This document shows, one piece after another, positions 1 through 64,000 of a DNA stretch of 64,000 nucleotides. The notes beneath the pieces are model-generated. The model was given only the letters and a program-made list of their open reading frames with translations, made no database searches and had not been told where the DNA came from. A program made the position numbers and the translations under genes. The stretch spans positions 124,001-188,000 of the forward strand of contig NZ_CANDNZ010000005.1 of assembly GCF_947387555.1 (NCBI RefSeq), given 5' to 3'. Each line of letters opens with the position of its first letter. Within the stretch, counting starts at the first letter, position 1. The stretch is from Thalassomonas sp. RHCl1 (GTDB lineage Bacteria; Pseudomonadota; Gammaproteobacteria; Enterobacterales; Alteromonadaceae).

Positions 1-914
1 ACCTTAAGCATTTCATTAACATCGCCTGAGCGCTCGGCTTTATTCAGCGCCAGGCCTTTTTTCAGGGTCAGCCAGTAATAAAAATTGATATGTTTAGGTT
101 TAACTAAGGGAATTTTCTTGGGATCAACCTTATTGGCGGCAACCCGTTGATACGGATGTTTGCCCGTCAACAGTTCATAGATAATACAGGAAAAGGCATA
201 AATATCATCGGCAATACAAGGCGGCTCTCCCTCCAGTTGTTCCAGGCTGGCATAAGCCGGGGTATAACCGCTATGAGGGGTAGTATGTTGCTTATCCGGC
301 ATGGCATATTGATCAACATTTAACTGCATTGCCCGGGCAACGCCAAAGTCGAACACTTTAATATCTCCCCCCCGGGTCAGGATGATATTGGAAGGTTTTA
401 AATCGGTATGCACTATGCCGACTTTATGGGCATGAATTAACGCGGCGGCGATCTGCTGCAGTAATTTCAACACCCCTTTAAAAGGCAGACCTAAAGGTTT
501 AGAACGCTTAATCACCTGATCCAGCGGCTCACCGTCCAACCATTCCATCACCATAAAGTGATAATCACCGTCGGCATCGACATCGTATACCCGGATGATA
601 TTGGGATGCGAAAGTTGCTGGGTTTTTCTTGCCTCTTTGATCAGCAGTTGTTTGGCTTCGCTGCGCTGGCTAAATTCTTGTTGTAAGACTTTAATCGCAA
701 CATAAGGCTCATCTATGCCTTCGGCTTCAAGGTGCAAATCTTTAGCGCGATAAATATCGCTCATACCGCCATTACCGATTTGCGATTCGATCAGGTAGCG
801 ATTGTTAAAACATTTGCCCACCAAATTGATGTGCACTTGGGTTTTATTCGAGGTGATCCCGGCAACCAGGGTTTTATCATCGGCAACAGGGGTGCCCGGG
901 TTATGCTTTTCCAT
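1..914 (-). CDS. Serine/threonine protein kinase (C-terminus cut by window edge)
   Basis: Reading the minus strand from the ATG at 914 gives an open frame that runs off the left edge after about 304 residues. It has a Hanks-type kinase domain: a glycine loop (IGNGGMSDIYRA, near residue 44), the VAIKV lysine, a catalytic loop HTDLKPSN, the DFGVA magnesium motif, and an activation-segment end of the bacterial type (YASLEQLEG) followed by DDIYAFSCIIYELLTG. The arginine of the usual HRD is threonine, so this is a non-RD kinase, a class usually not controlled by activation-loop phosphorylation. About 35 residues precede the domain, with no signal peptide. An AAGGAAG ribosome site lies just upstream of the ATG. 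Substrate is unknown. The rest of the protein, often a sensor or a membrane-anchored region, lies outside the window. Confidence 0.93.
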   Translation of the reverse strand, partial: MEKHNPGTPVADDKTLVAGITSNKTQVHINLVGKCFNNRYLIESQIGNGGMSDIYRAKDLHLEAEGIDEPYVAIKVLQQEFSQRSEAKQLLIKEARKTQQLSHPNIIRVYDVDADGDYHFMVMEWLDGEPLDQVIKRSKPLGLPFKGVLKLLQQIAAALIHAHKVGIVHTDLKPSNIILTRGGDIKVFDFGVARAMQLNVDQYAMPDKQHTTPHSGYTPAYASLEQLEGEPPCIADDIYAFSCIIYELLTGKHPYQRVAANKVDPKKIPLVKPKHINFYYWLTLKKGLALNKAERSGDVNEMLK

Positions 915-1456
915 GTTTAATCACTTCCTTGTGTGGCTCGGCTTTGCTCACTGTTTGCTCTTTTTTTTAAAAACAGCTGAGCATTTTTTGAGCTAAATTA
1001 ACATTGGTCAATAACGGCTAAAATACCACCAACATTCTGCTCCTTTAATAAACAAAAAACAAGACAGGTGTTTATTTTATTGGTTATTTTTCAGATGATT
1101 TCCGGCATTTTTTCATGACAAACAAAAGAAACTTCGCCGGGTTCGCTGCTTGAATAAGCTTGATAGAAAAGCATAGACCAGCTAAATCACAATGCCATTT
1201 TTACCTGCACTTATTCTGTGACCTTTTTAGCGGTAATTTTTTAATCCGCTTATTGCAAGCAAAACCAATACAGACGATAATACCCGCTTAAGGGGTTAAA
1301 TTTATTATCATTATAAGCAGGTCTATGCTTTTCATTTGATAGTCATTTTTAACCCGATCACATAATAGTAAGTATCAACGCTCGCAGGCTCCCTGCGCTA
1401 TTGTGACAATGAAACTCAAGTAGTGAGTAGGCTGTAACTTATAAATGGAACACTAA
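915..1456. other. Intergenic region between divergent kinase and ABC_sub_bind genes
   Basis: This 542-nt A+T-rich stretch must hold the promoters of both flanking genes. I see no supportable gene. A short hairpin (CGCAGG-CTC-CCTGCG, 1383-1397) lies 60 nt before the GTG start of the downstream gene. A Fur-like sequence sits at about 1299-1317. Confidence 0.6.
1299..1317. promoter_or_regulatory. Possible Fur-box-like sequence
   Basis: The segment holding TTATTATCATTATAAG matches about 13 of 19 positions of the classical palindromic Fur consensus by eye, with the right half (ATCATTAT) almost perfect and the left half weak. It lies about 140 nt before the ABC_sub_bind gene. A+T-rich intergenic DNA gives such matches by chance, so this is only suggestive of iron control. 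Confidence 0.25.
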
Positions 1457-2359
1457 GTGAAGTGGATTCATCGCGCTAAATTTTTAACCTTGCTTTTGCT
1501 CGCCTGTTGCTTTTTCAGCCAGGCAGAGTCACTCACTGTGGTTTACCCTGAAGTCAAAGCGCCCTATGACAAAATATTCCAGCAAATCACCCGGGGCATA
1601 GCCGAAGAAGCACAGGAAGAAATCCTGGAAATCAAGCTGTCGCATAAGTTCGATCCCGATGATGCGGCAGATAAAATCACCACGGATAAAGTGATCGCTT
1701 TAGGCAAACGCGGCTTGCAGGTTGCCCGGAAAATCTATAAGGACAAACCTGTCGTCGTCGGCGCGCTACCGATCAGACCCAATGGCATCTCCGGAGTGAG
1801 TTTAACCGCAGATCCCGATGAGCTATTTGATTATTTGCATGAACTTGCCCCGGAAATCACTAAAGTCACGGTTTTATATACGCCGGCTTCCGCCTGGGTC
1901 ATAGATGATGCCAGGGAAAAGGCTAAAGCCAAGGGACTGAGTTTAAATGGCATCAAGGTTGAAAATATCCGGGAAGCGGTAAAAGCCTATGACAGAATTT
2001 TTGCCCGGGAAGATTTGACCAAAACCGCCATCTGGCTGCCGTTAGATCCCATTACCGCCAACGATAAAATTATCGTACCTGTGATCCTGGAAAAAGCCTG
2101 GAGCAATAAAATTGTCGTCTTCTCCAGCAAGCCCAACCATGCCAAACGCGGTGCGTTATTTTCCGCCATTCCCAATAATGAGTTGTTAGGACGCCAGTTA
2201 GTGCGCCTGGTAGAGAAAATCAGCGCACAACCGCTGCCGTCGATAGTTAACCCCCTAAAAACCGTTAAGCTGGCGGTAAACCTGAGAACCGCGGCGCATT
2301 TGGGTTATGAATATGGCTCAGGAAAACGTTCCGGATTCGCGTTAACTTTCCCCAAGTAA
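1457..2359 (+). CDS. Periplasmic ABC_sub_bind family protein
   Basis: The 300-residue product has an N-terminal signal peptide (KFLTLLLLACCFFSQAES) and a two-lobed periplasmic-binding fold of the ABC_sub_bind type (PF04392): an early segment on a remaining-function (VIALGKRGLQVARKI), a central VTVLYTPASAWVIDDAREKAKAKG, and a late IVVFSSKPNHAKRGALFSAIPNNELLGRQLVRLV. Synthesis probably starts at the GTG at 1457, which has GGAA 6 nt upstream; the nearby ATG at 1445 meets a stop at once. The sensor kinase gene follows after 47 nt on the same strand, so the pair is probably one operon in which this protein loads a ligand for the kinase or acts as its periplasmic sensor. No permease or ATPase gene accompanies it, which argues for sensing rather than transport. 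The ligand cannot be told from sequence. Confidence 0.85.
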   Translation: MKWIHRAKFLTLLLLACCFFSQAESLTVVYPEVKAPYDKIFQQITRGIAEEAQEEILEIKLSHKFDPDDAADKITTDKVIALGKRGLQVARKIYKDKPVVVGALPIRPNGISGVSLTADPDELFDYLHELAPEITKVTVLYTPASAWVIDDAREKAKAKGLSLNGIKVENIREAVKAYDRIFAREDLTKTAIWLPLDPITANDKIIVPVILEKAWSNKIVVFSSKPNHAKRGALFSAIPNNELLGRQLVRLVEKISAQPLPSIVNPLKTVKLAVNLRTAAHLGYEYGSGKRSGFALTFPK

Positions 2360-2406
2360 TGATGTTTTTACCGATATTGAGATGTAGATAAAGTTGTAGA
2401 TGTAGC

Positions 2407-3978
2407 ATGAGCCAAAAGAATCAAACAAAGTCTATTGCCAACAAAAGCATTAAAAGCCTGGTTATCAGCTTTATGGTGATCAGTATTACCTTAATGACCA
2501 TAGCCATGGGGATAGTAACGGCAATCGGTGTTAACCAGCAATCCAGGGATCTGATGTTAAATAACGCTTTCCAGATCACCGAAGGGCTGGCAAAACAGGC
2601 GGTATTTTCTATTCTTTCCGGCTCGAATCAAAATGCCCACGATGCCATGAAACAGGTCCAGGGCTTTCAATCGGTATTGGCTTCAAGTTTATTGCTTGAA
2701 GATCAAAGTGTGTTTTTAACCATGGGCAGCTACCCGGATCATTTTAATGTCACCCTGGACGCCGTCGATCAAACCTCCGTTATCGTCGAAACCAATAATT
2801 ACTGGCTGATCCGCACCCCGGTAGAAGTGATCGCCGAACTCGGCTCGGATGAAGAAAGTGAATTTGAGCTCGAAAGCATCTCCCTTGAAGAGCAGGTCAT
2901 AGGTTATGCCGAGGTGATTTACAGCAAGGAGAACCTGAGCCAGGCGCAAAACCAGGTCGCTATGCTGATCACTATCGTCGGCAGCATTTCCGTGGTTTTG
3001 CTCAGCCTGATCCTCCATACCGGTTTGCAAAAATTATTTAAACCTTTGGGCCAGCTGGCGCAAACCATGCAGCAGGCGAAAAAAACCGGCGAGCATCTGT
3101 TGGCACAAGTTTACGGCGCCAAAGAAATCCGTAATATGGCCAGCTCCTATAACAGCATGATGAAAGTGCTCGACAGCCAGGAAGATGATTTAAAAGAGCA
3201 CAGGGATCAGCTGGAAAAAGAGGTGGCAGTGCGCACCCGCGAGCTGGTACAGGCAAGAGACTCAGCCTTGACCGCCAGCCGCCATAAATCGGAATTTATG
3301 GCCAATATGAGTCATGAATTGCGCACCCCTATTCAGTCGATTATCGGCTATGGCGAACTGGTCACGGAAGAACTTGAACTTGAGGGCAACTTTGACTTGA
3401 TCGACGATATGGATAAGATCGCCAAAAACTCACAGCGCCTGTTGCTGATGATCAACAGCCTGCTTGATCTTGCAAAAATTGAAGCCGGCCGGGTGGAAGT
3501 CAACAATATCGAAATTACGGTAGATGAATTAAAAGCCAACCTTACCGATACCATAGTGCCGCTGGCGCAAAGAAATAATAATGAATTTACCATCAAGCAG
3601 CTCAGTAATATCAAGCTGTTATATCTTGATAAAGAAAAGCTTGAACAGACACTGCTAAACTTACTCAGCAATGCCTGTAAGTTTACCGAAAACGGCCAGG
3701 TTACCCTGACCATCTACAACGATAACCAGCAGATCTATTTTGACATAGTCGATACCGGTATCGGTTTAAGCAAAGAGCAGCAAAAATATATTTTTGACGA
3801 GTTCCGCCAGGTGGATGCCAGCCAGTCACGTAAGTTCAGCGGCACCGGCTTGGGTCTGGCAATCTCCAAACGTTTTATCGAAATGATGCAGGGACGGATC
3901 ACTGTGGTGAGCGAGCTCGAACAAGGAGCCAGATTTACCGTGGCGCTGCCGCTGCAACGCCTGCTATCTCACGGTTAA
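2407..3978 (+). CDS. Membrane sensor histidine kinase with HAMP domain
   Basis: The product has 523 residues. A first membrane helix lies near residues 17-40, a periplasmic sensor segment of about 140 residues follows, and a second helix is near 180-204. Then come HAMP (about 206-258), a short coiled coil, the HisKA box with the phosphoacceptor in NMSHELRTPI (His at about 303), and an HATPase domain with the N box (NLLSNACKF), DTGIGL and GTGLGLAISKRF. There is no receiver or output domain, so the partner regulator must be separate. The REC-REC-PAS-GGDEF-EAL protein at 9.8-12.3 kb, whose second receiver is canonical, is a plausible partner by proximity only. The gene follows the ABC_sub_bind gene by 47 nt and its stop overlaps that of the convergent citrate-synthase-fold gene by 3 nt. 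Confidence 0.92.
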   Translation: MSQKNQTKSIANKSIKSLVISFMVISITLMTIAMGIVTAIGVNQQSRDLMLNNAFQITEGLAKQAVFSILSGSNQNAHDAMKQVQGFQSVLASSLLLEDQSVFLTMGSYPDHFNVTLDAVDQTSVIVETNNYWLIRTPVEVIAELGSDEESEFELESISLEEQVIGYAEVIYSKENLSQAQNQVAMLITIVGSISVVLLSLILHTGLQKLFKPLGQLAQTMQQAKKTGEHLLAQVYGAKEIRNMASSYNSMMKVLDSQEDDLKEHRDQLEKEVAVRTRELVQARDSALTASRHKSEFMANMSHELRTPIQSIIGYGELVTEELELEGNFDLIDDMDKIAKNSQRLLLMINSLLDLAKIEAGRVEVNNIEITVDELKANLTDTIVPLAQRNNNEFTIKQLSNIKLLYLDKEKLEQTLLNLLSNACKFTENGQVTLTIYNDNQQIYFDIVDTGIGLSKEQQKYIFDEFRQVDASQSRKFSGTGLGLAISKRFIEMMQGRITVVSELEQGARFTVALPLQRLLSHG

Positions 3979-4787
3979 TCTTCTACCGGCCGGGGGGCAA
4001 CACCGGTATAACGGATGTCGGTGCATTTTAACGGCAAAAAAGAATTCGGGGATTGCTCTTCCATATCCCGGTAACAGGCCACAGCACCGCCTATTACCGC
4101 AAATGTTTTCAGCTTATAGCCTTCGTTCGGGGTAAAGCCCTGATCGAGTAAAAATGCCGAGGCATAACCGCCGCTGTTAATGGTCAGCGAAAAATGCTCA
4201 TCAAGATATTCGCTTAATTTTTTCGCAAAAGCCAGGTACTTGCCCTGGGGAATATTGAGTTTCTCCTGAAAGTCCTCATAAGGTTTTAACCTTTCATCAT
4301 CCTTGTCTATCGGACGGGCAAAACCGACAATAATAGGTTTGCCGTTTTTCATTCTGGCCCGGGCAATAATTTTTTCAAAACCACTGCCTTGTTCGTGCTC
4401 CTGATAAGCCTGTTGCAAGAAACTCATACAACTATAAGATGTCTGTCCTCCGCCATAGGCCCTGGAGTCCGCCGATAAAATAGCAGCACTGGCCGCAGCC
4501 ACCACAGAAGCATTGGTATCACCGGCATAAGCGCTGATTTGGTTACACCAGATGCGGCTATCGGGATAACTTACCCCCATAAAATTAACTTCAACCCAGT
4601 CGGCAACATTACGCGCCACCAGCTTGCCGGTTGCATTTAAAATATTAAGCTGCATTAAAGAAACTTTGCCCATCAGCTCATTCATCAATGAATGTCCCTG
4701 GCAATTAACATCTCCGCCGCCCTGCCAGTGTCCTACCCGGCTAAAAATCTGATTATTGCGCTTATCCCAGTACTCGGTATTACTCAT
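3975..4787 (-). CDS. Citrate-synthase-fold protein, second of tandem pair, catalytic residues apparently lost
   Basis: The 270-residue product aligns by eye with the citrate synthase/citryl-CoA lyase fold. SAAILSADSRAYGGGQT sits where citrate synthases have the GPLHGGANE histidine loop. GFARPIDKDDERL replaces GFGHRVYKDPDPR. A late segment, VIGGAVACYRDMEEQ, matches the usual R..GW.AH..EQ helix. Both catalytic histidines and the aspartate of NVDFYSG (here NSGGYAS) are therefore missing. The start is set at the ATG at 4787, which overlaps the end of the upstream paralogue by 8 nt (ATGAGTAA); an upstream extension to 4883 would overlap it by 100 nt and lacks similarity. Tight coupling suggests a 1:1 heteromer with that paralogue. 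Function is unknown; a divergent acyl-CoA enzyme or a non-catalytic binding protein are both possible. Confidence 0.75.
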   Translation of the reverse strand: MSNTEYWDKRNNQIFSRVGHWQGGGDVNCQGHSLMNELMGKVSLMQLNILNATGKLVARNVADWVEVNFMGVSYPDSRIWCNQISAYAGDTNASVVAAASAAILSADSRAYGGGQTSYSCMSFLQQAYQEHEQGSGFEKIIARARMKNGKPIIVGFARPIDKDDERLKPYEDFQEKLNIPQGKYLAFAKKLSEYLDEHFSLTINSGGYASAFLLDQGFTPNEGYKLKTFAVIGGAVACYRDMEEQSPNSFLPLKCTDIRYTGVAPRPVED

Positions 4788-5637
4788 CGGTTTTCGCTTT
4801 CTCTGTGTCAATCTCAGGGGCATAGATATGCTGTTCATCACTAAGCATAGGAATTGCCGTGATCGGTTTATGGGTTTGCTCAACCCCGTGGGCTAAAATG
4901 CCCGGTGCGCACAGCAGCTGGAACAAACCGCAACCCTGACGGGGGGAAATACCCAGCTGACAAAATACCGTGGCGGCAATACCGGTTTTAAGCCAACCCA
5001 TCTCATGAGCTTTTAAAGCCTCAACAATCGCCTGCCCGAAGGCAATAAAACCTGAATCAGATTCTACGTCATTAAAAATCTGGATTGCCAGACTTGCTGC
5101 AAATGCATCGATAGCGCCATAACTGTTGCCAAATCCGGGGATAAGGTGGAACTCTCCCTGGGTAGTTTGATGCTGGCTTGTTTCGAGTAATCTCCTCACC
5201 AGCTCTTTCGCCGATTTATCCTGGTTTTCCTGCAGAAAAACCATCGCCTGTTCAACTTCTTTGGCGCCATTGGATTTTCCCCCTAACACCGACAAACCAA
5301 CAGGCAACAAATGTTCGACATTGGCTTTACTGACACCGGCAACCATAGCGGCTTTTACCGCGGGATGCCTTGGCCCGGGATTGATCAAGCCCACCATCAG
5401 CTGTTCTAATAATTTCACCTTATCCGCAGATGGCAACTCTCCGGTAAAGAGCAACAACAAGGTTTCAACAAAAGACTTTTTAGCCATTAACTCCAGCACA
5501 TCATAACCGTGTAAATAAGCCGCTTTGGTGATATACGGATTATGCTCACTGGGCTGCTCTAATAAAATATCGGTTTGTGCTTTATCGGCGTAAACAAAAT
5601 CTTTTTTTTCCTGCCTTTTTTTTTCGGCGTCTGTCAT
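4780..5637 (-). CDS. Citrate-synthase-fold protein, first of tandem pair, catalytic residues apparently lost
   Basis: The 285-residue product shows the helical layout of the citrate synthase/citryl-CoA lyase family. An N-terminal part resembles the small lyase-like members (GYDVLELMAKKSFVETLLLL then FTGELPSADKVKLLEQLM). SVLGGKSNGAKEVEQAM replaces the GPLHGGANE loop. LIPGFGNSYGAIDAF stands where GFGHRVYK is expected, with the histidine replaced by asparagine. The C-terminal region LGISPRQGCGLFQLL then ILAHGVEQ keeps the family pattern. The catalytic triad (His, His, Asp) is not visible. The ATG at 5637 shares one base with the stop of the TonB receptor gene upstream, so the genes are translationally coupled. 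Its place in a receptor/ThDP-enzyme series points to small-molecule metabolism, but the reaction is unknown. Confidence 0.77.
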   Translation of the reverse strand: MTDAEKKRQEKKDFVYADKAQTDILLEQPSEHNPYITKAAYLHGYDVLELMAKKSFVETLLLLFTGELPSADKVKLLEQLMVGLINPGPRHPAVKAAMVAGVSKANVEHLLPVGLSVLGGKSNGAKEVEQAMVFLQENQDKSAKELVRRLLETSQHQTTQGEFHLIPGFGNSYGAIDAFAASLAIQIFNDVESDSGFIAFGQAIVEALKAHEMGWLKTGIAATVFCQLGISPRQGCGLFQLLCAPGILAHGVEQTHKPITAIPMLSDEQHIYAPEIDTEKAKTDE

Positions 5638-7754
5638 CAGAAATAAACCCTCATTTCACCCAGCCAGGTACGTCCAGACAAAGGCAAGTCATCGGGAAGG
5701 TTCACCGTCTGCCCGTTATTTAACGAAGGCTCACGGGCGTCCTGATCAAAAACATTTTTTACGATCAAGGCAAACTCCAGATCTTTATCACTTGGTTGCC
5801 AGCGCAAAGTCATATCGGTGAGCACATAATCATCGAGGCTGCTGCGCATATCCTGTTCATCCCTTTTACGGTCCCTGACCCAGTTATTGCGCATATGAGC
5901 TCTGAATTCATCGGAGATCTTCCAGTCCAGCTGCAGGTAAAACTGACTTTGCGGTACAAAGGCGACATCACTGTCGGTTAAGTCATTGGTGGCTTTGGAC
6001 CAGACAAAATTACTGGCCAGTTTCAGCTGCTTATTGATTTGCCAGTTAACTTCAATTTCCGCGCCGTAACCTTCCTGCTCACCATAGTTTTGTGCGGTTT
6101 TGGAATTGGCGCCAACATCCGGCACAAACTGGATAATATCACTCCATTTATAACGATAAAAACTCCATACCGTACCAAAGCCGGACTGGGGGTGATAATC
6201 AAACGCCAATTCCACCGTTTCCATTTCTTCTGGCTGTAAATCGGGATTTCCCAGGGTAACCGGGTTATTGATATTACCGGTTTCGGCAAATGAAGGAGCC
6301 CTAAATGCCTTACCATACAAGAGTTTGGTCGATAGGTTTAAGCTGGTTGACCATACCAGGGCCAGCCTGGGGTTGGTGGTGTTACCAAAGTCGGTATAAT
6401 CATCAAAACGCACCCCGGCCGTTAATTCCCAGTCATTGGCAAAGTTCCAGATATCCTGGATAAAAGCGTAATGATTCTCCCGGTCGGTTTCCTTTAAAAA
6501 CACATAATCGGTATCAGAAACATCAACCACAGGACTGCCCGGCGGCAGCAGATTGCCATCCGGCCCCCTGGAAAAGTTTTTCGACTCTTTAACCTTGTAT
6601 AAATCGCCCAAATGATAACCCAGGCCAAAACGCAAGGTATGGTTTTCTATGCCGGTATATAAACCGGCGGCATTAAACCGGGTATGACGTTCAAATACTT
6701 CCGGATTACCGATAAAACCGTCGGGATAAAGGGTACCGCCGATCACCGCACCGGCAGGATAAATAGTGTAGTTATTTTTGATATCTTGCGAGGTGGTAAA
6801 ATAACTGCCTTGTACATCCAGGGTAAAACTCTCCGTTAACGCCTTCTTGTAGTTAACATCAAGATTCCAGCGCTCGCTGGCCTTATTGGCCTCGGGATCT
6901 AACGCTTCAGCCAGGCCTGCACCTATGCCGCCATTGGTTCTTCTTTGCAAACCACCGCGCACGGTCCAGTCCTGATATTTTATCTCACCGCGAAAGTCCA
7001 GGTTTTCCGTACCTAAGCTCAACTGCCCCGGGGCATGAGAGGCATTGGTGCCGGTAGCATTATCAATCCTGGTTTGGGTATCCGAGGCAATGGTTTTATC
7101 CGAACCGTCAGTTTTATGGTATTCCAGGGTTAAGGAGTATTCCAGTGACTCCAGCTTGTCGGCGACGGCCAACCAATAATCCTGGGTAGATTGTTTGCCG
7201 GCCCGGGCAGCAATTTCATTTTGCTTAATATCATCGGCATTTTTAATGACGATATTGATGACACCGGAAAAGGCATCCGCGCCGTATACCGCGGAGCCCG
7301 GACCACGGATCACTTCGATTCGGGCAATGGCTTCCACCGGCATGCCCAACCAGTTTTGGTTGCGGTTACCCAAAAAGGTATTGGTTATAGGCACGCCGTT
7401 TATCAGCATGAGTACCTGGGGATTATAAATACTGTGGACACCACGAAAGGTATAAATAGGCAGATAGCTGTTGGCTAAACGGGTGACATGCAAACCGGGT
7501 ACGGTTTCCAGGACATCGTCAATATCAGTCGCCCCCATGTTTTTGATCTGCTCTGCGGTATAAACACTGGCAATGGCCGGTGCTTTATAGATCTGGGTCT
7601 TGATGCCGGTGGCAATTTCCACCATCTCTTCACTGCCGTAAAAGTCATCAAAAAACTCATCATCGGCAGAGAATTCATCGGCGGTGTACAATTCAGCCGA
7701 TACAGGAACCGCTAACGCGCATAATACAACAAGAGAGACTGTTTTTCTTATCAT
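5637..7754 (-). CDS. TonB-dependent outer-membrane receptor
   Basis: The 705-residue product starts with a signal peptide (VSLVVLCALAVPVSA) and a strongly acidic segment (ADEFSADDEFFDDFYGSEE). A plug domain follows with SVYTAEQIKNMGATDIDDVLETVPG, a VLMLINGVP motif and IEVIRGPGSAVYGADAFSGVINIV. The rest is a long beta-barrel region that ends in aromatic Phe, as expected for BamA-dependent insertion. It resembles the iron-complex/colicin-receptor branch of TonB receptors. The substrate is not visible. It lies between the ThDP enzyme gene upstream (105-nt gap with a hairpin) and the citrate-synthase-fold pair downstream (1-nt overlap), so uptake by this receptor is probably tied to the pathway of those enzymes or is regulated with it. 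Confidence 0.93.
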   Translation of the reverse strand: MIRKTVSLVVLCALAVPVSAELYTADEFSADDEFFDDFYGSEEMVEIATGIKTQIYKAPAIASVYTAEQIKNMGATDIDDVLETVPGLHVTRLANSYLPIYTFRGVHSIYNPQVLMLINGVPITNTFLGNRNQNWLGMPVEAIARIEVIRGPGSAVYGADAFSGVINIVIKNADDIKQNEIAARAGKQSTQDYWLAVADKLESLEYSLTLEYHKTDGSDKTIASDTQTRIDNATGTNASHAPGQLSLGTENLDFRGEIKYQDWTVRGGLQRRTNGGIGAGLAEALDPEANKASERWNLDVNYKKALTESFTLDVQGSYFTTSQDIKNNYTIYPAGAVIGGTLYPDGFIGNPEVFERHTRFNAAGLYTGIENHTLRFGLGYHLGDLYKVKESKNFSRGPDGNLLPPGSPVVDVSDTDYVFLKETDRENHYAFIQDIWNFANDWELTAGVRFDDYTDFGNTTNPRLALVWSTSLNLSTKLLYGKAFRAPSFAETGNINNPVTLGNPDLQPEEMETVELAFDYHPQSGFGTVWSFYRYKWSDIIQFVPDVGANSKTAQNYGEQEGYGAEIEVNWQINKQLKLASNFVWSKATNDLTDSDVAFVPQSQFYLQLDWKISDEFRAHMRNNWVRDRKRDEQDMRSSLDDYVLTDMTLRWQPSDKDLEFALIVKNVFDQDAREPSLNNGQTVNLPDDLPLSGRTWLGEMRVYF

Positions 7755-7782
7755 TTTATTTATACCTTAAATACTATCTGTT

Positions 7783-7810
7783 CAACGTCAAAACGTGCTG
7801 TTTTGCGTTG
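7783..7810 (-). other. Hairpin between ThDP enzyme and TonB receptor genes
   Basis: CAACG-t-CAAAAC, a GTGCT loop, then GTTTTG-CGTTG form an 11-bp stem with one bulged base in the 105-nt gap. It has no T tract, so it is not a classical terminator. It could be an RNA stability or processing element that sets different expression of the two genes if they share a transcript. Confidence 0.45.
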
Positions 7811-7859
7811 ACTATTTCACTGTATAAAGTGATCCGGTATTTCCCCAAAATCAGGAGAT

Positions 7860-9635
7860 TTACGTATAACCTATCGCGCTATTTGATTCTTCTTTTAAAC
7901 TATTTACCCTGGCCATCATCGGCGGCATTTCATCGGGATCGATACGGATATCGAGTAAGGTCGGTACCTTAGCCGAAAAAATCGCCTCCAAATCTAAATC
8001 CATTAACTGCTGTGGCCGTTCGATAATATAACCGTTTGCCCCCTGCGCCTTTGCCAGGGCGGCAAAATCCACTTCATTCAGTTGCCAGCCGATGGATTCC
8101 GCCTTACTCAGTTGCTGGCCAAAACGTATCATACCAAAAGCAGCGTCGTTAAGAACAACAAATAATATCGGCAATTGATGTTGCACCGCAACGCCAATTT
8201 CATGGGAGCTCATCAGCCAGGCGCCATCGCCGGACAGGCACACATGCGGCTCATCACGGGAAGCCAGGGCCGAGCCTATCACCGCCCCTATCGCCCAGGC
8301 CATGCTGCCAAAGCCCATAGAGACCCGGTATAAACCTTCTTTGGCGGTATGGCTGAGATAATGGGTGGCCCAGGCCCAGATATTACCGGTATCGATAAAG
8401 ACCCGGGTACTTGGCGACAAGGCTTCGGATAAATAAGCCATCAGCCTTTGCGGTTTGATCGGTACCGCATCGGAGAAACATTTTTCAGGTTCGATTAATT
8501 TGGTATAACCGCCGAGCACATTTTTCTGTTTATCCAGTTTCAGCCCCTGCCAGGTTCTGTTCCAGCCGTACTCACATACTTTATTGAGTACCCGGTTAAA
8601 CACTGTGTTTAAGTGGCCGCAGACATGTAATTTTGCCATCGGCGAACGGCTAAAACTTTCCACCGTAGAGTCGACATGAATAAGTTTGTTATTGAGTAAT
8701 TCTTTACCTAAGCTGCCAATGCCCATTTCGGTAATGGAAGTGCCTATGGCCAGCACCAGTTCAATATTAGGATCTTTGAATAAATCATGCGCCGACTCGT
8801 GCCCGGCATAACCATAAACCCCGCGATATAAAGGGTGACGCTCATTGACCCAGCTTTTGCCCATGGGACCGGAAACAAAGGGGGCACTGATGGCTTCCGC
8901 CAGTTTTTCTATTTGCTTATACGCCCTTCTGCAGTCATGGCCAATGAATAACACGATATTATCGGCTTCACAGATCTCTTGCACCAGGCGGTCGACGGCA
9001 TTTTTATCCACCAGGGACGCTCTTTGCATCAGGTAATTCACCTGGACATTGGGATCTTTATGACCATAAGGGCCGCGTAAAATATCGGAAGGGATACTCA
9101 GGTGAACCGGCCCTTTAGGAGACTGCACCGACTCCATTAAAGCGGAAATCAATTTGCTTTCCAGTTGCTCGGGATGGGAGATCAAGGCGTTGAATTTGGT
9201 ACAGTTTCTGAAAATACCCACCGTGTCTATGGCGGTTTCACTGGAGTCCTGCAGCGGCCTTTTACCAAATTTCGGCAAGGCGGTTTGCGCCGTTAACACC
9301 AGCATAGGAGACTTGTCTACCGACGCAGAAGCCACCCCGGTGATCAGGTTGGTGGCCCCGGGTCCTGTGGTCGAACAAACCACCCCTAATTTGCCGGTTT
9401 CCCGGTAATAACCTTCTGCCATAAAAGCGGCGCCGCATTCATGGCGGGCAATAATGGCTTTGGGGCCGCCCCGGCGCTCAGAACGGGCAAGGGCATTATA
9501 AAGCGGCTCTATCGCGCCCCCGGGCACACCGAAAACATATTCAACACCTAACTGGTGCAGATATTCCAGGATTAAATCAGCGTAATCTTCTATATCAGCT
9601 TTATATTCAGGATCTTGCGTGCTAAAACTAGTCAT
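7860..9635 (-). CDS. Acetolactate-synthase-like thiamine diphosphate enzyme
   Basis: The 591-residue product has the three domains of the ThDP-dependent acetohydroxyacid synthase group. The Pyr domain holds the catalytic glutamate (ARHECGAAFMAEGYYRETG) and STTGPGATNLITG; a middle Rossmann-like domain follows; the PP domain carries the cofactor motif from LSGDGAWLMSSHE to VLND. It is not the housekeeping enzyme: a canonical ilvI with ilvH is at 37 kb, and no regulatory subunit lies beside this one. Similarity to that IlvI is only moderate and the substrate may be another 2-oxo acid. It stands just upstream of the TonB receptor and citrate-synthase-fold genes and 142 nt downstream of a GGDEF-EAL regulator on the same strand, which suggests a specialised pathway. 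The acceptor and donor are unknown. Confidence 0.88.
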   Translation of the reverse strand: MTSFSTQDPEYKADIEDYADLILEYLHQLGVEYVFGVPGGAIEPLYNALARSERRGGPKAIIARHECGAAFMAEGYYRETGKLGVVCSTTGPGATNLITGVASASVDKSPMLVLTAQTALPKFGKRPLQDSSETAIDTVGIFRNCTKFNALISHPEQLESKLISALMESVQSPKGPVHLSIPSDILRGPYGHKDPNVQVNYLMQRASLVDKNAVDRLVQEICEADNIVLFIGHDCRRAYKQIEKLAEAISAPFVSGPMGKSWVNERHPLYRGVYGYAGHESAHDLFKDPNIELVLAIGTSITEMGIGSLGKELLNNKLIHVDSTVESFSRSPMAKLHVCGHLNTVFNRVLNKVCEYGWNRTWQGLKLDKQKNVLGGYTKLIEPEKCFSDAVPIKPQRLMAYLSEALSPSTRVFIDTGNIWAWATHYLSHTAKEGLYRVSMGFGSMAWAIGAVIGSALASRDEPHVCLSGDGAWLMSSHEIGVAVQHQLPILFVVLNDAAFGMIRFGQQLSKAESIGWQLNEVDFAALAKAQGANGYIIERPQQLMDLDLEAIFSAKVPTLLDIRIDPDEMPPMMARVNSLKEESNSAIGYT

Positions 9636-9694
9636 GCTCTGTTCCTATTCTTATTCTTTTAAATGAATTAATTGTTGGCATAATCGCCACAATA

Positions 9695-9721
9695 CCTATC
9701 AGGGGATTCCCTGGTCATAGG
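9695..9721. repeat. Inverted repeat upstream of ThDP enzyme gene
   Basis: CCTAT-CAGGG-gatt-CCCTG-gtc-ATAGG forms a dyad 60 nt upstream of the ThDP enzyme start. It may be an operator or a leader hairpin. No T tract follows on either strand. Confidence 0.35.
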
Positions 9722-9776
9722 CTGTTCATTAACGCAACAAGAACTTTACTCCTTAACAGTCAGATTAATACCTCGG

Positions 9777-12293
9777 CTAACACACTTTAACTACCGCGGG
9801 GTTTAACTGAGTCCTACTGTCCTCGAGCCCCTTTATATCCATGGGTTTACTAATATGGTATCCCTGAGCGTAATGTACACCTAATTCCGATAACTTCATT
9901 AACGTCTGCTCATTTTCCACAAATTCTGCCACGGTTTTCTTATTTAAGGCCTGTGCCGTTTCATGAATGGCTTTTACCAGCGCGGCGTCCGTTGGGTCTT
10001 TAAGCATGTCTTTAACAAATGAACCGTCGATCTTAACACTTTCTGCAGGAATTTGCTTTAAATAGGAAAAAGTACTGAAACCTGTCCCGAAATCATCGAT
10101 GGAAAAACCGCAACCTAGCTCGTTAAGACGGTTTACCATGCGTTGGGTACCGGTGAGGTTTGACAAGCTGGCACTTTCGGTTAATTCGAAAATCACCCTT
10201 GAGGGTTCAATCGAATACTGGTTTAACTTCTCTTCAATAAACGCCAGCAACCGATCATCGCCAAATGCCTGTGCCGAGAGGTTGATTGCCACCTTAGTTA
10301 AGGCCGGATAGGTTTTCATCAGGTGTAACGCTTTGCCGATCACATGCCGGTCAAGCAGGGTCATATCTTCCGCTTTTTCCAGCGACGGAATAAACTCACC
10401 CGGCAATATCACCTTGCCGTCGACCTGTAAGCGCACCAGGGCTTCATAATATTCAATTTCCCGGGTTTTAACATCGATAATCGGCTGAAAATGCAACAGG
10501 ATATTATCTTCTAACAGCGCTTTTTGTAATTTTTGCGCCCATTCAAAGCTTTGTTTTAATTCATCGGTGACATTATCGTCTTCGGTAAACAGGTGCACCC
10601 GGTTACGCCCCTGCTCTTTGGCAGCGAACATGGCTATATCCGCCTGTTGCAGGTAGATTTCGCTGGAGATGGCTTTACCGTCGATCACGGAAATACCGAC
10701 ACTGCAGCTGACCTTATACACCTGGTCGGCAAACTTAAAACTGGAATCGGCGATGGTCTGGCAAATTTCCAGCGCCACTTTTTCGGCATCTTCAACACAG
10801 GTATTGGTGAGCAAAATGGCAAATTCATCGCCGCCGATACGGCATAAGGTATCACTGGCGCGGGTGCGCTCCGACAACAAGCGGGCAATTTCTTTGAGTA
10901 CTAAGTCGCCCTGATGGTGCCCTTGCGAGTCATTGATAATTTTAAAATGGTCCAGATCAAGATAAATCAGCGAGTGATAAATCCCGGTGCGGGTGGCGAT
11001 GCTGGCAACATTTTTAAGCTCGTTATCAAAGTAATAACGGTTGTGTATTCCGGTCAGGGTATCGTGCAGGGCGACATGCTTTAATCTTTGCTCGGCTTTC
11101 TTGCGTACGCTGATATCGTCTATGGTGCCGGAAATACCGACAATTTTACCGCTCTCATCAAAGTAAGGATTTAAGTTGATTTCACACCAGAAATAACCGC
11201 CGTCACTTTTGATCAGTTTCACTTCAATTTGATCATGCTGGCGTTTGCCGCACAGCAGCTGGCTGAAAGACTCCTCGATGTTGTGTTTTAACAGGAAACT
11301 AGAGTCCTGGATAAAGTCGGTAAAGAGCTTACCGATACTCTCCGACACCATAAAGCCGGTGCACTTATACCAGGCATTATTAAGGAACAAAATTCGCCCC
11401 TTGGCGGTCACTTCAATAACGATACTGCTTAAGCTGTCCAGGATGCGGTAATGGGTTTTGGATAAGGAATAATACTTTTGCTGCTCGTTTTTCAGCTCTT
11501 GGGTTTTGGCGGCAAACTGTTCGTTGGAAACAATAAAATCTTCGCGTTTGGCGGCAATATCGCACACTTTGCGCAATTGCTCCGCCTTAAAGGGTTTCTG
11601 GATATAATCCGCCGCCCCTTTCACTAGCATCAGCTCAGCCAAATCGATAGTGCCGTGGGCGGTCATGGCGATAACCACCTGTTTGGGATTGAGTTCGATA
11701 ATAACATCGAGTACTTCATCCCCTGACATGCCCGGCATCATGATATCGAGCAAAACGATATCATAGGATTTTTCCCTAAAGGCCTTGATCCCGGAAACGC
11801 CGTCGTAGGCAATATCAATATTAAATTTATGCTTGAGCATACGTTGCACGAGATTAGCGGTATCTTCGGTATCCTCAATCACCAGGATATCCAGGGGTTT
11901 ATTAAAATTCCCCTGATCGGCAACCACCTGGCCGACCACATCTACCACTAAATCCAGTTCTTGATAGGAAATCACCTTGTTGATATCAAACATGCGCGCG
12001 GTGGTTTCGGCAATACGCTCACAATGATTTTCCGTAACCAATAAAATCGGCAAGTCTTTGCTTGAAGCTAGAATGCCGGAGCGGATCAAACGTGACAAAC
12101 GCCAGCCGTCGACATCCCCGATATCGACTTCCGTCAGCACTAAATCCGCCTGGTGGGATCGTAAAAAGTTAACCGCTTCAACACTGTCTGATGCCAGAAT
12201 AACTTCATGTCCGGCCATTTCAAGTTTACCCGAAGTCCGTTCCCTCACCGACTCATTTTGTAAAATCAACAATATTATCAAGGCATTATCCAT
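9777..12293 (-). CDS. REC-REC-PAS-GGDEF-EAL signalling protein
   Basis: The 838-residue cytoplasmic protein has two receiver domains (about 4-120 and 133-250), a PAS domain (about 285-395), GGDEF (about 400-565) and EAL (about 580-825). In the first receiver the phosphoacceptor position reads LTEVDIGD, with Glu in place of Asp, which may mimic permanent phosphorylation. The second is canonical (VLLDIMMPGMSG). The cyclase site RIGGDEFAILL is intact. The phosphodiesterase keeps EALVRL, DDFGTGFSTFSYL and AEFVE, so both activities are possible. It heads the minus-strand series with the ThDP enzyme, TonB receptor and citrate-synthase-fold genes. The orphan sensor kinase at 2.4 kb is a candidate to phosphorylate receiver 2. 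A 7-bp hairpin (ATGCCGG/CCGGCAT, 12308-12334) lies in its leader. Confidence 0.93.
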   Translation of the reverse strand: MDNALIILLILQNESVRERTSGKLEMAGHEVILASDSVEAVNFLRSHQADLVLTEVDIGDVDGWRLSRLIRSGILASSKDLPILLVTENHCERIAETTARMFDINKVISYQELDLVVDVVGQVVADQGNFNKPLDILVIEDTEDTANLVQRMLKHKFNIDIAYDGVSGIKAFREKSYDIVLLDIMMPGMSGDEVLDVIIELNPKQVVIAMTAHGTIDLAELMLVKGAADYIQKPFKAEQLRKVCDIAAKREDFIVSNEQFAAKTQELKNEQQKYYSLSKTHYRILDSLSSIVIEVTAKGRILFLNNAWYKCTGFMVSESIGKLFTDFIQDSSFLLKHNIEESFSQLLCGKRQHDQIEVKLIKSDGGYFWCEINLNPYFDESGKIVGISGTIDDISVRKKAEQRLKHVALHDTLTGIHNRYYFDNELKNVASIATRTGIYHSLIYLDLDHFKIINDSQGHHQGDLVLKEIARLLSERTRASDTLCRIGGDEFAILLTNTCVEDAEKVALEICQTIADSSFKFADQVYKVSCSVGISVIDGKAISSEIYLQQADIAMFAAKEQGRNRVHLFTEDDNVTDELKQSFEWAQKLQKALLEDNILLHFQPIIDVKTREIEYYEALVRLQVDGKVILPGEFIPSLEKAEDMTLLDRHVIGKALHLMKTYPALTKVAINLSAQAFGDDRLLAFIEEKLNQYSIEPSRVIFELTESASLSNLTGTQRMVNRLNELGCGFSIDDFGTGFSTFSYLKQIPAESVKIDGSFVKDMLKDPTDAALVKAIHETAQALNKKTVAEFVENEQTLMKLSELGVHYAQGYHISKPMDIKGLEDSRTQLNPAVVKVC

Positions 12294-12935
12294 ATCATAA
12301 CATACAAATGCCGGCCTGAAATGGCGACCGGCATATAATTTCTCTGAGCCTACTTTTGCTTATTCTCGGATAAAAGTAAATACATAGCGATAAAGATAGC
12401 TGGACGGGGAATAAAATATTCAATAAAAAATTGATTAGACTCAAAGGATAAGCACTGTTTTATTCCATACAAAAAAATAGCTTTTAAAATTTGTCCTCAA
12501 CCAAGTGGCCGTTAACAAGCTTTATCACCGCTTTCAAAGCTTGCCGATAACAACAAAAAGAAAACGGTAATTCAACAAAAAAAGCTCTAATCATTCGATG
12601 AAATAAAAACCGTTAATTGTGCCGAAGTCAGCCACTGTACTTTAAGAGCGGCAAAAGAAAGCAACTAGCAAAGCACAAACGCCATCTATGCCTGACTCCG
12701 CAAGCAGGAGAAAACTATCGAAAAAATCGTTTTTATTCGCCAATTAATACCAATATAAAAAAGGACTTACTGTGATACACTTAGTAGGCAATTCAAGGGT
12801 TATTCCCCTTACCCCCATTTTCGAATGAAAAAAGCTGTCACTGTTGGTTCCTCAGGTAAAAAAAGCCCAAGCCAGGCTTGCATTCAGGAATTACATTTTT
12901 GCCAGCGGCCAAAGTCGTACATTCACGAGGTAGTA
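12294..12935. other. Divergent intergenic region
   Basis: 642 nt separate the GGDEF-EAL and MFS starts. Besides the leader hairpin at 12308-12334 there is an inverted repeat CAAGCTTT/AAAGCTTG (12516-12543, 12-nt loop). An in-frame ATG at 12825 could extend the MFS gene by 37 residues, but that extension is polar, not conserved in style, and lacks a ribosome site. I see no gene here. Confidence 0.55.
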
Positions 12936-14138
12936 ATGAAGCAAGAAAAACACACGGTAAAAAAAGAGTTTATCGCCCTGATGGCCATACTCATGTCGCT
13001 GGTAGCCCTGACCATAGACGCCATGTTACCTGCGCTGAGCCAGATAGGCGAAAGTTTGCAGGTGGCAAACAGCAATGACAACCAACTGATTATTACCAGC
13101 GTTTTTCTCGGCATGGCTGTAGGACTGATCTTTTACGGACCTTTATCGGATGCCTACGGCCGTAAAAAAATTATTTATCTGGGGATCGCTATTTTTATCC
13201 TGGGCAACCTGTTGTCGATATTCTCAAGTAGTTTCTTTGTTATGCTGGTAGGCCGGGTGCTGCAAGGCTTTGGCGTTGCCTCCTGCCGCGTTGTTTCCCT
13301 GGCGATGATACGGGATCAATTTGAAGGTCCGCAAATGGGCAAGGTCATGTCGCTTATTATGATGTTTTTTATTATGGTACCCGCCCTTGCCCCCTCTGTT
13401 GGCCAAGGGATCTTATTATTTAGTCAGTGGCGGGCTATCTTTGTGCTGATTTTGCTGTTTGGTATTATCAGTCTTATCTGGCTGCATTTTCGTCAGCAAG
13501 AAACCCTGGTGCCCCAAAAGCGCATCCCGCTTTCATTAACTTCTTTAAAGTCCGGGGCCGCTGAAACCTTGAAACACCCGGTATCACGCCGTTATATGTT
13601 CGCTTCCGGGATAATCTTCGGTGCTTTTGTCGGTTATTTAAGTACCGCCCAACAAATACTGCAGCACCAATATCAGCTGGGTGATTTATTTTCTCTCTAC
13701 TTTGGCGCCCTGGCGCTGGCAATAGGTTTATCTTCATTCACCAATTCAAAGCTGGTGATGCGTTTTAACATGGCTAAACTGTGCCACGGGGCTTTAATTG
13801 TCCTTACCATTAGCGCCTTGGGGTTTTATTTTTATATCGAGTACCTGGGAGAGCAGCCGACACTGGCGGCATTAATGGTCTATTTAGCCGTCACCTTTTT
13901 TAGCATAGGCATTTTATTTGGCAACTTAAATACCCTGGCATTACAACCTTTAGGGCATATAGCCGGGATTGCCACCTCAGTGATCAGCTCGGTACAAACC
14001 TTCATTTCTGTACTCATTGGCGGCATCATAGGCCAGCTCTATGGTGCCAGCGTTGTTCCCCTGGTACTGGGATTTTTCTTTTGCAGCTTGACCACCCTGG
14101 TATTAATTCACCGGATAAAAAAAGCAGCTGAGATATAA
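12936..14138 (+). CDS. MFS drug-resistance transporter, Bcr/CflA type
   Basis: The 400-residue product has about twelve membrane helices and the marks of the DHA1 Bcr/CflA exporters: LTIDAMLPALSQIGESL in helix 1 with the acidic residue, the loop motif GPLSDAYGRKKIIYLG between helices 2 and 3, GRVLQGFGVASCRVVSLAMIRD in helix 4, and the antiporter-type APSVGQ in helix 5. The start is taken at the ATG at 12936, which has ACGAGG 5 nt upstream; the longer reading from 12825 adds a polar tail without such a site. It should expel small drugs or metabolites across the inner membrane by proton antiport. It stands alone, with the GGDEF-EAL gene divergent. It is followed by a hairpin whose T tract is on the other strand. 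Confidence 0.92.
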   Translation: MKQEKHTVKKEFIALMAILMSLVALTIDAMLPALSQIGESLQVANSNDNQLIITSVFLGMAVGLIFYGPLSDAYGRKKIIYLGIAIFILGNLLSIFSSSFFVMLVGRVLQGFGVASCRVVSLAMIRDQFEGPQMGKVMSLIMMFFIMVPALAPSVGQGILLFSQWRAIFVLILLFGIISLIWLHFRQQETLVPQKRIPLSLTSLKSGAAETLKHPVSRRYMFASGIIFGAFVGYLSTAQQILQHQYQLGDLFSLYFGALALAIGLSSFTNSKLVMRFNMAKLCHGALIVLTISALGFYFYIEYLGEQPTLAALMVYLAVTFFSIGILFGNLNTLALQPLGHIAGIATSVISSVQTFISVLIGGIIGQLYGASVVPLVLGFFFCSLTTLVLIHRIKKAAEI

Positions 14139-14149
14139 ACGGCCTCACC

Positions 14150-14197
14150 AAAAATAAAAAAGTGCTGACCGGCAGTTAGCCATCGCCGGTCAGCACT
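14150..14197 (-). terminator. Terminator-like hairpin oriented on the minus strand
   Basis: A perfect 13-bp stem AGTGCTGACCGGC/GCCGGTCAGCACT (14161-14173 with 14185-14197) is flanked on its left by AAAAATAAAAA. Read on the minus strand it is a textbook intrinsic terminator with a T-rich tail. On the plus strand it has a stem but no T run. No minus-strand gene ends here, so it may stop antisense transcripts from the protease gene, or act as a weak end for the MFS transcript. Confidence 0.6.
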
Positions 14198-14317
14198 GAA
14201 AATCAAGTAAGCTCCCCGCTCCCATGGCAGGCAAAGAGAAAGTACTGGCCTGGTTTGACAAGGCCGGGTAATATCGACGCTTAGTTTTTACTCTAATTGG
14301 CAACATTCAAATTTAGC

Positions 14318-15739
14318 ATGCACAAAACAGCCATCGACGATCAACTCACCAAGCAGTCACAGACAACAACACCAGAGCTTAAGGGTATGACAAAAGATAA
14401 CCTCGAAAAAAGCATCCATATTCCCATCTGTAATGTTTATGCCAAAGGCGATTACTGCGCACAACTGCTGATCGGCAGTGAGCAAACCCCGGTCAACCTG
14501 ATTTTAGATACCGGCAGCAGCACCTTAGTGGTTGAACAGAAAGTCTATCAGCCACAAACAGATCAGGAGCTACAGCCAACCTCTTTTGCCCAGGAAGTTA
14601 ACTACGGCATTGGCGGCTGGGACGGCCCGGTGGTGACCACCTCAGTTTCCATAGGTAACCAGCAAGACCAGTTGACCTTAAAACAGACGCCCCTGGCCCT
14701 GGTTTCCTGTGACCTGCAAAATAAAACCTTTGGCCAAGCCGACGGCATGTTTGGCCTGGCCTATCGCCATCTCAATAAAAGTTATGATCTTAAAGCTTAT
14801 TTGCAGCAAAATAATATCACCCCGGCGGTCACCTACCCTTGGCCCTTTAGCCATGACGAGAAAGCACACCAACAAGCCAATCACCATAACATCAACATAG
14901 CCGCGGCCAAGGCCAGCAGCCTAAACCAGCAGCCGGACGAGATAAACAGCGACGATTTAAGACAATTTAACCGGTTTTTGTGGCAATCGCCGAAGAAAAA
15001 TATCATCCCCTATTTCACTTCTCTGGAAGAGCATGACTTAATCGCCAACAAGTTTGCTTTTTACAGTAAACGCTCCAGTATTTATGTCGCCGATGATAAC
15101 GCCACTACAGCCGAACTGGCACAGCATCCTCTAAACCAGGGAGCACTTATTCTTGGCGGCGGCGAAGAACAGACCCAGCTTTACCGGGGGGAATTTAAAA
15201 CCTTAAAGGTTGAACATGATATTTATTACAATGTCAGCCTGAGCTCGCTGCAGGTAGGCGATCAACCTGTTATTCCAGCACCTGAGCTGGCCGATAAACA
15301 CCAAAAAAGCTATTTTACCAATGCCATCATAGATACCGGCGCATCCTTGGTAGTACTCACCAGCGGGATGTACCAGCAAATGCTCAGGGACTTTGCCGCC
15401 ATATCCGCAGATTTTACCGCCTTACTTACTCCCTTTGCGGAAATATCAGCCCAGGAAACCGGTATCGACAGCTCGCTGCTAGACATGAATAAATGGCCGG
15501 ATCTCACCTTTAATTTCACCGGCTCAGATAATAAGACCGTCAGTTTGGTGTGCAAACCCGAAACCTACTGGCAAACCAACAGTCCAAAAGCCGATAAAGC
15601 CTGCTTTAAAATACTGACCCAACTGCCAAACTGGCCGAATCAAAGCATTCTCGGCCTGCCTTTGATCAATAATTATTATTTGATTTTCGACCGGACGGTT
15701 AACTGTACCGGGGTGATCAAGTTTGCAACCTCCTGCTAA
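14318..15739 (+). CDS. Pepsin-like aspartic protease (family A1)
   Basis: The 473-residue product has both active-site signatures of the bilobed A1 pepsin family: LILDTGSSTLVV (Asp about 64) and AIIDTGASLVVLTSGMY (Asp about 339). Other family landmarks are DGMFGLAYR after the first lobe, GALILGGGEEQTQLYRGEF and a C-terminal ILGLPLINNYYLIFDR. No signal peptide is seen, so it is probably cytoplasmic, as described for the bacterial pepsins of Shewanella (shewasins). It is longer than those by an insert of roughly 80 residues (about 160-240). The ATG at 14318 is preferred to the TTG at 14297; neither has a strong ribosome site. Two disulphide-style Cys pairs are possible (VSCDL, VNCTG). Bacterial members are rare; the role is unknown. 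Confidence 0.92.
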   Translation: MHKTAIDDQLTKQSQTTTPELKGMTKDNLEKSIHIPICNVYAKGDYCAQLLIGSEQTPVNLILDTGSSTLVVEQKVYQPQTDQELQPTSFAQEVNYGIGGWDGPVVTTSVSIGNQQDQLTLKQTPLALVSCDLQNKTFGQADGMFGLAYRHLNKSYDLKAYLQQNNITPAVTYPWPFSHDEKAHQQANHHNINIAAAKASSLNQQPDEINSDDLRQFNRFLWQSPKKNIIPYFTSLEEHDLIANKFAFYSKRSSIYVADDNATTAELAQHPLNQGALILGGGEEQTQLYRGEFKTLKVEHDIYYNVSLSSLQVGDQPVIPAPELADKHQKSYFTNAIIDTGASLVVLTSGMYQQMLRDFAAISADFTALLTPFAEISAQETGIDSSLLDMNKWPDLTFNFTGSDNKTVSLVCKPETYWQTNSPKADKACFKILTQLPNWPNQSILGLPLINNYYLIFDRTVNCTGVIKFATSC

Positions 15740-15842
15740 TCGATAGCAGAAAGGAAATTAAACAAAAAGTGAATTCATCAGCAAAAATTCAAGCCAAAGA
15801 GACTAAAATTAAGCCATCCTCAAAATATCAGGGAAGAGATAC

Positions 15843-16427
15843 ATGGCCGGAGAAATTTTAGTCACCGATAATCAGCAGGCTTGTTTTGGCAGCAAGCATC
15901 TATTTTTCCGCCCGCTGGCAAAGCAGGATAAAGCCCTGTACTTTTCTCTTTATACCAATAAACAGGTCATGCGGCATATCGGCCCGCCTTTAAGCCACAA
16001 ACAAACACAACAGCTTTTTAGTTTTACCCTTAACAACACCAGCAGCTATGGCGATCAGCGTTTCAGTTGGACGGTTGTCGAACGCCAAAGCCAAAAAACC
16101 ATAGGTATGGTGGCTTTTACCTGGGATTTAACGCAAAGTGATGCTGCTAGCATCGGTATCATGCTTTATTGTGACAGCCAGGGAAAGGGTTATGGACTGG
16201 AAGCTCAAGGAGCCCTGAGTGAATACGGCTTTTCACGTTTGGCCCTAAACAGAATTTATACTCAGTTTGCGACAACTAACCTCGTGAACGAACACATCTA
16301 TCACAAATTAGGCTTCATCATTTCTGATGAAAAAGAAGCTAGAAGTAGCAGTAACCCTTTGCCAACAAAATCCTGCTATCTTGATAAAAAGGGGTGGCAG
16401 CATAGCTTTATGGAAAGTTGTCCTTGA
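15843..16427 (+). CDS. GNAT acetyltransferase, RimJ/RimL-like
   Basis: The 194-residue product reads as a single Gcn5-related domain. It opens with the HLFFRPLAKQDKALYFSLYTNKQVMRHIG pattern typical of RimJ/RimL-type enzymes and carries the acetyl-CoA motif SQGKGYGLEAQGALSEYGF, followed by RIYTQFATTNLVNEHIYHKLGF. It should transfer acetyl from acetyl-CoA to an amine, a protein N-terminus or a small molecule; the acceptor cannot be told. A GGGAAGAGA ribosome site precedes the ATG. It is followed after about 100 nt by a close paralogue, probably from a tandem duplication. Confidence 0.87.
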   Translation: MAGEILVTDNQQACFGSKHLFFRPLAKQDKALYFSLYTNKQVMRHIGPPLSHKQTQQLFSFTLNNTSSYGDQRFSWTVVERQSQKTIGMVAFTWDLTQSDAASIGIMLYCDSQGKGYGLEAQGALSEYGFSRLALNRIYTQFATTNLVNEHIYHKLGFIISDEKEARSSSNPLPTKSCYLDKKGWQHSFMESCP

Positions 16428-16523
16428 TAAATTGCTTTTAATAAAACCTTCAGGTATAAAAAATAAAAGCCTCATCACGATTTGTCCTCAAAAGACAGGC
16501 CGCTGTTAATATTAAAAGACAAC

Positions 16524-17015
16524 ATGCATAGTTTCACTACCGAAAGATTATTCATCCGTGCGCTGGAAAAACAAGATCAAGCCTTATATTGTCATTTATA
16601 TACCGACGCCAAAGTCATGCGCCATATTTGTCAGCCTTTAAGCCAAGAACAAGCGATGAAGGCTTTTCACACAACCCTTAATAAGCAAACGAGTAACACG
16701 AATCATCAATTTAGTTGGGCTATTACCTCTAAAGAAACGAATCAGGCCATCGGTATTGTCGGCTTTCAGTCACAAGAAAAAGAACACGCCATTTTAGGAC
16801 TGCTGATAGTAGAGAATTCTCAAGGAAGGGGCTATGCACCTGAAGTATTTAAAGAACTCATTAACGTATGTCACAACACTTTTGGTTTTAAAAAATTCAC
16901 TTCACAAGTTCAAAAAGATAATATTAATAGCATCAAATTTTTAAAACTAATCGGCTTTCGGTCTGAACAATTAGCACATACCAAAGATATAGATACTTAT
17001 GTATTTAATATCTGA
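16524..17015 (+). CDS. GNAT acetyltransferase, paralogue of the preceding gene
   Basis: The 163-residue product repeats the layout of the upstream GNAT: FTTERLFIRALEKQDQALYCHLYTDAKVMRHI, then the acetyl-CoA motif ENSQGRGYAPEVFKELI and a closing DNINSIKFLKLIGF. The shared RALxKQDxALYxxLYTxxxVMRHI pattern shows they are duplicates that have diverged. The ATG at 16524 is chosen because family members start just before TTERL; the TTG at 16482 would add 14 residues. The gene is more A+T-rich than its upstream copy and begins the A+T-rich tract that includes the borosin locus. Acceptor unknown. Confidence 0.85.
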   Translation: MHSFTTERLFIRALEKQDQALYCHLYTDAKVMRHICQPLSQEQAMKAFHTTLNKQTSNTNHQFSWAITSKETNQAIGIVGFQSQEKEHAILGLLIVENSQGRGYAPEVFKELINVCHNTFGFKKFTSQVQKDNINSIKFLKLIGFRSEQLAHTKDIDTYVFNI

Positions 17016-17309
17016 AGTGATAGAAAAAGTTCTGCCCGTCAGTTTACTATAGAAATAAGCCTTCATTTTTCATCGCAGAATGAATAACATAACACCATGA
17101 TTTCAATAGAAACAAAGTATTCACCAAGATGTTTTTAAATTACCAACTAACACCTGTGGTAGATTTATTAATCATAAAGTGAGATCGCTTTATTTTTTTA
17201 AGAGATCTTCGTTTGTTAGAGTTTTCAAACAATTTAATAGCTGTTATCGTAGTTTCAATCAACTTGTTCCGCCCACGAGATATAAAAATTAAAAAAGGTA
17301 TTATGGTAA
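17016..17309. other. A+T-rich upstream region of the borosin operon
   Basis: 294 nt with very high A+T content and no supportable gene. It should hold the promoter for the methyltransferase. Just before the methyltransferase start, an ATG at 17303 opens a 5-codon frame (MVNVR) that ends inside the methyltransferase gene and overlaps its start out of frame. Confidence 0.5.
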
Positions 17310-18098
17310 ATGTCAGGTAATTTAGTATGTGTTGGCATTGGCATGACCTTAGGGGCCCATATTTGTCCAATTGCTAAAAGTTACATTCAGGAAGCTGATG
17401 TGGTTTTTTCGGGTGTTTCTAACGGTATTGTCGAATTATGGATCAAAGAAATGCATAACGATGTACGTAGTTTGCAGCAATATTACAGTGAAGGAAAACC
17501 AAGAACCATTACCTATAAGGAAATGGTCGACGCCATGTTAAGTGAAGTCCGTGCAGGAAAAAAAGTCGTTGGTGCTTTTTACGGCCACCCCGGTGTCTTT
17601 GCTCATGCTCCCCATAAGTCAATCGAATTAGCCAAAGCCGAAGGCTTTGAAGCTAAAATGATCCCGGGCATATCCGCCGAAGACTGCCTTTTTGCCGATC
17701 TGGGTATTGACCCCGGTAAATATGGCTGCGCCCAATATGAAGCCAGCCAATTGATGTTTTACCAGCGAACAATTGATACCTGTGCTTATCTAATCCTCTG
17801 GCAAGTAGGCATTGCAGGCGACCAATCATTAGGAAAGTTCTCCACGACTAAAGCTTACCGCCAAGTTTTGATCGATCTGCTTGCTAAAGATTACCCTATG
17901 GAGCATCAGGTAATTTTATATGAAGCAGCGGTACTACCTATTGAAAATACCCGTATTGAAAAAATTTCTCTGGCAGACTTTCTCAATGCCGAACTATCAC
18001 AGCACACAACTATGGTAATACCACCTGCAAAAAAGATGCAATCTAACGATGCTATTTTAAAGCGTTTAGCTGAACTGGACTCGACGATAACAGAGTAA
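17310..18098 (+). CDS. Borosin-type peptide alpha-N-methyltransferase (split, SonM-like)
   Basis: The 262-residue protein belongs to the tetrapyrrole-methylase (TP) SAM-dependent fold and specifically resembles the borosin backbone N-methyltransferases: LVCVGIGMTLGAHICPIAKSYI at the N-terminus, YGHPGVFA, PGISAEDCLFADLGIDPG, and a C-terminal MVIPPAKK. Candidate catalytic residues Tyr59, Arg65, Tyr69 and Tyr91 have spacings 6, 4 and 22, the same as Tyr66, Arg72, Tyr76 and Tyr98 that I recall from fungal OphMA. There is no fused C-terminal core, so substrate must come in trans, as in the Shewanella oneidensis SonM/SonA pair. The precursor gene follows after 57 nt. It should iteratively methylate backbone amides of that precursor. 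Cobalamin or haem methylases share the fold but not this motif set and would not have this neighbour. Confidence 0.9.
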   Translation: MSGNLVCVGIGMTLGAHICPIAKSYIQEADVVFSGVSNGIVELWIKEMHNDVRSLQQYYSEGKPRTITYKEMVDAMLSEVRAGKKVVGAFYGHPGVFAHAPHKSIELAKAEGFEAKMIPGISAEDCLFADLGIDPGKYGCAQYEASQLMFYQRTIDTCAYLILWQVGIAGDQSLGKFSTTKAYRQVLIDLLAKDYPMEHQVILYEAAVLPIENTRIEKISLADFLNAELSQHTTMVIPPAKKMQSNDAILKRLAELDSTITE

Positions 18099-18155
18099 AG
18101 CAACTAATACCTTTTCAATAGCATTATTTAACCCTAGACAACTCGAGGAATTAAC

Positions 18156-18422
18156 ATGTCTAACATTATTCAACTTTTAGAAAAAATGGGACAGGAAGCT
18201 AATTTACAAGATAAGGACAAATTAGAGCAGGCAATTCAAACAGCCGAATTAGAGCATTCATTAAAAGAGTCCTTATTGAATAAAGATAAATTGACACTGG
18301 AACGCCAGCTCGATATTTGCCCTGACATTGTCGCATTTTTATTCCCAGCTGAAGATGACCAGCCGCAGCAAGAAGATGATGAAGAGCAGAAAGAAGAAAT
18401 TCGTTCTGTTATTAACGGCTAA
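18156..18422 (+). CDS. Borosin precursor peptide (SonA-like)
   Basis: This 88-residue protein is the likely substrate of the adjacent methyltransferase. Its first ~53 residues form a small helical domain: LLEKMGQEANLQD matches by eye the FFTQLGQDAQLMED start of S. oneidensis SonA, and LLNKDKLTLERQLD matches its VMTGDMEKLKTLSG, i.e. the borosin binding domain. After it comes a hydrophobic stretch IVAFLF (residues 58-63) at about the place where SonA carries its methylated residues, then a long acidic linker (about 65-82) and the end RSVING. The methylated core is therefore either 58-63 or the last few residues. The ATG at 18156 follows a GAGGAATTA ribosome site. No Cys-, Ser- or Thr-modifying enzyme is nearby, and no dedicated protease or exporter is seen. 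Confidence 0.8.
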   Translation: MSNIIQLLEKMGQEANLQDKDKLEQAIQTAELEHSLKESLLNKDKLTLERQLDICPDIVAFLFPAEDDQPQQEDDEEQKEEIRSVING

Positions 18423-18439
18423 GAGATAACTGCAATTTA

Positions 18440-20197
18440 ATGAAAGCGATAACTAACATGAAATGTATGTCTTTCGGTTTATTATTGCTTTTGAGCACTA
18501 TTATAACGGTGAAAGCTGAAAATAGTGCTCATCTATCAAAAACCTTAGCAGAAAAATTGAAATACGCGGATCAAATAAGAAGCAGTGACCCGGAATTATC
18601 AAATACCTTACTACTTGAGCTGCAAAAGCAAAAAGAGCAACTGACCTTAGAGCAACAATTTTATCTAAAATATTTATTAGCCTATCAACTGACTTTTCAG
18701 GGCAACCCTGGCGAAGGGCTAAAACTGTTTAAAGAGCTGACCGAGTCCAAGGCCAGTAAATCACTAAAATTTCGAGCCAGCATTACCATAATTAACACTC
18801 TGGCAAATACCCAAAAGTGGAATGAAGGTTTAACCTACTTATCAAAGGCATTGGAACTTCTGCCTTCTATAGAAAACAAAGAAATAATGCAAACAGGTCT
18901 AATGGTTGCGGCTAACTTTTATAACCAGCTGGGACAATATGATCTGGGGTATAAATATGCAGAGAAACTAAGCCTTTTACCTATAAATGACCGCAACCTG
19001 TGTCTGAGCAAGGGCGTGATTATAGAAGCTAAAATTAATCTCGAACTCTTAACAGAAAACAGCAGTGAAATTAAACAAGGCATTGAAATTTGCGACAAAG
19101 TTGGTGAAAGCTTAATGAGTAGCTTCATCCGCTCATTTCTCATTCGTTTGCATATCAGCAACCAACAAGCAGATAAAGCTTTAAATATTTTATTGCCTAA
19201 CCTTAAGGTTGCTGAAAACAGTCATTACCCTCGCTTAATCATTATTTTTTACTCATCTATAGCAAAAGCATACAGCCTAAAACAAAACTATATAGAAAGT
19301 GAAAAATATGCACTTAAAACCATTGCCCGGGCAGAGCTTTTAGGGGCATCACAACCTGTAGTCCAAGCATATGAAATACTGTATCAAATTGCAGAGCAGC
19401 GAAAAGACTTTAAATTAGCACTTGAATATCATGTTAAATACACCAAGGCTAACAAAACCTATTTGGATAATATCAAAACCAAGCATCTCGCCTATCAGTT
19501 AGCAGAGCATCAGGCTATTGAACAGGAAACCCGCATTCAATTATTGGATGAACAAAACAAACTCTTACGGGTGGAGCAAGACCTTGCACAAGCAGAAGCA
19601 GAAAACAATAAACTTTTTATTTCACTGCTGATCGCCTTATCCACCCTGTTGATATTTTGGGCCTATAAAAGCCGGTTAACGCAAAAACGCTTAAGGCAAA
19701 TGGCAGAATATGATGCCCTGACCGGTATTTATAACCGCGGCCACTTTACCCAGCTGGCATTAAGCTCGCTGGAATATTGCCAAAACAGTAACCTGCCGTT
19801 AAGTTGTATCTTGTTTGATTTGGATAAATTTAAAAACATTAACGACAGCTACGGCCATACCTGCGGCGATTGGGTACTGAAAAAAACCGCCGATGTCTGT
19901 CGTAATATCGGACGGAAAAATGATATTTTTGTCCGTCTTGGCGGGGAAGAATTTTGTATCTTGTTACCCGGCTGTGATCTGCCAACCGCAAAAGAGTTTG
20001 CCGAACTTTGCCGCCGGGAAATTGCTGCAATAGATTGCACAGAATCCGGTGCTAACTTTAATGTTACCGCAAGTTTTGGTATCACAACGGCCCAGCTTTC
20101 CGGTTTTGATCTCGATAAAATTATCGCCGACGCCGACCAGGCCATGTATTTATCCAAAAATAACGGCCGCAACCAAGTCACGCTGTTTACCCCCTAA
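18440..20197 (+). CDS. Periplasmic TPR sensor with membrane-anchored GGDEF diguanylate cyclase
   Basis: The 585-residue product starts with a signal peptide (CMSFGLLLLLSTIITVKA), followed by about 340 residues of TPR-like helical repeats, a coiled coil (LAEHQAIEQETRIQLLDEQNKL), one membrane helix near 391-412 and a cytoplasmic GGDEF domain. The cyclase signature is intact in the GGEEF form (VRLGGEEFCILLPG), with YDALTGIYNRGHF at its start. It should make cyclic di-GMP in response to a periplasmic protein or peptide contact. The gene begins 18 nt after the borosin precursor stop, so it is probably in the same transcript. A second protein of similar TPR-TM layout without the cyclase motif lies at 27.9 kb. 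Confidence 0.9.
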   Translation: MKAITNMKCMSFGLLLLLSTIITVKAENSAHLSKTLAEKLKYADQIRSSDPELSNTLLLELQKQKEQLTLEQQFYLKYLLAYQLTFQGNPGEGLKLFKELTESKASKSLKFRASITIINTLANTQKWNEGLTYLSKALELLPSIENKEIMQTGLMVAANFYNQLGQYDLGYKYAEKLSLLPINDRNLCLSKGVIIEAKINLELLTENSSEIKQGIEICDKVGESLMSSFIRSFLIRLHISNQQADKALNILLPNLKVAENSHYPRLIIIFYSSIAKAYSLKQNYIESEKYALKTIARAELLGASQPVVQAYEILYQIAEQRKDFKLALEYHVKYTKANKTYLDNIKTKHLAYQLAEHQAIEQETRIQLLDEQNKLLRVEQDLAQAEAENNKLFISLLIALSTLLIFWAYKSRLTQKRLRQMAEYDALTGIYNRGHFTQLALSSLEYCQNSNLPLSCILFDLDKFKNINDSYGHTCGDWVLKKTADVCRNIGRKNDIFVRLGGEEFCILLPGCDLPTAKEFAELCRREIAAIDCTESGANFNVTASFGITTAQLSGFDLDKIIADADQAMYLSKNNGRNQVTLFTP

Positions 20198-20273
20198 TTT
20201 TTCAGGGACACCAGCCTTAAGCACTTGCCAATATCAGCAGATACCCGGACTCAACTCATCCCTGAAAAGGGGG
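20191..20273. repeat. Long-loop inverted repeat between convergent genes
   Basis: TTTTCAGGGA (20199-20208) pairs with TCCCTGAAAA (20259-20268), with CCCC/GGGG extending the stem outside a small bulge. The loop is 50 nt. It lies between the ends of the TPR-GGDEF gene (+) and the GST gene (-) and may terminate both, though neither side has a clean T tract after the stem. Confidence 0.45.
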
Positions 20274-20283
20274 ATAGCGGGTA

Positions 20284-20946
20284 TTAACTGCTGAAATAAC
20301 CTTCACAATAAATAGGCTCTAACGCATAAGCTTGTGTTAACCATTCTTGTACATAGGGCCGCTTAAGGAGACGCTCTACCCACTGGGCAACTAATGGATA
20401 ATCTTCCCCCACCCTATGATGAGCGGTTAACCTCAATACCGAAGGCACTAAAGCAATATCCGCTAACGAATACTCTCCCAGCAAATATGCTCCCCCTGTG
20501 GATTCCAGGTGCTGTTGCCAGATACCATAAATCCATTCGGCGCTGCTAATTTCATCGGCGCTCAGTTGCTTTTTTTCTTTATAAAAGGCACTTTCAAATG
20601 ACAAACAGGGACATAGCTTGCCTAAAGTGGAATGTTGCCAGGCCACCAGCGCACGCGCCCGGGCCCTGAGTTTAATATCCTGCGGCAATAAAGAGCCGTC
20701 CCCAAGCTCATTGGCATACTCCATAATAGCGGAAGAATCGAAAATCACGGTTTCATCATCCACCAATACCGGCACCGCTGCCGGCGGGGAAAAGGAGCCG
20801 ATCTCGGCCAGGTTTTGCCAGCGCTGGGGCCGCCTGATATCTATCATCACTTCTTCAAAGTCGATATTTTGTTCTCGAAGGGCAAGCCAGGCGCGAAACG
20901 CCCAGCTAGATGCATTGCGATTGCCACTATAGAGTATTCTGCTCAT
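20284..20946 (-). CDS. Glutathione S-transferase family protein
   Basis: The 220-residue product has the two GST domains: an N-terminal thioredoxin-like part (ILYSGNRNASSWAFRAWLALREQNIDFEEV, then VPVLVDDETVIFDSSAIMEYANEL with the cis-Pro and the ESxAI-type glutathione site, here DSSAI) and an all-helical C-terminal domain with LLGEYSLADIALVPSVLRL. Ser or Tyr near residue 13 would activate glutathione. It is probably a detoxification enzyme of the maleylacetoacetate-isomerase/zeta-like group; the substrate is unknown. A clear AAGGAAC ribosome site precedes the ATG. An Lrp-type regulator is divergent from it 152 nt away and may control it. Confidence 0.87.
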   Translation of the reverse strand: MSRILYSGNRNASSWAFRAWLALREQNIDFEEVMIDIRRPQRWQNLAEIGSFSPPAAVPVLVDDETVIFDSSAIMEYANELGDGSLLPQDIKLRARARALVAWQHSTLGKLCPCLSFESAFYKEKKQLSADEISSAEWIYGIWQQHLESTGGAYLLGEYSLADIALVPSVLRLTAHHRVGEDYPLVAQWVERLLKRPYVQEWLTQAYALEPIYCEGYFSS

Positions 20947-21098
20947 TTTTGTTCCTTTTAATTACCTTAGCGAATGCCGCCAGGTTTATATTTCTGCTTA
21001 TTATCTTACCGACACAGAATTAGCCATGCGCCGCAAAACCAGCGTTTAAAAGTATGTTAAACTGCAATTTTTGACTTAAATCGCATAATTTATTCACC

Positions 21099-21551
21099 AT
21101 GGATAATTTTGATAAAAAAATTCTCGAATCTTTACAGCAAAACAATCGCCTCTCCAGCCTGGAGCTGGGAGAAAAAATAGGCTTATCGGCTACTGCCTGC
21201 CAGCGCAGATTAAAGAAATTGCGCCAAAGTGACGTGATCCGTAAAGAAGTTGCGGTATTAAATCCGGTAACATTTGCTAACTATGTCACGGTTATAGTCG
21301 AAGTGATGATGAAACAAGGAGGTATGGAGAGTATCGAAAACTTCAAGCAACGCATGTTGGCGCATCAAAATATTCAGCAGTGTTATTATCTTGCCGGCAA
21401 TATTGATTTTATTGTCGTGATCACCGCCCCCAACATGGCAGCCTACGAGCAGTTAACCAAGCCCCTGTTTTTATGCGATAAAAACATACTAAAATTCCAT
21501 TCAAATGTGGTAATGGACAATGTCAAAGCAGGTTTAAACATCCCTGTTTAA
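21099..21551 (+). CDS. Lrp/AsnC family transcriptional regulator
   Basis: The 150-residue product has the AsnC-type helix-turn-helix (FDKKILESLQQNNRLSSLELGEKIGLSATACQRRLKKLRQSDVI) and the RAM ligand-binding domain (VTVIVEVMMKQGG, then NIQQCYYLAGNIDFIVVI). Such proteins form dimers or octamers and sense amino acids. The effector here is not visible. It is divergent from the GST gene and may regulate that gene and itself. A second candidate target is not apparent nearby. Downstream lies the convergent Mor-like gene. Confidence 0.92.
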   Translation: MDNFDKKILESLQQNNRLSSLELGEKIGLSATACQRRLKKLRQSDVIRKEVAVLNPVTFANYVTVIVEVMMKQGGMESIENFKQRMLAHQNIQQCYYLAGNIDFIVVITAPNMAAYEQLTKPLFLCDKNILKFHSNVVMDNVKAGLNIPV

Positions 21552-21636
21552 ATGAAATTATCAGCTGCAAGCTCCCGGTTTGATAGATATGGTACAGCCG
21601 GCAAAGTGAAACCCGGGGTAAGCCCCTCGGTAGCAA

Positions 21637-22014
21637 TTATGCCTGTATGCCCCTTTGCTTTAAAATACGTCTGATATTAGGGATCCCGGTTTTAAATTTT
21701 TGTGCCAGCTCCGGCAAAGTTTTCCCCTGGTCATTCTCTTCACAGATACTGATATTTCGGTATTTGGTCAACAGGGATTTCGGCACCCAGATATCGCCGC
21801 AACCAAAATGCTCCACCAGTTTCATGGCGGCAGTTAAACCAACGGCATTTATTATCGCCTTACTCGGCGCTCTGGCCGGTATATAAAGATAACTGGCACT
21901 AAAAACCCGCTCAAGCGCTAATGTAGCATTAACACCGATCACATCAATCAGCTCCTGTTCACATACACGGCTGCTTTTTTTGCTGTTATTACTTTGGGGA
22001 TTATTTGCTGTCAT
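21637..22014 (-). CDS. Mor-like (phage Mu middle operon regulator type) DNA-binding protein
   Basis: The 125-residue product matches the Mor/C activator layout of Mu-like phages by eye: a helical dimerisation part (LIDVIGVNATLALERVF, then VGLTAAMKLVEHFGCGDIWVPKS) and a C-terminal helix-turn-helix (TLPELAQKFKTGIPNIRRILKQRG). A polar leader of about 18 residues precedes it. AAGGAAAT lies 5 nt upstream of the ATG. It is back to back with an S24-type repressor gene, with several GTTTAG-type sites between them, so the pair looks like a phage-type genetic switch. No structural phage genes are present, so it may be a domesticated regulator or a prophage remnant. Confidence 0.65.
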   Translation of the reverse strand: MTANNPQSNNSKKSSRVCEQELIDVIGVNATLALERVFSASYLYIPARAPSKAIINAVGLTAAMKLVEHFGCGDIWVPKSLLTKYRNISICEENDQGKTLPELAQKFKTGIPNIRRILKQRGIQA

Positions 22015-22123
22015 GGTATTTCCTTATGTTACTACGGTTTTAAATGGCAACAGCGTTTGTTTAGGCAGATAAATTAACTTCTCTTCACCCTAGCAAAGGG
22101 GAATTCGCTAACAGTCAACAAAT

Positions 22124-22301
22124 CTAAACCACCATTCAAGTCTGCTAAACCAATAATTACGTATTTTATTGCCGAATTATTGGCTTCAATAGACAAACTG
22201 CTGTTTATAATTTTTTTTGTTTAGTTTAGAATGGCAGAAAGTTTAGCGAGATAAACTTACATTGTCCAGCACAAAAGTTTAGAAAACAAAACAAAGTTTA
22301 G
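22124..22301. promoter_or_regulatory. Operator array of GTTTAG repeats
   Basis: GTTTAG occurs at 22219, 22224, 22241, 22277 and 22296 on the plus strand, and as CTAAAC at 22124 and 22145. The centre is a perfect dyad AAGTTTA-gcgaga-TAAACTT (22239-22258). The array fills the gap between the divergent Mor-like gene and the S24 repressor and reaches to 11 nt before the repressor start. It is most simply read as the binding region of the repressor, able to control both genes. Confidence 0.7.
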
Positions 22302-22312
22302 AGTTGAGAACT

Positions 22313-22945
22313 ATGAGCATAGCATCACGTATAAAAGCAAGAATGGATGAGAAAAAGTTACGCGCCGTGGATCTGGTGAAATTAACCGGGGTTTCCAAAG
22401 GCACGGTGAGCCAATGGTTAAACGATATCGCCAAACCCAGAGGAGAAAACCTGCTAAAGCTGGCAGATGCCCTGGCCTGCAAGGTTGACTGGTTATTGCT
22501 CGGCAAAGGTATTAAGGATGTCGATTTGGCCCCCAATGTTGAGCCCGGGCCGGAAATTAAAGGCCATTACCCCCTGATCAGTTGGGTACAGGCCGGTGCC
22601 TGGTCGGCTATTTATGAAATAGATGTACTGGAGGCGGAAAGTTTTCCCTGCCCGGTTAAATGCAGCAGCCAAACTTTTGTGCTCAGCGTTCAGGGGATCA
22701 GCATGGAGCCTGTCTTTCGCGAAGGGGATCTGATCTTCGTCGACCCCCTGGCAGAGTCCCACCACGGCTCCTATATCGTCGCCAGGTTAGAAGATCAAAA
22801 TGAAGCCACTTTTAAGCAGCTGATTATCGAGCAAGGGAAAAAATATCTCAAACCGGCCAATCCCAACTGGCCGGAGCAAATTATTCCCATCACCAGCGAC
22901 TGCTCTATCGTCGGTACCGTGGTCTTTGCCGGCAAGATATTTTAA
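22313..22945 (+). CDS. Phage-type repressor, HTH plus S24 (LexA-like) peptidase
   Basis: The 210-residue protein has a Cro/CI-type helix-turn-helix (KLRAVDLVKLTGVSKGTVSQWLNDIAKP) and a C-terminal S24 domain. VQGISMEPVFREGDLIFVDP provides the Ser nucleophile region (SMEP), and GSYIVARL with the following EATFKQL provides the Lys. The cleavage pair is probably the Ala-Gly in SWVQAGAWSA. It should repress by dimer binding and self-cleave with RecA after DNA damage. The start is the ATG at 22313; a TTG at 22304 would add three residues. The promoter region carries the GTTTAG array, which suggests autoregulation and control of the divergent Mor-like activator. It is followed by a strong hairpin. 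Confidence 0.93.
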   Translation: MSIASRIKARMDEKKLRAVDLVKLTGVSKGTVSQWLNDIAKPRGENLLKLADALACKVDWLLLGKGIKDVDLAPNVEPGPEIKGHYPLISWVQAGAWSAIYEIDVLEAESFPCPVKCSSQTFVLSVQGISMEPVFREGDLIFVDPLAESHHGSYIVARLEDQNEATFKQLIIEQGKKYLKPANPNWPEQIIPITSDCSIVGTVVFAGKIF

Positions 22946-22972
22946 AAGCCCAAATAAAAGATTCACAAGAAA

Positions 22973-23004
22973 AAGCCGGTAATCCCTTTCGGGGTTACCG
23001 GCTT
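22973..23004 (-). terminator. Intrinsic terminator shared by convergent genes
   Basis: AAGCCGGTAATCCC and GGGGTTACCGGCTT form a 14-bp stem (one wobble) around a TTTC loop. On the minus strand it is followed by TTTTTCTT, fitting termination of the M20 peptidase transcript. On the plus strand the tail is weaker, but the stem could also end the repressor transcript. Confidence 0.85.
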
Positions 23005-23031
23005 CTTCACACCTTAACGCGAAACAAGTCA

Positions 23032-24588
23032 TTATTTCGCTAGTTCAATCATCACCGCGGTATACATTTTCAGGTTGAGTTTAAACTGCGCTTCGCTGAT
23101 AAACTCATGCTCAGAGTGTCCGCTATAAACTTTTCCCGGCATTGACGGGCCGAAACTGACGGCATTGGGAAAAAGTTTAGAGTTGGTAGAACCTCCGATA
23201 GCAATAGGCTGCGGATTTTTCATCCCGGTATAATGGGAGAATATCGACAGCAGGGTCTTGGCATGAGGCGCATCTTTTTGCACAAAAGGCTCGCTTATAC
23301 TGGTACTTATATTTAACAGCGCCACTTTATTTGCCTGCTGCCAGTTATCCAGTGCAGCCCGGATCTCCTGCTCAAGTTGTCCGGTTGATTTACCCTGCGG
23401 CCGGCGCAGGTTAATATTTAACGCTATGCCGTCACCTGCTTGTTTAAGTACCGTAGGCTGCACTGTCATCGGTCCCATAAAATCGTCCCGATAGGCAATA
23501 TCGCCAAACTTTTTCCCGTATAAGCCAGTGCCCAGATAGTCATTTACAAAATTCACCAAAGCGCCGCTGGCATTATTGGGCCAGCGAATATCCGCTAATA
23601 ATGCAGACAAATGGGTAATGGCATTTACACCGAATTCCGGTTTTGAGGAATGAGCCGAGGTCCCCGAGGCCTTAATGGTTAATTGCCGGCCCTTTGAGGA
23701 GAAAGCAAACTCCAGGGTTTTATAATCGAGTGCTTTTGCTTTTAACCGGTTGACGAGCCCCGCACTGGCATTTTCTATCACAACAGCGGCATCCTCGGGG
23801 ATCTGGCTGCCAAAAAAACCACCGCTGAAGTGGCTTAAATAAGGCAAGTTACAGGTAACTTTTTTATCGGGGAAGGTCATTTCAATGCTGCCGTAACCTT
23901 TCTCTGCCGTCACAATCGGATATTCAGAGTCCAGGGTGATATTCACGCCGGGCAATTCATGACCCTTGATGAAGTCTTCCAGCGGCGCCCAGTCAGACTC
24001 CTCTGCCATATAAACATATAACTCAATACGCTTATTCAGGGAAATGCCGGCATCCTTGATAGCTTTCATGGCGTACAGGGCCGATGAAATAGGCCCTTTA
24101 TCATCTTCCGTTCCCCGGCCTATGATATTCCCCGGCTCAGAGGTCATATCCAGCTCAAACGGCGACTTAGCCCATTTTATCGGATCCGCCGGTTGCACAT
24201 CGCCATGAGTCACGATACCAAAGCGTTCATGCCCTTTGCCTAAACCAATCACGACCACAGCGCCATGATCGGTATAATCCAGCCCCAGCAGTTTTGCCTG
24301 CCGCGCCAGCTCTGCTTTAAAAGCCTTATGGACCGGGTTATCAAACACCGAGATCCCTTCACGGGCAACGGTATTAAACTTAACCAGCTCTCCCAGACTG
24401 TTCACCATATCATCGTAATAGTTCTCTACCGCGTAGCGGGCAGTTTTATCGGCTAAAGCACTGATCGTATTTGCCTGTACAGAAGGCGTTAAACTTAAAG
24501 CACAGCCGAGCAACCAGGCGCCGGTGGAAAACAGTTTTATTTTTTTATTTAGCATATTCAATTTTTTCAACGAACCTTCTCCAAACAT
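23032..24588 (-). CDS. M20 family dipeptidase (PepV-like), exported
   Basis: The product of up to 518 residues has a signal peptide (FSTGAWLLGCALSLTPSVQA) and the M20 zinc peptidase layout: HGDVQPADP (metal His and catalytic Asp region), GRGTEDDKGP (bridging Asp), the EESD pair (VYMAEESDWAPLEDF, general base and metal), and a C-terminal SGHSEHEFISEAQF with the last metal His. The order and the inserted lid domain fit the PepV/dipeptidase branch. It is probably periplasmic and cleaves dipeptides or beta-alanyl peptides. The ATG at 24588 has GGAG 9 nt upstream; an internal ATG at 24555 gives a more usual signal peptide. A LysR gene is divergent beyond a small Cys-containing frame. Confidence 0.9.
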   Translation of the reverse strand: MFGEGSLKKLNMLNKKIKLFSTGAWLLGCALSLTPSVQANTISALADKTARYAVENYYDDMVNSLGELVKFNTVAREGISVFDNPVHKAFKAELARQAKLLGLDYTDHGAVVVIGLGKGHERFGIVTHGDVQPADPIKWAKSPFELDMTSEPGNIIGRGTEDDKGPISSALYAMKAIKDAGISLNKRIELYVYMAEESDWAPLEDFIKGHELPGVNITLDSEYPIVTAEKGYGSIEMTFPDKKVTCNLPYLSHFSGGFFGSQIPEDAAVVIENASAGLVNRLKAKALDYKTLEFAFSSKGRQLTIKASGTSAHSSKPEFGVNAITHLSALLADIRWPNNASGALVNFVNDYLGTGLYGKKFGDIAYRDDFMGPMTVQPTVLKQAGDGIALNINLRRPQGKSTGQLEQEIRAALDNWQQANKVALLNISTSISEPFVQKDAPHAKTLLSIFSHYTGMKNPQPIAIGGSTNSKLFPNAVSFGPSMPGKVYSGHSEHEFISEAQFKLNLKMYTAVMIELAK

Positions 24589-24664
24589 CTCATCACTCCA
24601 AGTGGCGATTTTTCTGCCCGATACGCTTATTCACCTTGCCCGGGCAATCTTTTTTGCTCACCGG

Positions 24665-24820
24665 CTATTTATGCAAGCCAACACAGCATAAGCCTAACTT
24701 ATTAGCAACTTTAGCAAGCCAGCGCTGGTAATCATGACTTTTATGACTGGCATTATCAGGGCAAACCTTGCCAAGCTCAACAGAGCACAAACAGTTATCA
24801 CTTGATTTATTTACTTTCAT
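24665..24820 (-). CDS. Small Cys-containing protein of unknown function
   Basis: A 51-residue frame starts at an ATG preceded by GAGG at 8 nt. It holds CLCSVELGKVC and a C-terminal LGLCC, with an acid/His-rich centre (CPDNASHKSHDYQRWL). The Cys spacing could bind metal or form disulphides. It lies between the M20 peptidase and LysR genes on the peptidase strand, 76 nt upstream of the peptidase start. The good ribosome site and non-random composition favour a real gene, but no family is recognised. Confidence 0.45.
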   Translation of the reverse strand: MKVNKSSDNCLCSVELGKVCPDNASHKSHDYQRWLAKVANKLGLCCVGLHK

Positions 24821-24913
24821 CCGGGTATCCTCATTGCGAAAACATAGCCAGTTTACGAAAGGTTTCTTTGACAAACCAACAATAGATCTAAACAGATAAT
24901 ATAAGTACAACTT

Positions 24914-25852
24914 ATGGATAAAAGATTAAAGCATTTAAGTGTCTTACGTGGTTTTGAGAGTGCCGCACGCCATAACAGCTACAGTAAGGCCGCAGAAGAG
25001 CTATTCATTTCCCAGGCTGCCGTCAGTCAGCAAATGCGCCAGCTGGAACAATCCCTCGGCGTGAAATTATTTATGCGCCAAAAAAGGGAAATGCAATTAA
25101 CCCCAAGCGGCGAAACCTTGTATCAGGCCACCAATCAAGCTTTCAGGCTGCTGACCCAGGCATTGAACAATATACAAGGTGAAGAAGTCGCCGGCAGTTT
25201 AACCATAACCTCAACCCAGTCTTTTGCTTCCCTTTGGCTTATGCCCAGGTTGTACCGGTTTTCCATTAAACACCCGGAAATAAGCATTAAAATCGCCGGC
25301 TCCAATCATATTGAAGACCTGCAGCACAGCCATATCGACCTGGCGATACGTTTTGGCAGCGGGGCAAGGCAACAGACCAAACCCGGCCTGTATTGTGAAG
25401 CCTTCGGACAAGAAGAAGTCTACCCTGTCTGTACTCCAGCCCTGGCCGCTGAAATGGCGCTGAAAAAACCTCAGGATATCTTAAAATGCTGGCTGGTCAA
25501 CTTACGTTATGCCAAACTCAGCAACTGGCCGGCCTGGTTCGAGGAAGCCGGCATTAAAAACTACCAGCAACATAAGCTGTGGACAGAAGTGACTTCCACC
25601 GACTTAGCGCTAAGTGCTGTGCTCAGCGGCCATGGTATTACCTTATCCAGCAAATCTCTATTTACCCAATATGTCAATACCGGACAATTGGTTATACCTT
25701 TTGACATCAAACACCCGATCACAGTACCCAGATACCTGGTATTTGACGAAAATTCCGCTAAAAAGCAACGCCTGGCTGTTTTTATCAACTGGCTTAAAGA
25801 AGAAATGCACGCTTATGAAAACAGCACACAGCCAGCGCCAGACTCTTTATAA
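24914..25852 (+). CDS. LysR family transcriptional regulator, GcvA-like
   Basis: The 312-residue product has the LysR winged helix (LRGFESAARHNSYSKAAEELFISQAAVSQQMRQLEQSLGVKLFMR) and the effector domain with the AIRFGSG pattern near residue 140 (IDLAIRFGSGARQQTKPGLYCEAF), typical of the GcvA/AmpR-like branch. It is divergent from the small Cys protein and M20 dipeptidase genes and is a reasonable regulator of them. The effector is unknown. A GC-rich dyad (CGCAGCC/GGCTGCG, 25871-25898) follows the gene. Confidence 0.92.
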   Translation: MDKRLKHLSVLRGFESAARHNSYSKAAEELFISQAAVSQQMRQLEQSLGVKLFMRQKREMQLTPSGETLYQATNQAFRLLTQALNNIQGEEVAGSLTITSTQSFASLWLMPRLYRFSIKHPEISIKIAGSNHIEDLQHSHIDLAIRFGSGARQQTKPGLYCEAFGQEEVYPVCTPALAAEMALKKPQDILKCWLVNLRYAKLSNWPAWFEEAGIKNYQQHKLWTEVTSTDLALSAVLSGHGITLSSKSLFTQYVNTGQLVIPFDIKHPITVPRYLVFDENSAKKQRLAVFINWLKEEMHAYENSTQPAPDSL

Positions 25853-26060
25853 CCATCAAGTTGCTATCATCGCAGCCCGTGCTACTTAACAGGCTGCGAC
25901 CACAAAAAACAGGACGTTTTTGTCAAAGATAAATAATCATGGGCAAAAATTGCCGATTTTATCACTAAAAGCCAACATTTAGCGCTTTTGCCAAAGCAAG
26001 CGCCCTGATAGAATAGGGCCAATTTTTTACAGCCACGCTTTTTACGGAACACTTTACTCA

Positions 26061-27776
26061 ATGCGTACCAGTCAATATTTACTCGCTACTTTAAAAGAAA
26101 CCCCGGCTAATGCCGAGGTGATCAGTCATCAATTAATGTTACGTGCCGGATTAGTACGCAACCTGGCCTCGGGCTTATATACCTGGTTGCCGACAGGCTT
26201 GAAAGTACTGAGAAAAGTGGAAAAAATCGTCCGTGAAGAAATGGAGCGCGCCGGCGCCATTGAAGCCCTGATGCCAGTGGTACAGCCTGCCGATTTATGG
26301 GAAGAGTCCGGCCGCTGGGACGAATACGGCCCGGAACTGCTGCGCATTAATGACCGCCACCAGCGCCCTTTTGTCTTGGGACCAACCCACGAAGAAGTGA
26401 TCACTAAACTGGTCAGCAATGAAATCAGCAGCTACAAACAGCTGCCGCTGAATATCTTCCAGGTGCAAACCAAGTTCCGCGATGAAATACGTCCGCGTTT
26501 CGGGGTCATGCGTGGCCGTGAATTTTTAATGAAAGATGCCTACTCTTTCCATTTAGAGCAGGAATGCCTGGAGCAAACCTATCAGAAAATGTTTGATGCC
26601 TATTGCCGCATCTTCGAACGTTTAGGCCTGGACTACCGTCCGGTGATCGCCGACACCGGCTCTATCGGCGGTGATGCTTCCCATGAATTCCATGTATTGG
26701 CCGAGTCAGGTGAAGACGATATCGCCTTTAGCGACAGCAGCGACTTTGCTGCCAATATCGAAAAAGCAGAAGCCCTTGCGCCGGCAGGACCAAGAGGAGA
26801 AGCCACGCAAGACTTAACCAAAGTGGCCACCCCCGGGGTCAAATCCATCGAAGAAGTGGCAGCTTTTTTAAAGGTTGACGCTCAAGCGACGGTAAAAACC
26901 CTGATGGTGTTGGCACCGGAAGATGAAAACGGTCAGCAGGCAGTTGTCGCCCTGGTACTTAGGGGCGATCACCAGCTAAATGAAATCAAAGCGGAAAAAC
27001 TTGAACAGGTCGCCGCACCGCTAACTTTTGCCAGCGAAGAGCAAATCCAGGCGGCAATCAACTGTGCTACCGGTTCTATCGGACCGGTGAACCTGCCACT
27101 GCAAGTCATTGTTGATCGCAGCGCGGCACATCTGAGCGACTTTGTCTGTGGCGCCAACGAAGACGGTTACCATTTTACCGGGGCAAACTGGGATCGTGAC
27201 GCCAAAGATTACCGTGTTGAAGATATCCGTAACGTGGTCGAGGGCGACCCGAGTCCGTGCGGCCAGGGTAATATCATCATCAAGCGCGGTATTGAGGTCG
27301 GTCATATCTTCCAGTTAGGGAAAAAATATGCCGATGCCATGAACTGCGGCGTATTGACGGAATCCGGCAAACACCAGACCCTGACCATGGGCTGTTACGG
27401 CATAGGTGTCTCACGCATCGTGGCGGCGGCAATCGAGCAAAACCATGATAAATACGGCATCAAGTGGCCTGCAGCGATTGCCCCTTTCCAGGCGGCAATC
27501 GTACCTATGAATATGGCCAAGTCCGCCCGGGTAAAAGAAACCGCAGAAGCCTTATACCAGGAGTTACAGCAGGCAGGCATTGAGGTATTATTCGATGACC
27601 GCAAAGAGCGTCCGGGTGTGATGTTTGCCGATCATGAATTAATCGGCACGCCGTTATTGTTAGTTATCGGTGAACGTAACCTGGATAACCAGCAAATCGA
27701 AGTGAAAAACCGAATCACTGGCGAGAAATCCCTGCTCGCCATTAATGAGGTTTTATCATTATTTAACCCGCAATAA
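26061..27776 (+). CDS. proS: Prolyl-tRNA synthetase
   Basis: The 571-residue product is a full-length bacterial-type class II synthetase. It begins with [20 protein letters not shown], holds motif 1 in [19 protein letters not shown], motif 2 in [20 protein letters not shown], and motif 3 in [19 protein letters not shown]. Between motifs 2 and 3 lies the INS editing domain that removes misacylated Ala-tRNAPro. The C-terminal anticodon-binding domain reads [39 protein letters not shown]. It charges tRNAPro in the cytoplasm. The gene stands alone. Two hairpins without T tracts follow. Confidence 0.98.
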
Positions 27777-27789
27777 AGGTTAACAAACA

Positions 27790-27836
27790 CCGGGGCCCTG
27801 CCCCGGCCATCAGGCGCCGGAGATGAGCGGCGCCTG
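27790..27836. other. Tandem GC-rich hairpins after proS
   Basis: CCGGGGC-cct-GCCCCGG (27790-27806) and CAGGCGCC-n10-GGCGCCTG (27811-27836) lie back to back in the 84 nt between proS and the next gene. Neither has a T tract, so they may slow RNA decay or attenuate read-through instead of acting as classical terminators. Confidence 0.5.
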
Positions 27837-27860
27837 CCACCCATAAATTTAAGCAATTGA

Positions 27861-29930
27861 ATGCGCCCCATGAATAACAGCTTTATTAATCTGATAAAAA
27901 TAACCCTGCTTTTTCTTACCTGTCACGCTTTTGGATATGCAGAGCAAGATATTCTGGACTTTATCAAGGACTATCAATATCAAGAGATTAAAGAGCAGCC
28001 ACAGACAAGTATCAATGACATCGCACAGCAGCTGCTTAACAAACGCCTGACACCGACCGAAAAATACCTTGCCCTGCATAATTTAGCTTATGCCTATTAC
28101 AAAGCCAATAATAAGGCCCAGGCGCTGGATACCATTTCTGCCGCGATCAATTTGTCATCTCCTCTTGAAGGTTATCATCAGGCAAAAAGCCTGCTGCTGA
28201 GGGCGAAAATATACGGCATTTTATTTCGCGATACCGATACTGCCCTGCTTGACTTGCAGCGGGCCAGCGACATCATCACCTCCAGCCGACATCCCAAGAG
28301 CATTGAGTTGCATTTTAATATTCTTACCGCCCTGGCCCAGGCCTATAACCAGAAGAGTAACCTGCCACAGGCAGAAAACTATGTCGATCAGGCAATAGTA
28401 CTGGCAACGACCCTGGAAGATAAAAATGAACTTATTCATGCTTTAATTATTTCCGGGCGGATATATTTCCAGCAGGATAAATTACAAAAAGCCTACAAGC
28501 AGTATATGGCGGCCCTGGAACTCACCGATGACAATACCGATATTGAGCGGGTTGCTTCTATCGAGTTGCGCCTTGCCATGATCTTCAATGAGCAGGAGAT
28601 TTACAGCGACAGCCTCAAACATGCGAAAAAATCGGTTGCACTCTACCATCAAACCACCCGATATAGAATGCAGGTAAAGTCCCTGCGGGTACTCGGCAGT
28701 ATTTACCTCAACCTGGGCAAAGATGTCGATATGGCACTACTGCATCTGCTTAATGCCTTAAGTATTGCCAAAAAAACCAATGATCCCTATAGCATAGGCC
28801 ATATCCAATATTTGATCGGCACCGCTTATTTTGCCGCCACCGACTATGATAACGCAATCAAGTACCTCAAGGCGGCTGAAGTTATTCTCGAGTCTGCCCA
28901 GAGCAATTTTTATCTTGGCCTTAGCCATATCAGTTTTTCACAAATAGAATTGGCACAAAACCAGCCACAACTGGCCATTGCCCGCATAGAAACCATGCTC
29001 AAAGACAGTCGTTTTACTCCTTATCCGGCCCTGATCAATGAAGCCAGAAAACACCTGGTCACCATCCTGGTCAGCTTAGAGGACTTTGAACAGGCCTTTG
29101 AGCACCAGCAAATGTTACTGACGGCGCAGCAAAATAAAACCGAAGAAACCAATAAAAACGCCCTGACCTCCCTCAACTCTGTGATTGAAGTGAAATCACT
29201 TAAGGAAAAAGTTACCGAGCTGACAGCAAAAGAGCAAAAAAGCGATAAAGCCATGCTGAAACTGCAAAACTGGCAATATGCCCTGGCAAGCTTTTTAGCT
29301 TTATGCCTGAGTGTGTTGCTCTGTCTGCTATACAAGTACCGCAACATTAAAAAGCGTTTTAAAGAGGTCAATAAGCACAAAGACATTTCCTGGCGCTATT
29401 TCTCACAACTGATCAAATATAACGCCAGTGAACAGCTGAAGGCACAAAACACCAACGGCGGATTGTTAATCGCTTTTCCCAAACTCAATGAGCTGATGCT
29501 ACAAGCTGAAAACCGTTATTTTACCGGTCAAAACATTCAGCACTGGCAACAGCAACTCTTGAGCACCTTTACCCCGGAGGAGTCAATCTCCCATCAGCAA
29601 AACCTTTGGATGATCTGTGCAGCCCGGCCCAAGCATGATCTTGATCTGATCAATCAACGGCAAAATCCCGATGATGATGCCGGTTTCCAGCTGGTCTGGT
29701 TGCCCTTTAGCGATTTACCGCAAAAAATCTCCGATAATTTATTGGTTTTTATTGAAGAGTTGGTGCATAAAGCCAATGACGAACTGCCGTGGCAGCAGGG
29801 GGTAAGTTGGGGAGAAATCAAGCTCCAGACCAATGCCTTGTCGATGATATTGACCAGCCAGGCAAAACAGAAACTCTACTGGCGCATACACGATGCCCAT
29901 AAACGCGGCTTAGTGAGCTTTAGCACTTAA
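27861..29930 (+). CDS. TPR-repeat membrane protein with uncharacterised C-terminal domain
   Basis: The 689-residue protein has a signal peptide (INLIKITLLFLTCHAFGYA), about 400 residues of TPR-like helical repeats, a coiled coil, one membrane helix near 472-492 (YALASFLALCLSVLLCLLY) and a cytoplasmic C-terminal part of about 190 residues. The layout matches the TPR-GGDEF protein at 18.4 kb, but no GGDEF motif, YDxLTxxxNR start or other catalytic signature is present; the tail may be a degenerate cyclase or an unrelated domain. The start is either the ATG at 27861 or the one at 27870. It follows proS by 84 nt on the same strand and converges with a membrane-anchored unknown gene. Confidence 0.8.
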   Translation: MRPMNNSFINLIKITLLFLTCHAFGYAEQDILDFIKDYQYQEIKEQPQTSINDIAQQLLNKRLTPTEKYLALHNLAYAYYKANNKAQALDTISAAINLSSPLEGYHQAKSLLLRAKIYGILFRDTDTALLDLQRASDIITSSRHPKSIELHFNILTALAQAYNQKSNLPQAENYVDQAIVLATTLEDKNELIHALIISGRIYFQQDKLQKAYKQYMAALELTDDNTDIERVASIELRLAMIFNEQEIYSDSLKHAKKSVALYHQTTRYRMQVKSLRVLGSIYLNLGKDVDMALLHLLNALSIAKKTNDPYSIGHIQYLIGTAYFAATDYDNAIKYLKAAEVILESAQSNFYLGLSHISFSQIELAQNQPQLAIARIETMLKDSRFTPYPALINEARKHLVTILVSLEDFEQAFEHQQMLLTAQQNKTEETNKNALTSLNSVIEVKSLKEKVTELTAKEQKSDKAMLKLQNWQYALASFLALCLSVLLCLLYKYRNIKKRFKEVNKHKDISWRYFSQLIKYNASEQLKAQNTNGGLLIAFPKLNELMLQAENRYFTGQNIQHWQQQLLSTFTPEESISHQQNLWMICAARPKHDLDLINQRQNPDDDAGFQLVWLPFSDLPQKISDNLLVFIEELVHKANDELPWQQGVSWGEIKLQTNALSMILTSQAKQKLYWRIHDAHKRGLVSFST

Positions 29931-29939
29931 GGTTACAGT

Positions 29940-31259
29940 TCACTGAATCCGATAAACCGCGATTAAGGCGAGTAAAGATTCGATACGTTGCAACATTTGC
30001 TGATAATCGGCGGAATTAACATCCCGGTAGTGCCTCTTAAAAAGCGGGCTGTGCAGCTCCTCGGGTAAGCCCAGCGGAAAAGGCATAATATCTAAATCAT
30101 CCAGGGGGCCGGCCAGCAAGGCCTGAACTTTATTGGCGGAAACGTCCGACTCGGTGGCCAGCATAGCCAGGCGGGTGCCGGCTTTATCCGCCAGTAAATC
30201 GACAAAGCTAAAACCACTGCCTGAGCCGGCATCAAACAACTCTTTCACTTCCCCGATCACATTGCTGGTATGACTGTTGATCAATAATTGCAAAGCCATC
30301 GAATAAACAAAGTGCTTTTGCAGATCGACACGGTTATGCAGCAACAGGCTGTCCCTTAGCTGCCCCCGTTTTAAAAACTGTGTCGCCGACAATGGCAGTT
30401 CGCGCTCAAATAAAGTGTTGAGTTTATCTGGCCCTAAATATAATACTAAGGCCAATATCGCAGCACGGTTCTCAGCACCGCTTCCCTTTGACTCAAGCTT
30501 TTTACTGTTTTCTTTCGCCAGGGTAAACATATGGCCGACAAACCGGCTCAGCCGCCGTTGCCTTAAGTGCTTTTCCACATAAGAAAGCAGTGCCGCATAA
30601 TATTGCCGGATCAGGGCAAAATTAACATCGGCCATCAGATGTAATTTAACTTGCACCAGCTCCGTCAGTGCCAATTGCTGCCAGCGAGGAAAATTGCCCG
30701 CCAGGGAATAATATAAATAAAACCTGCTCCTGCTTATCTTTACTTCGCCAATCCGGGCCAGCAAATCAACAGCGAGGTTATCACCAAGCATTTCATTTAT
30801 CCGCCACTGCACTAAACCAAGCAGCCAGCTTGCGGGAAAAGTGAATGCTCCCAGGTTTGCCGATGTCAATTTGAGCCCTTTTTCCGATGGCAGCAATTCA
30901 ATACTGAAATTAAGATATTTCAAAGGACCGGGAACAGGCAATTCAAGGGTCGCCGCCACAGATAATGCGGTTTCAGATAAGGAGAAGTCGGTGAATAGCT
31001 GAGGATATAACCTGTGTAGTAAGGCACTGATCCCGGGAAATTCCTCACGGGTAATAGAAAAAGCCGCTAACTTTTTATCTCCCTTCACCTGCCGATAACT
31101 GCGCAGCAGTAATTGCCGGGCATTGACGGCTTGCTGACTGTCAATCACATTCACCTGCGCAACTTTCGGGGTCGATTGCAGCAAAAGCAATAAGCCCGCT
31201 ATGAGCAGGCAAGATAATAAAAGCAGCAGCGCCGTGATAAACTTTATTGCCGGTTTCAA
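29940..31259 (-). CDS. Membrane-anchored protein of unknown function
   Basis: The 439-residue product has one N-terminal membrane helix (FITALLLLLSCLLIAGLLLLL) and no later hydrophobic segment long enough for another, so most of it should lie in the periplasm. The first 180 residues alternate beta-like stretches (LSVAATLELPVPGPLKYLNFSIELLPSEKGLKL); the rest is mainly helical, with a Lys/Arg-rich part near 230-265. I recognise no catalytic motif or family. It stands between the ends of the TPR gene (9 nt, convergent) and the divergent yfbR gene. Confidence 0.75.
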   Translation of the reverse strand: MKPAIKFITALLLLLSCLLIAGLLLLLQSTPKVAQVNVIDSQQAVNARQLLLRSYRQVKGDKKLAAFSITREEFPGISALLHRLYPQLFTDFSLSETALSVAATLELPVPGPLKYLNFSIELLPSEKGLKLTSANLGAFTFPASWLLGLVQWRINEMLGDNLAVDLLARIGEVKISRSRFYLYYSLAGNFPRWQQLALTELVQVKLHLMADVNFALIRQYYAALLSYVEKHLRQRRLSRFVGHMFTLAKENSKKLESKGSGAENRAAILALVLYLGPDKLNTLFERELPLSATQFLKRGQLRDSLLLHNRVDLQKHFVYSMALQLLINSHTSNVIGEVKELFDAGSGSGFSFVDLLADKAGTRLAMLATESDVSANKVQALLAGPLDDLDIMPFPLGLPEELHSPLFKRHYRDVNSADYQQMLQRIESLLALIAVYRIQ

Positions 31260-31501
31260 GCGAGAAATAATAGTGCCCCCCTTGACTAACTATATATCAA
31301 AGGCATTAAGCTTTGCTGTTAATCTCCTGTGGCAAGAAAATAATGCCTTAGATACCAGGGATTGGCCACCTTGGCTTAACCGCAAAAGCATCAGCCGTTA
31401 CCACATTTCTCTGCCTGGAATATTTTCCCTTATAGACGAATAGCCAACTGCCATGATACAACTGGAAGTCTTATCAACCTCTTAGCCATAAAGAAATCAA
31501 T

Positions 31502-32095
31502 ATGCAAAGTACCTTTCTCGCCTGGATGTTTCGTATGCCGCTGATCAAACGCTGGTCGTTAATGTTTTGTGTCAAGCCGGAAAATATTGCCGAGCACTCC
31601 CACCAGGTGGCGATCGTCGCCCATTTGCTGGCGGTGATCAAAAACAAAAAATTTGGCGGTCAGGTCAATGCCGACAGGGTCGCCACCTGCGCCTTATACC
31701 ATGAAGCCAGCGAAACCCGTTACGGTGATATCGTCAACCCCACCAAATATGCCAATACCGAAATTGCCCGGGAATTTAAAAAAATAGAATACCTGGCGGA
31801 GCAGGAGTGCCTGGCATCCCTGCCACAGGAGTTCCAGGAGATCTTTGACGATATCATAGTGCAGGATAATGTCAGTGAGGAATATAAAGCCATTGTCAAA
31901 GCCGCTGATATTCTGGTGGCCTATATCAAGGCGCTGGATGAAATCAACCACCACAACCCCGAGTTTGAGCACGTTAAACAGCGCCTGGGGACAAAGCTTA
32001 CGCAACTACAGCAAGCAATGCCGGAAGTGCAATATTTTACCGAAACTTTCCTGCAAGCCTGTACCGCCAGCGTCGATAAATTATCCCGCTCCTGA
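31502..32095 (+). CDS. yfbR: HD-domain 5'-deoxynucleotidase YfbR
   Basis: The 197-residue protein matches the YfbR family along its full length: WSLMFCVKPENIAEHSHQVAIVAHLLAVI carries the first metal His of the HD domain, ALYHEASETRYGDIVNPTKY carries the HE/D pair and the substrate loop, and IVKAADILVAYIKALDEI carries the last Asp. It hydrolyses 5'-deoxynucleoside monophosphates to deoxynucleosides with a divalent metal, a step of dNTP balance. It is monocistronic. The 242 nt before it show no other gene. Confidence 0.95.
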   Translation: MQSTFLAWMFRMPLIKRWSLMFCVKPENIAEHSHQVAIVAHLLAVIKNKKFGGQVNADRVATCALYHEASETRYGDIVNPTKYANTEIAREFKKIEYLAEQECLASLPQEFQEIFDDIIVQDNVSEEYKAIVKAADILVAYIKALDEINHHNPEFEHVKQRLGTKLTQLQQAMPEVQYFTETFLQACTASVDKLSRS

Positions 32096-32264
32096 GCTTC
32101 CGGCAAAGTTTTTAAGCCTGGCCCCCTTGTTTAGCGCTATAAGCCTGCTTTGCCATGATAAAATTGCAGATTAGGCTATGCTTACAACAGCATGCTGGTT
32201 TTCCTTTTTATTGAACACCTTAGTGTGATTTAACCACACCAGGGTTTATGGATAAAAATACGAC

Positions 32265-33479
32265 ATGAAAGTCTATACTGCACGACAGCCGATTTTAAAT
32301 CGTAAACAAAATGTAGTGGCGTATGAATTACTGTTTCGCGATGGCGCCGAAAACTTTTTTCCCGATGTCGATCCCCATGAAGCAACATCAAAGCTCATCA
32401 TGCGCACCCACCTCAATGACGGTTTAATGCCGATCACCAACGGCAAACCCGCGCTGATCAACTTTTGTCAGGAATCCCTGCTTAAAGAGCTGCCGCTGTT
32501 ATTGCCGAAAAAGCAGGTGATGGTAGAAATCCTGGAAACAGTGGAGCCTACAGATGATGTCTACCAGATGTGCCGTCAGCTTTTTCATCAGGGATATCAC
32601 CTGGCATTGGATGACTTTATTTATAAACCCGAGTGGTCACGCTTTTTCAACCTGATCAAAATGGTAAAATTTGATCTGATGCAAACTCCGCTGCCTAAGG
32701 TCGCCCCCTTAGTTCAGGCGCTGAAAAAACGTAAGAATATAAAGTTACTGGCGGAAAAGGTGGAAAACCAGGAAGAATTTGATCAGGCCAAAGAGATGGG
32801 CATATCATTTTTCCAGGGCTATTTCTTCTGTAAGCCTGAAATGCGGGAAAAGCGTGATGTTGAAGGTAATCAACTGATTTTACTTCAGCTTTATCAGGAA
32901 GCATTAAAAACGCCTTTAAATGTCAATGCCCTTTCCCATTACTTTGAACATGATGTCGGCTTATCCTATAAGTTATTGCGTTTTATCAACTCTGGCTTTA
33001 TTCCCATTACCCAGGAAATTAACTCCATCAAGCAAGCACTGGTTTACCTGGGAGATGAAAAAACCCGCAAGTTCATTGCCCTGTTGACCACGGCTATGCT
33101 GGCTGAAAATAAGCCCAAAGAGCTGATCCGCATGGCGATTATCCGCGCCAAGTTTTGCGAAATATCGGCACAAAAAGCCTTCCCGGCCATGTCCGAGCCG
33201 GCTTTTCTGGTGGGGTTATTTTCATTATTAGATGCGATATTGGACCAGCCCATGGAGTATATCCTCAATACCTTATCAATCAGCGAAGAAATAACCCTGG
33301 CTTTAAAAGAAAACAGCGACAGCCCTTTAGGGACTTTAATTAAGATGGTGCGATTGTTTGAAGACGGAAAATGGTATCAAACGGAAAATGAAGCAAGAAA
33401 AATAAACCTGAATTACCAACAAATTTCCGACTATTTTAAAAAGGCTGTTATCTGGTCAAACGCTTATGAAGAACTATAA
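32265..33479 (+). CDS. EAL-HDOD signalling protein (YuxH/CdgJ-like)
   Basis: The 404-residue protein has an EAL-like domain (about 1-205) and an HDOD domain (about 210-400). The EAL part keeps much of the catalytic set: YELLFRD in place of EAL, INFCQES (Asn), VEILE (Glu), LALDDF, LLAEKVE and FFQGYFF. Phosphodiesterase activity is possible, as reported for Vibrio CdgJ, though the ELL variant may bind without cutting. The HDOD part (SYKLLRFINSGFIPITQEINSIKQALVYLG) is of the type linked to motility and stress signalling. It is a single gene with no TM segment. Confidence 0.9.
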   Translation: MKVYTARQPILNRKQNVVAYELLFRDGAENFFPDVDPHEATSKLIMRTHLNDGLMPITNGKPALINFCQESLLKELPLLLPKKQVMVEILETVEPTDDVYQMCRQLFHQGYHLALDDFIYKPEWSRFFNLIKMVKFDLMQTPLPKVAPLVQALKKRKNIKLLAEKVENQEEFDQAKEMGISFFQGYFFCKPEMREKRDVEGNQLILLQLYQEALKTPLNVNALSHYFEHDVGLSYKLLRFINSGFIPITQEINSIKQALVYLGDEKTRKFIALLTTAMLAENKPKELIRMAIIRAKFCEISAQKAFPAMSEPAFLVGLFSLLDAILDQPMEYILNTLSISEEITLALKENSDSPLGTLIKMVRLFEDGKWYQTENEARKINLNYQQISDYFKKAVIWSNAYEEL

Positions 33480-33533
33480 AGAAACTTAGCTCTATCACTG
33501 GCCTCTTCCTTGCCGTCTCTTCCTTACGCCGCT

Positions 33534-34871
33534 TTAGGCTGGCATTGAAGAGAACTGATACTGAAAATGTACCCCTTGCTCACAGGGAATAAAAGCACAT
33601 TCGCCGCCAAGCTCTTCAACAATCAGCCGGCGGCAAATCAATAACCCCAGGCCGGTGTCTGTTCGTTCAGCGCTAAGGCTTTCAACCGGTTGCAGTACTT
33701 CTGCTTGCTTGCCTTGCATCATACCGACACCGTTATCAAGGTAATCAACAATATAAATCCCCGCTTTATTCTCTATGGCGATGGTAATTTTATGCTCTCC
33801 CGCCGCAATAAAGCCATGTTCAATACTGTTTCTGACCAGGTTCATCAGCACCTGGGCATGACAGCCGGGTAAGGTGGTAAGCATATCATCCTCACAGCCG
33901 GTAAAAGTAATATTAGCTTTCTTACGTTTAAGCAAAGGGATCAGAGTTGAAATAACTCTTTGATAATACTCATTCAGTGCGATAGTTTCCGGTTCGATAT
34001 TTACCTGTTCGGTAGCGGTTTTTTTAAAGTTTTCCAGGATCTGTCTCGCCCGCTCTAAATTATTGGCAATCATGGGCAGACTCGCCGACTGCTGCTCAAT
34101 AAAGTGTTTCATGGCTTTAATGGTCAAGCCTTTACCATTGACTTTGCCGGTGAAATCCTTAAAGACCTCGGCTAAATGGCTTTCTGCTGTGATTGCCACC
34201 CCTATCGGGCCATTGATTTCATGGGCAATACCAGAAATTAAATCCCCCAGAGCCGATAATTTATTCATTTCAAGCCTGTGGGCATGGGCTTTTTGTAATT
34301 GATTTAAGGCAGATTCAAGCTCAGCCGATCGCAAACGGATTTTATCATCAAGGGCATCATTTACTTCCACCAAAGATTTATTCAACTCCAAAAGTTGTGC
34401 TTCCCGATCAAGGGCGTCAAACTCGGCACAAATACGTCCGGAGAAAATTTTAAATAGCGATAAGGTTTTTTTTTGCTCGGTTATCGGCTTGAGATAAATA
34501 GCGACCACAATGGCAACGACCCGTCCATCTGCCAGGGTTAACGGCATACCAAGATAACCGACGGCTTTGATCCGGGTGAGAAAATCATTTTCGGGGAATT
34601 GCAGACAGACATCCTGGGGATAGACACACAGGGTATTCGCAGCCACCTGCTCACAAGGGCTATGGCTTAAAGAATAACTGATATTTTCAACTAACTTACC
34701 CTGTTCAACAAAAGCCACGGTAGTTACTCTTGCTTGCTTTTGATCAATACGGGCGATAAAGGTGAGATCTGAAGCGATGGCCTTATCAAGCTGTAAGGTC
34801 AGTTCGGCAAAAAAATCCGCTCCCCGGCTATCCGAGACACTTTTAATGATATCCGCTAATAATGTTTCCAT
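33534..34871 (-). CDS. Soluble sensor histidine kinase with GAF-like domain
   Basis: The 445-residue protein has no membrane helix. A GAF-like sensor lies at about 5-160, a coiled coil at about 160-205, then the H box LGDLISGIAHEINGPIGVA, an unusual form with Gly where most family members have Asn or Thr after the N. The ATPase has an N box (MNLVRNSIEHGF), YLDNGVGM and TGLGLLICRRLIVEELGG. It starts 9 nt after the stop of the HD-GYP response regulator and is surely in one operon with it. That regulator is the likely phosphate acceptor. Confidence 0.92.
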   Translation of the reverse strand: METLLADIIKSVSDSRGADFFAELTLQLDKAIASDLTFIARIDQKQARVTTVAFVEQGKLVENISYSLSHSPCEQVAANTLCVYPQDVCLQFPENDFLTRIKAVGYLGMPLTLADGRVVAIVVAIYLKPITEQKKTLSLFKIFSGRICAEFDALDREAQLLELNKSLVEVNDALDDKIRLRSAELESALNQLQKAHAHRLEMNKLSALGDLISGIAHEINGPIGVAITAESHLAEVFKDFTGKVNGKGLTIKAMKHFIEQQSASLPMIANNLERARQILENFKKTATEQVNIEPETIALNEYYQRVISTLIPLLKRKKANITFTGCEDDMLTTLPGCHAQVLMNLVRNSIEHGFIAAGEHKITIAIENKAGIYIVDYLDNGVGMMQGKQAEVLQPVESLSAERTDTGLGLLICRRLIVEELGGECAFIPCEQGVHFQYQFSSMPA

Positions 34872-34880
34872 TATTATCTG

Positions 34881-36431
34881 TCAGCCATCTGGAAATTGCT
34901 GCCGGATAGCAATAAAGTCATCAAAATTGGCAAGCATTAAGTCAACCAGGGCAGGTTCAAATTTTCTCCCTTTTTGCTGCTCAAGAAATTCCTTAATTTC
35001 CCCATCTTGCCAGGGCTCTTTATAACTGCGCTTAGAGCCAAGGGCATCAAAAACATCGGCAATCGCCATGATCCGCGCTTCAAGCGGGATCTGTTCACCA
35101 ATTAAGCCTTCAGGATAACCGGTACCATCCCAGTTTTCATGGTGATAATGGGCAAGCCTTGCCCCCAGTTTAGAAACATTTGCCTTGGATTTCCCCAGCA
35201 GATCTCCCCCGACAGGGGCATGTGTCTGCATAATTTTCCACTCTTCATCATCGAGCTTACCCGGTTTATGCAAAATGGACTCAGGAATGGCAATTTTCCC
35301 CAGATCATGTAACGGGGCTGCCAGGCGAATAGCCTCAATGAACTCTTGTTTAAGTCCGAGCTTTTCTGCAATCTTTTCACAAATCAGCGCCACCCTTCTG
35401 ACATGAGCCCCGGTTTCTTTACTCCTGGCTTCAACGGCTTCCCCGACGATATAGAGTAACTCTTTCTGGGTTCTTTCTATCTCATGCTGGCGACTGATAC
35501 TTTCAAGGATCAGGGCAATATTGGTGGCAAACAGCTCGGCAAGATTGGCTTTAAAGTGTTCGGCATCATCTTCAAACTCAATATAAAGCACGGAAGCGGC
35601 GTTACTGGAGGTTTCATAATAACCGACAAAGCAAGACTCGGTATTGAGATGTTCTTTCTGTACAAAGGTTTGCTGTATTCTGCTTTTCACTTCATCATCA
35701 ATATCCGACGATTCCAGGCTATCAGACTCGCAGACATATCTCCCGGTACAGGCAATGATCAAATTAGAGCTTTGCTGGTCGAAGTCGGTCTGGGTACGCA
35801 CGATATACAAGGCCGAACTTTCCACTTCCATCAGAGTCAGCAAATGGTTGAGGGCAGCTGAGCCAAAAAGCCGTAACTGGTTAATTTTCAATAAGTCATA
35901 AGTGGCTTCAATAAGGTGTTTAAAGGCATCAAGGCTGCGCTGAATGGTCATGATATCCCGATATGCCCGGATGCTGGCATAAACGGTTGTGATCATCTTG
36001 CCTGAGGTAAAATCCGTTTTTTCTTTATAATCATTAATATCAAATTCTTTAATGACCTTGGCTTCCGGTGCGGTGCCCGCCTGCCCTGTCCTGAGGATCA
36101 AACGTATCGCCTGATTCTTCAAATCATGGCGGATCCACTCCACCAGCTCTAAACCGGCATGTTCGGTTTCCATCACCACATCAACAAAAGCCATACAAAA
36201 GCTGCTGTCAACTTCCAGTAGTTTTTTGGCCTCAATTGACGAATAAACGGAAACGATTTCAAGCTGTCGGTGTTCAATTTCGGTATCCGATAACACCAAT
36301 TTAGTGACCTGATGAACAGACTCATCATCATCAACCACTAAAATTCGCCAAACCCGATTATTACTCCTGATAGGTTTTTCTACACCCGATTCAGGTTCAT
36401 CTTTAAAAACAAACTTCGACATTGCAGACAC
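34881..36431 (-). CDS. Response regulator with DUF3369-type middle and HD-GYP phosphodiesterase domain
   Basis: The 516-residue protein has a receiver (about 25-155, with VDDDES and phosphoacceptor region CMAFVDVVMETEHAGLELVEW), a central GAF-like part of the DUF3369 type (about 175-320), and an HD-GYP domain with HDLGKIAIPESIL and HHENWDGTGYPEGL plus ADVFDALGS. The metal ligands and GYP loop are intact, so it should break down cyclic di-GMP. It is first in a two-gene operon with a soluble histidine kinase, forming a two-component system similar in logic to RpfG modules. The ATG at 36431 opens directly onto a polar leader; the upstream gap holds the ilv leader on the other strand. Confidence 0.94.
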   Translation of the reverse strand: MSAMSKFVFKDEPESGVEKPIRSNNRVWRILVVDDDESVHQVTKLVLSDTEIEHRQLEIVSVYSSIEAKKLLEVDSSFCMAFVDVVMETEHAGLELVEWIRHDLKNQAIRLILRTGQAGTAPEAKVIKEFDINDYKEKTDFTSGKMITTVYASIRAYRDIMTIQRSLDAFKHLIEATYDLLKINQLRLFGSAALNHLLTLMEVESSALYIVRTQTDFDQQSSNLIIACTGRYVCESDSLESSDIDDEVKSRIQQTFVQKEHLNTESCFVGYYETSSNAASVLYIEFEDDAEHFKANLAELFATNIALILESISRQHEIERTQKELLYIVGEAVEARSKETGAHVRRVALICEKIAEKLGLKQEFIEAIRLAAPLHDLGKIAIPESILHKPGKLDDEEWKIMQTHAPVGGDLLGKSKANVSKLGARLAHYHHENWDGTGYPEGLIGEQIPLEARIMAIADVFDALGSKRSYKEPWQDGEIKEFLEQQKGRKFEPALVDLMLANFDDFIAIRQQFPDG

Positions 36432-36774
36432 AAGTATATTGCTTTCATCTTATATCAGTGTAATGCAAGGCAGGCTTTTTGCGTAATATCAGATAAAAAA
36501 ATTTAATAATATGAAGAGATTAAATCAAACTAAACAAGAGATTAAGATCGAAAAAAGTCAATGGTTAACGCCTGCCTTATATCCTTTGCCTAAAAAAATC
36601 CCCCTAAACAAACTTTTGAAAATTGGTTATTTCTCAAGTCAAGGGCAGACCGGGCATTTCATTGGTACTAATTTTACTAAATTTGTATTTATTGATTGAC
36701 AGCAGCGGCCAAACCCCTTAAATATAGTGCACAGATAAATTTTATTTTTCGTATTAAGAATTTTTTAAATAGCA
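36432..36774. other. Intergenic region upstream of the ilv leader
   Basis: This A+T-rich 343-nt stretch must hold the promoters of the HD-GYP regulator (minus) and of ilv (plus). Frames of 62-67 codons can be opened here but have no ribosome site and look random. I see no gene. Confidence 0.55.
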
Positions 36775-36855
36775 ATGATGTTAAAAACTATACTCAACCT
36801 GGTCCTCTTTGTCGTCGTGATTGTCAAATCACCGCGGGGTCGTGGTTGTCTGTAG
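36775..36855 (+). CDS. ilv leader peptide (attenuator peptide)
   Basis: A 26-residue frame MMLKTILNLVLFVVVIV followed by KSPRGRGCL contains a dense run of Leu, Val and Ile codons (5 Val, 3 Ile, 4 Leu in its first 17 residues). It ends 27 nt before a strong terminator and 101 nt before ilvI. This is the classical leader for transcription attenuation by branched-chain aminoacyl-tRNA: ribosome stalling at the Val/Leu/Ile codons would favour the antiterminator. The ribosome site before it is weak. A longer frame in another phase over this region lacks such bias. Confidence 0.85.
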   Translation: MMLKTILNLVLFVVVIVKSPRGRGCL

Positions 36856-36881
36856 AAAAACAAAAAAGACACGAACACATC

Positions 36882-36914
36882 AACCCCCGCTCTGCATAAG
36901 ACCGGGGGTTTTTT
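36882..36914 (+). terminator. ilv attenuator terminator
   Basis: AACCCCCG (36882-36889) pairs with CGGGGGTT (36903-36910), followed by TTTT, forming an intrinsic terminator 43 nt before ilvI. A competing pairing is visible: GCGGGG (36834-36839), inside the leader peptide end, with CCCCGC (36885-36890). That would sequester the left arm and act as antiterminator when the ribosome stalls upstream. Confidence 0.88.
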
Positions 36915-36956
36915 ATTACATTTTTACGGTAAAGCACAACAAATAAGGGCAATAAC

Positions 36957-38681
36957 ATGACAACTGAGTTATATACCGGTGCCGAAATGGTAGTAAAAGC
37001 ACTATCGGCATTAAAGGTAAAATACATATTTGGCTATCCCGGTGGCTCAATATTGGATATCTATGATGCAATTTATCAGCAACAAGATGTTGAGCATATT
37101 TTAGTACGTCATGAACAGGCCGCCACTCATATGGCGGACGGTTATACCCGTGCCACCGGCGAAGTAGGCGTGGTATTGGCGACTTCTGGACCGGGTGCCA
37201 CCAACTGTGTTACCGGTATTGCCACCGCCTATATGGACTCGATTCCCATGGTGATATTGGCCGGCCAGGTTGCCAGCAGTTTAATTGGCGATGATGCCTT
37301 CCAGGAAACCGATATCGTCGGCTGCTCACGCCCGATAGTCAAACACAGTTTTAACTGCCGCAATATGGAAGAAATTCCTAATATCATCGCCAAGGCCTTT
37401 TATATTGCCGAGTCAGGTCGTCCCGGCCCTGTGGTAGTAGAACTGCCTAAAGATATGCTGATCCCGCAAAATAAGGCGCCGTTTCATATCGACACTCAGG
37501 TAAAAATGCGCTCTTATAACCCGACGGAAAAAGGCCACCCCAAGCAAATTAAAAAAGCCGTCAATACCCTGGTTAATGCCAAACAGTTAGTGATATATTC
37601 CGGCGGCGGCATTGTTTTGGCCGATGCCTCAGAGTTATTAACCAGCTTAGTCGAAACCTTAGATGCCCCGATCACCAACACCTTAATGGGCCTTGGCGGC
37701 ATTTCCGGCACCCATAAAAACTTTATCGGCATGCTTGGCATGCACGGCTCCCTGGAAGCCAATAAAGCCATGGCCAATGCCGACGTGATCCTGGCCCTGG
37801 GCGCCAGATTTGATGACAGGGTCACCAATAATGTGAAAAAATTCTGCCCCGACGCCACTATTATCCATGTCGATGTCGACCCGACCTCGATATCAAAAAC
37901 CATCAATGCCCATATACCTGTGGTTGGCCTGGTAGATGTCGTTATCAAGCAGTTGCTGGATGAACTTGACGCGGTAGGTTTTACCCCGGATGAAACCGTC
38001 ACAGCTCCCTGGTGGCAGCAAATCAACCAGTGGCGCAGCGTAAAAAGCGTCAGTTATGAGCAAAACGGCGATAAAATCAAACCTCAACGCGTGGTTGAAG
38101 CCATGTACAAGATCACCAAAGGGCAGGCCTATGTTTGCTCCGATGTCGGCCAACACCAGATGTTTGCCGCACAATATTATCCCTTTGACAAACCCAGGCG
38201 TTGGATCAATTCCGGCGGACTCGGCACCATGGGCTTTGGTCTGCCGGCCGCCATGGGCGCCAAACTGGCTTTTCCCGACAGTGATGTCATCTGTATTACC
38301 GGTGACGGCTCTATCCAGATGAATATCCAGGAATTATCCACCTGTTTGCAATATAACTTGCCGGTGGTCATAGTGTCACTCAATAACCGCTCGCTGGGCA
38401 TGGTACGCCAGTGGCAGGACATGATTTATGGCGGCCGCCATTCTTCCTCCTATATGGAATCCTTGCCGGACTTTGTCAAACTGGCGGAGGCTTATGGCCA
38501 TGTCGGTATTCAAATTAACCATTTGGATGAACTGGACAGCAAACTGGAACAGGCCTTTGCCGTTAAAAACCGTTTAGTCTTTGTCGACATCCTGGTGGAT
38601 GAAAAAGAACATGTTTACCCGATGCAAATTCGCCACGGTGCGGTAGACGAAATGTGGATCAAAAAAGGAGAGAAGTCCTGA
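36957..38681 (+). CDS. ilvI: Acetolactate synthase, catalytic (large) subunit
   Basis: The 574-residue product matches the large subunit of acetohydroxyacid synthase III along its length: [19 protein letters not shown], the catalytic Glu in [40 protein letters not shown]-domain [13 protein letters not shown], and the ThDP motif [13 protein letters not shown] to [15 protein letters not shown]. It joins two pyruvates, or pyruvate and 2-oxobutyrate, in Val/Leu/Ile synthesis. The small subunit gene overlaps its stop by one base. The upstream leader peptide and terminator show control by attenuation. It is distinct from the ThDP enzyme at 7.9 kb. Confidence 0.97.
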
Positions 38682-39178
38682 TGCGTCGTATATTAGCCAT
38701 CTTATTAGAAAACGAACCCGGTTCCCTGTCGCGCATAGTCGGCTTATTCTCACAGCGGGCATTTAATATCGAAAGTTTAACGGTTGCGCCAACGGACGAA
38801 CCCAGTTTATCCCGTATTACCATAGCCACCACGGGCGATGACAAAGTGCTGGAGCAAATTGTCAAACAGGTGAACAAGTTGGTGGATGTGATCAAGATCA
38901 CAGACCTCACCGAAAGGCCCCATGTCGAACGGGAGTTGTTGCTGATTAAGGTGCTGGCGATGACGGATAAGTCGCGCACCGAAGTCAAACGGGTAACGGA
39001 TATTTTCCGCGGCGCCATTATCGATATCGGCAAGCAGGTTTATACGGTGCAGCTCACCGGCGACAGCGATAAACTGAACGCCTTTATTAAAACCCTGGGC
39101 AATGAAACCGAGATCATCGAAGTAGTCCGCTCAGGCTGTGTCGGCATCGCCCGCGGAGAAAAAGCACTGCGGGTATAA
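38681..39178 (+). CDS. ilvH: Acetolactate synthase, regulatory (small) subunit
   Basis: The 165-residue product has the N-terminal ACT domain for valine feedback (RRILAILLENEPGSLSRIVGLFSQRAFNIESLTV) and the C-terminal domain of the family (LLIKVLAMTDKSRTEVKRVTDIFRGAIIDI). It binds the IlvI dimer and raises its activity while giving valine sensitivity. Its ATG shares the A with the TGA of ilvI, with GGAG 12 nt upstream, so the subunits are translationally coupled. A perfect 13-bp hairpin follows 12 nt after its stop. Confidence 0.97.
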   Translation: MRRILAILLENEPGSLSRIVGLFSQRAFNIESLTVAPTDEPSLSRITIATTGDDKVLEQIVKQVNKLVDVIKITDLTERPHVERELLLIKVLAMTDKSRTEVKRVTDIFRGAIIDIGKQVYTVQLTGDSDKLNAFIKTLGNETEIIEVVRSGCVGIARGEKALRV

Positions 39179-39190
39179 CACCAACCTCAA

Positions 39191-39230
39191 GGGATTATTG
39201 CAGACAAGGGCATAAAGCTGCAATAATCCC
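39191..39230. terminator. Hairpin at the end of ilvIH
   Basis: GGGATTATTGCAG and CTGCAATAATCCC form a perfect 13-bp stem with a 14-nt loop just after ilvH. No T run follows on either side, so it may protect the 3' end or give partial termination before the next gene. Confidence 0.55.
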
Positions 39231-39260
39231 GCCTTAGCAACCACTCCAACCAGAGCGATA

Positions 39261-39737
39261 ATGATCTCGTCTCCTGAATTTGAATTTTGCAGGGCGCAAA
39301 AGTCCGATAAAAAAGCCATCAAACGTTTTTACCGCAAGCATAGTTATAGTGCCAGCTTTATGGGCCTGGACAGCTGCTACCTGGCTAAAGATAAACAAGA
39401 GATTATCGCCTGCGTTCTGCATTCCCAACTGCTTGTTGAAAATAACCAGAGCTTCTTGCATGCCCTGGTCGTTGACCCCGCCTACCGCCGACAATCAATC
39501 GCCACCAGCTTACTGGACTATTGCTGCGCTTTTCATCCGCTCACGGTTTGCTTTGCCGCGCCAAAGCTGACGTCCCTGTATTTATCGAATAACTTTCAAT
39601 TGGCAAAGCCGGAGCAGCTCTCCCCTTTGTTAGCCAAACGCTATTTGCAATATATTAAAACAAAACCTGAACTTGCCATCTTTATCCGCGATATGAACAA
39701 GCATCAGCAGTCGCCCGAAAACAAATCGAACAAATAA
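39261..39737 (+). CDS. GNAT acetyltransferase-like protein
   Basis: The 158-residue product reads as a compact GNAT fold: FCRAQKSDKKAIKRFYRKH at the start, SCYLAKDKQEIIACVLHSQLL, then LHALVVDPAYRRQSIATSLLDY as the acetyl-CoA motif (VDPxYRRQxI in place of RGxGxG/A), and LTSLYLSNNF near the end. The cofactor loop RRQSIAT is a common variant. Acceptor unknown. It begins 82 nt after ilvH and may be read through from it. Confidence 0.75.
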   Translation: MISSPEFEFCRAQKSDKKAIKRFYRKHSYSASFMGLDSCYLAKDKQEIIACVLHSQLLVENNQSFLHALVVDPAYRRQSIATSLLDYCCAFHPLTVCFAAPKLTSLYLSNNFQLAKPEQLSPLLAKRYLQYIKTKPELAIFIRDMNKHQQSPENKSNK

Positions 39738-39927
39738 TAGACAGCAAGTTAAAAATCCATTAACGTATTTCAAGACCGAAAGTGAGGTTGCCAAGTTCAA
39801 CAGAGAAGTCAAACAGGACAAACTTGAATACCAAATCACCAGATAGATGCTTTAGTCAACCGCTATTATGATCCGGAAGTTCAAGCAGTAGGAGGAAATC
39901 AGCAAAGTTATAATTTAAGGATAAGTT

Positions 39928-41313
39928 ATGCTTAATATATCAAATACTTATAAAAAACTCCCCGCACCGGTTAAAGACATACTCAAATATGGCTATAGTC
40001 GCCTGCCGCTACGTTTACGCTTAGGCAAAAAATTTTACCGTGAGCTGAAATTTCTTCAGCAATCCCAGTGGTGGAGCCGTGAAGAAATGCAGGCTTACCA
40101 GGATCATGAATTAACGAAACTGATCTCTCATGCAGTAAAAAACGTCCCTTATTACCGGGATCTGTTCCGCCAGCTGAAATTAACCCCGGATGATATCCAG
40201 TGCGTTGATGATTTGCAAAAGCTGCCGATCCTCACCAAAGACATTATCCGTGAAAATGTTCACCGCCTCAGGGCCGACGGATACACGGACGATCAGGTGA
40301 TCACCTGCTCCACCAGCGGCTCTACCGGAAAACCACTGAAGTTTTATTACGATAAAGACAAAGACTATTTAAACTTTGACCCTTATATCTGGCGATTTTT
40401 CAACTGGGGCGGTCATAAAATAGGTAAGTTAGGGGCAAAACTTGCCGACTGGACCTTACCCGGTGAAGCAGTACATGCCTATAACCCGGTAAGGGATCTG
40501 CTGATCTTATCAGCCTATCATTTGCAAGAAGATAAAGCCGAGGAGTATGCCCTGGCATTGGCCCAATACCAGGTAGAATATATAGACACCTACCCCAGTG
40601 CCCTGGTATTGCTGACCAAGTTTTTAAAAGCAAAAAATTTCGCTCCCCCCTGCCAGCTTAAAGCGGTATTTTCCCATTCCGAAATGCTGCATAACTGGCA
40701 ACGGCAGATCATAGAAGAATACTGGGGCTGTAAATGTTACGACTGGTACGGCATGGAAGAAAGGGCCATTTTAGGTATAGAGTGCGAGCAGCACCAGGGA
40801 TTGCATTTATGCTCAGACTTTGCCATTACCGAGTTTGTCCCCCACAAGGAAACGAAAGGGGATAAAATTATTGCCACCAGCTTAACCAACTATGCCATGC
40901 CGTTTATCCGTTACGATACCGGTGATGTCGGCGTGCTTAAAAGCCAGGCTTGTAGCTGCAACCGCCCTTTTCCGTTATTTGAATTACATGGCGGCAGAAG
41001 AAAGAATTTTGCCGTGGGTAAGGACGGTGCCAATATTCCCATCGCCAATATCGATATTCCCAATGCCACCGACAATGTCATTCAATTCCAGTTCGTGCAA
41101 AAAAATAAAGGCGAGCTGGATCTGCATATCATCCGCAAAAATGACTTTAATGATAGCGATATCAAGAAAATAAATGACAAACTCAGCGAAAAGTTTGGCC
41201 AAAACATGGATATCAATATCGAATTTACCAGCCAAATCCAAAAAACCGGCAATGGTAAAACCGCCCTGTTTGTGCAGAAACTCAAGCCGGAGAGTAATTT
41301 AGAGATAGCCTGA
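39928..41313 (+). CDS. PaaK-type adenylate-forming ligase
   Basis: The 461-residue product belongs to the phenylacetate-CoA ligase/CapK-like branch of the ANL superfamily: an N-terminal helix pair (WSREEMQAYQDHELTKLISHAVKNVPYYRDLF), the ATP loop STSGSTGKPLKFY, YGMEERAILG (adenine site), FIRYDTGDVG and a small C-terminal domain with GNGKTALF (KT-type catalytic Lys loop). It should activate a carboxylate as acyl-AMP; CoA or another acceptor is possible. Members of this branch often sit in polysaccharide or antibiotic clusters; here it is isolated next to a GNAT and an orphan exbD. An AGGATAA ribosome site precedes the ATG. Confidence 0.88.
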   Translation: MLNISNTYKKLPAPVKDILKYGYSRLPLRLRLGKKFYRELKFLQQSQWWSREEMQAYQDHELTKLISHAVKNVPYYRDLFRQLKLTPDDIQCVDDLQKLPILTKDIIRENVHRLRADGYTDDQVITCSTSGSTGKPLKFYYDKDKDYLNFDPYIWRFFNWGGHKIGKLGAKLADWTLPGEAVHAYNPVRDLLILSAYHLQEDKAEEYALALAQYQVEYIDTYPSALVLLTKFLKAKNFAPPCQLKAVFSHSEMLHNWQRQIIEEYWGCKCYDWYGMEERAILGIECEQHQGLHLCSDFAITEFVPHKETKGDKIIATSLTNYAMPFIRYDTGDVGVLKSQACSCNRPFPLFELHGGRRKNFAVGKDGANIPIANIDIPNATDNVIQFQFVQKNKGELDLHIIRKNDFNDSDIKKINDKLSEKFGQNMDINIEFTSQIQKTGNGKTALFVQKLKPESNLEIA

Positions 41314-41358
41314 GCAACCAAAACTGGAAACCCAGTGATTATCAGACTTACACGCGGG

Positions 41359-41412
41359 AAAAGGTTGTCCTGAAATGCCTAAAAAAAGCTCTGCTTCGGG
41401 CAACCTTTTGAT
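41359..41412 (+). terminator. Probable terminator of the ligase gene
   Basis: AAAAGGTTG (41359-41367) pairs with CAACCTTTT (41401-41409); CCTGAA and TTCGGG extend the stem inward past one bulged base. The stem ends in a short T tract. It lies 46 nt after the ligase stop. Confidence 0.65.
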
Positions 41413-41428
41413 ATCATTCTTCAATCTA

Positions 41429-41499
41429 AAGCCACCTCAAATTACGTAACCTTTCGTATTTATTTCATCAAGCCACTTGAAATTACGTAACCCTTCGTA
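41429..41499. repeat. 30-bp direct repeat, two copies
   Basis: Two copies of a 30-bp unit (41429-41458 and 41470-41499) match at 27 of 30 positions and contain AAATTACGTAACC followed by a CTTCGTA or TTTCGTA end. The period is 41 bp. They lie 40 nt upstream of exbD, so they could be tandem binding sites for a regulator of that gene or the trace of a small duplication. Confidence 0.8.
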
Positions 41500-41538
41500 C
41501 ATAGTGGTCTTACCAACAATAAGAAAAGGACCACAATT

Positions 41539-41934
41539 ATGGCCAGAAAACGCGTTACACACGAAAGTGAACAAGGTGATGTCGATATGACGCCGATGTT
41601 AGATATTGTTTTCATCTTGTTGATCTTTTTTATCGTCACCACCTCTTTTGTCAAAGAAGAAGGTATCTTGGTCAACCGGCCAGATGCCAATAAAACCACC
41701 AGCAACAATGGTCCTGTGATCATGATCAATATCGATGAAACCGGCAATGTCAGGTTCAACAATAAGTTGGTGGATATCGAGCGTATCCCGGCACGGATCG
41801 AAAACTTCCTTGCCACACATGACACCAACAGCGCCGTGGTGCTGCCCCACTTTAATACCAGTTACGATAAAGTGGTGCAGGTACTGGATCAAATCAAACT
41901 GTTTGATCACTTAACCATCTCTATCGCCAAATAG
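41539..41934 (+). CDS. ExbD/TolR-type biopolymer transport protein (orphan)
   Basis: The 131-residue product has the ExbD layout: a short cytoplasmic N-terminus, one membrane helix with the functional aspartate (DMTPMLDIVFILLIFFIVTTSF) and a periplasmic domain (GPVIMINIDETGNVRFNN). It should form the proton channel with an ExbB partner to energise TonB. No exbB, tonB or tolR neighbour exists here, unlike the usual TonB2-type operons of this order. It is flanked by direct repeats on both sides. AAGGA lies 8 nt before the ATG. Confidence 0.92.
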   Translation: MARKRVTHESEQGDVDMTPMLDIVFILLIFFIVTTSFVKEEGILVNRPDANKTTSNNGPVIMINIDETGNVRFNNKLVDIERIPARIENFLATHDTNSAVVLPHFNTSYDKVVQVLDQIKLFDHLTISIAK

Positions 41935-41954
41935 GCTCTTGATTTAACACTTAA

Positions 41955-42033
41955 CCCGCGGCATACCGTACATCCTGTACAATCGCCGCTCTTGCTCCTC
42001 CATGAGCCCGCGGCATACCGTACATCCTGTACA
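41955..42033. repeat. 27-bp exact direct repeat, two copies
   Basis: An identical 27-bp unit starting CCCGCGGCATACCG and ending GTACATCCTGTACA occurs at 41955-41981 and 42007-42033, 52 bp apart. The GTAC-atcct-GTAC end is a small dyad. It follows the exbD stop by 20 nt and precedes a terminator. It looks like an interspersed intergenic repeat that has duplicated. Confidence 0.85.
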
Positions 42034-42034
42034 T

Positions 42035-42074
42035 AAAAGCCCCAGCTTATTATTGATAAGTTGGGGCTTTTTTA
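42035..42074. terminator. Bidirectional terminator between exbD and SulP gene
   Basis: AAAAGCCCCAGCTTAT and ATAAGTTGGGGCTTTT (42035-42050 with 42056-42071) form a 16-bp stem with one wobble and a 5-nt loop, with T runs in both directions. It suits the convergent ends of exbD and the SulP transporter. Confidence 0.9.
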
Positions 42075-42121
42075 GGTTTTGGTTTCAAAAAGGCAATAAA
42101 TATTGCTTGAGTATATGCTCT

Positions 42122-43750
42122 TTATGCCTGCTTTTCGCTTAAATAAGTCAATGCCTGTTTACGGCTGGTAAAGATATGCTGCTTTGGTATTTTCTCCAGC
42201 AGTTTCAACTTATCAAAGTCTTTACGAACCCGTTCGCAAACACTGGCCAAAATCACATCCCGCCCCTGATTCAGGTGGCTGACAATGATTTCTTCAATGG
42301 CGATAGTGCTGCTGATCCCGACAAAACGGGCGTCACTTAAATCAATCAATAAGGTTTTATCCTGATCTACCTGGGCAACACTCTGCTTCAAGCTGCGGGC
42401 AACGCCAAAGCTGATGGGACCGGAAATATGCAGCAATAACACCCTGGATGACATGGCCTGCAATAGCTGTTTTTCATCCTGGGGAAGCTGCTCATCTTCC
42501 TGGCCGCTACAGAGCTTTAAATTATCCAGCTGAATTTCAGACAAACGGCGTATGGTCACCAGGTTTGCCAGGAAGACGCCGATCAGCACCGCCGTCACCA
42601 GATCTATCGCCACCGACATCACTAAAGTCGACAACATTAAACCAACGCTGAATAACGGAATTTGATGGATACGCTTAAGGAAATTCCAGTCGATGATACC
42701 TATGCCGACCTTAAGCAGGATAGCCGAGAGTACCGCCACCGGAATATAAGCGGTATATTCGCCGGCCCAAAGCACTATCGCCAGGATAAAGAGCGCGTGC
42801 AAAATCCCCGAAAGCGGCGTGGTGCCCCCGGCCCTTAAATTGGTCACGGTACGCATAGTAGCACCGCCGCCGGGCAAAGCGCCAAACAAACCGGCGATCA
42901 TGTTGCCGACCCCCTGGCCGATCAGCTCCTGATCCGAGTCATGGAGATCGTTACTGATACTGTCTACGGTCAGGGAGGTCATTAACGAATCCAGGGTACT
43001 TAAAGTGGCAATCAATAACGCCGACTTGATCATTTCACTGAAAAGTTCAGCATTGTAGACCGGCAGGTTAAAAGAGGGTAACTCAGAAGCTATCGCACCT
43101 ACCACGGGAACTGAAGCCCCGGAGAAAATAAAATAAGCAGTGGCCATCATCAGGGCGACAATGCTCGCAGGAACTATCCGGTTAAGCCTTTCTGGCCAGA
43201 GAAACAATAACAGTAAACACCCGCCTCCGAGCAATATATTGCTGTTTAGCAGTTGATCCGCCGAGATATCACCGGAAGAAAATTGCGTCAGCATTTGCTG
43301 TGCGCTGACACCAAACAATGGCTCCATCTGGGACAGGATGATCAATACACCGATGCCGGAGGTAAAGCCGGAAATCACCGGGTAAGAGACCAGGACAAAA
43401 TATTTTCCCAGCTTCAATACCCCGAATAACATCTGGAACAGACCCGCCAGGGTAACAACGGTAAAGGCCGCCGCTATGCCTTGATCAGGGGACTGGGCAA
43501 TAAAACTGCTCAATATCGCCGCCATGGCTACCGTTAAGCCGGTATTGGGGCCAGAGATCTGCGGATTAGTGCCGCCGAACAGCGAAGCAAAGAAACCGGT
43601 TAAAACGGCGCAATAGATACCGGCAATAGCACCGGCGCCTGAGGTAACGCCAAAGGCCAGCGCAAACGGCAGTGCAACTATGGTGGAGGTAAGGGCGCCA
43701 AAAATATCGCCCTTAATGGTATTTCGGTTAAAGTGTGATAAACGAAGCAT
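42122..43750 (-). CDS. SulP family anion transporter with STAS domain
   Basis: The 542-residue product has 10-14 membrane helices of the SulP/SLC26 type with GDIFGALTSTIVALPFALAFGV in helix 1, QISGPNTGLTVAMAAIL in helix 3, and a C-terminal STAS domain (VLLLHISGPISFGVARSLKQ, then TLLIDLSDARFVGISSTIAIEEI). It probably moves sulfate, bicarbonate or another anion with Na+ or H+; substrate cannot be told. No carbonic anhydrase gene stands next to it, so a bicarbonate role is not supported by context. Single gene, ending at a bidirectional terminator. Confidence 0.92.
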   Translation of the reverse strand: MLRLSHFNRNTIKGDIFGALTSTIVALPFALAFGVTSGAGAIAGIYCAVLTGFFASLFGGTNPQISGPNTGLTVAMAAILSSFIAQSPDQGIAAAFTVVTLAGLFQMLFGVLKLGKYFVLVSYPVISGFTSGIGVLIILSQMEPLFGVSAQQMLTQFSSGDISADQLLNSNILLGGGCLLLLFLWPERLNRIVPASIVALMMATAYFIFSGASVPVVGAIASELPSFNLPVYNAELFSEMIKSALLIATLSTLDSLMTSLTVDSISNDLHDSDQELIGQGVGNMIAGLFGALPGGGATMRTVTNLRAGGTTPLSGILHALFILAIVLWAGEYTAYIPVAVLSAILLKVGIGIIDWNFLKRIHQIPLFSVGLMLSTLVMSVAIDLVTAVLIGVFLANLVTIRRLSEIQLDNLKLCSGQEDEQLPQDEKQLLQAMSSRVLLLHISGPISFGVARSLKQSVAQVDQDKTLLIDLSDARFVGISSTIAIEEIIVSHLNQGRDVILASVCERVRKDFDKLKLLEKIPKQHIFTSRKQALTYLSEKQA

Positions 43751-43946
43751 GCTTGCCTATAAATGAAATGACGCTTTTTCTTTAGTTTCATCCATGAGAC
43801 AGCTGGAAAAATAAGCTGATAAAACAATGCGCTAATAATAGCAGTTTTTAACAGTCAGCTCCATCTCTTCAAGGCTTACCCGGTATTAATCGCTCATAAG
43901 TCAGGCACAGGGCAATGAACCGGGGAAGCAAACAAGGTCAACGCCG

Positions 43947-44402
43947 TTAGACGGGCATAGGATCGGCTAATATCTCATCAATCAACCAGGTATTTCCCTG
44001 CTTGATCATTTTGATTTTTTTTAAGTCTTTATAAACTTTTTCCTGGCGAAGACCGGTAAACAATATCGTTAAACTGCCCTGCTGATTAAATTCTTCCCTG
44101 AGTTTTTTATCCCCTAAAGCGGCATCGATTTGCACTGAATCAAACGACATATTAAATAAACGCCTGGCTACCTGGCTTGCCGAGCGCTGCTGCTTCACTT
44201 TTTTGGCAAACCTTTCTGAACACAACACCAACGCCTGGTTAATATCCTTTTGATTATAGATAGCATCAAAAAAGGCTACCGCAACCTCATCCGCCGACGG
44301 CTCCTGCTTTTCTTTACTACAACCCGAAACCAGGATTGAGATAAAAAATACTATCAAACACTTTTTTATCAATTCCATATGAAACATTTTTTTCGCCACC
44401 AA
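43947..44402 (-). CDS. Small lipoprotein of unknown function
   Basis: The product of up to 151 residues has a lipoprotein signal (CLIVFFISILVSGCSK, lipobox LVSGC). The mature part has a DUF4878-like or NTF2-like feel: AVAFFDAIYNQKDINQALVLCSERFAKKV near the start and KIKMIKQGNTWLIDEI near the end. The start is uncertain: GTG at 44402 has AGAGGT 10 nt upstream, while ATGs at 44387 and 44378 give a more usual signal length. It should be an outer- or inner-membrane-anchored periplasmic protein. It has no coupled neighbour. Confidence 0.75.
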   Translation of the reverse strand: MVAKKMFHMELIKKCLIVFFISILVSGCSKEKQEPSADEVAVAFFDAIYNQKDINQALVLCSERFAKKVKQQRSASQVARRLFNMSFDSVQIDAALGDKKLREEFNQQGSLTILFTGLRQEKVYKDLKKIKMIKQGNTWLIDEILADPMPV

Positions 44403-44583
44403 TTAATACCTCTTATCTGGCAATTATAAAACAATTTCATCACAAGACAGGCTTTATTAACATTTAATTTTAAATAATAAAGCGAATGTTTTATTTTCTG
44501 TTTGAAAAAACAGCAAAGCGTTTACTATTAGCACTAACACAGGCAAAACGAGGGAAACAAGTGTCCGGCGAATAAGCAAGACA

Positions 44584-44613
44584 CCGACAGGGGAACTCCT
44601 TTCGGTGCCTTTT
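44584..44613. other. Weak hairpin after the DUF3083-like gene
   Basis: CACCGA (44583-44588 area) pairs with TCGGTG across a loop that itself holds AGG/CCT. It lies about 12 nt past the stop of the minus-strand gene. The T content after it is low, so it is only a possible terminator. Confidence 0.35.
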
Positions 44614-44623
44614 GGCTTAATCA

Positions 44624-45751
44624 CTAAGCGGGATAAAAACCGATATGCTGATGAAAACGCACCAACAACTCTTCTTTTGCGTACACATAGGCTAATTGCT
44701 CTGCCATCGCAGCCAGGGCATATTCAACCTGGCTTAAAAACTTACCATAGCCATATCCGGTATTGTCATGTACCGAGGCGACAAAAACTAACTGGATACA
44801 GTCAGTCAGCTTATTCCCGGACCAGAGGCTGGTGAAGCCGCTGGCGGCATGGGCGGGATTATAACCCAGCATCTGCAATTCGCCATTTTCCAGCGCCAGT
44901 TGCTGTTCACTGCGCCTGACAATAGGGATCAAACCATTGGCAACCATAGCGCCGTGGCTGAGGTGATAACGTTTGGCCGCTTCAATAAAGGCGGTTTCCA
45001 CCAATTCATATAAAGGTTGATAAGGCTGGGCGACCAGTTCATCAATATGGGCAAGCTGTTTTAAGCGCCGGTTCACCGGCAAATCAACGATGGCATAGGT
45101 TAATTCATCAACATTTTCCTCAAGGTAATAACCGTCGGCGGCATACCTGTCGGTCATCGAACGCAGCTTATGGGCCTGAATGCCTGAAATCCCCTTTTCC
45201 TTGGCAAATAAGTCATAGGTTAAATGCTGATGATCGCATATCCTGACATCCTCACCCTTCAAGCCTAGCTGATCACTAAACTCATTAATGGCTTTTTTCA
45301 CCTTATGGTGGAATTTTGCCGCATCAAGGCGGATATCATCACCATTGGCCAAAAATACCAAAGTGATTCTTTTCGCCCTTTTTTCCCCGTCATAATAGGC
45401 ATTTTGCCCGGTATGGTATTGGGAGTTATATAAGAACAGAATTTGCTGATCCGTTTGTGCAGTCACCTTTTCCTGGCTATAGCGCACCCGGGTAAATTTA
45501 TCATTGGCGACAAACTTACCGCTTTCCAAATCCAGTTCATTGTTAATATTAAAAAACAATCCTGAGATAATTTCATAGAAACGAAGGTAAGGCTGCTGGC
45601 AGCTAAGGTCAATCACACTGGAAAACCGGGCCAATAACTCATCCGTAAGATCAAATTTAGCCAATAAATATTGGTTTTCCCGCACAGACGAAGGGATATA
45701 CACTTTATGCTGAGCGCTGCGTTTGCGTAGAATAGACATGAACAATTCCAT
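44624..45751 (-). CDS. Conserved protein of unknown function (DUF3083-like)
   Basis: The 375-residue protein has no signal peptide or membrane helix. Its opening (MSILRKRSAQHKVYIPSSVRENQYLLAKF) resembles what I recall of the DUF3083 family of Shewanella and relatives, proteins of about this length and unknown role. It seems to hold two similar halves: ITLVFLANGDDIRLDAAKFHHKVKKAINEF near 130-160 and IQLVFVASVHDNTGYGYGKFLSQVEYALAAM near 320-350, each a beta strand followed by an amphipathic helix. No catalytic motif is seen. The real start may be the internal ATG five codons in (MSILRK). Single gene. Confidence 0.8.
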   Translation of the reverse strand: MELFMSILRKRSAQHKVYIPSSVRENQYLLAKFDLTDELLARFSSVIDLSCQQPYLRFYEIISGLFFNINNELDLESGKFVANDKFTRVRYSQEKVTAQTDQQILFLYNSQYHTGQNAYYDGEKRAKRITLVFLANGDDIRLDAAKFHHKVKKAINEFSDQLGLKGEDVRICDHQHLTYDLFAKEKGISGIQAHKLRSMTDRYAADGYYLEENVDELTYAIVDLPVNRRLKQLAHIDELVAQPYQPLYELVETAFIEAAKRYHLSHGAMVANGLIPIVRRSEQQLALENGELQMLGYNPAHAASGFTSLWSGNKLTDCIQLVFVASVHDNTGYGYGKFLSQVEYALAAMAEQLAYVYAKEELLVRFHQHIGFYPA

Positions 45752-45971
45752 TTATCAATTAAGTTTTTCGCTATTATACAAAACCCACAATATTTAAAGG
45801 GTGATACAAATCAATTTATGTCAGATTAGTGACAATTAAATGAAGATACGAATGGTTATCTTCTCCCTGCTCCTAAAAATGAACAACAAAAGCTGTCTGC
45901 AGGCCTTAACCAGAACAAACATTAAAAAATTAATTATTTGAAAATAATAGAGTTATCATCTAAAAACAGCT

Positions 45972-46631
45972 TTAGCTGGTTTGAACATTCGGCTTTCTGC
46001 CAATCAACTCAGGACTTGCCGGCGCTGTAGAGGCCCAGTGTGGAGCCTGGCGCAAACGGTCAAAGTATTCATTTACATAAGCAAATGGTGTCCAGTCGAA
46101 AGGGATCATCTCTTTAAAAAACTCAACATGAATTATCGAGTAATCTGCAAGGGTAATCTTATCCCCCACCATATAAGTTTTTTCTTTTAAGTGAGTGTTC
46201 AGCACCAGGGCAAACCTCGCCAGCTTATCTTGGCTCCACTCGATAAGGGCAGCATTTCCTTGCATATCCATAAAGTTAGGTTTGGCTACCGACTCAAACG
46301 CCAGAGTGCCGAAGGCCTGATTGAAGTGAGCCAGCTCCCAGGCTTGCCACCTGTTTATGTCTGCCCTTAGCGCAGGGTTTTTCGGGTAGAGGCTTTCATC
46401 CCCTGCTTTGTCGGCCAGATATTGATTGATAGCATTAGACTCCCACAAGTTCAGGTCGCCATCAACTAAGGTTGGCACCATGGCATTAGGATTTAAGGCA
46501 ATATAATCTGCTTGCTGATTGTCACCGGCAAAAAAATCAAGATATTCAATGTCCACATCCAGGCCCAGGTGATTGATCACCGCCAGCACTTTACGGGAAT
46601 TCGGCGAACCGACAATAGCGTATAATTTCAT
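45972..46631 (-). CDS. Glutathione S-transferase
   Basis: The 219-residue product has the thioredoxin-like N-terminal domain (MKLYAIVGSPNSRKVLAVINHLGLDVDIEYLDFF, then NPNAMVPTLVDGDLNLWESNAINQYLAD with the cis-Pro and the ESNAI glutathione site) and a helical C-terminal domain (YMVGDKITLADYSIIHVEFF). Ser9 or Ser12 is the likely activating residue. It is divergent from an HxlR-type regulator across a gap holding two matching operator dyads, so it is very likely under that regulator, plausibly induced by electrophiles or oxidants. Confidence 0.92.
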   Translation of the reverse strand: MKLYAIVGSPNSRKVLAVINHLGLDVDIEYLDFFAGDNQQADYIALNPNAMVPTLVDGDLNLWESNAINQYLADKAGDESLYPKNPALRADINRWQAWELAHFNQAFGTLAFESVAKPNFMDMQGNAALIEWSQDKLARFALVLNTHLKEKTYMVGDKITLADYSIIHVEFFKEMIPFDWTPFAYVNEYFDRLRQAPHWASTAPASPELIGRKPNVQTS

Positions 46632-46691
46632 TTTTCTTCTCCTTGGTAGTTATGAGTTTTCTTTAATTTTGAGCCATTATCCTTAACTAAA

Positions 46692-46754
46692 TTTAACTTG
46701 TTTTTTGCAAGTTAAATTAACCTTAGTCATTTAACTTTCTTTTTGCAAGTGAAG
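46692..46754. promoter_or_regulatory. Tandem dyad operator between GST and HxlR regulator
   Basis: A perfect dyad TTTAACTTG-n7-CAAGTTAAA (46692-46716) is followed 38 bp later by an imperfect copy TTTAACTTT-n7-CAAGTGAAG (46730-46754). The equal half-site length, equal spacer and placement between the divergent genes indicate binding sites for the HxlR-type regulator, acting on both genes. Confidence 0.78.
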
Positions 46755-46778
46755 TTTGTTCACGTTACTATTTAACTT

Positions 46779-47195
46779 ATGGTTGATAAAAAAACAAAAA
46801 ATTGGGCAGGCTGCCCGGTACGCTTCGGCATGAGCCAATTCGGCGATAAGTGGAGCTTCTTGATCATCCGGGATCTAATGTTCAAGGGGCGTAAATATTA
46901 CAATGAATTTTTAGAAGCCGGAGAAGGCATTTCTACCAATATCCTGGCTAACCGCCTGGCTGATTTAGAGCACAACGGCATTATCAGCAAGCATCAGGAC
47001 AGGATAAAACGCTCGAAATACATCTATCGGCTGACAGAAAAAGGCATCGCCTTGATGCCGATGATGTTAGCGATGATCGATTGGGCAGAAAAATTTGACC
47101 AACAAACCGAGGTTCCCCCTGAGTTTATTCAAAAGCTTCGTCAGAACCCGGATAAACTGCAACAGGAGCTGTTACGCCAGTTAGAACATAATTAA
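46779..47195 (+). CDS. HxlR family winged-helix regulator
   Basis: The 138-residue product carries the HxlR pattern: a Cys near the start (WAGCPVRFGMSQFGDKWSFLIIRDLM), the recognition region (GISTNILANRLADLEHNGIISK) and YRLTEKGIALMPMMLAMIDWAEKF. The conserved Cys can act as a redox or electrophile sensor in this family. It is divergent from a GST gene over two operator dyads and is its probable repressor. The next gene on the other strand ends 22 nt downstream. Confidence 0.93.
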   Translation: MVDKKTKNWAGCPVRFGMSQFGDKWSFLIIRDLMFKGRKYYNEFLEAGEGISTNILANRLADLEHNGIISKHQDRIKRSKYIYRLTEKGIALMPMMLAMIDWAEKFDQQTEVPPEFIQKLRQNPDKLQQELLRQLEHN

Positions 47196-47217
47196 CCTGG
47201 AGTTGAGCAAAAGATAT

Positions 47218-48423
47218 CTATTTATACAAGCGGTTGATAAAATTAAACAGCGGCAACTGGATCACCAGGGAATACAAAACCACACCAAACACCATGGCCT
47301 GAGTCGTCCACCAGTAACTCAGCTCCACCGGCAATGACAACACCAGGGCAACCGCCAGGGCACCGTTATAATTCCCCAGGACGATACTGTTTGCCATAGG
47401 CCCGGCGGCCACTTCCCCCCGGTAAGGTTTAAATAACCAATAGCCGCTGATACCGGCAATACACTTACCTGCGATCAAGGCAAAGATAAGGATAAGCATC
47501 GCCAGGTAGCGCTCGGTGAACATCTCTAGGGTAAAGGTCATACCGAGCAGCAAAAACAGCCAGGCATCGGCAAAGTAACCAATATTGTGCCAGCTATTTT
47601 TTATCGATTTAAAAGATGGCGCCTTGGCAAGTTTCAAGCGAAAGACGACTCCGGCCGCTAACACCGCCACCACCCCGGATGCCCCTAGCACAGCCTCCGC
47701 CAAAAAATAACTGCCGTAGGCCAAAGTAAATGTCAGTACTAAATATGACGGTGCTGACCGGCATATTTTAACCGCCAAAGTACTTAAATAACCTAATGCG
47801 GCTCCAAGCAATAAGCCGCCTAAAATCAATTTCAAGAAAGCAAAAGTCAAGTTACCACCAAGTTCATCTGTGTCTAACCCTGAGGTGACATAGATAAGCA
47901 CAAAGCTAAATAACACGGCGGCCAGTGCATCGCTGATCACGGTTTCAACCTCGATCTGGCTGCGGATAGGGTTGCTCAGTTTCACCCGGGTAAAGCTTAA
48001 CCGTGAACAGGCAGGCTCTACCGCAGCAATCACCGCAATAGATAAAAGCGCCGCCATCGGCGGAAAGTCGAAAGGCCGGTCCATTAAAAAATAAACGATA
48101 ACGCTGGCGACAGGCACAAAAACAGCGAACAGGTAAACCGATAATCCCGCACACTTTAGCAGTTCCACCCGGCGGGCTTTTACCATAGACAAGGTCATTT
48201 CAAATAAAATCAGCGGTAAGATCCCCTGAAAGGTCAGGGTTGAGAAATTATCTGCTCTTAACAGGATATCGATGCCATGTCGGGTGAATAACTCTGAGGC
48301 AACAAAACCTACCAACAAATAACTTAACGGTTTATTTATTTTAATTTTGCCGGCAATAAACTCCGCTAATAAAAAACAAATCGCCAAAGTCAGTAGAATG
48401 GTTAACAGAGGAAATGACGCCAT
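47218..48423 (-). CDS. Cation/proton antiporter-like membrane protein (CPA1-related)
   Basis: The 401-residue product has about 11-12 membrane helices laid out like Na+/H+ exchangers, with LLAEFIAGKIKINKPLSYLLVGF early and QGILPLILFEMTLSMV in helix 3. The ion site that normally reads TDPVA and ND is changed: AVEPACSRL replaces ASTDPVAVVSL and VISDALAAVLF replaces LLNDATAVVLF. Glu for Asp and Ser for Asn at these places may alter ion selectivity or stoichiometry. No cytoplasmic tail domain is present. Single gene, converging with the HxlR gene. Confidence 0.85.
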   Translation of the reverse strand: MASFPLLTILLTLAICFLLAEFIAGKIKINKPLSYLLVGFVASELFTRHGIDILLRADNFSTLTFQGILPLILFEMTLSMVKARRVELLKCAGLSVYLFAVFVPVASVIVYFLMDRPFDFPPMAALLSIAVIAAVEPACSRLSFTRVKLSNPIRSQIEVETVISDALAAVLFSFVLIYVTSGLDTDELGGNLTFAFLKLILGGLLLGAALGYLSTLAVKICRSAPSYLVLTFTLAYGSYFLAEAVLGASGVVAVLAAGVVFRLKLAKAPSFKSIKNSWHNIGYFADAWLFLLLGMTFTLEMFTERYLAMLILIFALIAGKCIAGISGYWLFKPYRGEVAAGPMANSIVLGNYNGALAVALVLSLPVELSYWWTTQAMVFGVVLYSLVIQLPLFNFINRLYK

Positions 48424-48527
48424 GAAAACAAAAATCCCGATATTCGTGTCGGTTTAAAAGTATGACGTAAGACAGGCTAAGTGACTAAAAACTTTCAAGT
48501 ATGCTTGTTGTTCAGCCATGCATACGG

Positions 48528-50357
48528 CTAAGACTGCTCCAAAGTCAGCTGCTTATTGCCGCTACAACTGGTTTTTTTTAACAATAAGGCAAAGTCATCG
48601 GCGGCAAGGGGTTCACTGAAAAAATATCCCTGCGCATGTTCACAGCCGTTGTCCCGTAAAAATGCCGCCTGCTGGTCATTTTCCACCCCTTCGGCAATAC
48701 AGCTGATGCCAAGGCGCTTGGCCAGATCGATAATAGTGGTGGTGATCGCCGCCACTTTAGGGTTGCTTACCAGTTGCCGGGTAAATGCTTTATCAATTTT
48801 CAGCACATCAATCGGTAATTCTTGCAAACACTGAAAAGAAGTGTTGCCGGTACCAAAGTCGTCAATAGCCAATTGGATATCCATATGTTCCAATATCTTG
48901 AAATCCGTTATTTCATTTCTAATGCCTTTGGTCAGGGTTTCCTCAGTTAACTCCAATTCCAGCAATTTGGCATCGATATCATAGTGCATCACTTGATCTA
49001 AAATATTTTGTAAGACCCGATTTTTCGCACACTCTTTATCCGCAACATTGATAGACATACGCACCAGCTCCAGCCCGGCGCCCTGCCATTGTGCCAGCTG
49101 GCGGCAAATTTCCCGGCGCACCCAGTCACCGAGATCTATGATCAGCTCGCTTTGCCCGGCAATCTCAAGAAAACTGTCGGGACGTAGAAAACCTTTACTC
49201 GGATGGTTCCAGCGCACCAGGGCTTCTGCCCCAACCACTTCTTTCGAAATCAGGTTAAACTTCGGCTGATAATAAAGTTCCAGCTGCTCCTGCTCCAGGG
49301 CAAGGCGTAAATCCCTTTCGATGGCAAATTGCTGGTCCACCTGCATATTCATTTCCACCGAGAAGAATTTATAATTATTACGCCCGGATTCTTTGGCCCG
49401 GTACATGGCGGAATCGGCATTTTTCATTAACTCTTCATAATCCGTACCCGAGTGGGGGTAAGTGGCGATGCCAACGCTGCAGGAAATATGTAACTCAAAA
49501 CCCTGGATAATGAACTCGGCCCGTAAAGTCCGACAGATTTTTGCCGCAATGATGCCAAAAAATGCCGGTTCGCTGGCATCATCAATCAAAAGCACAAATT
49601 CATCCCCGCCAATGCGGGCCAATACATCTTTTTGCCGGATCACCTGCTTAACCCGTTTGGTTGCTGCAAGCAGTAATTCATCACCGACCTGATGGCCATA
49701 GGTGTCATTGACATATTTAAAATAATCCAGATCAAAATATAACACCCCAAATATTCTCCGGGCTCTTTCGGCATGCAGCAAGGTCTGCTCCAGCTGCTGC
49801 TGCAAGTAATTACGGTTGGGCAAACCGGTGAGAGGATCCCGCATCGCCAATTGCTGCAGTTTTTCATTTGCCTCTTCCAGGGCAATATTCCTTTCTTTGA
49901 GCAACTCATGCTCAATGCTCTTGATCTCTGCTTTTTGAAAATCAATTTGCGCCTTACGGTACTGGGCCCGGGCCAGCGCATAAAGTATCGCCTTATTCAG
50001 TACTAACGGGATACATTGGCTTTTGGGAATACAATCTGTCGCACCGGACTCCATCAGCTCTAACGCCAGATCTTCCAGCTCGGCCGAAGTCAGTACGATC
50101 ACCGGGATCGATAAGGTAGGTCCGTCCTGGATCATCGCCAGCACCAGCTGGGCATTCATATCCGGCAGATCATTGCTAAGTAAAATGCAGCCAAAATTAT
50201 TTTGTTTGATCACGTCAACGGCCGACTGGCCGGTCATCACCTCGAAAATCGTGACATTAAAACCGAAATCCCTGACCATAGTGCTATATAAGGCGCGTTC
50301 GGCCTCACTTGGTTCAACGATTAACAAATTAAAATGCTCGGTATGATAATGCATCAT
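48528..50357 (-). CDS. REC-GGDEF-EAL signalling protein with degenerate receiver
   Basis: The 609-residue cytoplasmic protein has a receiver-like domain (about 8-130), a coiled coil (about 140-175), GGDEF (about 180-340) and EAL (about 350-600). In the receiver the usual LLDxxLPDM reads LLSNDLPDM, so Ser stands at the phosphoacceptor Asp, and the acidic pair is IVEPSE. It probably cannot be phosphorylated. The cyclase motif RIGGDEFVLL and the phosphodiesterase set (GAEALVRWNHP, DDFGTGNTSFQCL, IAEGVEND, GYFFSEPL) are intact. A bifunctional or one-sided enzyme is possible. Single gene. Confidence 0.93.
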   Translation of the reverse strand: MMHYHTEHFNLLIVEPSEAERALYSTMVRDFGFNVTIFEVMTGQSAVDVIKQNNFGCILLSNDLPDMNAQLVLAMIQDGPTLSIPVIVLTSAELEDLALELMESGATDCIPKSQCIPLVLNKAILYALARAQYRKAQIDFQKAEIKSIEHELLKERNIALEEANEKLQQLAMRDPLTGLPNRNYLQQQLEQTLLHAERARRIFGVLYFDLDYFKYVNDTYGHQVGDELLLAATKRVKQVIRQKDVLARIGGDEFVLLIDDASEPAFFGIIAAKICRTLRAEFIIQGFELHISCSVGIATYPHSGTDYEELMKNADSAMYRAKESGRNNYKFFSVEMNMQVDQQFAIERDLRLALEQEQLELYYQPKFNLISKEVVGAEALVRWNHPSKGFLRPDSFLEIAGQSELIIDLGDWVRREICRQLAQWQGAGLELVRMSINVADKECAKNRVLQNILDQVMHYDIDAKLLELELTEETLTKGIRNEITDFKILEHMDIQLAIDDFGTGNTSFQCLQELPIDVLKIDKAFTRQLVSNPKVAAITTTIIDLAKRLGISCIAEGVENDQQAAFLRDNGCEHAQGYFFSEPLAADDFALLLKKTSCSGNKQLTLEQS

Positions 50358-50567
50358 AGAAAGCTATCCTTGTCTTCTTCAGGATTATCGTGCAACAACC
50401 TTTATGCCGGCGCAGGTAAGTAAAATGCTATGCTCACAGAGCCTGTCCCATCCCTGAGCTCCGGAGTTCTTATAAGCATAGCCAGCTTATCAGAATTTGC
50501 TATTTCCTCTGCCGTTAATGGGGAAAATAAACCTTAACTCCCAGAGAGTTATTAACATTTAACCAAA

Positions 50568-51446
50568 TTAAGGGCATAAAAAGTTTTGCCATATCATAGA
50601 AGCGACCGGACCCAAAGTATGCTCTTCCCGCCGCACCAGGCAAATTTCCCCCTGGATGCTAAATTCAAACCCTTGCGGAGTTAACGGCACCAGACGGCCA
50701 TCTTCAAGGGCCTCTTCGGCCAAATGCCTTGGAATATAACCCCAGCCCAAACCGGATAACAACATTTGCTTCAAGGTTTGCATATCCCGGGTTTTCCATT
50801 TTCGTGCGCCCTTGACCAGCATCAGGTTTTCGCTGTCAAAACTGAGCTCACTTTCTTCGGACACCAGATAAACCTCAGATTTCAGCTGAGCAACATCTGT
50901 CACCGCCTGGCCTCGAAACAGTTGCGGCGCCGCCACCAGCAAGATCTCAAAAGAACCAATTTTCAAGGCTTGAAAATCACCGACACTATGAAAAGTCGGC
51001 CACCAGGGACTGATAGCCAGGTCAATTTCCGCCTTCTGTAATAACTCTAAGGCACCAAAACGTGACTCGCCGAAGACATGCAATTCGGTTTGCGGATAGT
51101 CCCGCTGGCACTTTTTCAGGACATTAAGAATCAAATCGTGGGGACAAACCGAATCATAAGCCAGGCGCACCAGGGCTTCATTGCCGCTGGCCAGATGTTG
51201 TCCCAGCGAATGCAATTGCTCGGCATTAAGCAATAACTCTTGCGCTTTTTGATAAAAGGCCTTGCCCGGGGCCGTGAGCCCTAAACGGTAGCCGCTGCGA
51301 TCAAGGATCTCAAAACCATACTCGGCTTCTAACTTTTTAATCGCCATGGATAATGCCGGCTGGGTTTTATGTAAAACCCCCGCCGCCGCTTTAAGTGAGC
51401 CGTGTAAAACTATGCTGTTGAGGGTTTGTAGCTGCTCCAGTGTCAT
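50568..51446 (-). CDS. LysR family regulator of the adjacent efflux operon
   Basis: The 292-residue product has the LysR winged helix (LQTLNSIVLHGSLKAAAGVLHKTQPALSMAIKKLEAEYGFEILDR) and the two-lobed effector domain (AEIDLAISPWWPTFHSVGDF, then MLLSGLGWGYIPRHLAEEAL). It is divergent from the RND efflux operon 202 nt away, the common arrangement for a local regulator of such pumps. The effector is unknown. The intergenic gap is A+T-rich around 51460-51560 and should hold both promoters. Confidence 0.93.
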   Translation of the reverse strand: MTLEQLQTLNSIVLHGSLKAAAGVLHKTQPALSMAIKKLEAEYGFEILDRSGYRLGLTAPGKAFYQKAQELLLNAEQLHSLGQHLASGNEALVRLAYDSVCPHDLILNVLKKCQRDYPQTELHVFGESRFGALELLQKAEIDLAISPWWPTFHSVGDFQALKIGSFEILLVAAPQLFRGQAVTDVAQLKSEVYLVSEESELSFDSENLMLVKGARKWKTRDMQTLKQMLLSGLGWGYIPRHLAEEALEDGRLVPLTPQGFEFSIQGEICLVRREEHTLGPVASMIWQNFLCP

Positions 51447-51648
51447 ATAAATAAATTTTAACTTGATGAGAAAAAATATTAAATATTATTTTAGGGCAAT
51501 TACCTTTATCATGCATTAAATTCTTTAATATCAAGCTATAGCATTCAAACGTTATTTGTTTATTATATAGTCAGGCGTTCAATAAACGGCCCAGCTGGCA
51601 GCAGTTTATTATCCCGTTTGGCTAGCCCCACTCCATTAAGAGGTTTAT

Positions 51649-52746
51649 ATGTCCGTTTCGTGCAGGCAAACATTACTATCCATCCCTATGCTACTATTGG
51701 CCCTTAGCGGTTGTAGTGAGCAAACCAATACCCAGGCGCAGACCGAAATCACCCGGCCGGTCAAACTATTTCAGGTAACAGATCCGGCAGCAGAGTCTTT
51801 TCGTAATTTTCCCGCCGAAGTTGAAGCCAATGCCGACTCGAAACTGGCCTTCAGGGTCAGTGGCCAGATCATCGAATTTCCGAAAAAAGCCGGCAATGAA
51901 GTCACTAAAGGGCAATTATTAGCCCGGTTGGATCCGCAAGATTTCAAGCTGCTGTTAGACGATCGCCAGGCGCGATACGAATTAGCCAAATCGCAGTTTG
52001 AGCGGGCCAAACTGCTGCTGGAAAAAAAACTCGCTTCCCAGGCGGATTATGATCAGGCCAAAGCCAACCTCAGCGTTTCTTTATCTTCCTTGAACAGTGC
52101 AAAAACCGATCTTGAATACACAGAACTGCGGGCACCGTTTAGCGGCAGCATCGCCAAGGTTTTTGTCGAAAATCATGAGAATGTCCAGGCAAAACAAACG
52201 ATATTGACCCTGCAGACCCGGGATGTGGTCGATATCTCCATGCAAATGCCGGAAAACATCGCCTCCAGGGTGAAAAAAGATGTCCAGTATCAGCCGACGG
52301 TAATTTTCGACTCCCACCCCAACCAGGAGTTTTTAGTCACGGTCAAGGAGTGGGATACCCAGGCAGATCCCACCACCTTAACCTATAAGGTGGTTTTTTC
52401 CCTGCCGACACCAAAAACCTTTAATGTCCTGCCGGGCATGACCGCCAATATCCGTATGGATTTATCACAAGTCACTCATGACAGTGCCAACAGCTTTTTA
52501 TTACCGGTCAGCGCGGTTTTTACCGGCAAAGACAGCCCGGTCAGCAACAAAATCCGCCATGTCTGGAAATATGATCCGACAAGCCAAACCGTCAGCCAGG
52601 CGGATATCACCGTCGGCAGCATCAAAAGTCAGGGCATTGAAGTCCTTACCGGCCTTGAACCCGGCGACCAGGTGGTTTCCGCCGGTGTGCATTTTCTCAA
52701 TGAAGGCATGAAAGTACGCCCCTGGAACCGGGAAAAGGGTTTATAA
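51649..52746 (+). CDS. RND efflux periplasmic adaptor (HlyD/MFP family) lipoprotein
   Basis: The 365-residue product is a lipoprotein (SIPMLLLALSGCSE, lipobox LSGC) with the adaptor layout: a beta-barrel/lipoyl half-motif (NADSKLAFRVSGQIIEFPKKAGNEVTKGQLLARLDPQDF), a helical hairpin (YELAKSQFERAKLLLEKKLASQADYDQAKANL), the second lipoyl half (TELRAPFSGSIAKVFVENHENVQ) and a membrane-proximal domain. It bridges the inner-membrane pump to an outer-membrane channel. The pump gene starts right after its stop codon. No TolC-like gene is in the operon, so a channel encoded elsewhere must be used. Confidence 0.95.
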   Translation: MSVSCRQTLLSIPMLLLALSGCSEQTNTQAQTEITRPVKLFQVTDPAAESFRNFPAEVEANADSKLAFRVSGQIIEFPKKAGNEVTKGQLLARLDPQDFKLLLDDRQARYELAKSQFERAKLLLEKKLASQADYDQAKANLSVSLSSLNSAKTDLEYTELRAPFSGSIAKVFVENHENVQAKQTILTLQTRDVVDISMQMPENIASRVKKDVQYQPTVIFDSHPNQEFLVTVKEWDTQADPTTLTYKVVFSLPTPKTFNVLPGMTANIRMDLSQVTHDSANSFLLPVSAVFTGKDSPVSNKIRHVWKYDPTSQTVSQADITVGSIKSQGIEVLTGLEPGDQVVSAGVHFLNEGMKVRPWNREKGL

Positions 52747-55700
52747 ATGAGACTGACCGAATATTCCGTAAAAAATAAAGTCACCAGCTGGATGTTTGCG
52801 CTGATCTTATTGATCGGCGGTATCATCTCCTACAACGGCCTCGGTCGGCTGGAAGACCCCGAGTTCACCTTAAAAATGGCGATGATCACCACTACCTATC
52901 CGGGGGCGACATCGGTCCAGGTAGAGGAAGAAGTTTCTTACCCGATAGAAAATGCCCTGCAGCAATTGCCTTATGTCGATTATATCACCTCCATTTCTTC
53001 GGCGGGGCTGTCCCAGATAGTGGTGGAAATGAAGCCCACCTACCGCAAGGAAGATCTCAAACAAATTTGGGATGAGCTCAGGCGTAAAATCCACGATCTC
53101 GAACCCAAGTTATCCCCCGGGATCAACAGTCCCAATGTCATCGATGATTTCGGCGATGTTTACGGTGTGCTATTCGCCATCAGCGGCGACGGCTACAGCT
53201 ATGAAGAGCAAAAAGACTATGTCGATTATCTGCGCCGTGAGCTGGTGCTGGTCAAAGGCGTGGGTAAAGTCACCGTTGCCGGTTTACAGCAAGAGCAAGT
53301 GGTCGTGGAAATCGCCCGTAACAAACTTGCCGCTTTAGGCATACCGCCGAGCCGCATTTACCAATTGCTGCAAACGCAAAACCAGGTATCCAACTCAGGC
53401 AGTGTCAAGGTCGGCAGCGAATATATCCGCCTGCACCCCAGCGGCGAATTCCAGTCGGTAAAAGAGCTGGAGAATTTACTGATCTCCAACCCCGGGGCTT
53501 CCGAGCTGATTTATTTGGGCGATGTGGCCACTATCAACCGGGCTTATGCCGAAGTGCCGCAAAACATCATCAACTACAATAACCAACAGGCTCTGCTGGT
53601 AGGGGTTTCTTTCAGCTCAGGAGTCAATGTCGTTGAAATCGGCCAAAAACTGGAACAACGCCTGGCAGACCTGGAATATGTCCGGCCCGTAGGTATGGAA
53701 GTCGCTGTTGTTTATAACCAGCCGACGGAAGTGGATAAGGCGATGCAGGGCTTTATGGTCAGCCTGGCCCAGGCCGTATTTATCGTCATCGCGGTACTGC
53801 TGATCTTTATGGGCCTTAAAAGCGGCATATTAATAGGTTTGATCCTCTTGCTGACCATACTGGGTAGCTTTATCTTTATGAAGCTGTTTGCCATTGACCT
53901 GCAACGTATTTCCCTGGGCGCCCTGATCATTGCCCTGGGGATGCTGGTGGACAATGCCATAGTAGTGACCGAAGGCATATTGATCGGTCTGAAAAAAGGC
54001 AAAACAAAATTACAGGCCTCATTGGAGATCACTAAACAAACCAACCTGCCCTTACTGGGGGCAACCGTTATTGCCATCGCCGCTTTTGCTCCGATAGGCC
54101 TATCCTCGGATGCCACCGGAGAATTTGCCGGCAGCCTGTTTTGGGTACTGTTGATCTCCTTATTATTAAGTTGGATCACCGCCATCAGCTTAACACCGTT
54201 TTTCGCCGACCTGATGTTTAAAGAAACTCCGGCAAACAACCAGCAAGAAAACGACGATCAGGACGCTTCAACACAAAGCAGCGAATTATACCAGGGAGCA
54301 ATATTTACCGCTTATAAAGCCTTGCTCAATTTCTGCCTGCGCTTTCGCGGCCTGACTTTGCTGGTGATGCTTGCCCTGCTCATCGCTGCCGTTGCCGGTT
54401 TTGGCCAGGTAAAACAGTCTTTCTTCCCGCCTTCAAATACGCCGATGTTTTATCTTGATTACTGGCGTTACCAGGGCTCGGATATCAGGGAAACCCAGAA
54501 AGATATTGAAGCCATCCAGGCCTATTTGCTTACCCAGGATAAGGTTGAGCAGATCACCACCACCACAGGCCAGGGAGCGCCGCGCTTTATGCTCACCTAT
54601 GGTCCGGAGAAAGCCTACGCCGGTTTCGGTCAGCTGATTGTCCGGGTAGAAAGCCGGGAAGCGTTAAATCCTGTCATGGCGAATTTACGCCAATACATGA
54701 ACGACAACTATCCCCAGGCCCAGTCAAAAATCAAACGCATGGAAATCGGTCCGTCCACCGATGCAAAAATAGAAGCGCGTTTTAGCGGCCCGGATCCCGA
54801 TGTGCTGCGCCACTTAGGTGAACAGGCAATGGCCAAATTACATGCCGATCCAGGCGCCTTTAATATCCGCCATGACTGGCGCGAGCGCACGAAAGTGATC
54901 CGCCCTGAGTTTAATGAAGCCACCGGTCGCCGGGTGGGGATCAGCAAGCAAGATCTTGATGACTTATTGCTGACCAACTTCTCCGGCCAGCAAGTAGGGT
55001 TATACCGTGAAGGCACCCAGTTATTGCCGATTGTTGCCCGTGCACCTAAAGCAGAGCGGTTAAATATCGACAGCTTGCCGGAATTGCAGATTTACTCACA
55101 GGCTTCCAATACTTATGTGCCCATTACCCAGGTGGTCAACAGCTTTAATACCGACTGGGAAGACTCATTAATCATGCGCCGGGATCGCAAACGTACCCTG
55201 ACGGTGATGGCGGATCATGATGTGCTGGGCAATGAAACTGCCGCCAGCTTATTTAACCGGGTAAAACCGGAAATCGAAGCGATACCGCTCCCGCCGGGTT
55301 ATCAGCTGGAATGGGGGGGAGAATACGAGTCTTCTTCCGATGCTCAGGCTGCCTTATTTGGCGGCTTACCTATGGGATATCTGGCGATGTTTATTATCAC
55401 AGTTCTGCTGTTTAACTCCCTTAAAGCACCTTTGGTGATCTGGGCAACGGTGCCGCTGGCCTTGATCGGGGTAGCTGCCGGTTTGCTGCTGATGGGTGCG
55501 CCGTTTAGCTTTATGGCGTTGCTGGGACTGCTCAGTTTATCCGGTATGCTGATCAAAAACGGCATAGTGCTGGTGGATCAAATCAACCTTGAACTCAATC
55601 AGGGTAAAGAGCCCTACCTGGCAGTATTTGACTCTGCGGTCAGCCGGGTAAGACCTGTGGCAATGGCGGCTATCACCACCATTTTAGGCATGATCCCCCT

Positions 55701-55842
55701 GCTCTTTGATGCCTTTTTCGAGTCCATGGCGGTCACAATAATGTTCGGTTTAGGTTTTGCAACCGTACTGACCCTGATCGTGGTGCCGGTATTATTTACC
55801 CTGTTGTATAAAATCCCTTACCAGCAGCTCAAAAAAACTTAA
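52747..55842 (+). CDS. RND multidrug efflux pump (AcrB/HAE1-like)
   Basis: The 1031-residue product has the 12-helix RND layout with two large periplasmic loops. It starts SVKNKVTSWMFALILLIGGIISYNGLGRLEDPEFTLKMA. In helix 4 the proton site reads GALIIALGMLVDNAIVVTEG, with Asp-Asn where AcrB has Asp-Asp, a form common in this branch; helix 10 holds the GLLSLSGMLIKNGIVLVDQI pair. The gene follows the adaptor gene directly and is divergent from a LysR regulator. It should use the proton gradient to expel drugs or metabolites; the substrate range is unknown. A strong terminator closes the operon. Confidence 0.95.
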   Translation: MRLTEYSVKNKVTSWMFALILLIGGIISYNGLGRLEDPEFTLKMAMITTTYPGATSVQVEEEVSYPIENALQQLPYVDYITSISSAGLSQIVVEMKPTYRKEDLKQIWDELRRKIHDLEPKLSPGINSPNVIDDFGDVYGVLFAISGDGYSYEEQKDYVDYLRRELVLVKGVGKVTVAGLQQEQVVVEIARNKLAALGIPPSRIYQLLQTQNQVSNSGSVKVGSEYIRLHPSGEFQSVKELENLLISNPGASELIYLGDVATINRAYAEVPQNIINYNNQQALLVGVSFSSGVNVVEIGQKLEQRLADLEYVRPVGMEVAVVYNQPTEVDKAMQGFMVSLAQAVFIVIAVLLIFMGLKSGILIGLILLLTILGSFIFMKLFAIDLQRISLGALIIALGMLVDNAIVVTEGILIGLKKGKTKLQASLEITKQTNLPLLGATVIAIAAFAPIGLSSDATGEFAGSLFWVLLISLLLSWITAISLTPFFADLMFKETPANNQQENDDQDASTQSSELYQGAIFTAYKALLNFCLRFRGLTLLVMLALLIAAVAGFGQVKQSFFPPSNTPMFYLDYWRYQGSDIRETQKDIEAIQAYLLTQDKVEQITTTTGQGAPRFMLTYGPEKAYAGFGQLIVRVESREALNPVMANLRQYMNDNYPQAQSKIKRMEIGPSTDAKIEARFSGPDPDVLRHLGEQAMAKLHADPGAFNIRHDWRERTKVIRPEFNEATGRRVGISKQDLDDLLLTNFSGQQVGLYREGTQLLPIVARAPKAERLNIDSLPELQIYSQASNTYVPITQVVNSFNTDWEDSLIMRRDRKRTLTVMADHDVLGNETAASLFNRVKPEIEAIPLPPGYQLEWGGEYESSSDAQAALFGGLPMGYLAMFIITVLLFNSLKAPLVIWATVPLALIGVAAGLLLMGAPFSFMALLGLLSLSGMLIKNGIVLVDQINLELNQGKEPYLAVFDSAVSRVRPVAMAAITTILGMIPLLFDAFFESMAVTIMFGLGFATVLTLIVVPVLFTLLYKIPYQQLKKT

Positions 55843-55854
55843 CAATCATGAATT

Positions 55855-55880
55855 AACCCCGGCTCGCCGGGGTTTCTTTT
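55855..55880 (+). terminator. Terminator of the RND operon
   Basis: AACCCCGGC (55855-55863) pairs with GCCGGGGTT (55866-55874) and is followed by TCTTTT. It lies 12 nt after the pump stop and is a standard intrinsic terminator. Confidence 0.92.
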
Positions 55881-55972
55881 ACCCCACCTTACCTGAGTGC
55901 CAATAAAAAGAGTGACAAGCCCCGGCTTTTTTTTCTATCATGCACAGCCTGATGTTTTTGCAAGATTTAACC

Positions 55973-56134
55973 AGGGTCTGTTTATCTTTGAAGGGGATTA
56001 AGATTTTTGAGCGGTTTTTTCATATATCAAGGCAGAAAAATGGACGAGTAGTTGTTCTACATGACATTTTTCTAACGCCGATAGATGGAAAAACAGCCAA
56101 AAAGGTAATTCACGGTCAAAGATAAGCAGGCCCT
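55973..56134. repeat. 162-bp foldback (ERIC/MITE-like) repeat element
   Basis: The ends are inverted repeats: AGGGTCTGTTTATCTTTG (55973-55990) and CAAAGATAAGCAGGCCCT (56117-56134), 16 of 18 matching. The likeness continues inward (a TTTTTGAGCGGTTTTTTCAT arm against a TTTTTGGCTGTTTTTCCAT arm, then AGAAAAATG/CATTTTTCT) to a central GTAG-TTGTT-CTAC hairpin at 56048-56060, exactly at the midpoint. The whole element would fold as one long hairpin in RNA. It holds no convincing gene and no clear target-site duplication. It lies 55 nt before the thioesterase gene, so it could be in that gene's leader. Confidence 0.82.
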
Positions 56135-56189
56135 AATCCGTCAGCAGTAAACGCAAAATAGTCTCTTAATTACATGGAATTTAACCCTA

Positions 56190-56966
56190 ATGTCTAAATG
56201 GTTAGTCAACCCGAGTCCCCGTCCAAATGCCGATTTAAGGCTGATTTGTTTTCCCTATGCCGGCGGTAATGCCGCTACCTTTACCCCCTGGATAAAACAG
56301 CTAAACACCAATATAGAGCTTATTGCCATACAGGCGCCGGGACGGGCTTCACGGTTATTTGAAACGCCATATAATAAAATGGACGACTTGGTTGATGAGT
56401 TAATGACCCTGATCCCCCCGCTGCTGAATACACCAACCATCTTTTACGGCCATAGCCTGGGCAGCAGGGTTGCTTTTGAGTTAATGACCCGTCTCAAGGC
56501 ACAAGGTTTACCCTTACCCGTGCATTTTATCGCCTCGGGCAGCAGGGGGCCGCAAGCAAAAGCCAAGGAAAACACCACTTATCATTTACCCGATGATGCT
56601 TTTATGGCCGAGCTGGAAAACCTGAACGGCACACCCAAGGCGGTACTGGAAAATAAAGAATTGATGGAGCTATTCTTGCCGCTGTTAAGGGCGGATTTTG
56701 AAATCGCCGAAACTTATCAATATACCTCAAACATAACCTTTGATTGCCCGCTCACCGTTTTAGGGGGCAAGCAGGACAGTAAAATAACCCAAGAACATTT
56801 ACAGGGCTGGCAAGACTTTTTTGCCTTACCGGCAGATATCCAAATCTTACCCGGCGACCACTTTTTCATCGACAGCCACCCTGATCTGGTCACAGAACAA
56901 GTCAATCATATCATCGACCAGCTGCTCGCTAAGCTGCCGGCCAGAGCAATCAGCCAGTACGGATAA
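56190..56966 (+). CDS. Type II thioesterase (GrsT/SrfAD-like)
   Basis: The 258-residue product is an alpha/beta hydrolase of the external thioesterase group: LICFPYAGGNAATFTPW at the oxyanion side, the nucleophile in FYGHSLGSRVAFELM (Ser in GHSLG), the catalytic Asp near LTVLGGKQDSKI, and the His in LPGDHFFIDSH. Such enzymes clear stalled acyl groups from carrier proteins of NRPS/PKS lines. It is followed by an EntD-type phosphopantetheinyl transferase after 54 nt, which fits a carrier-protein role. No synthetase is in the window. Its start follows a 162-bp foldback element, and no good ribosome site is seen. Confidence 0.92.
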   Translation: MSKWLVNPSPRPNADLRLICFPYAGGNAATFTPWIKQLNTNIELIAIQAPGRASRLFETPYNKMDDLVDELMTLIPPLLNTPTIFYGHSLGSRVAFELMTRLKAQGLPLPVHFIASGSRGPQAKAKENTTYHLPDDAFMAELENLNGTPKAVLENKELMELFLPLLRADFEIAETYQYTSNITFDCPLTVLGGKQDSKITQEHLQGWQDFFALPADIQILPGDHFFIDSHPDLVTEQVNHIIDQLLAKLPARAISQYG

Positions 56967-57020
56967 AGTCAGTACAAAGAACAGAGCTTACACACAAAAG
57001 AAAAGAACAGGAATTTTATC

Positions 57021-57746
57021 ATGTTAGCCGTTAATTCAGATGCTGTTAGCGCGTTTATTGCCCCAAGCAGTTTCCCTGCCCTTGACTATGATAATAACAT
57101 CACCTTAGTGGGGTATGATTACCGGCTAGCCGATTATCAGCAGTCCTTATTTTCCGAGCTGGCCATCCCCTTCCCCGCTTCCTTATCGCGGGCGGTGAAC
57201 AAACGCCAGGGGGAATATCTGGCAGGCCGTTATGCCGCCATCCAGGCCCTGGCTGAACTCGGCATAAATACCCGTAATATTCCCACCGGAGAGCATAGAA
57301 GCCCGGTGTGGCCGGAGGGTATACTGGCCTCCATTACCCATACCTCAACAGCAGCCTTTTGTGTCGCCGCCAGCAAGCGGGCGATAAAATATTTAGGCAT
57401 AGATCATGAAAACTGGCTGAAAGCGGATAATGTCGCCGAAATCAAAAGCAGTATTATCAATGAAAAAGAAGAAGTGTTTTTAAAACAATCTGATATGAGC
57501 TTTGAGCAAGCTTTTACCTTAGTGTTTTCCGCCAAGGAAAGCCTGTTTAAAGCCTTATATCCCGGCGTCGGCTATTACTTTGACTTTTCGGCGGCCGAAA
57601 TTATTGACCTTAACACAGTCAATAACAGCTTATGTTTGCGCTTAACCGAAACATTAACGCCGGCAATAACTGCCGGCGCCCGCTTTAACGGCCAATTCAT
57701 TTTTGATGAATCCGCCGTTCAAACCTTAATTTGTGAGCCCTGTTAA
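57021..57746 (+). CDS. 4'-phosphopantetheinyl transferase (EntD-type)
   Basis: The 241-residue product has the Sfp/EntD core: an N-terminal RAVNKRQGEYLAGRYAAIQAL, then EHRSPVWPEGILASITHTSTAAFCVAA, the metal motif YLGIDHE (Asp and Glu) and FSAKESLFKALYPGVG (catalytic Lys and Glu). It transfers phosphopantetheine from CoA to a Ser of carrier proteins and so activates NRPS/PKS enzymes. It is in an operon with the type II thioesterase. Its stop overlaps the stop of the convergent CobN-like gene. The EntD form points to a siderophore or similar product encoded elsewhere. Confidence 0.95.
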   Translation: MLAVNSDAVSAFIAPSSFPALDYDNNITLVGYDYRLADYQQSLFSELAIPFPASLSRAVNKRQGEYLAGRYAAIQALAELGINTRNIPTGEHRSPVWPEGILASITHTSTAAFCVAASKRAIKYLGIDHENWLKADNVAEIKSSIINEKEEVFLKQSDMSFEQAFTLVFSAKESLFKALYPGVGYYFDFSAAEIIDLNTVNNSLCLRLTETLTPAITAGARFNGQFIFDESAVQTLICEPC

Positions 57747-60700
57747 GCTGCTTGCTTAAGCTCAACCTGCCTTGCCCGGGTCTGGGTGCCACGCGGGATA
57801 AACCACTGCCTGAGCGCGCCGATAAAGAACACCAGCAAGAGGGCATACAGCGGCCAATAGTTTTGCTCAGCTTCACTTTTGTTCACTTCCTGCTGCTGCA
57901 GTTTCTGACCGCTGACCTGCTCCGTTTTTTGACTGGCCTGTGCCGGGACTGACTGCTGTGCCTGGGCTTTTGCCTGAGACAGCGCCTGACTCAGTAACTG
58001 CAAACCAAAACCTCTTGCCTGAGCATCAACATAGTCGGTGAACTTGTTATTGTCGGTGGCCACATCATAGGTTGCCGCCAGCTCGGTATACATTTTCACC
58101 ATCTCTTCTACGGTTTGTGAATCCGCCTGCCAGTAATCCTTACGTACGGCTTCAAGCATACGTTCGAGTATCTGCGCCATGGCTTCGGGATGGCTTTGTT
58201 TGAAAAACGCTTCCATCTCCAGCTGATACTTGTCCTTGACATAAACCTCGAAAAACTCCTGCCACTGATCATCACGCACCGCCTCTGGCGTCATCACTTC
58301 CCAGCCCCACATATTGTTCATACGATCCAATATCGCGGTGGCCCCGGCATAACCGGCATCCTGCATCGCCGATATCCAACGGGGATGAAAGTAGCGGCTG
58401 CGCATTTCCTGATCAAGAAAGTCTTCCATGGTCTGGGCCTTAAGCTTGTCTTTACGGCGCAGGTTTGAGACATACATCTGCGGCGTTTTCCCGTCCAGGT
58501 GACGTACCGCTAGCCCTATGCCGCCAAAATACTGGAAAGGATCATCATTGGTCATCAGGGCATAAAGGTTGGTGGAGCGGGAAAACACCACCGCCTCGGT
58601 GCCGGATAATACCTTACTATAGAGGCCGGTATCCGCCATATTCTCACTCCAGCGCTTTTCATCCTTGCCGTAGGCAAAGCCCATACGATCCAGATACAAG
58701 TTCGCCAGCTTGGCATCGCTGTCCCAGGTATCCGATGCCAGACTCGATGCCGCTAGACCTGTGCCGTAATTACCGCTTTCATTGGAGAAAATCCTCACCG
58801 ACGATAAATACTCGGCGTCCTCTGCGGACTTACCTTGTTCAAGCAGATCTTGCTTTAAAGCCTGGCTATGACGGTAGACAAAATTATTGTCTTCCTTCAT
58901 TTGGGCGATTTTATCTATCGCCTCTGCCAGCCATAACATCACATTGGGAAACGCATCCCGGTACAAGCCGGTGGCGGAAACCACCACATCTATCCTCGGC
59001 CGGCTCAGTTCACTATAGGGGATCACTTCAGTGCCGGTAATATTCCCCTGCTGATTCCACTTAGGCTTTACCCCGAGGGCATGCAATATCTGCGCTTCCA
59101 GCGCCCCCTGATGACGCATGGTTTCCAGCGACCATAAAGAAAAAGCCATCTTTTGCGGATACTTGCCGTTTTTGGCGACATGATCTGCCAGCGTTTGCTC
59201 CAGCAGGGTCACCCCTGCCTGATAGGCTTCTTTCGACGGTACTTTTGCCGGGTTAAAACCTATCAGGTTGCGCCCGGTCGGCGCCGCTTCCGGGTTACGG
59301 ATGGGATCGCCGCCGTGGCTGACGCCGATATAATGGCCGTTAAGGGCTGCCAGTAAATTCTCCAGCTCGGCGATTTGCTCAAAGTTAATCCAGTATTTTT
59401 TCGCCTGTAAGATATCCGCTTTAAGCTTTTCATCGAGCCCAGGGAACAAAGGGGCTTGGTCGATTTCAGCTTGCTCAACCAGGAAATGCTTTAACAGCTG
59501 ATAACCGGGTAAAGCTGCCAGTTTGGTCACCTGATTTCGGTCGCGGCTGTCTTGCTCTTTTACCGCCAGGTGATTTTCCTGCTCGAACTTTGCTGCACGC
59601 TCGGTGAAGTTATCCCCCAGCATCTGGATCACCGTACTGAGCAGATGCGCCTGCTGTGGCAATAAACCAAAGGTATGCACACCCAGCGGCTGACTTTGCC
59701 CGGCAAGTTCGGTAAGGTGATCCTGGATTTGGCTGATACCGCTGCTAAAGTCAGCGTTGAGCTTAGCAACATCTAAGTCGATAGCTTCGAAGATATGCAG
59801 CTTCTCTGCCTTGGCAATAATCTGCTGTCGGGTATTTTCTTTACTTAAGCCCTGCTCCAGCATCACATAGTTGGCAATCAATTCATTAAGCTCGGCAACC
59901 TCGGCATATAAACCGGCCTTGGCAAAACCCGGGGTTAAATGACTGATCATAGTCGCGCGGCCGCGGCGTTTCGCCTGCATCGCCTCACCGACATTATCGA
60001 TAATATAAGGATAAAATACCGGGATGTTACCTATCGCCAGGCTCGGGGCATCATACACAGACAAACCGCGTTCTTTACCGGTTAACCACTCCTGGGAACC
60101 ATGGGTACCTAAGTGGATAAAGGCATCGGCATCAAAGACCTGTCTGGCATAGAGATAAATAGCCAGGTAGCTGTGATTAATGGGGGTCTTGGTGCTGTGA
60201 TACAGGTTCGCATGTTCTTTGGCATCTTCTCCCCGAACGCCCTGGGGCATCACTATCATATTCCCCAGCGTCATGCGGGGAATGATAAAGGCGGGCTCCG
60301 AAGTTTTTTGTCCCTGTTCAGCATTATTGCCCGCAGCCGTCGTCAGCATGGCGCTGTCTTCAGGCTTGCCCCAGCGCTCGATAATAGGCTTACTCACCTC
60401 TTGCGGCAACTGATTAAACCAGGCCAGGTAAGTTTCAAGCGGTAAATAATCGGCTAAGCCCAACTCAATTAAGGTCGAAGTATCTTCTTTACGGTAATAA
60501 GGACGTAACAACTGCCCGGCGGCTTTAATAAAATATTGCGCCTCTTTATCTTCTACCTGGTAGCCCTGGGCTTTCATCGCCCGGCTGATTTGCTCAAGGG
60601 AGGAAGGTACATCTAAAAAGGCGGCACCGATATTTTTTTCACCCGGGGGATAGTTCCAGATAAAGGCCGCAACTTTTTTATCGCGGTTGTTAATATGGGC

Positions 60701-61828
60701 AAGGCTGGCATGATTATAGGCACGCTCAATCAATGCCTGCATTTGCGACTGCATCACTACTTTACGCCCCTGCTCGGTGGCGGCAATAATGCTCGGATCA
60801 ACACTGCCGGTGTCTTCCGGCATCACCAGAAAAAAAGGCGTTAACGAAGGGGAAATACCGGCATTGTCACCAAGGAATTTTTCTTCATCTCCTTCGGTAT
60901 AATTTAAGGCATGTATTACCGGTACGCCCAGTCTGGCAAACTCCTGGCGACGTTTTTCGACATAATGCAACGAGCGATAATTGATCAACAGGTTAACCCG
61001 GCTTTTCGCAGCCTCACCCTGCAGCTCAGTCATTAATAAATCCGTATAAGATAACAGCTCATCGTTTCCTTCAAAAAAGAAGGCAAAGGCCTTGGCTCCT
61101 TTATCCTCCAATCCTTTAATCATGGTATCGACCACCTGCTGCTGTTCATAATCTATCACGCTGCGGTGAATGGCAACGGCAATCACCGGCTGGTCATTTT
61201 TAACGGCCAGACTTTTTGTTTCCAGAAAAGCAAAAAAGGCGTTTTCATCCGAAGTCAGCAAACCGGGAAAACCATAGTGGTATAAACCGACATCCGGCAC
61301 CGGGGCCGGCGGCTCGGCAACTTCAGATGAACGTTTAAACACGTCATGGCTAAGATAGGTCATCATGTTTTGATAATTGCTGCGCCCGGCATGCTTATAA
61401 TAAGCGGCGATGGTATTTTTATGCTGTTCTGCCATCCCCTGGTTCATCGCAGCATTATCCGTGTCCCCCAGTGAAATCACCGGCACTTGCTTAAATTGGC
61501 TTAAGTAGGACTGGTATTTGCCAAACATAAACTTCGACAATTCGGGGTTGATGCCATCAAGCAGCACCAGATCCGCTTTTGACCAGATCCCGGCAATCTC
61601 TTCATCGCTTTTTCCCCGGGTTTTTATGTTGGTTAAGGTAAAAGCTTGATCTTTCGCCAGCGACAACAGTAAATCGGCCTTCGCTTTTGAGCCGTGTCCG
61701 GACATAAAGAGTAAAACTTCAGGTTTCCTCGCCTGCTCTGCAGCAAGTGCCGTTGCTTGCTGCGCCAATGACGGCGTAAGTGGCCAGAGCAGCAAACAAA
61801 CCAATATACTCATTAAACGTTTTATCAT
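57743..61828 (-). CDS. Exported CobN-like chelatase (HmuS-like, probable haem dechelatase)
   Basis: The 1361-residue product has the CobN/magnesium-chelatase H-subunit fold over most of its length (for example HGSQEWLTGKERGLSVYDAPSLAIGNIPVFYPYIIDN, then VSATGLYRDAFPNVMLWLAEAIDKI and VRIFSNESGNYGTGLAASSL). Unlike cobalt chelatases it has a signal peptide (LMSILVCLLLWPLTPSLAQQ) and a C-terminal membrane helix (YWPLYALLLVFFIGALRQWF), so the large domain should be periplasmic. It sits with DUF2149 and ExbB-like genes and a divergent TonB receptor, the set that in Bacteroides forms hmu, where HmuS takes iron from haem. Vitamin B12 synthesis genes are absent. The ATG at 61828 is chosen because it opens the signal peptide and has AAGGGG upstream. 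Confidence 0.88.
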   Translation of the reverse strand: MIKRLMSILVCLLLWPLTPSLAQQATALAAEQARKPEVLLFMSGHGSKAKADLLLSLAKDQAFTLTNIKTRGKSDEEIAGIWSKADLVLLDGINPELSKFMFGKYQSYLSQFKQVPVISLGDTDNAAMNQGMAEQHKNTIAAYYKHAGRSNYQNMMTYLSHDVFKRSSEVAEPPAPVPDVGLYHYGFPGLLTSDENAFFAFLETKSLAVKNDQPVIAVAIHRSVIDYEQQQVVDTMIKGLEDKGAKAFAFFFEGNDELLSYTDLLMTELQGEAAKSRVNLLINYRSLHYVEKRRQEFARLGVPVIHALNYTEGDEEKFLGDNAGISPSLTPFFLVMPEDTGSVDPSIIAATEQGRKVVMQSQMQALIERAYNHASLAHINNRDKKVAAFIWNYPPGEKNIGAAFLDVPSSLEQISRAMKAQGYQVEDKEAQYFIKAAGQLLRPYYRKEDTSTLIELGLADYLPLETYLAWFNQLPQEVSKPIIERWGKPEDSAMLTTAAGNNAEQGQKTSEPAFIIPRMTLGNMIVMPQGVRGEDAKEHANLYHSTKTPINHSYLAIYLYARQVFDADAFIHLGTHGSQEWLTGKERGLSVYDAPSLAIGNIPVFYPYIIDNVGEAMQAKRRGRATMISHLTPGFAKAGLYAEVAELNELIANYVMLEQGLSKENTRQQIIAKAEKLHIFEAIDLDVAKLNADFSSGISQIQDHLTELAGQSQPLGVHTFGLLPQQAHLLSTVIQMLGDNFTERAAKFEQENHLAVKEQDSRDRNQVTKLAALPGYQLLKHFLVEQAEIDQAPLFPGLDEKLKADILQAKKYWINFEQIAELENLLAALNGHYIGVSHGGDPIRNPEAAPTGRNLIGFNPAKVPSKEAYQAGVTLLEQTLADHVAKNGKYPQKMAFSLWSLETMRHQGALEAQILHALGVKPKWNQQGNITGTEVIPYSELSRPRIDVVVSATGLYRDAFPNVMLWLAEAIDKIAQMKEDNNFVYRHSQALKQDLLEQGKSAEDAEYLSSVRIFSNESGNYGTGLAASSLASDTWDSDAKLANLYLDRMGFAYGKDEKRWSENMADTGLYSKVLSGTEAVVFSRSTNLYALMTNDDPFQYFGGIGLAVRHLDGKTPQMYVSNLRRKDKLKAQTMEDFLDQEMRSRYFHPRWISAMQDAGYAGATAILDRMNNMWGWEVMTPEAVRDDQWQEFFEVYVKDKYQLEMEAFFKQSHPEAMAQILERMLEAVRKDYWQADSQTVEEMVKMYTELAATYDVATDNNKFTDYVDAQARGFGLQLLSQALSQAKAQAQQSVPAQASQKTEQVSGQKLQQQEVNKSEAEQNYWPLYALLLVFFIGALRQWFIPRGTQTRARQVELKQAA

Positions 61829-61832
61829 TCTC

Positions 61833-62195
61833 TTATTCCCCTTGCGCCTGCTCGCCTTCCGGCCCACTTTTTTCCGGCACACCTTCTTCTGGTACGTAAA
61901 CGAAACTACCGTCGGCCATTTTATAGGCGACACCGGCGCGCAGACCCTCGCCTGAGCCAATTTCACCATTGGCCTTGTATTCTTTGATTTCTTTACCTTT
62001 TTTCACAATGACTTCCATATTCGGTTTACCGGCATTTTTCACCACGGTGACATCGTCTTCGCTAAAAACATTAAGCGGATTTTGCGCCAGTGCAATCAGC
62101 AAAGCGGCGATGATCACCAAAAATACATCCACCAGGTTCACCGCACTGACAATAGGGTTGAGCTCTTCGTCTTCTTCTAAAAACCGCATCAACAC
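61833..62195 (-). CDS. DUF2149 family protein (HmuV-like)
   Basis: The 120-residue product starts with MRFLEEDEELNPIVSAVNLVDVFLVIIAALLIALAQNPLN, an ExbD-like single helix with an acid pair before it, and a short periplasmic tail with GVAYKMADGSFVYVPE that ends in a Glu/Gly-rich segment. This matches DUF2149 as I recall it, which occurs with MotA/TolQ/ExbB partners. Its 5' end overlaps the ExbB-like gene by 7 nt, and the CobN-like start is 4 nt past its stop, so all three are coupled. It probably forms with the ExbB-like protein an energy-coupling unit dedicated to the chelatase. Confidence 0.87.
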   Translation of the reverse strand: MLMRFLEEDEELNPIVSAVNLVDVFLVIIAALLIALAQNPLNVFSEDDVTVVKNAGKPNMEVIVKKGKEIKEYKANGEIGSGEGLRAGVAYKMADGSFVYVPEEGVPEKSGPEGEQAQGE

Positions 62196-62719
62196 CTCCC
62201 CTTAAGCTTGCGGATGTTGATCAATTCATCGGCACACCAGCGCTTTTTCACACTCGCCGGCCAGAAAGTTAATGAGGCAATCACCAACCCCCAGATAACA
62301 GCAGCAAAAGCGATGATCAGGTTTTCACTGATCCCCTGGATATTGCCGTCCGCCAGTGCCTGCAATGCCGGTCCCATAGGGATCATGGTGGCAATCAGGC
62401 CGAGCATAGGAGCGATACGGGTGACGATACGCAGAGTTTCCAGCTTTTTCAGGGCATATACTTCCAACTCATCTTCACTGGCCTCTGGGTTGTTAACAAA
62501 ATAATTATGTACCGGATACCCCTTAAGCCAGTCGGTTTGCCCCGTCTGCACCTGCATCACATAAATAGGGGCATATTTTTTACGCAGCGAATATTGCCCG
62601 AGAAATCCTCCCAGGGCATAAATGGCATAAATCAACAAAGCCACAATAATTAAAATAACCGGCGCCATCAGCAAATGTGACAACTGCGCCATGATATTTT
62701 CCAGTGATTGAATGTTCAC
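62189..62719 (-). CDS. MotA/TolQ/ExbB-family proton channel protein (HmuU-like)
   Basis: The 176-residue product has three membrane helices: near 16-38 (LLMAPVILIIVALLIYAIYALGGF), 105-125 and 135-155, in the MotA/TolQ/ExbB order, with VTRIAPMLGLIATMIPMGPALQALADGN and NLIIAFAAVIWGLVIASLTFW in the last two. It should form a proton-driven channel with the DUF2149 protein. It is first in the minus-strand operon with DUF2149 and the CobN-like gene and is divergent from the TonB receptor gene over a Fur-like region. Confidence 0.9.
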   Translation of the reverse strand: MNIQSLENIMAQLSHLLMAPVILIIVALLIYAIYALGGFLGQYSLRKKYAPIYVMQVQTGQTDWLKGYPVHNYFVNNPEASEDELEVYALKKLETLRIVTRIAPMLGLIATMIPMGPALQALADGNIQGISENLIIAFAAVIWGLVIASLTFWPASVKKRWCADELINIRKLKGRC

Positions 62720-63024
62720 AAAATGATCCTCTAAACGGTTTAAAATTCACTTACATCAATAATCTGTCGCGCACTTTAGACTATTTATGAAAAAACCTCA
62801 ACGCAAATACAAATAATTCTCATTTTAGTTTACATTCTCAAAATAATTTGTATTATTAAAAGCATCTGAAAGCCAAACCTGCCCGAAAATGTAAACTAGA
62901 CCTTGTTTGTTATCACGCAAAAATCAGCGGCAACCTAGCCAGGTAACTGCACAATAGGTTACGCGACGGCGCAAAAAGCAAACCCGGTCATTGCGGGCTT
63001 TATTACCTTAAAAGGAAAAATCTC
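62720..63024. promoter_or_regulatory. Divergent promoter region of the haem locus, with Fur-like dyad
   Basis: The 305-nt gap holds an A+T-rich dyad: ACAAATAATTCTCATTTTA (62809-62827) and, mirrored, TTCTCAAAATAATTTGT further on (about 62836-62852). The first matches about 11 of 19 Fur consensus positions. Its place between two iron-type transcription units supports control by Fur, though the match is not strong. Nothing else is seen in the gap. Confidence 0.4.
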
Positions 63025-64000
63025 ATGTTTAAGCCAACACCTAAGGTGCTAGCTTGTGTTATCTCAACTGCATTGTTCACCAGCCCAAGTTATGCCGAAA
63101 TAGCTGACGATACCCAGGATATCGCACAGGATCTGGAAGTGATCGTCATCAGCGGCTCCCGCACTGAAAAAGCACTTAAAGACGTTGCCGGCAGTATCTC
63201 AGTCGTCAGCGCACAGGATATTGAAAAACAAGTGGTCACGGACATGAACCAGTTATTTAAATATGCGCCCGGGGTAGAGGTAACCGGCAGCGCCGGCGGT
63301 GCCCAAAATATCCTGGTGCGGGGCATGGGCAGCGATCGGGTATTGATGATCAAAGACGGCATGCGCATGAATGAAGGTTACGGCGCCGACGGCTTAAACG
63401 ACATTGTCGGCCGGGGCTTTATCGAAACCGATACCTTAAAACAGGTGGAGGTGGCCAAAGGAGCCGCATCATCCCTTTACGGCTCGGATGCCTTAGGCGG
63501 CATTATTGTTTTTACCACCAAAGATGCCAGTGACTACCTGGGACAGGGAGAAACCTTTGCCGGCTCGGTAAAAACCGGCTACGACCACAGCACAGAGCAG
63601 GAAAGTATCAGTACCACACTGGCTTTTGCCCATAGCGATTTCGAGCACCTGCTCAACCTTAACTACCGCGACGGTAAAGAACAGCAAAATTATGATGAAA
63701 GCGAACAGCCGTTTACCATCCAGTCCGACAATATTTTTTATAAGGCCAAATACAACATAAACGACCAGGATCACCTGACCTTCACCACAGAGCACTGGCA
63801 ACAGGAGAGCAAGGGCGATAGTGCCGACGGTTTGCTTGCCTATTTCCGCGGTCTGGGACAGTATGGCTACCAGATTGTTGACGAGAATATCAACAATGAT
63901 AAAACCACAGAGTCTTATCAGCTCAGCTACCACAGCGAAAGCGGCACCCGTTTTTATGATCTGCTCAATGTCAGCCTGTATAAGAATAAAACCATCCAAA
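63025..64000 (+). CDS. TonB-dependent receptor, haem-type (C-terminus cut by window edge)
   Basis: The open frame starts at the ATG at 63025 (AAGGA 11 nt upstream) and runs off the right edge after 325 residues. It has a signal peptide ending SPSYA, a TonB-box-like DLEVIVISGSR and a plug domain (VISAQDIEKQVV-like segment, NQLFKYAPGVEVTG, RVLMIKDGMRMNEGYG, VEVAKGAASSLYGSDALGGIIVF). The first barrel strands follow. The closeness to haem/haemoglobin receptors of the HmuR/HutA type is judged from plug style and from the divergent CobN-like operon. It should bring haem to the periplasm for the exported chelatase. The ligand motif region lies outside the window. Confidence 0.93.
   Translation, partial: MFKPTPKVLACVISTALFTSPSYAEIADDTQDIAQDLEVIVISGSRTEKALKDVAGSISVVSAQDIEKQVVTDMNQLFKYAPGVEVTGSAGGAQNILVRGMGSDRVLMIKDGMRMNEGYGADGLNDIVGRGFIETDTLKQVEVAKGAASSLYGSDALGGIIVFTTKDASDYLGQGETFAGSVKTGYDHSTEQESISTTLAFAHSDFEHLLNLNYRDGKEQQNYDESEQPFTIQSDNIFYKAKYNINDQDHLTFTTEHWQQESKGDSADGLLAYFRGLGQYGYQIVDENINNDKTTESYQLSYHSESGTRFYDLLNVSLYKNKTIQ

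Follow-up and report, generated by a model that had tools for sequence, protein, structure and literature searches.

The window, that is, the whole stretch of 64,000 nucleotides from Thalassomonas sp. RHCl1 which was analysed, contains a methyltransferase gene (17310..18098), a gene for a protein of 88 amino acids (18156..18422) and a sensor gene (18440..20197), which lie in this order on the forward strand. The methyltransferase (262 amino acids) was identified as a borosin alpha-N-methyltransferase of the SonM family. In the PDB sequence search its top solved relative was SonM (E 6.1e-77), after which the OphMA, dbOphMA and MroMA enzymes were ranked (5e-52 to 2e-47), whereas CbiF-type enzymes were matched only at E ~1e-3. 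The three motifs on which the earlier note had based its reading (YGHPGVFA, PGISAEDC and IPPAKK) were all found in the sequence. The Tyr59, Arg65, Tyr69 and Tyr91 residues are invariant in 12 aligned sequences and align with Y58, R67, Y71 and Y93 of SonM; their spacing equals that of Y66, R72, Y76 and Y98 of OphMA (positions taken from PDB titles) with a constant offset of exactly 7 residues, as had been proposed. The identity of a tetrapyrrole or diphthine methyltransferase standing beside an unrelated 88-residue ORF would agree with the Pfam assignment of the enzyme to the broad TP_methylase family; it is contradicted by the lead of SonM over CbiF, by the conserved catalytic residues and by the recognised precursor family, and was dropped as scarcely credible. 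Best matches limited to CobA, CbiF or diphthine enzymes, which the earlier note had named as the contrary outcome, were not obtained. With SonM- and OphMA-type best matches and a SonA profile match for its partner, the pair at 17310-18422 is almost certainly a split (type IV) borosin with predicted methylation activity.

The 88-residue precursor is encoded on the same strand, at the distance of 57 nt from the methyltransferase that had been claimed. As a single query it matched nothing in Pfam or NCBIfam, nor did it find SonA in the PDB; single-sequence searches were of no use, and SonA was recognised only through a precursor profile. The profile, built from this protein and 15 relatives (16 precursors), matched residues 4-55 of SonA at E 9e-4, and the next non-borosin match had E 0.13. 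This match and the five helices predicted by modelling bear out the SonA-like binding domain, which covers residues 1-52 (18156..18311). It is followed by the putative core, residues 53-68 (DICPDIVAFLFPAEDD, 18312..18359), delimited by column conservation in 70 relatives and by alignment with a SonA ortholog, and by an acidic C-terminal tail, residues 69-88 (18360..18419), placed after the core as in the 70 relatives. The core consensus in 70 precursor-sensor pairs is hydrophobic-hydrophobic-Cys-x-x-x-Pro-Ala-Glu-Asp, and the tail beyond it has a median of 23 residues and a median net charge of -7 (least acidic -1). The tail had been held to set this precursor apart from SonA; about 20 mostly acidic residues do extend past the core while SonA stops at residue 71, but the tail is common to the relatives and hence not unique to the window. 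Ala60 (18333-18335) replaces the core cysteine, the column being Cys in 63 of the 70 relatives and Ala in one. In the alignment with the SonA ortholog, F61 and F63 correspond to L63 and I65 of SonA and, judged by position only, may be the sites of N-methylation.

Unusual precursor-like frames were also observed elsewhere. A 144-residue ORF adjoining a borosin enzyme (L173:5340-5774, minus strand) begins like a precursor and contains roughly seven HKALIITPK-type repeats; it is a candidate multi-core precursor. In a congener (genome G002), a 90-residue ORF with repeated HKA(F/V)L motifs (L009:1111-1383, minus strand), unmatched by the precursor profile, comes after a third enzyme with 50% identity. 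The precursor-like ORF at L171:6017-6280 carries two KLLLL(E/T)P copies with no sensor directly downstream, and is followed by a second enzyme-precursor-sensor set.

For the predicted structure, the enzyme and precursor were modelled as one chain in which the stops between them were read through, forming an artificial linker (mean pLDDT 84.1, pTM 0.73). The five helices at 280-334 of this chain form the binding domain with pLDDT ~82-95, and confidence drops to ~50-70 in the core and tail. A fold search with this model found SonM at 49% identity with a TM score of 0.92 on the target and 0.66 on the query, and the chain aligned with OphMA over ~370 columns (TM 0.74-0.76, rmsd 5.5-6.6 A). The OphMA-length alignment of the modelled chain supports a fused-like arrangement, without placing the core in the active site.

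Upstream of the enzyme lies a gene for a pepsin-like aspartic protease of family A1 (14297..15739, forward strand; PF00026, E 6.8e-23), with a predicted TTG start and taken as the longest ORF. Its nearest solved relatives in the PDB are beta-secretases (E ~1e-6), and it carries DTGS at 71 and DTGA at 346. Shewasins are described as Shewanella pepsin homologs that are beta-secretase-like and have Ala after the second DTG, and shewasin D as cytoplasmic (PMC4814920). The window protease shares with them family A1, the Ala after the second DTG and the likeness to beta-secretases, and is shewasin-like; it is a plausible leader protease. Lee et al. are said to have reported in 2024 (ACS Chem Biol) that shewasin A accepts a borosin precursor as its substrate. 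Between the protease and the enzyme, two consecutive GNAT acetyltransferase genes were found at 15843-17015, where most relatives show one: the first (15843..16427, forward strand; PF13302, E 1.6e-22) is a candidate peptide tailoring enzyme and the second (16482..17015, forward strand; PF13302, E 1e-24) has a predicted TTG start. An MFS transporter at 12825-14138 was rejected as a part of the system, having only one match, far away in one locus (L044), among the best 80 of 477 loci. Promoter and terminator scans gave nothing decisive.

The sensor gene starts 17 nt after the precursor and encodes a diguanylate cyclase of 585 amino acids (PF00990, E 8.4e-43), which is proposed here as a receptor. 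The predicted layout comprises an N-terminal signal or hydrophobic segment, a periplasmic TPR domain, one transmembrane helix and a GGDEF domain. The TPR matches in Pfam are weak and below the curated cut-off; the structural model (pLDDT 94) has regular TPR-type helix pairs. When the TPR part was compared with the PDB by sequence, no match was found at E <= 0.01, and in the fold search the 50 matches listed all fell on the GGDEF part and none on the TPR part. The GGDEF domain is intact, with the GG[D/E]EF motif (here GGEEF) and the I-site RxxD (RKNDIFVRLGGEEF), so that the diguanylate cyclase motifs are present. Between the signal segment and the transmembrane helix the protein has just two cysteines, C188 and C218, both invariant across an alignment of 71 sequences, which fits a periplasmic disulfide. 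Among the 70 relatives, the transmembrane helix before GGDEF was found in 66 at the chosen cut-off and a strong N-terminal hydrophobic segment in 53. The earlier note was right about the enzyme-precursor pair, yet left this sensor next to the precursor unmentioned.

The same note considered backbone N-methylating RiPPs to be few in bacteria. This did not hold for the family, in which the enzyme was matched in 121 of the 295 genomes at E <= 1e-3 (two being weak partial matches), and in 4 of 4 genomes of the genus; the split borosin is a known kind of system and is not rare here. A second enzyme, with 62% identity, occurs in the genome of the window itself, and two precursors and a sensor come after it. 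When named genomes were scanned, the single enzyme as query gave no relative and the alignment gave 477, of which the best 80 were taken, so that this locus set is biased toward the present clade. In class- and phylum-wide samples the enzyme was found in 10 of 369 and 15 of 398 genomes, respectively (25 loci); a sensor was present in 15 of these loci and none was seen in 10, where the stretches were short and genes are masked by some GC-rich ORFs; these 10 include the most distant borosin-like enzymes. Two borosin-type enzymes stand in direct tandem at each of G031:C194, G074:C444 and G017:C223. In another class of the phylum, a borosin-type enzyme domain lies in a long open frame (L203, genome G1038) of 825 residues within the stretch, running past its end.

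The linkage of the sensor was studied, irrespective of the enzyme, in the whole genomes of the family (n=295; threshold E 1e-60; best four candidates per genome scored). With this scoring the sensor passed the threshold at at least 133 places in 95 genomes, at least 116 of them within 12 kb of a borosin enzyme; of these 116, 113 were on the same strand and 97 downstream. Enzyme and sensor occurred together in 90 genomes, the enzyme only in 31, the sensor only in 5 and neither in 169 (Fisher p 5e-42, uncorrected for relatedness among the genomes). Seen from the enzyme, 100 of 145 places have a sensor at E 1e-60 with a nearest gap of up to 2441 nt; for the 45 places without one, 20 stretches were inspected, and in most of them the precursor is followed by a TPR kinase or by a sensor that has diverged further. 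Seen from the precursor, a gene matching the sensor profile lies downstream on the same strand within 750 nt in 146 of 158 distinct precursor-like ORFs and within 60 nt in 125 (median gap 12 nt). The remaining 12 comprise one at a contig edge and 11 misses; among the misses, three stand in front of an RseB-like gene and seem to be spurious precursors. In the best 80 of the 477 loci, a precursor (E < 1e-3) was recovered in 79, and 79 likewise have a sensor downstream of the enzyme at a distance of up to 2.5 kb, the exception (L077) stopping at a contig end. Clustering of the neighbours in these 80 loci placed the sensor in 74, GNAT in 61 and the pepsin-like protease in 30; no further gene family recurred in more than 5 genus labels, so that neither a dedicated exporter nor an immunity gene came to light. 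It is thus very probable that the sensor belongs to the borosin system.

The unit that is kept together is the precursor and the sensor. At two loci (L169 and L175) the order is precursor-sensor-enzyme with the pair retained, and among 15 stretches around 17 distant sensors, three (L116-L118) have the precursor-sensor pair with no enzyme within the stretch examined and 12 have no recognisable precursor. TPR-GGDEF sensors with no recognisable precursor or enzyme in the stretch examined were observed at L119-L130. In L102, an array of GNAT-precursor-sensor units stands upstream of the enzyme and a further sensor. The conserved precursor-sensor adjacency and co-occurrence suggest a signal and its cognate receptor. 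On the basis of these genomic patterns, it is somewhat more probable than the contrary that the N-methylated peptide would serve as a signal to a TPR receptor of its own, which would make c-di-GMP.

A second explanation is that the peptide is an ordinary secondary metabolite (an antibiotic, a chelator or the like) and that the TPR-GGDEF protein senses some other cue as an upstream regulator. Biosynthetic clusters often contain regulators, and the co-variation of core and TPR domain beyond shared descent, which a signal-receptor pair could have displayed, was weak: the partial rank correlation of their distances was 0.11 when GGDEF and enzyme were controlled and 0.04 once the binding domain was also controlled (70 pairs). 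This weak mirror-tree result was accordingly not used as support for the signal model. Against the secondary metabolite, the sensor directly follows the precursor and not the enzyme, even where the gene order has changed; extra precursors tend to bring extra sensors (L069, L072, L078, L095, L096 and L102); outputs vary while the precursor-sensor pair is kept; and no immunity or export gene is conserved in the best 80 of 477 loci. On the side of this explanation, no c-di-GMP riboswitch or other Rfam family was found on either strand of window 12000-22000. This explanation is unlikely, though it deserves to be weighed.

Where sensors stand in tandem in one locus (8 comparisons, 6 loci), the GGDEF distance is 0.06-0.29 and the TPR distance 0.64-0.74, and their precursors differ too, like the TPR domains. 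As 51 of 125 between-locus comparisons with a GGDEF distance <=0.30 also reach a TPR distance >=0.64, the pattern of similar GGDEF and different TPR is not special to tandem copies, and the six tandem loci probably go back to about two or three independent events.

The outputs themselves were found to be exchangeable. A TPR histidine kinase, mostly hybrid, follows the precursor in 10 loci, and TPR-only proteins do so in three cases (two in L170 and one in L177). All 15 proteins to which the sensor profile was applied were matched in their N-terminal parts (E <= 1.3e-10 within this small set), though part of the score may be generic TPR similarity. The TPR-only proteins, and the fact that peptide binding is common among TPR domains, favour a third explanation, in which the TPR protein is a membrane partner holding the precursor or processed peptide for maturation or export, while the GGDEF or kinase part reports the load. 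It is opposed by the predicted periplasmic location of the TPR domain, apart from the cytoplasmic precursor, and by the intact GG[D/E]EF motif in 67 of 67 relatives' sensors examined by motif (of 70 in the set), which argues for a signalling output; this explanation is improbable.

SonM/SonA, the split (type IV) borosin of Shewanella oneidensis, works through a methyltransferase dimer to which the precursor is bound by its helical domain and by which backbone amides in the core are N-methylated (PMC8429565). The system of the window resembles it in the separate alpha-N-methyltransferase and precursor, the five-helix binding domain and the catalytic residues. In six SonM-type stretches, with two enzymes 98-99% and one 93% identical to SonM, the SonA-like gene is in every case (6/6) directly followed by a gene of the sensor family, so that the TPR-GGDEF gene after the precursor is common to the window and to SonM orthologs of 93-99% identity. 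The window differs in an enzyme identity of ~49-50% to SonM, in a DIVAFLFPAEDD-like core in place of the SonA-type YLIIS, and in the acidic tail after the core, as SonA ends at residue 71. Upstream in the window stand the pepsin-like and GNAT genes. The fused borosins OphMA, dbOphMA and MroMA belong to the same enzyme family (E ~1e-51 to 1e-47), whereas in the window the precursor is a separate gene, the system is bacterial and a sensor gene is linked. The main text of PMC8429565 does not contain the words GGDEF, cyclase, tetratricopeptide, operon or signal. Our literature search found no work joining borosin with diguanylate, and the sensor may still have been noticed in earlier borosin surveys.

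A different likeness is offered by signalling peptides. In the RRNPP family of Gram-positive bacteria, TPR peptide receptors are encoded beside their small peptide genes, and in the window the gene of the proposed TPR receptor likewise adjoins a small peptide gene. The differences are that the window sensor is a membrane protein with its TPR domain outside and an output that is GGDEF, or histidine kinase in relatives, and that the peptide is predicted to be enzymatically N-methylated.

In the proposed signal-receptor mechanism, the methyltransferase dimer would bind the helical domain of the precursor and N-methylate backbone amides of the core, as extrapolated from SonM/SonA. Release and capping of the peptide would then probably fall to the pepsin-like protease, in the cytoplasm, together with one or two GNAT enzymes, the GNAT step being a guess, and the peptide would move to the periplasm by a route that can likewise only be guessed. 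There it may bind the periplasmic TPR domain of the sensor whose gene comes next, and this binding may switch on the cytoplasmic GGDEF domain and raise c-di-GMP. In relatives the GGDEF output is exchanged for a histidine kinase while the precursor and TPR sensor stay adjacent. The model is weakened by the lack of a signal peptide in the precursor and of a conserved exporter that could carry the peptide to the periplasmic sensor. The distant sensors lacking a recognisable precursor, the low confidence of the modelled core and the more distant enzymes with no sensor in their short stretches count against it too. In its wider form, for which the chances appear evenly divided, gammaproteobacterial split borosins, those of SonA type included, would be N-methylated RiPP pheromones with cognate TPR receptors, whose sensing domain is secreted and whose gene comes next, and with c-di-GMP synthesis or phosphorelay as interchangeable outputs.

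The role of bacterial split borosins is not established as far as our literature search showed. The presence of the sensor after the precursor in the great majority of the precursor-like ORFs, including those beside close SonM/SonA orthologs, provides a concrete and testable hypothesis of function. If it is true, backbone N-methylated ribosomal peptides would be tied to c-di-GMP signalling and two-component relays, matched peptide-receptor pairs would become available for study, and Gram-negative bacteria would gain a class of peptide signalling.
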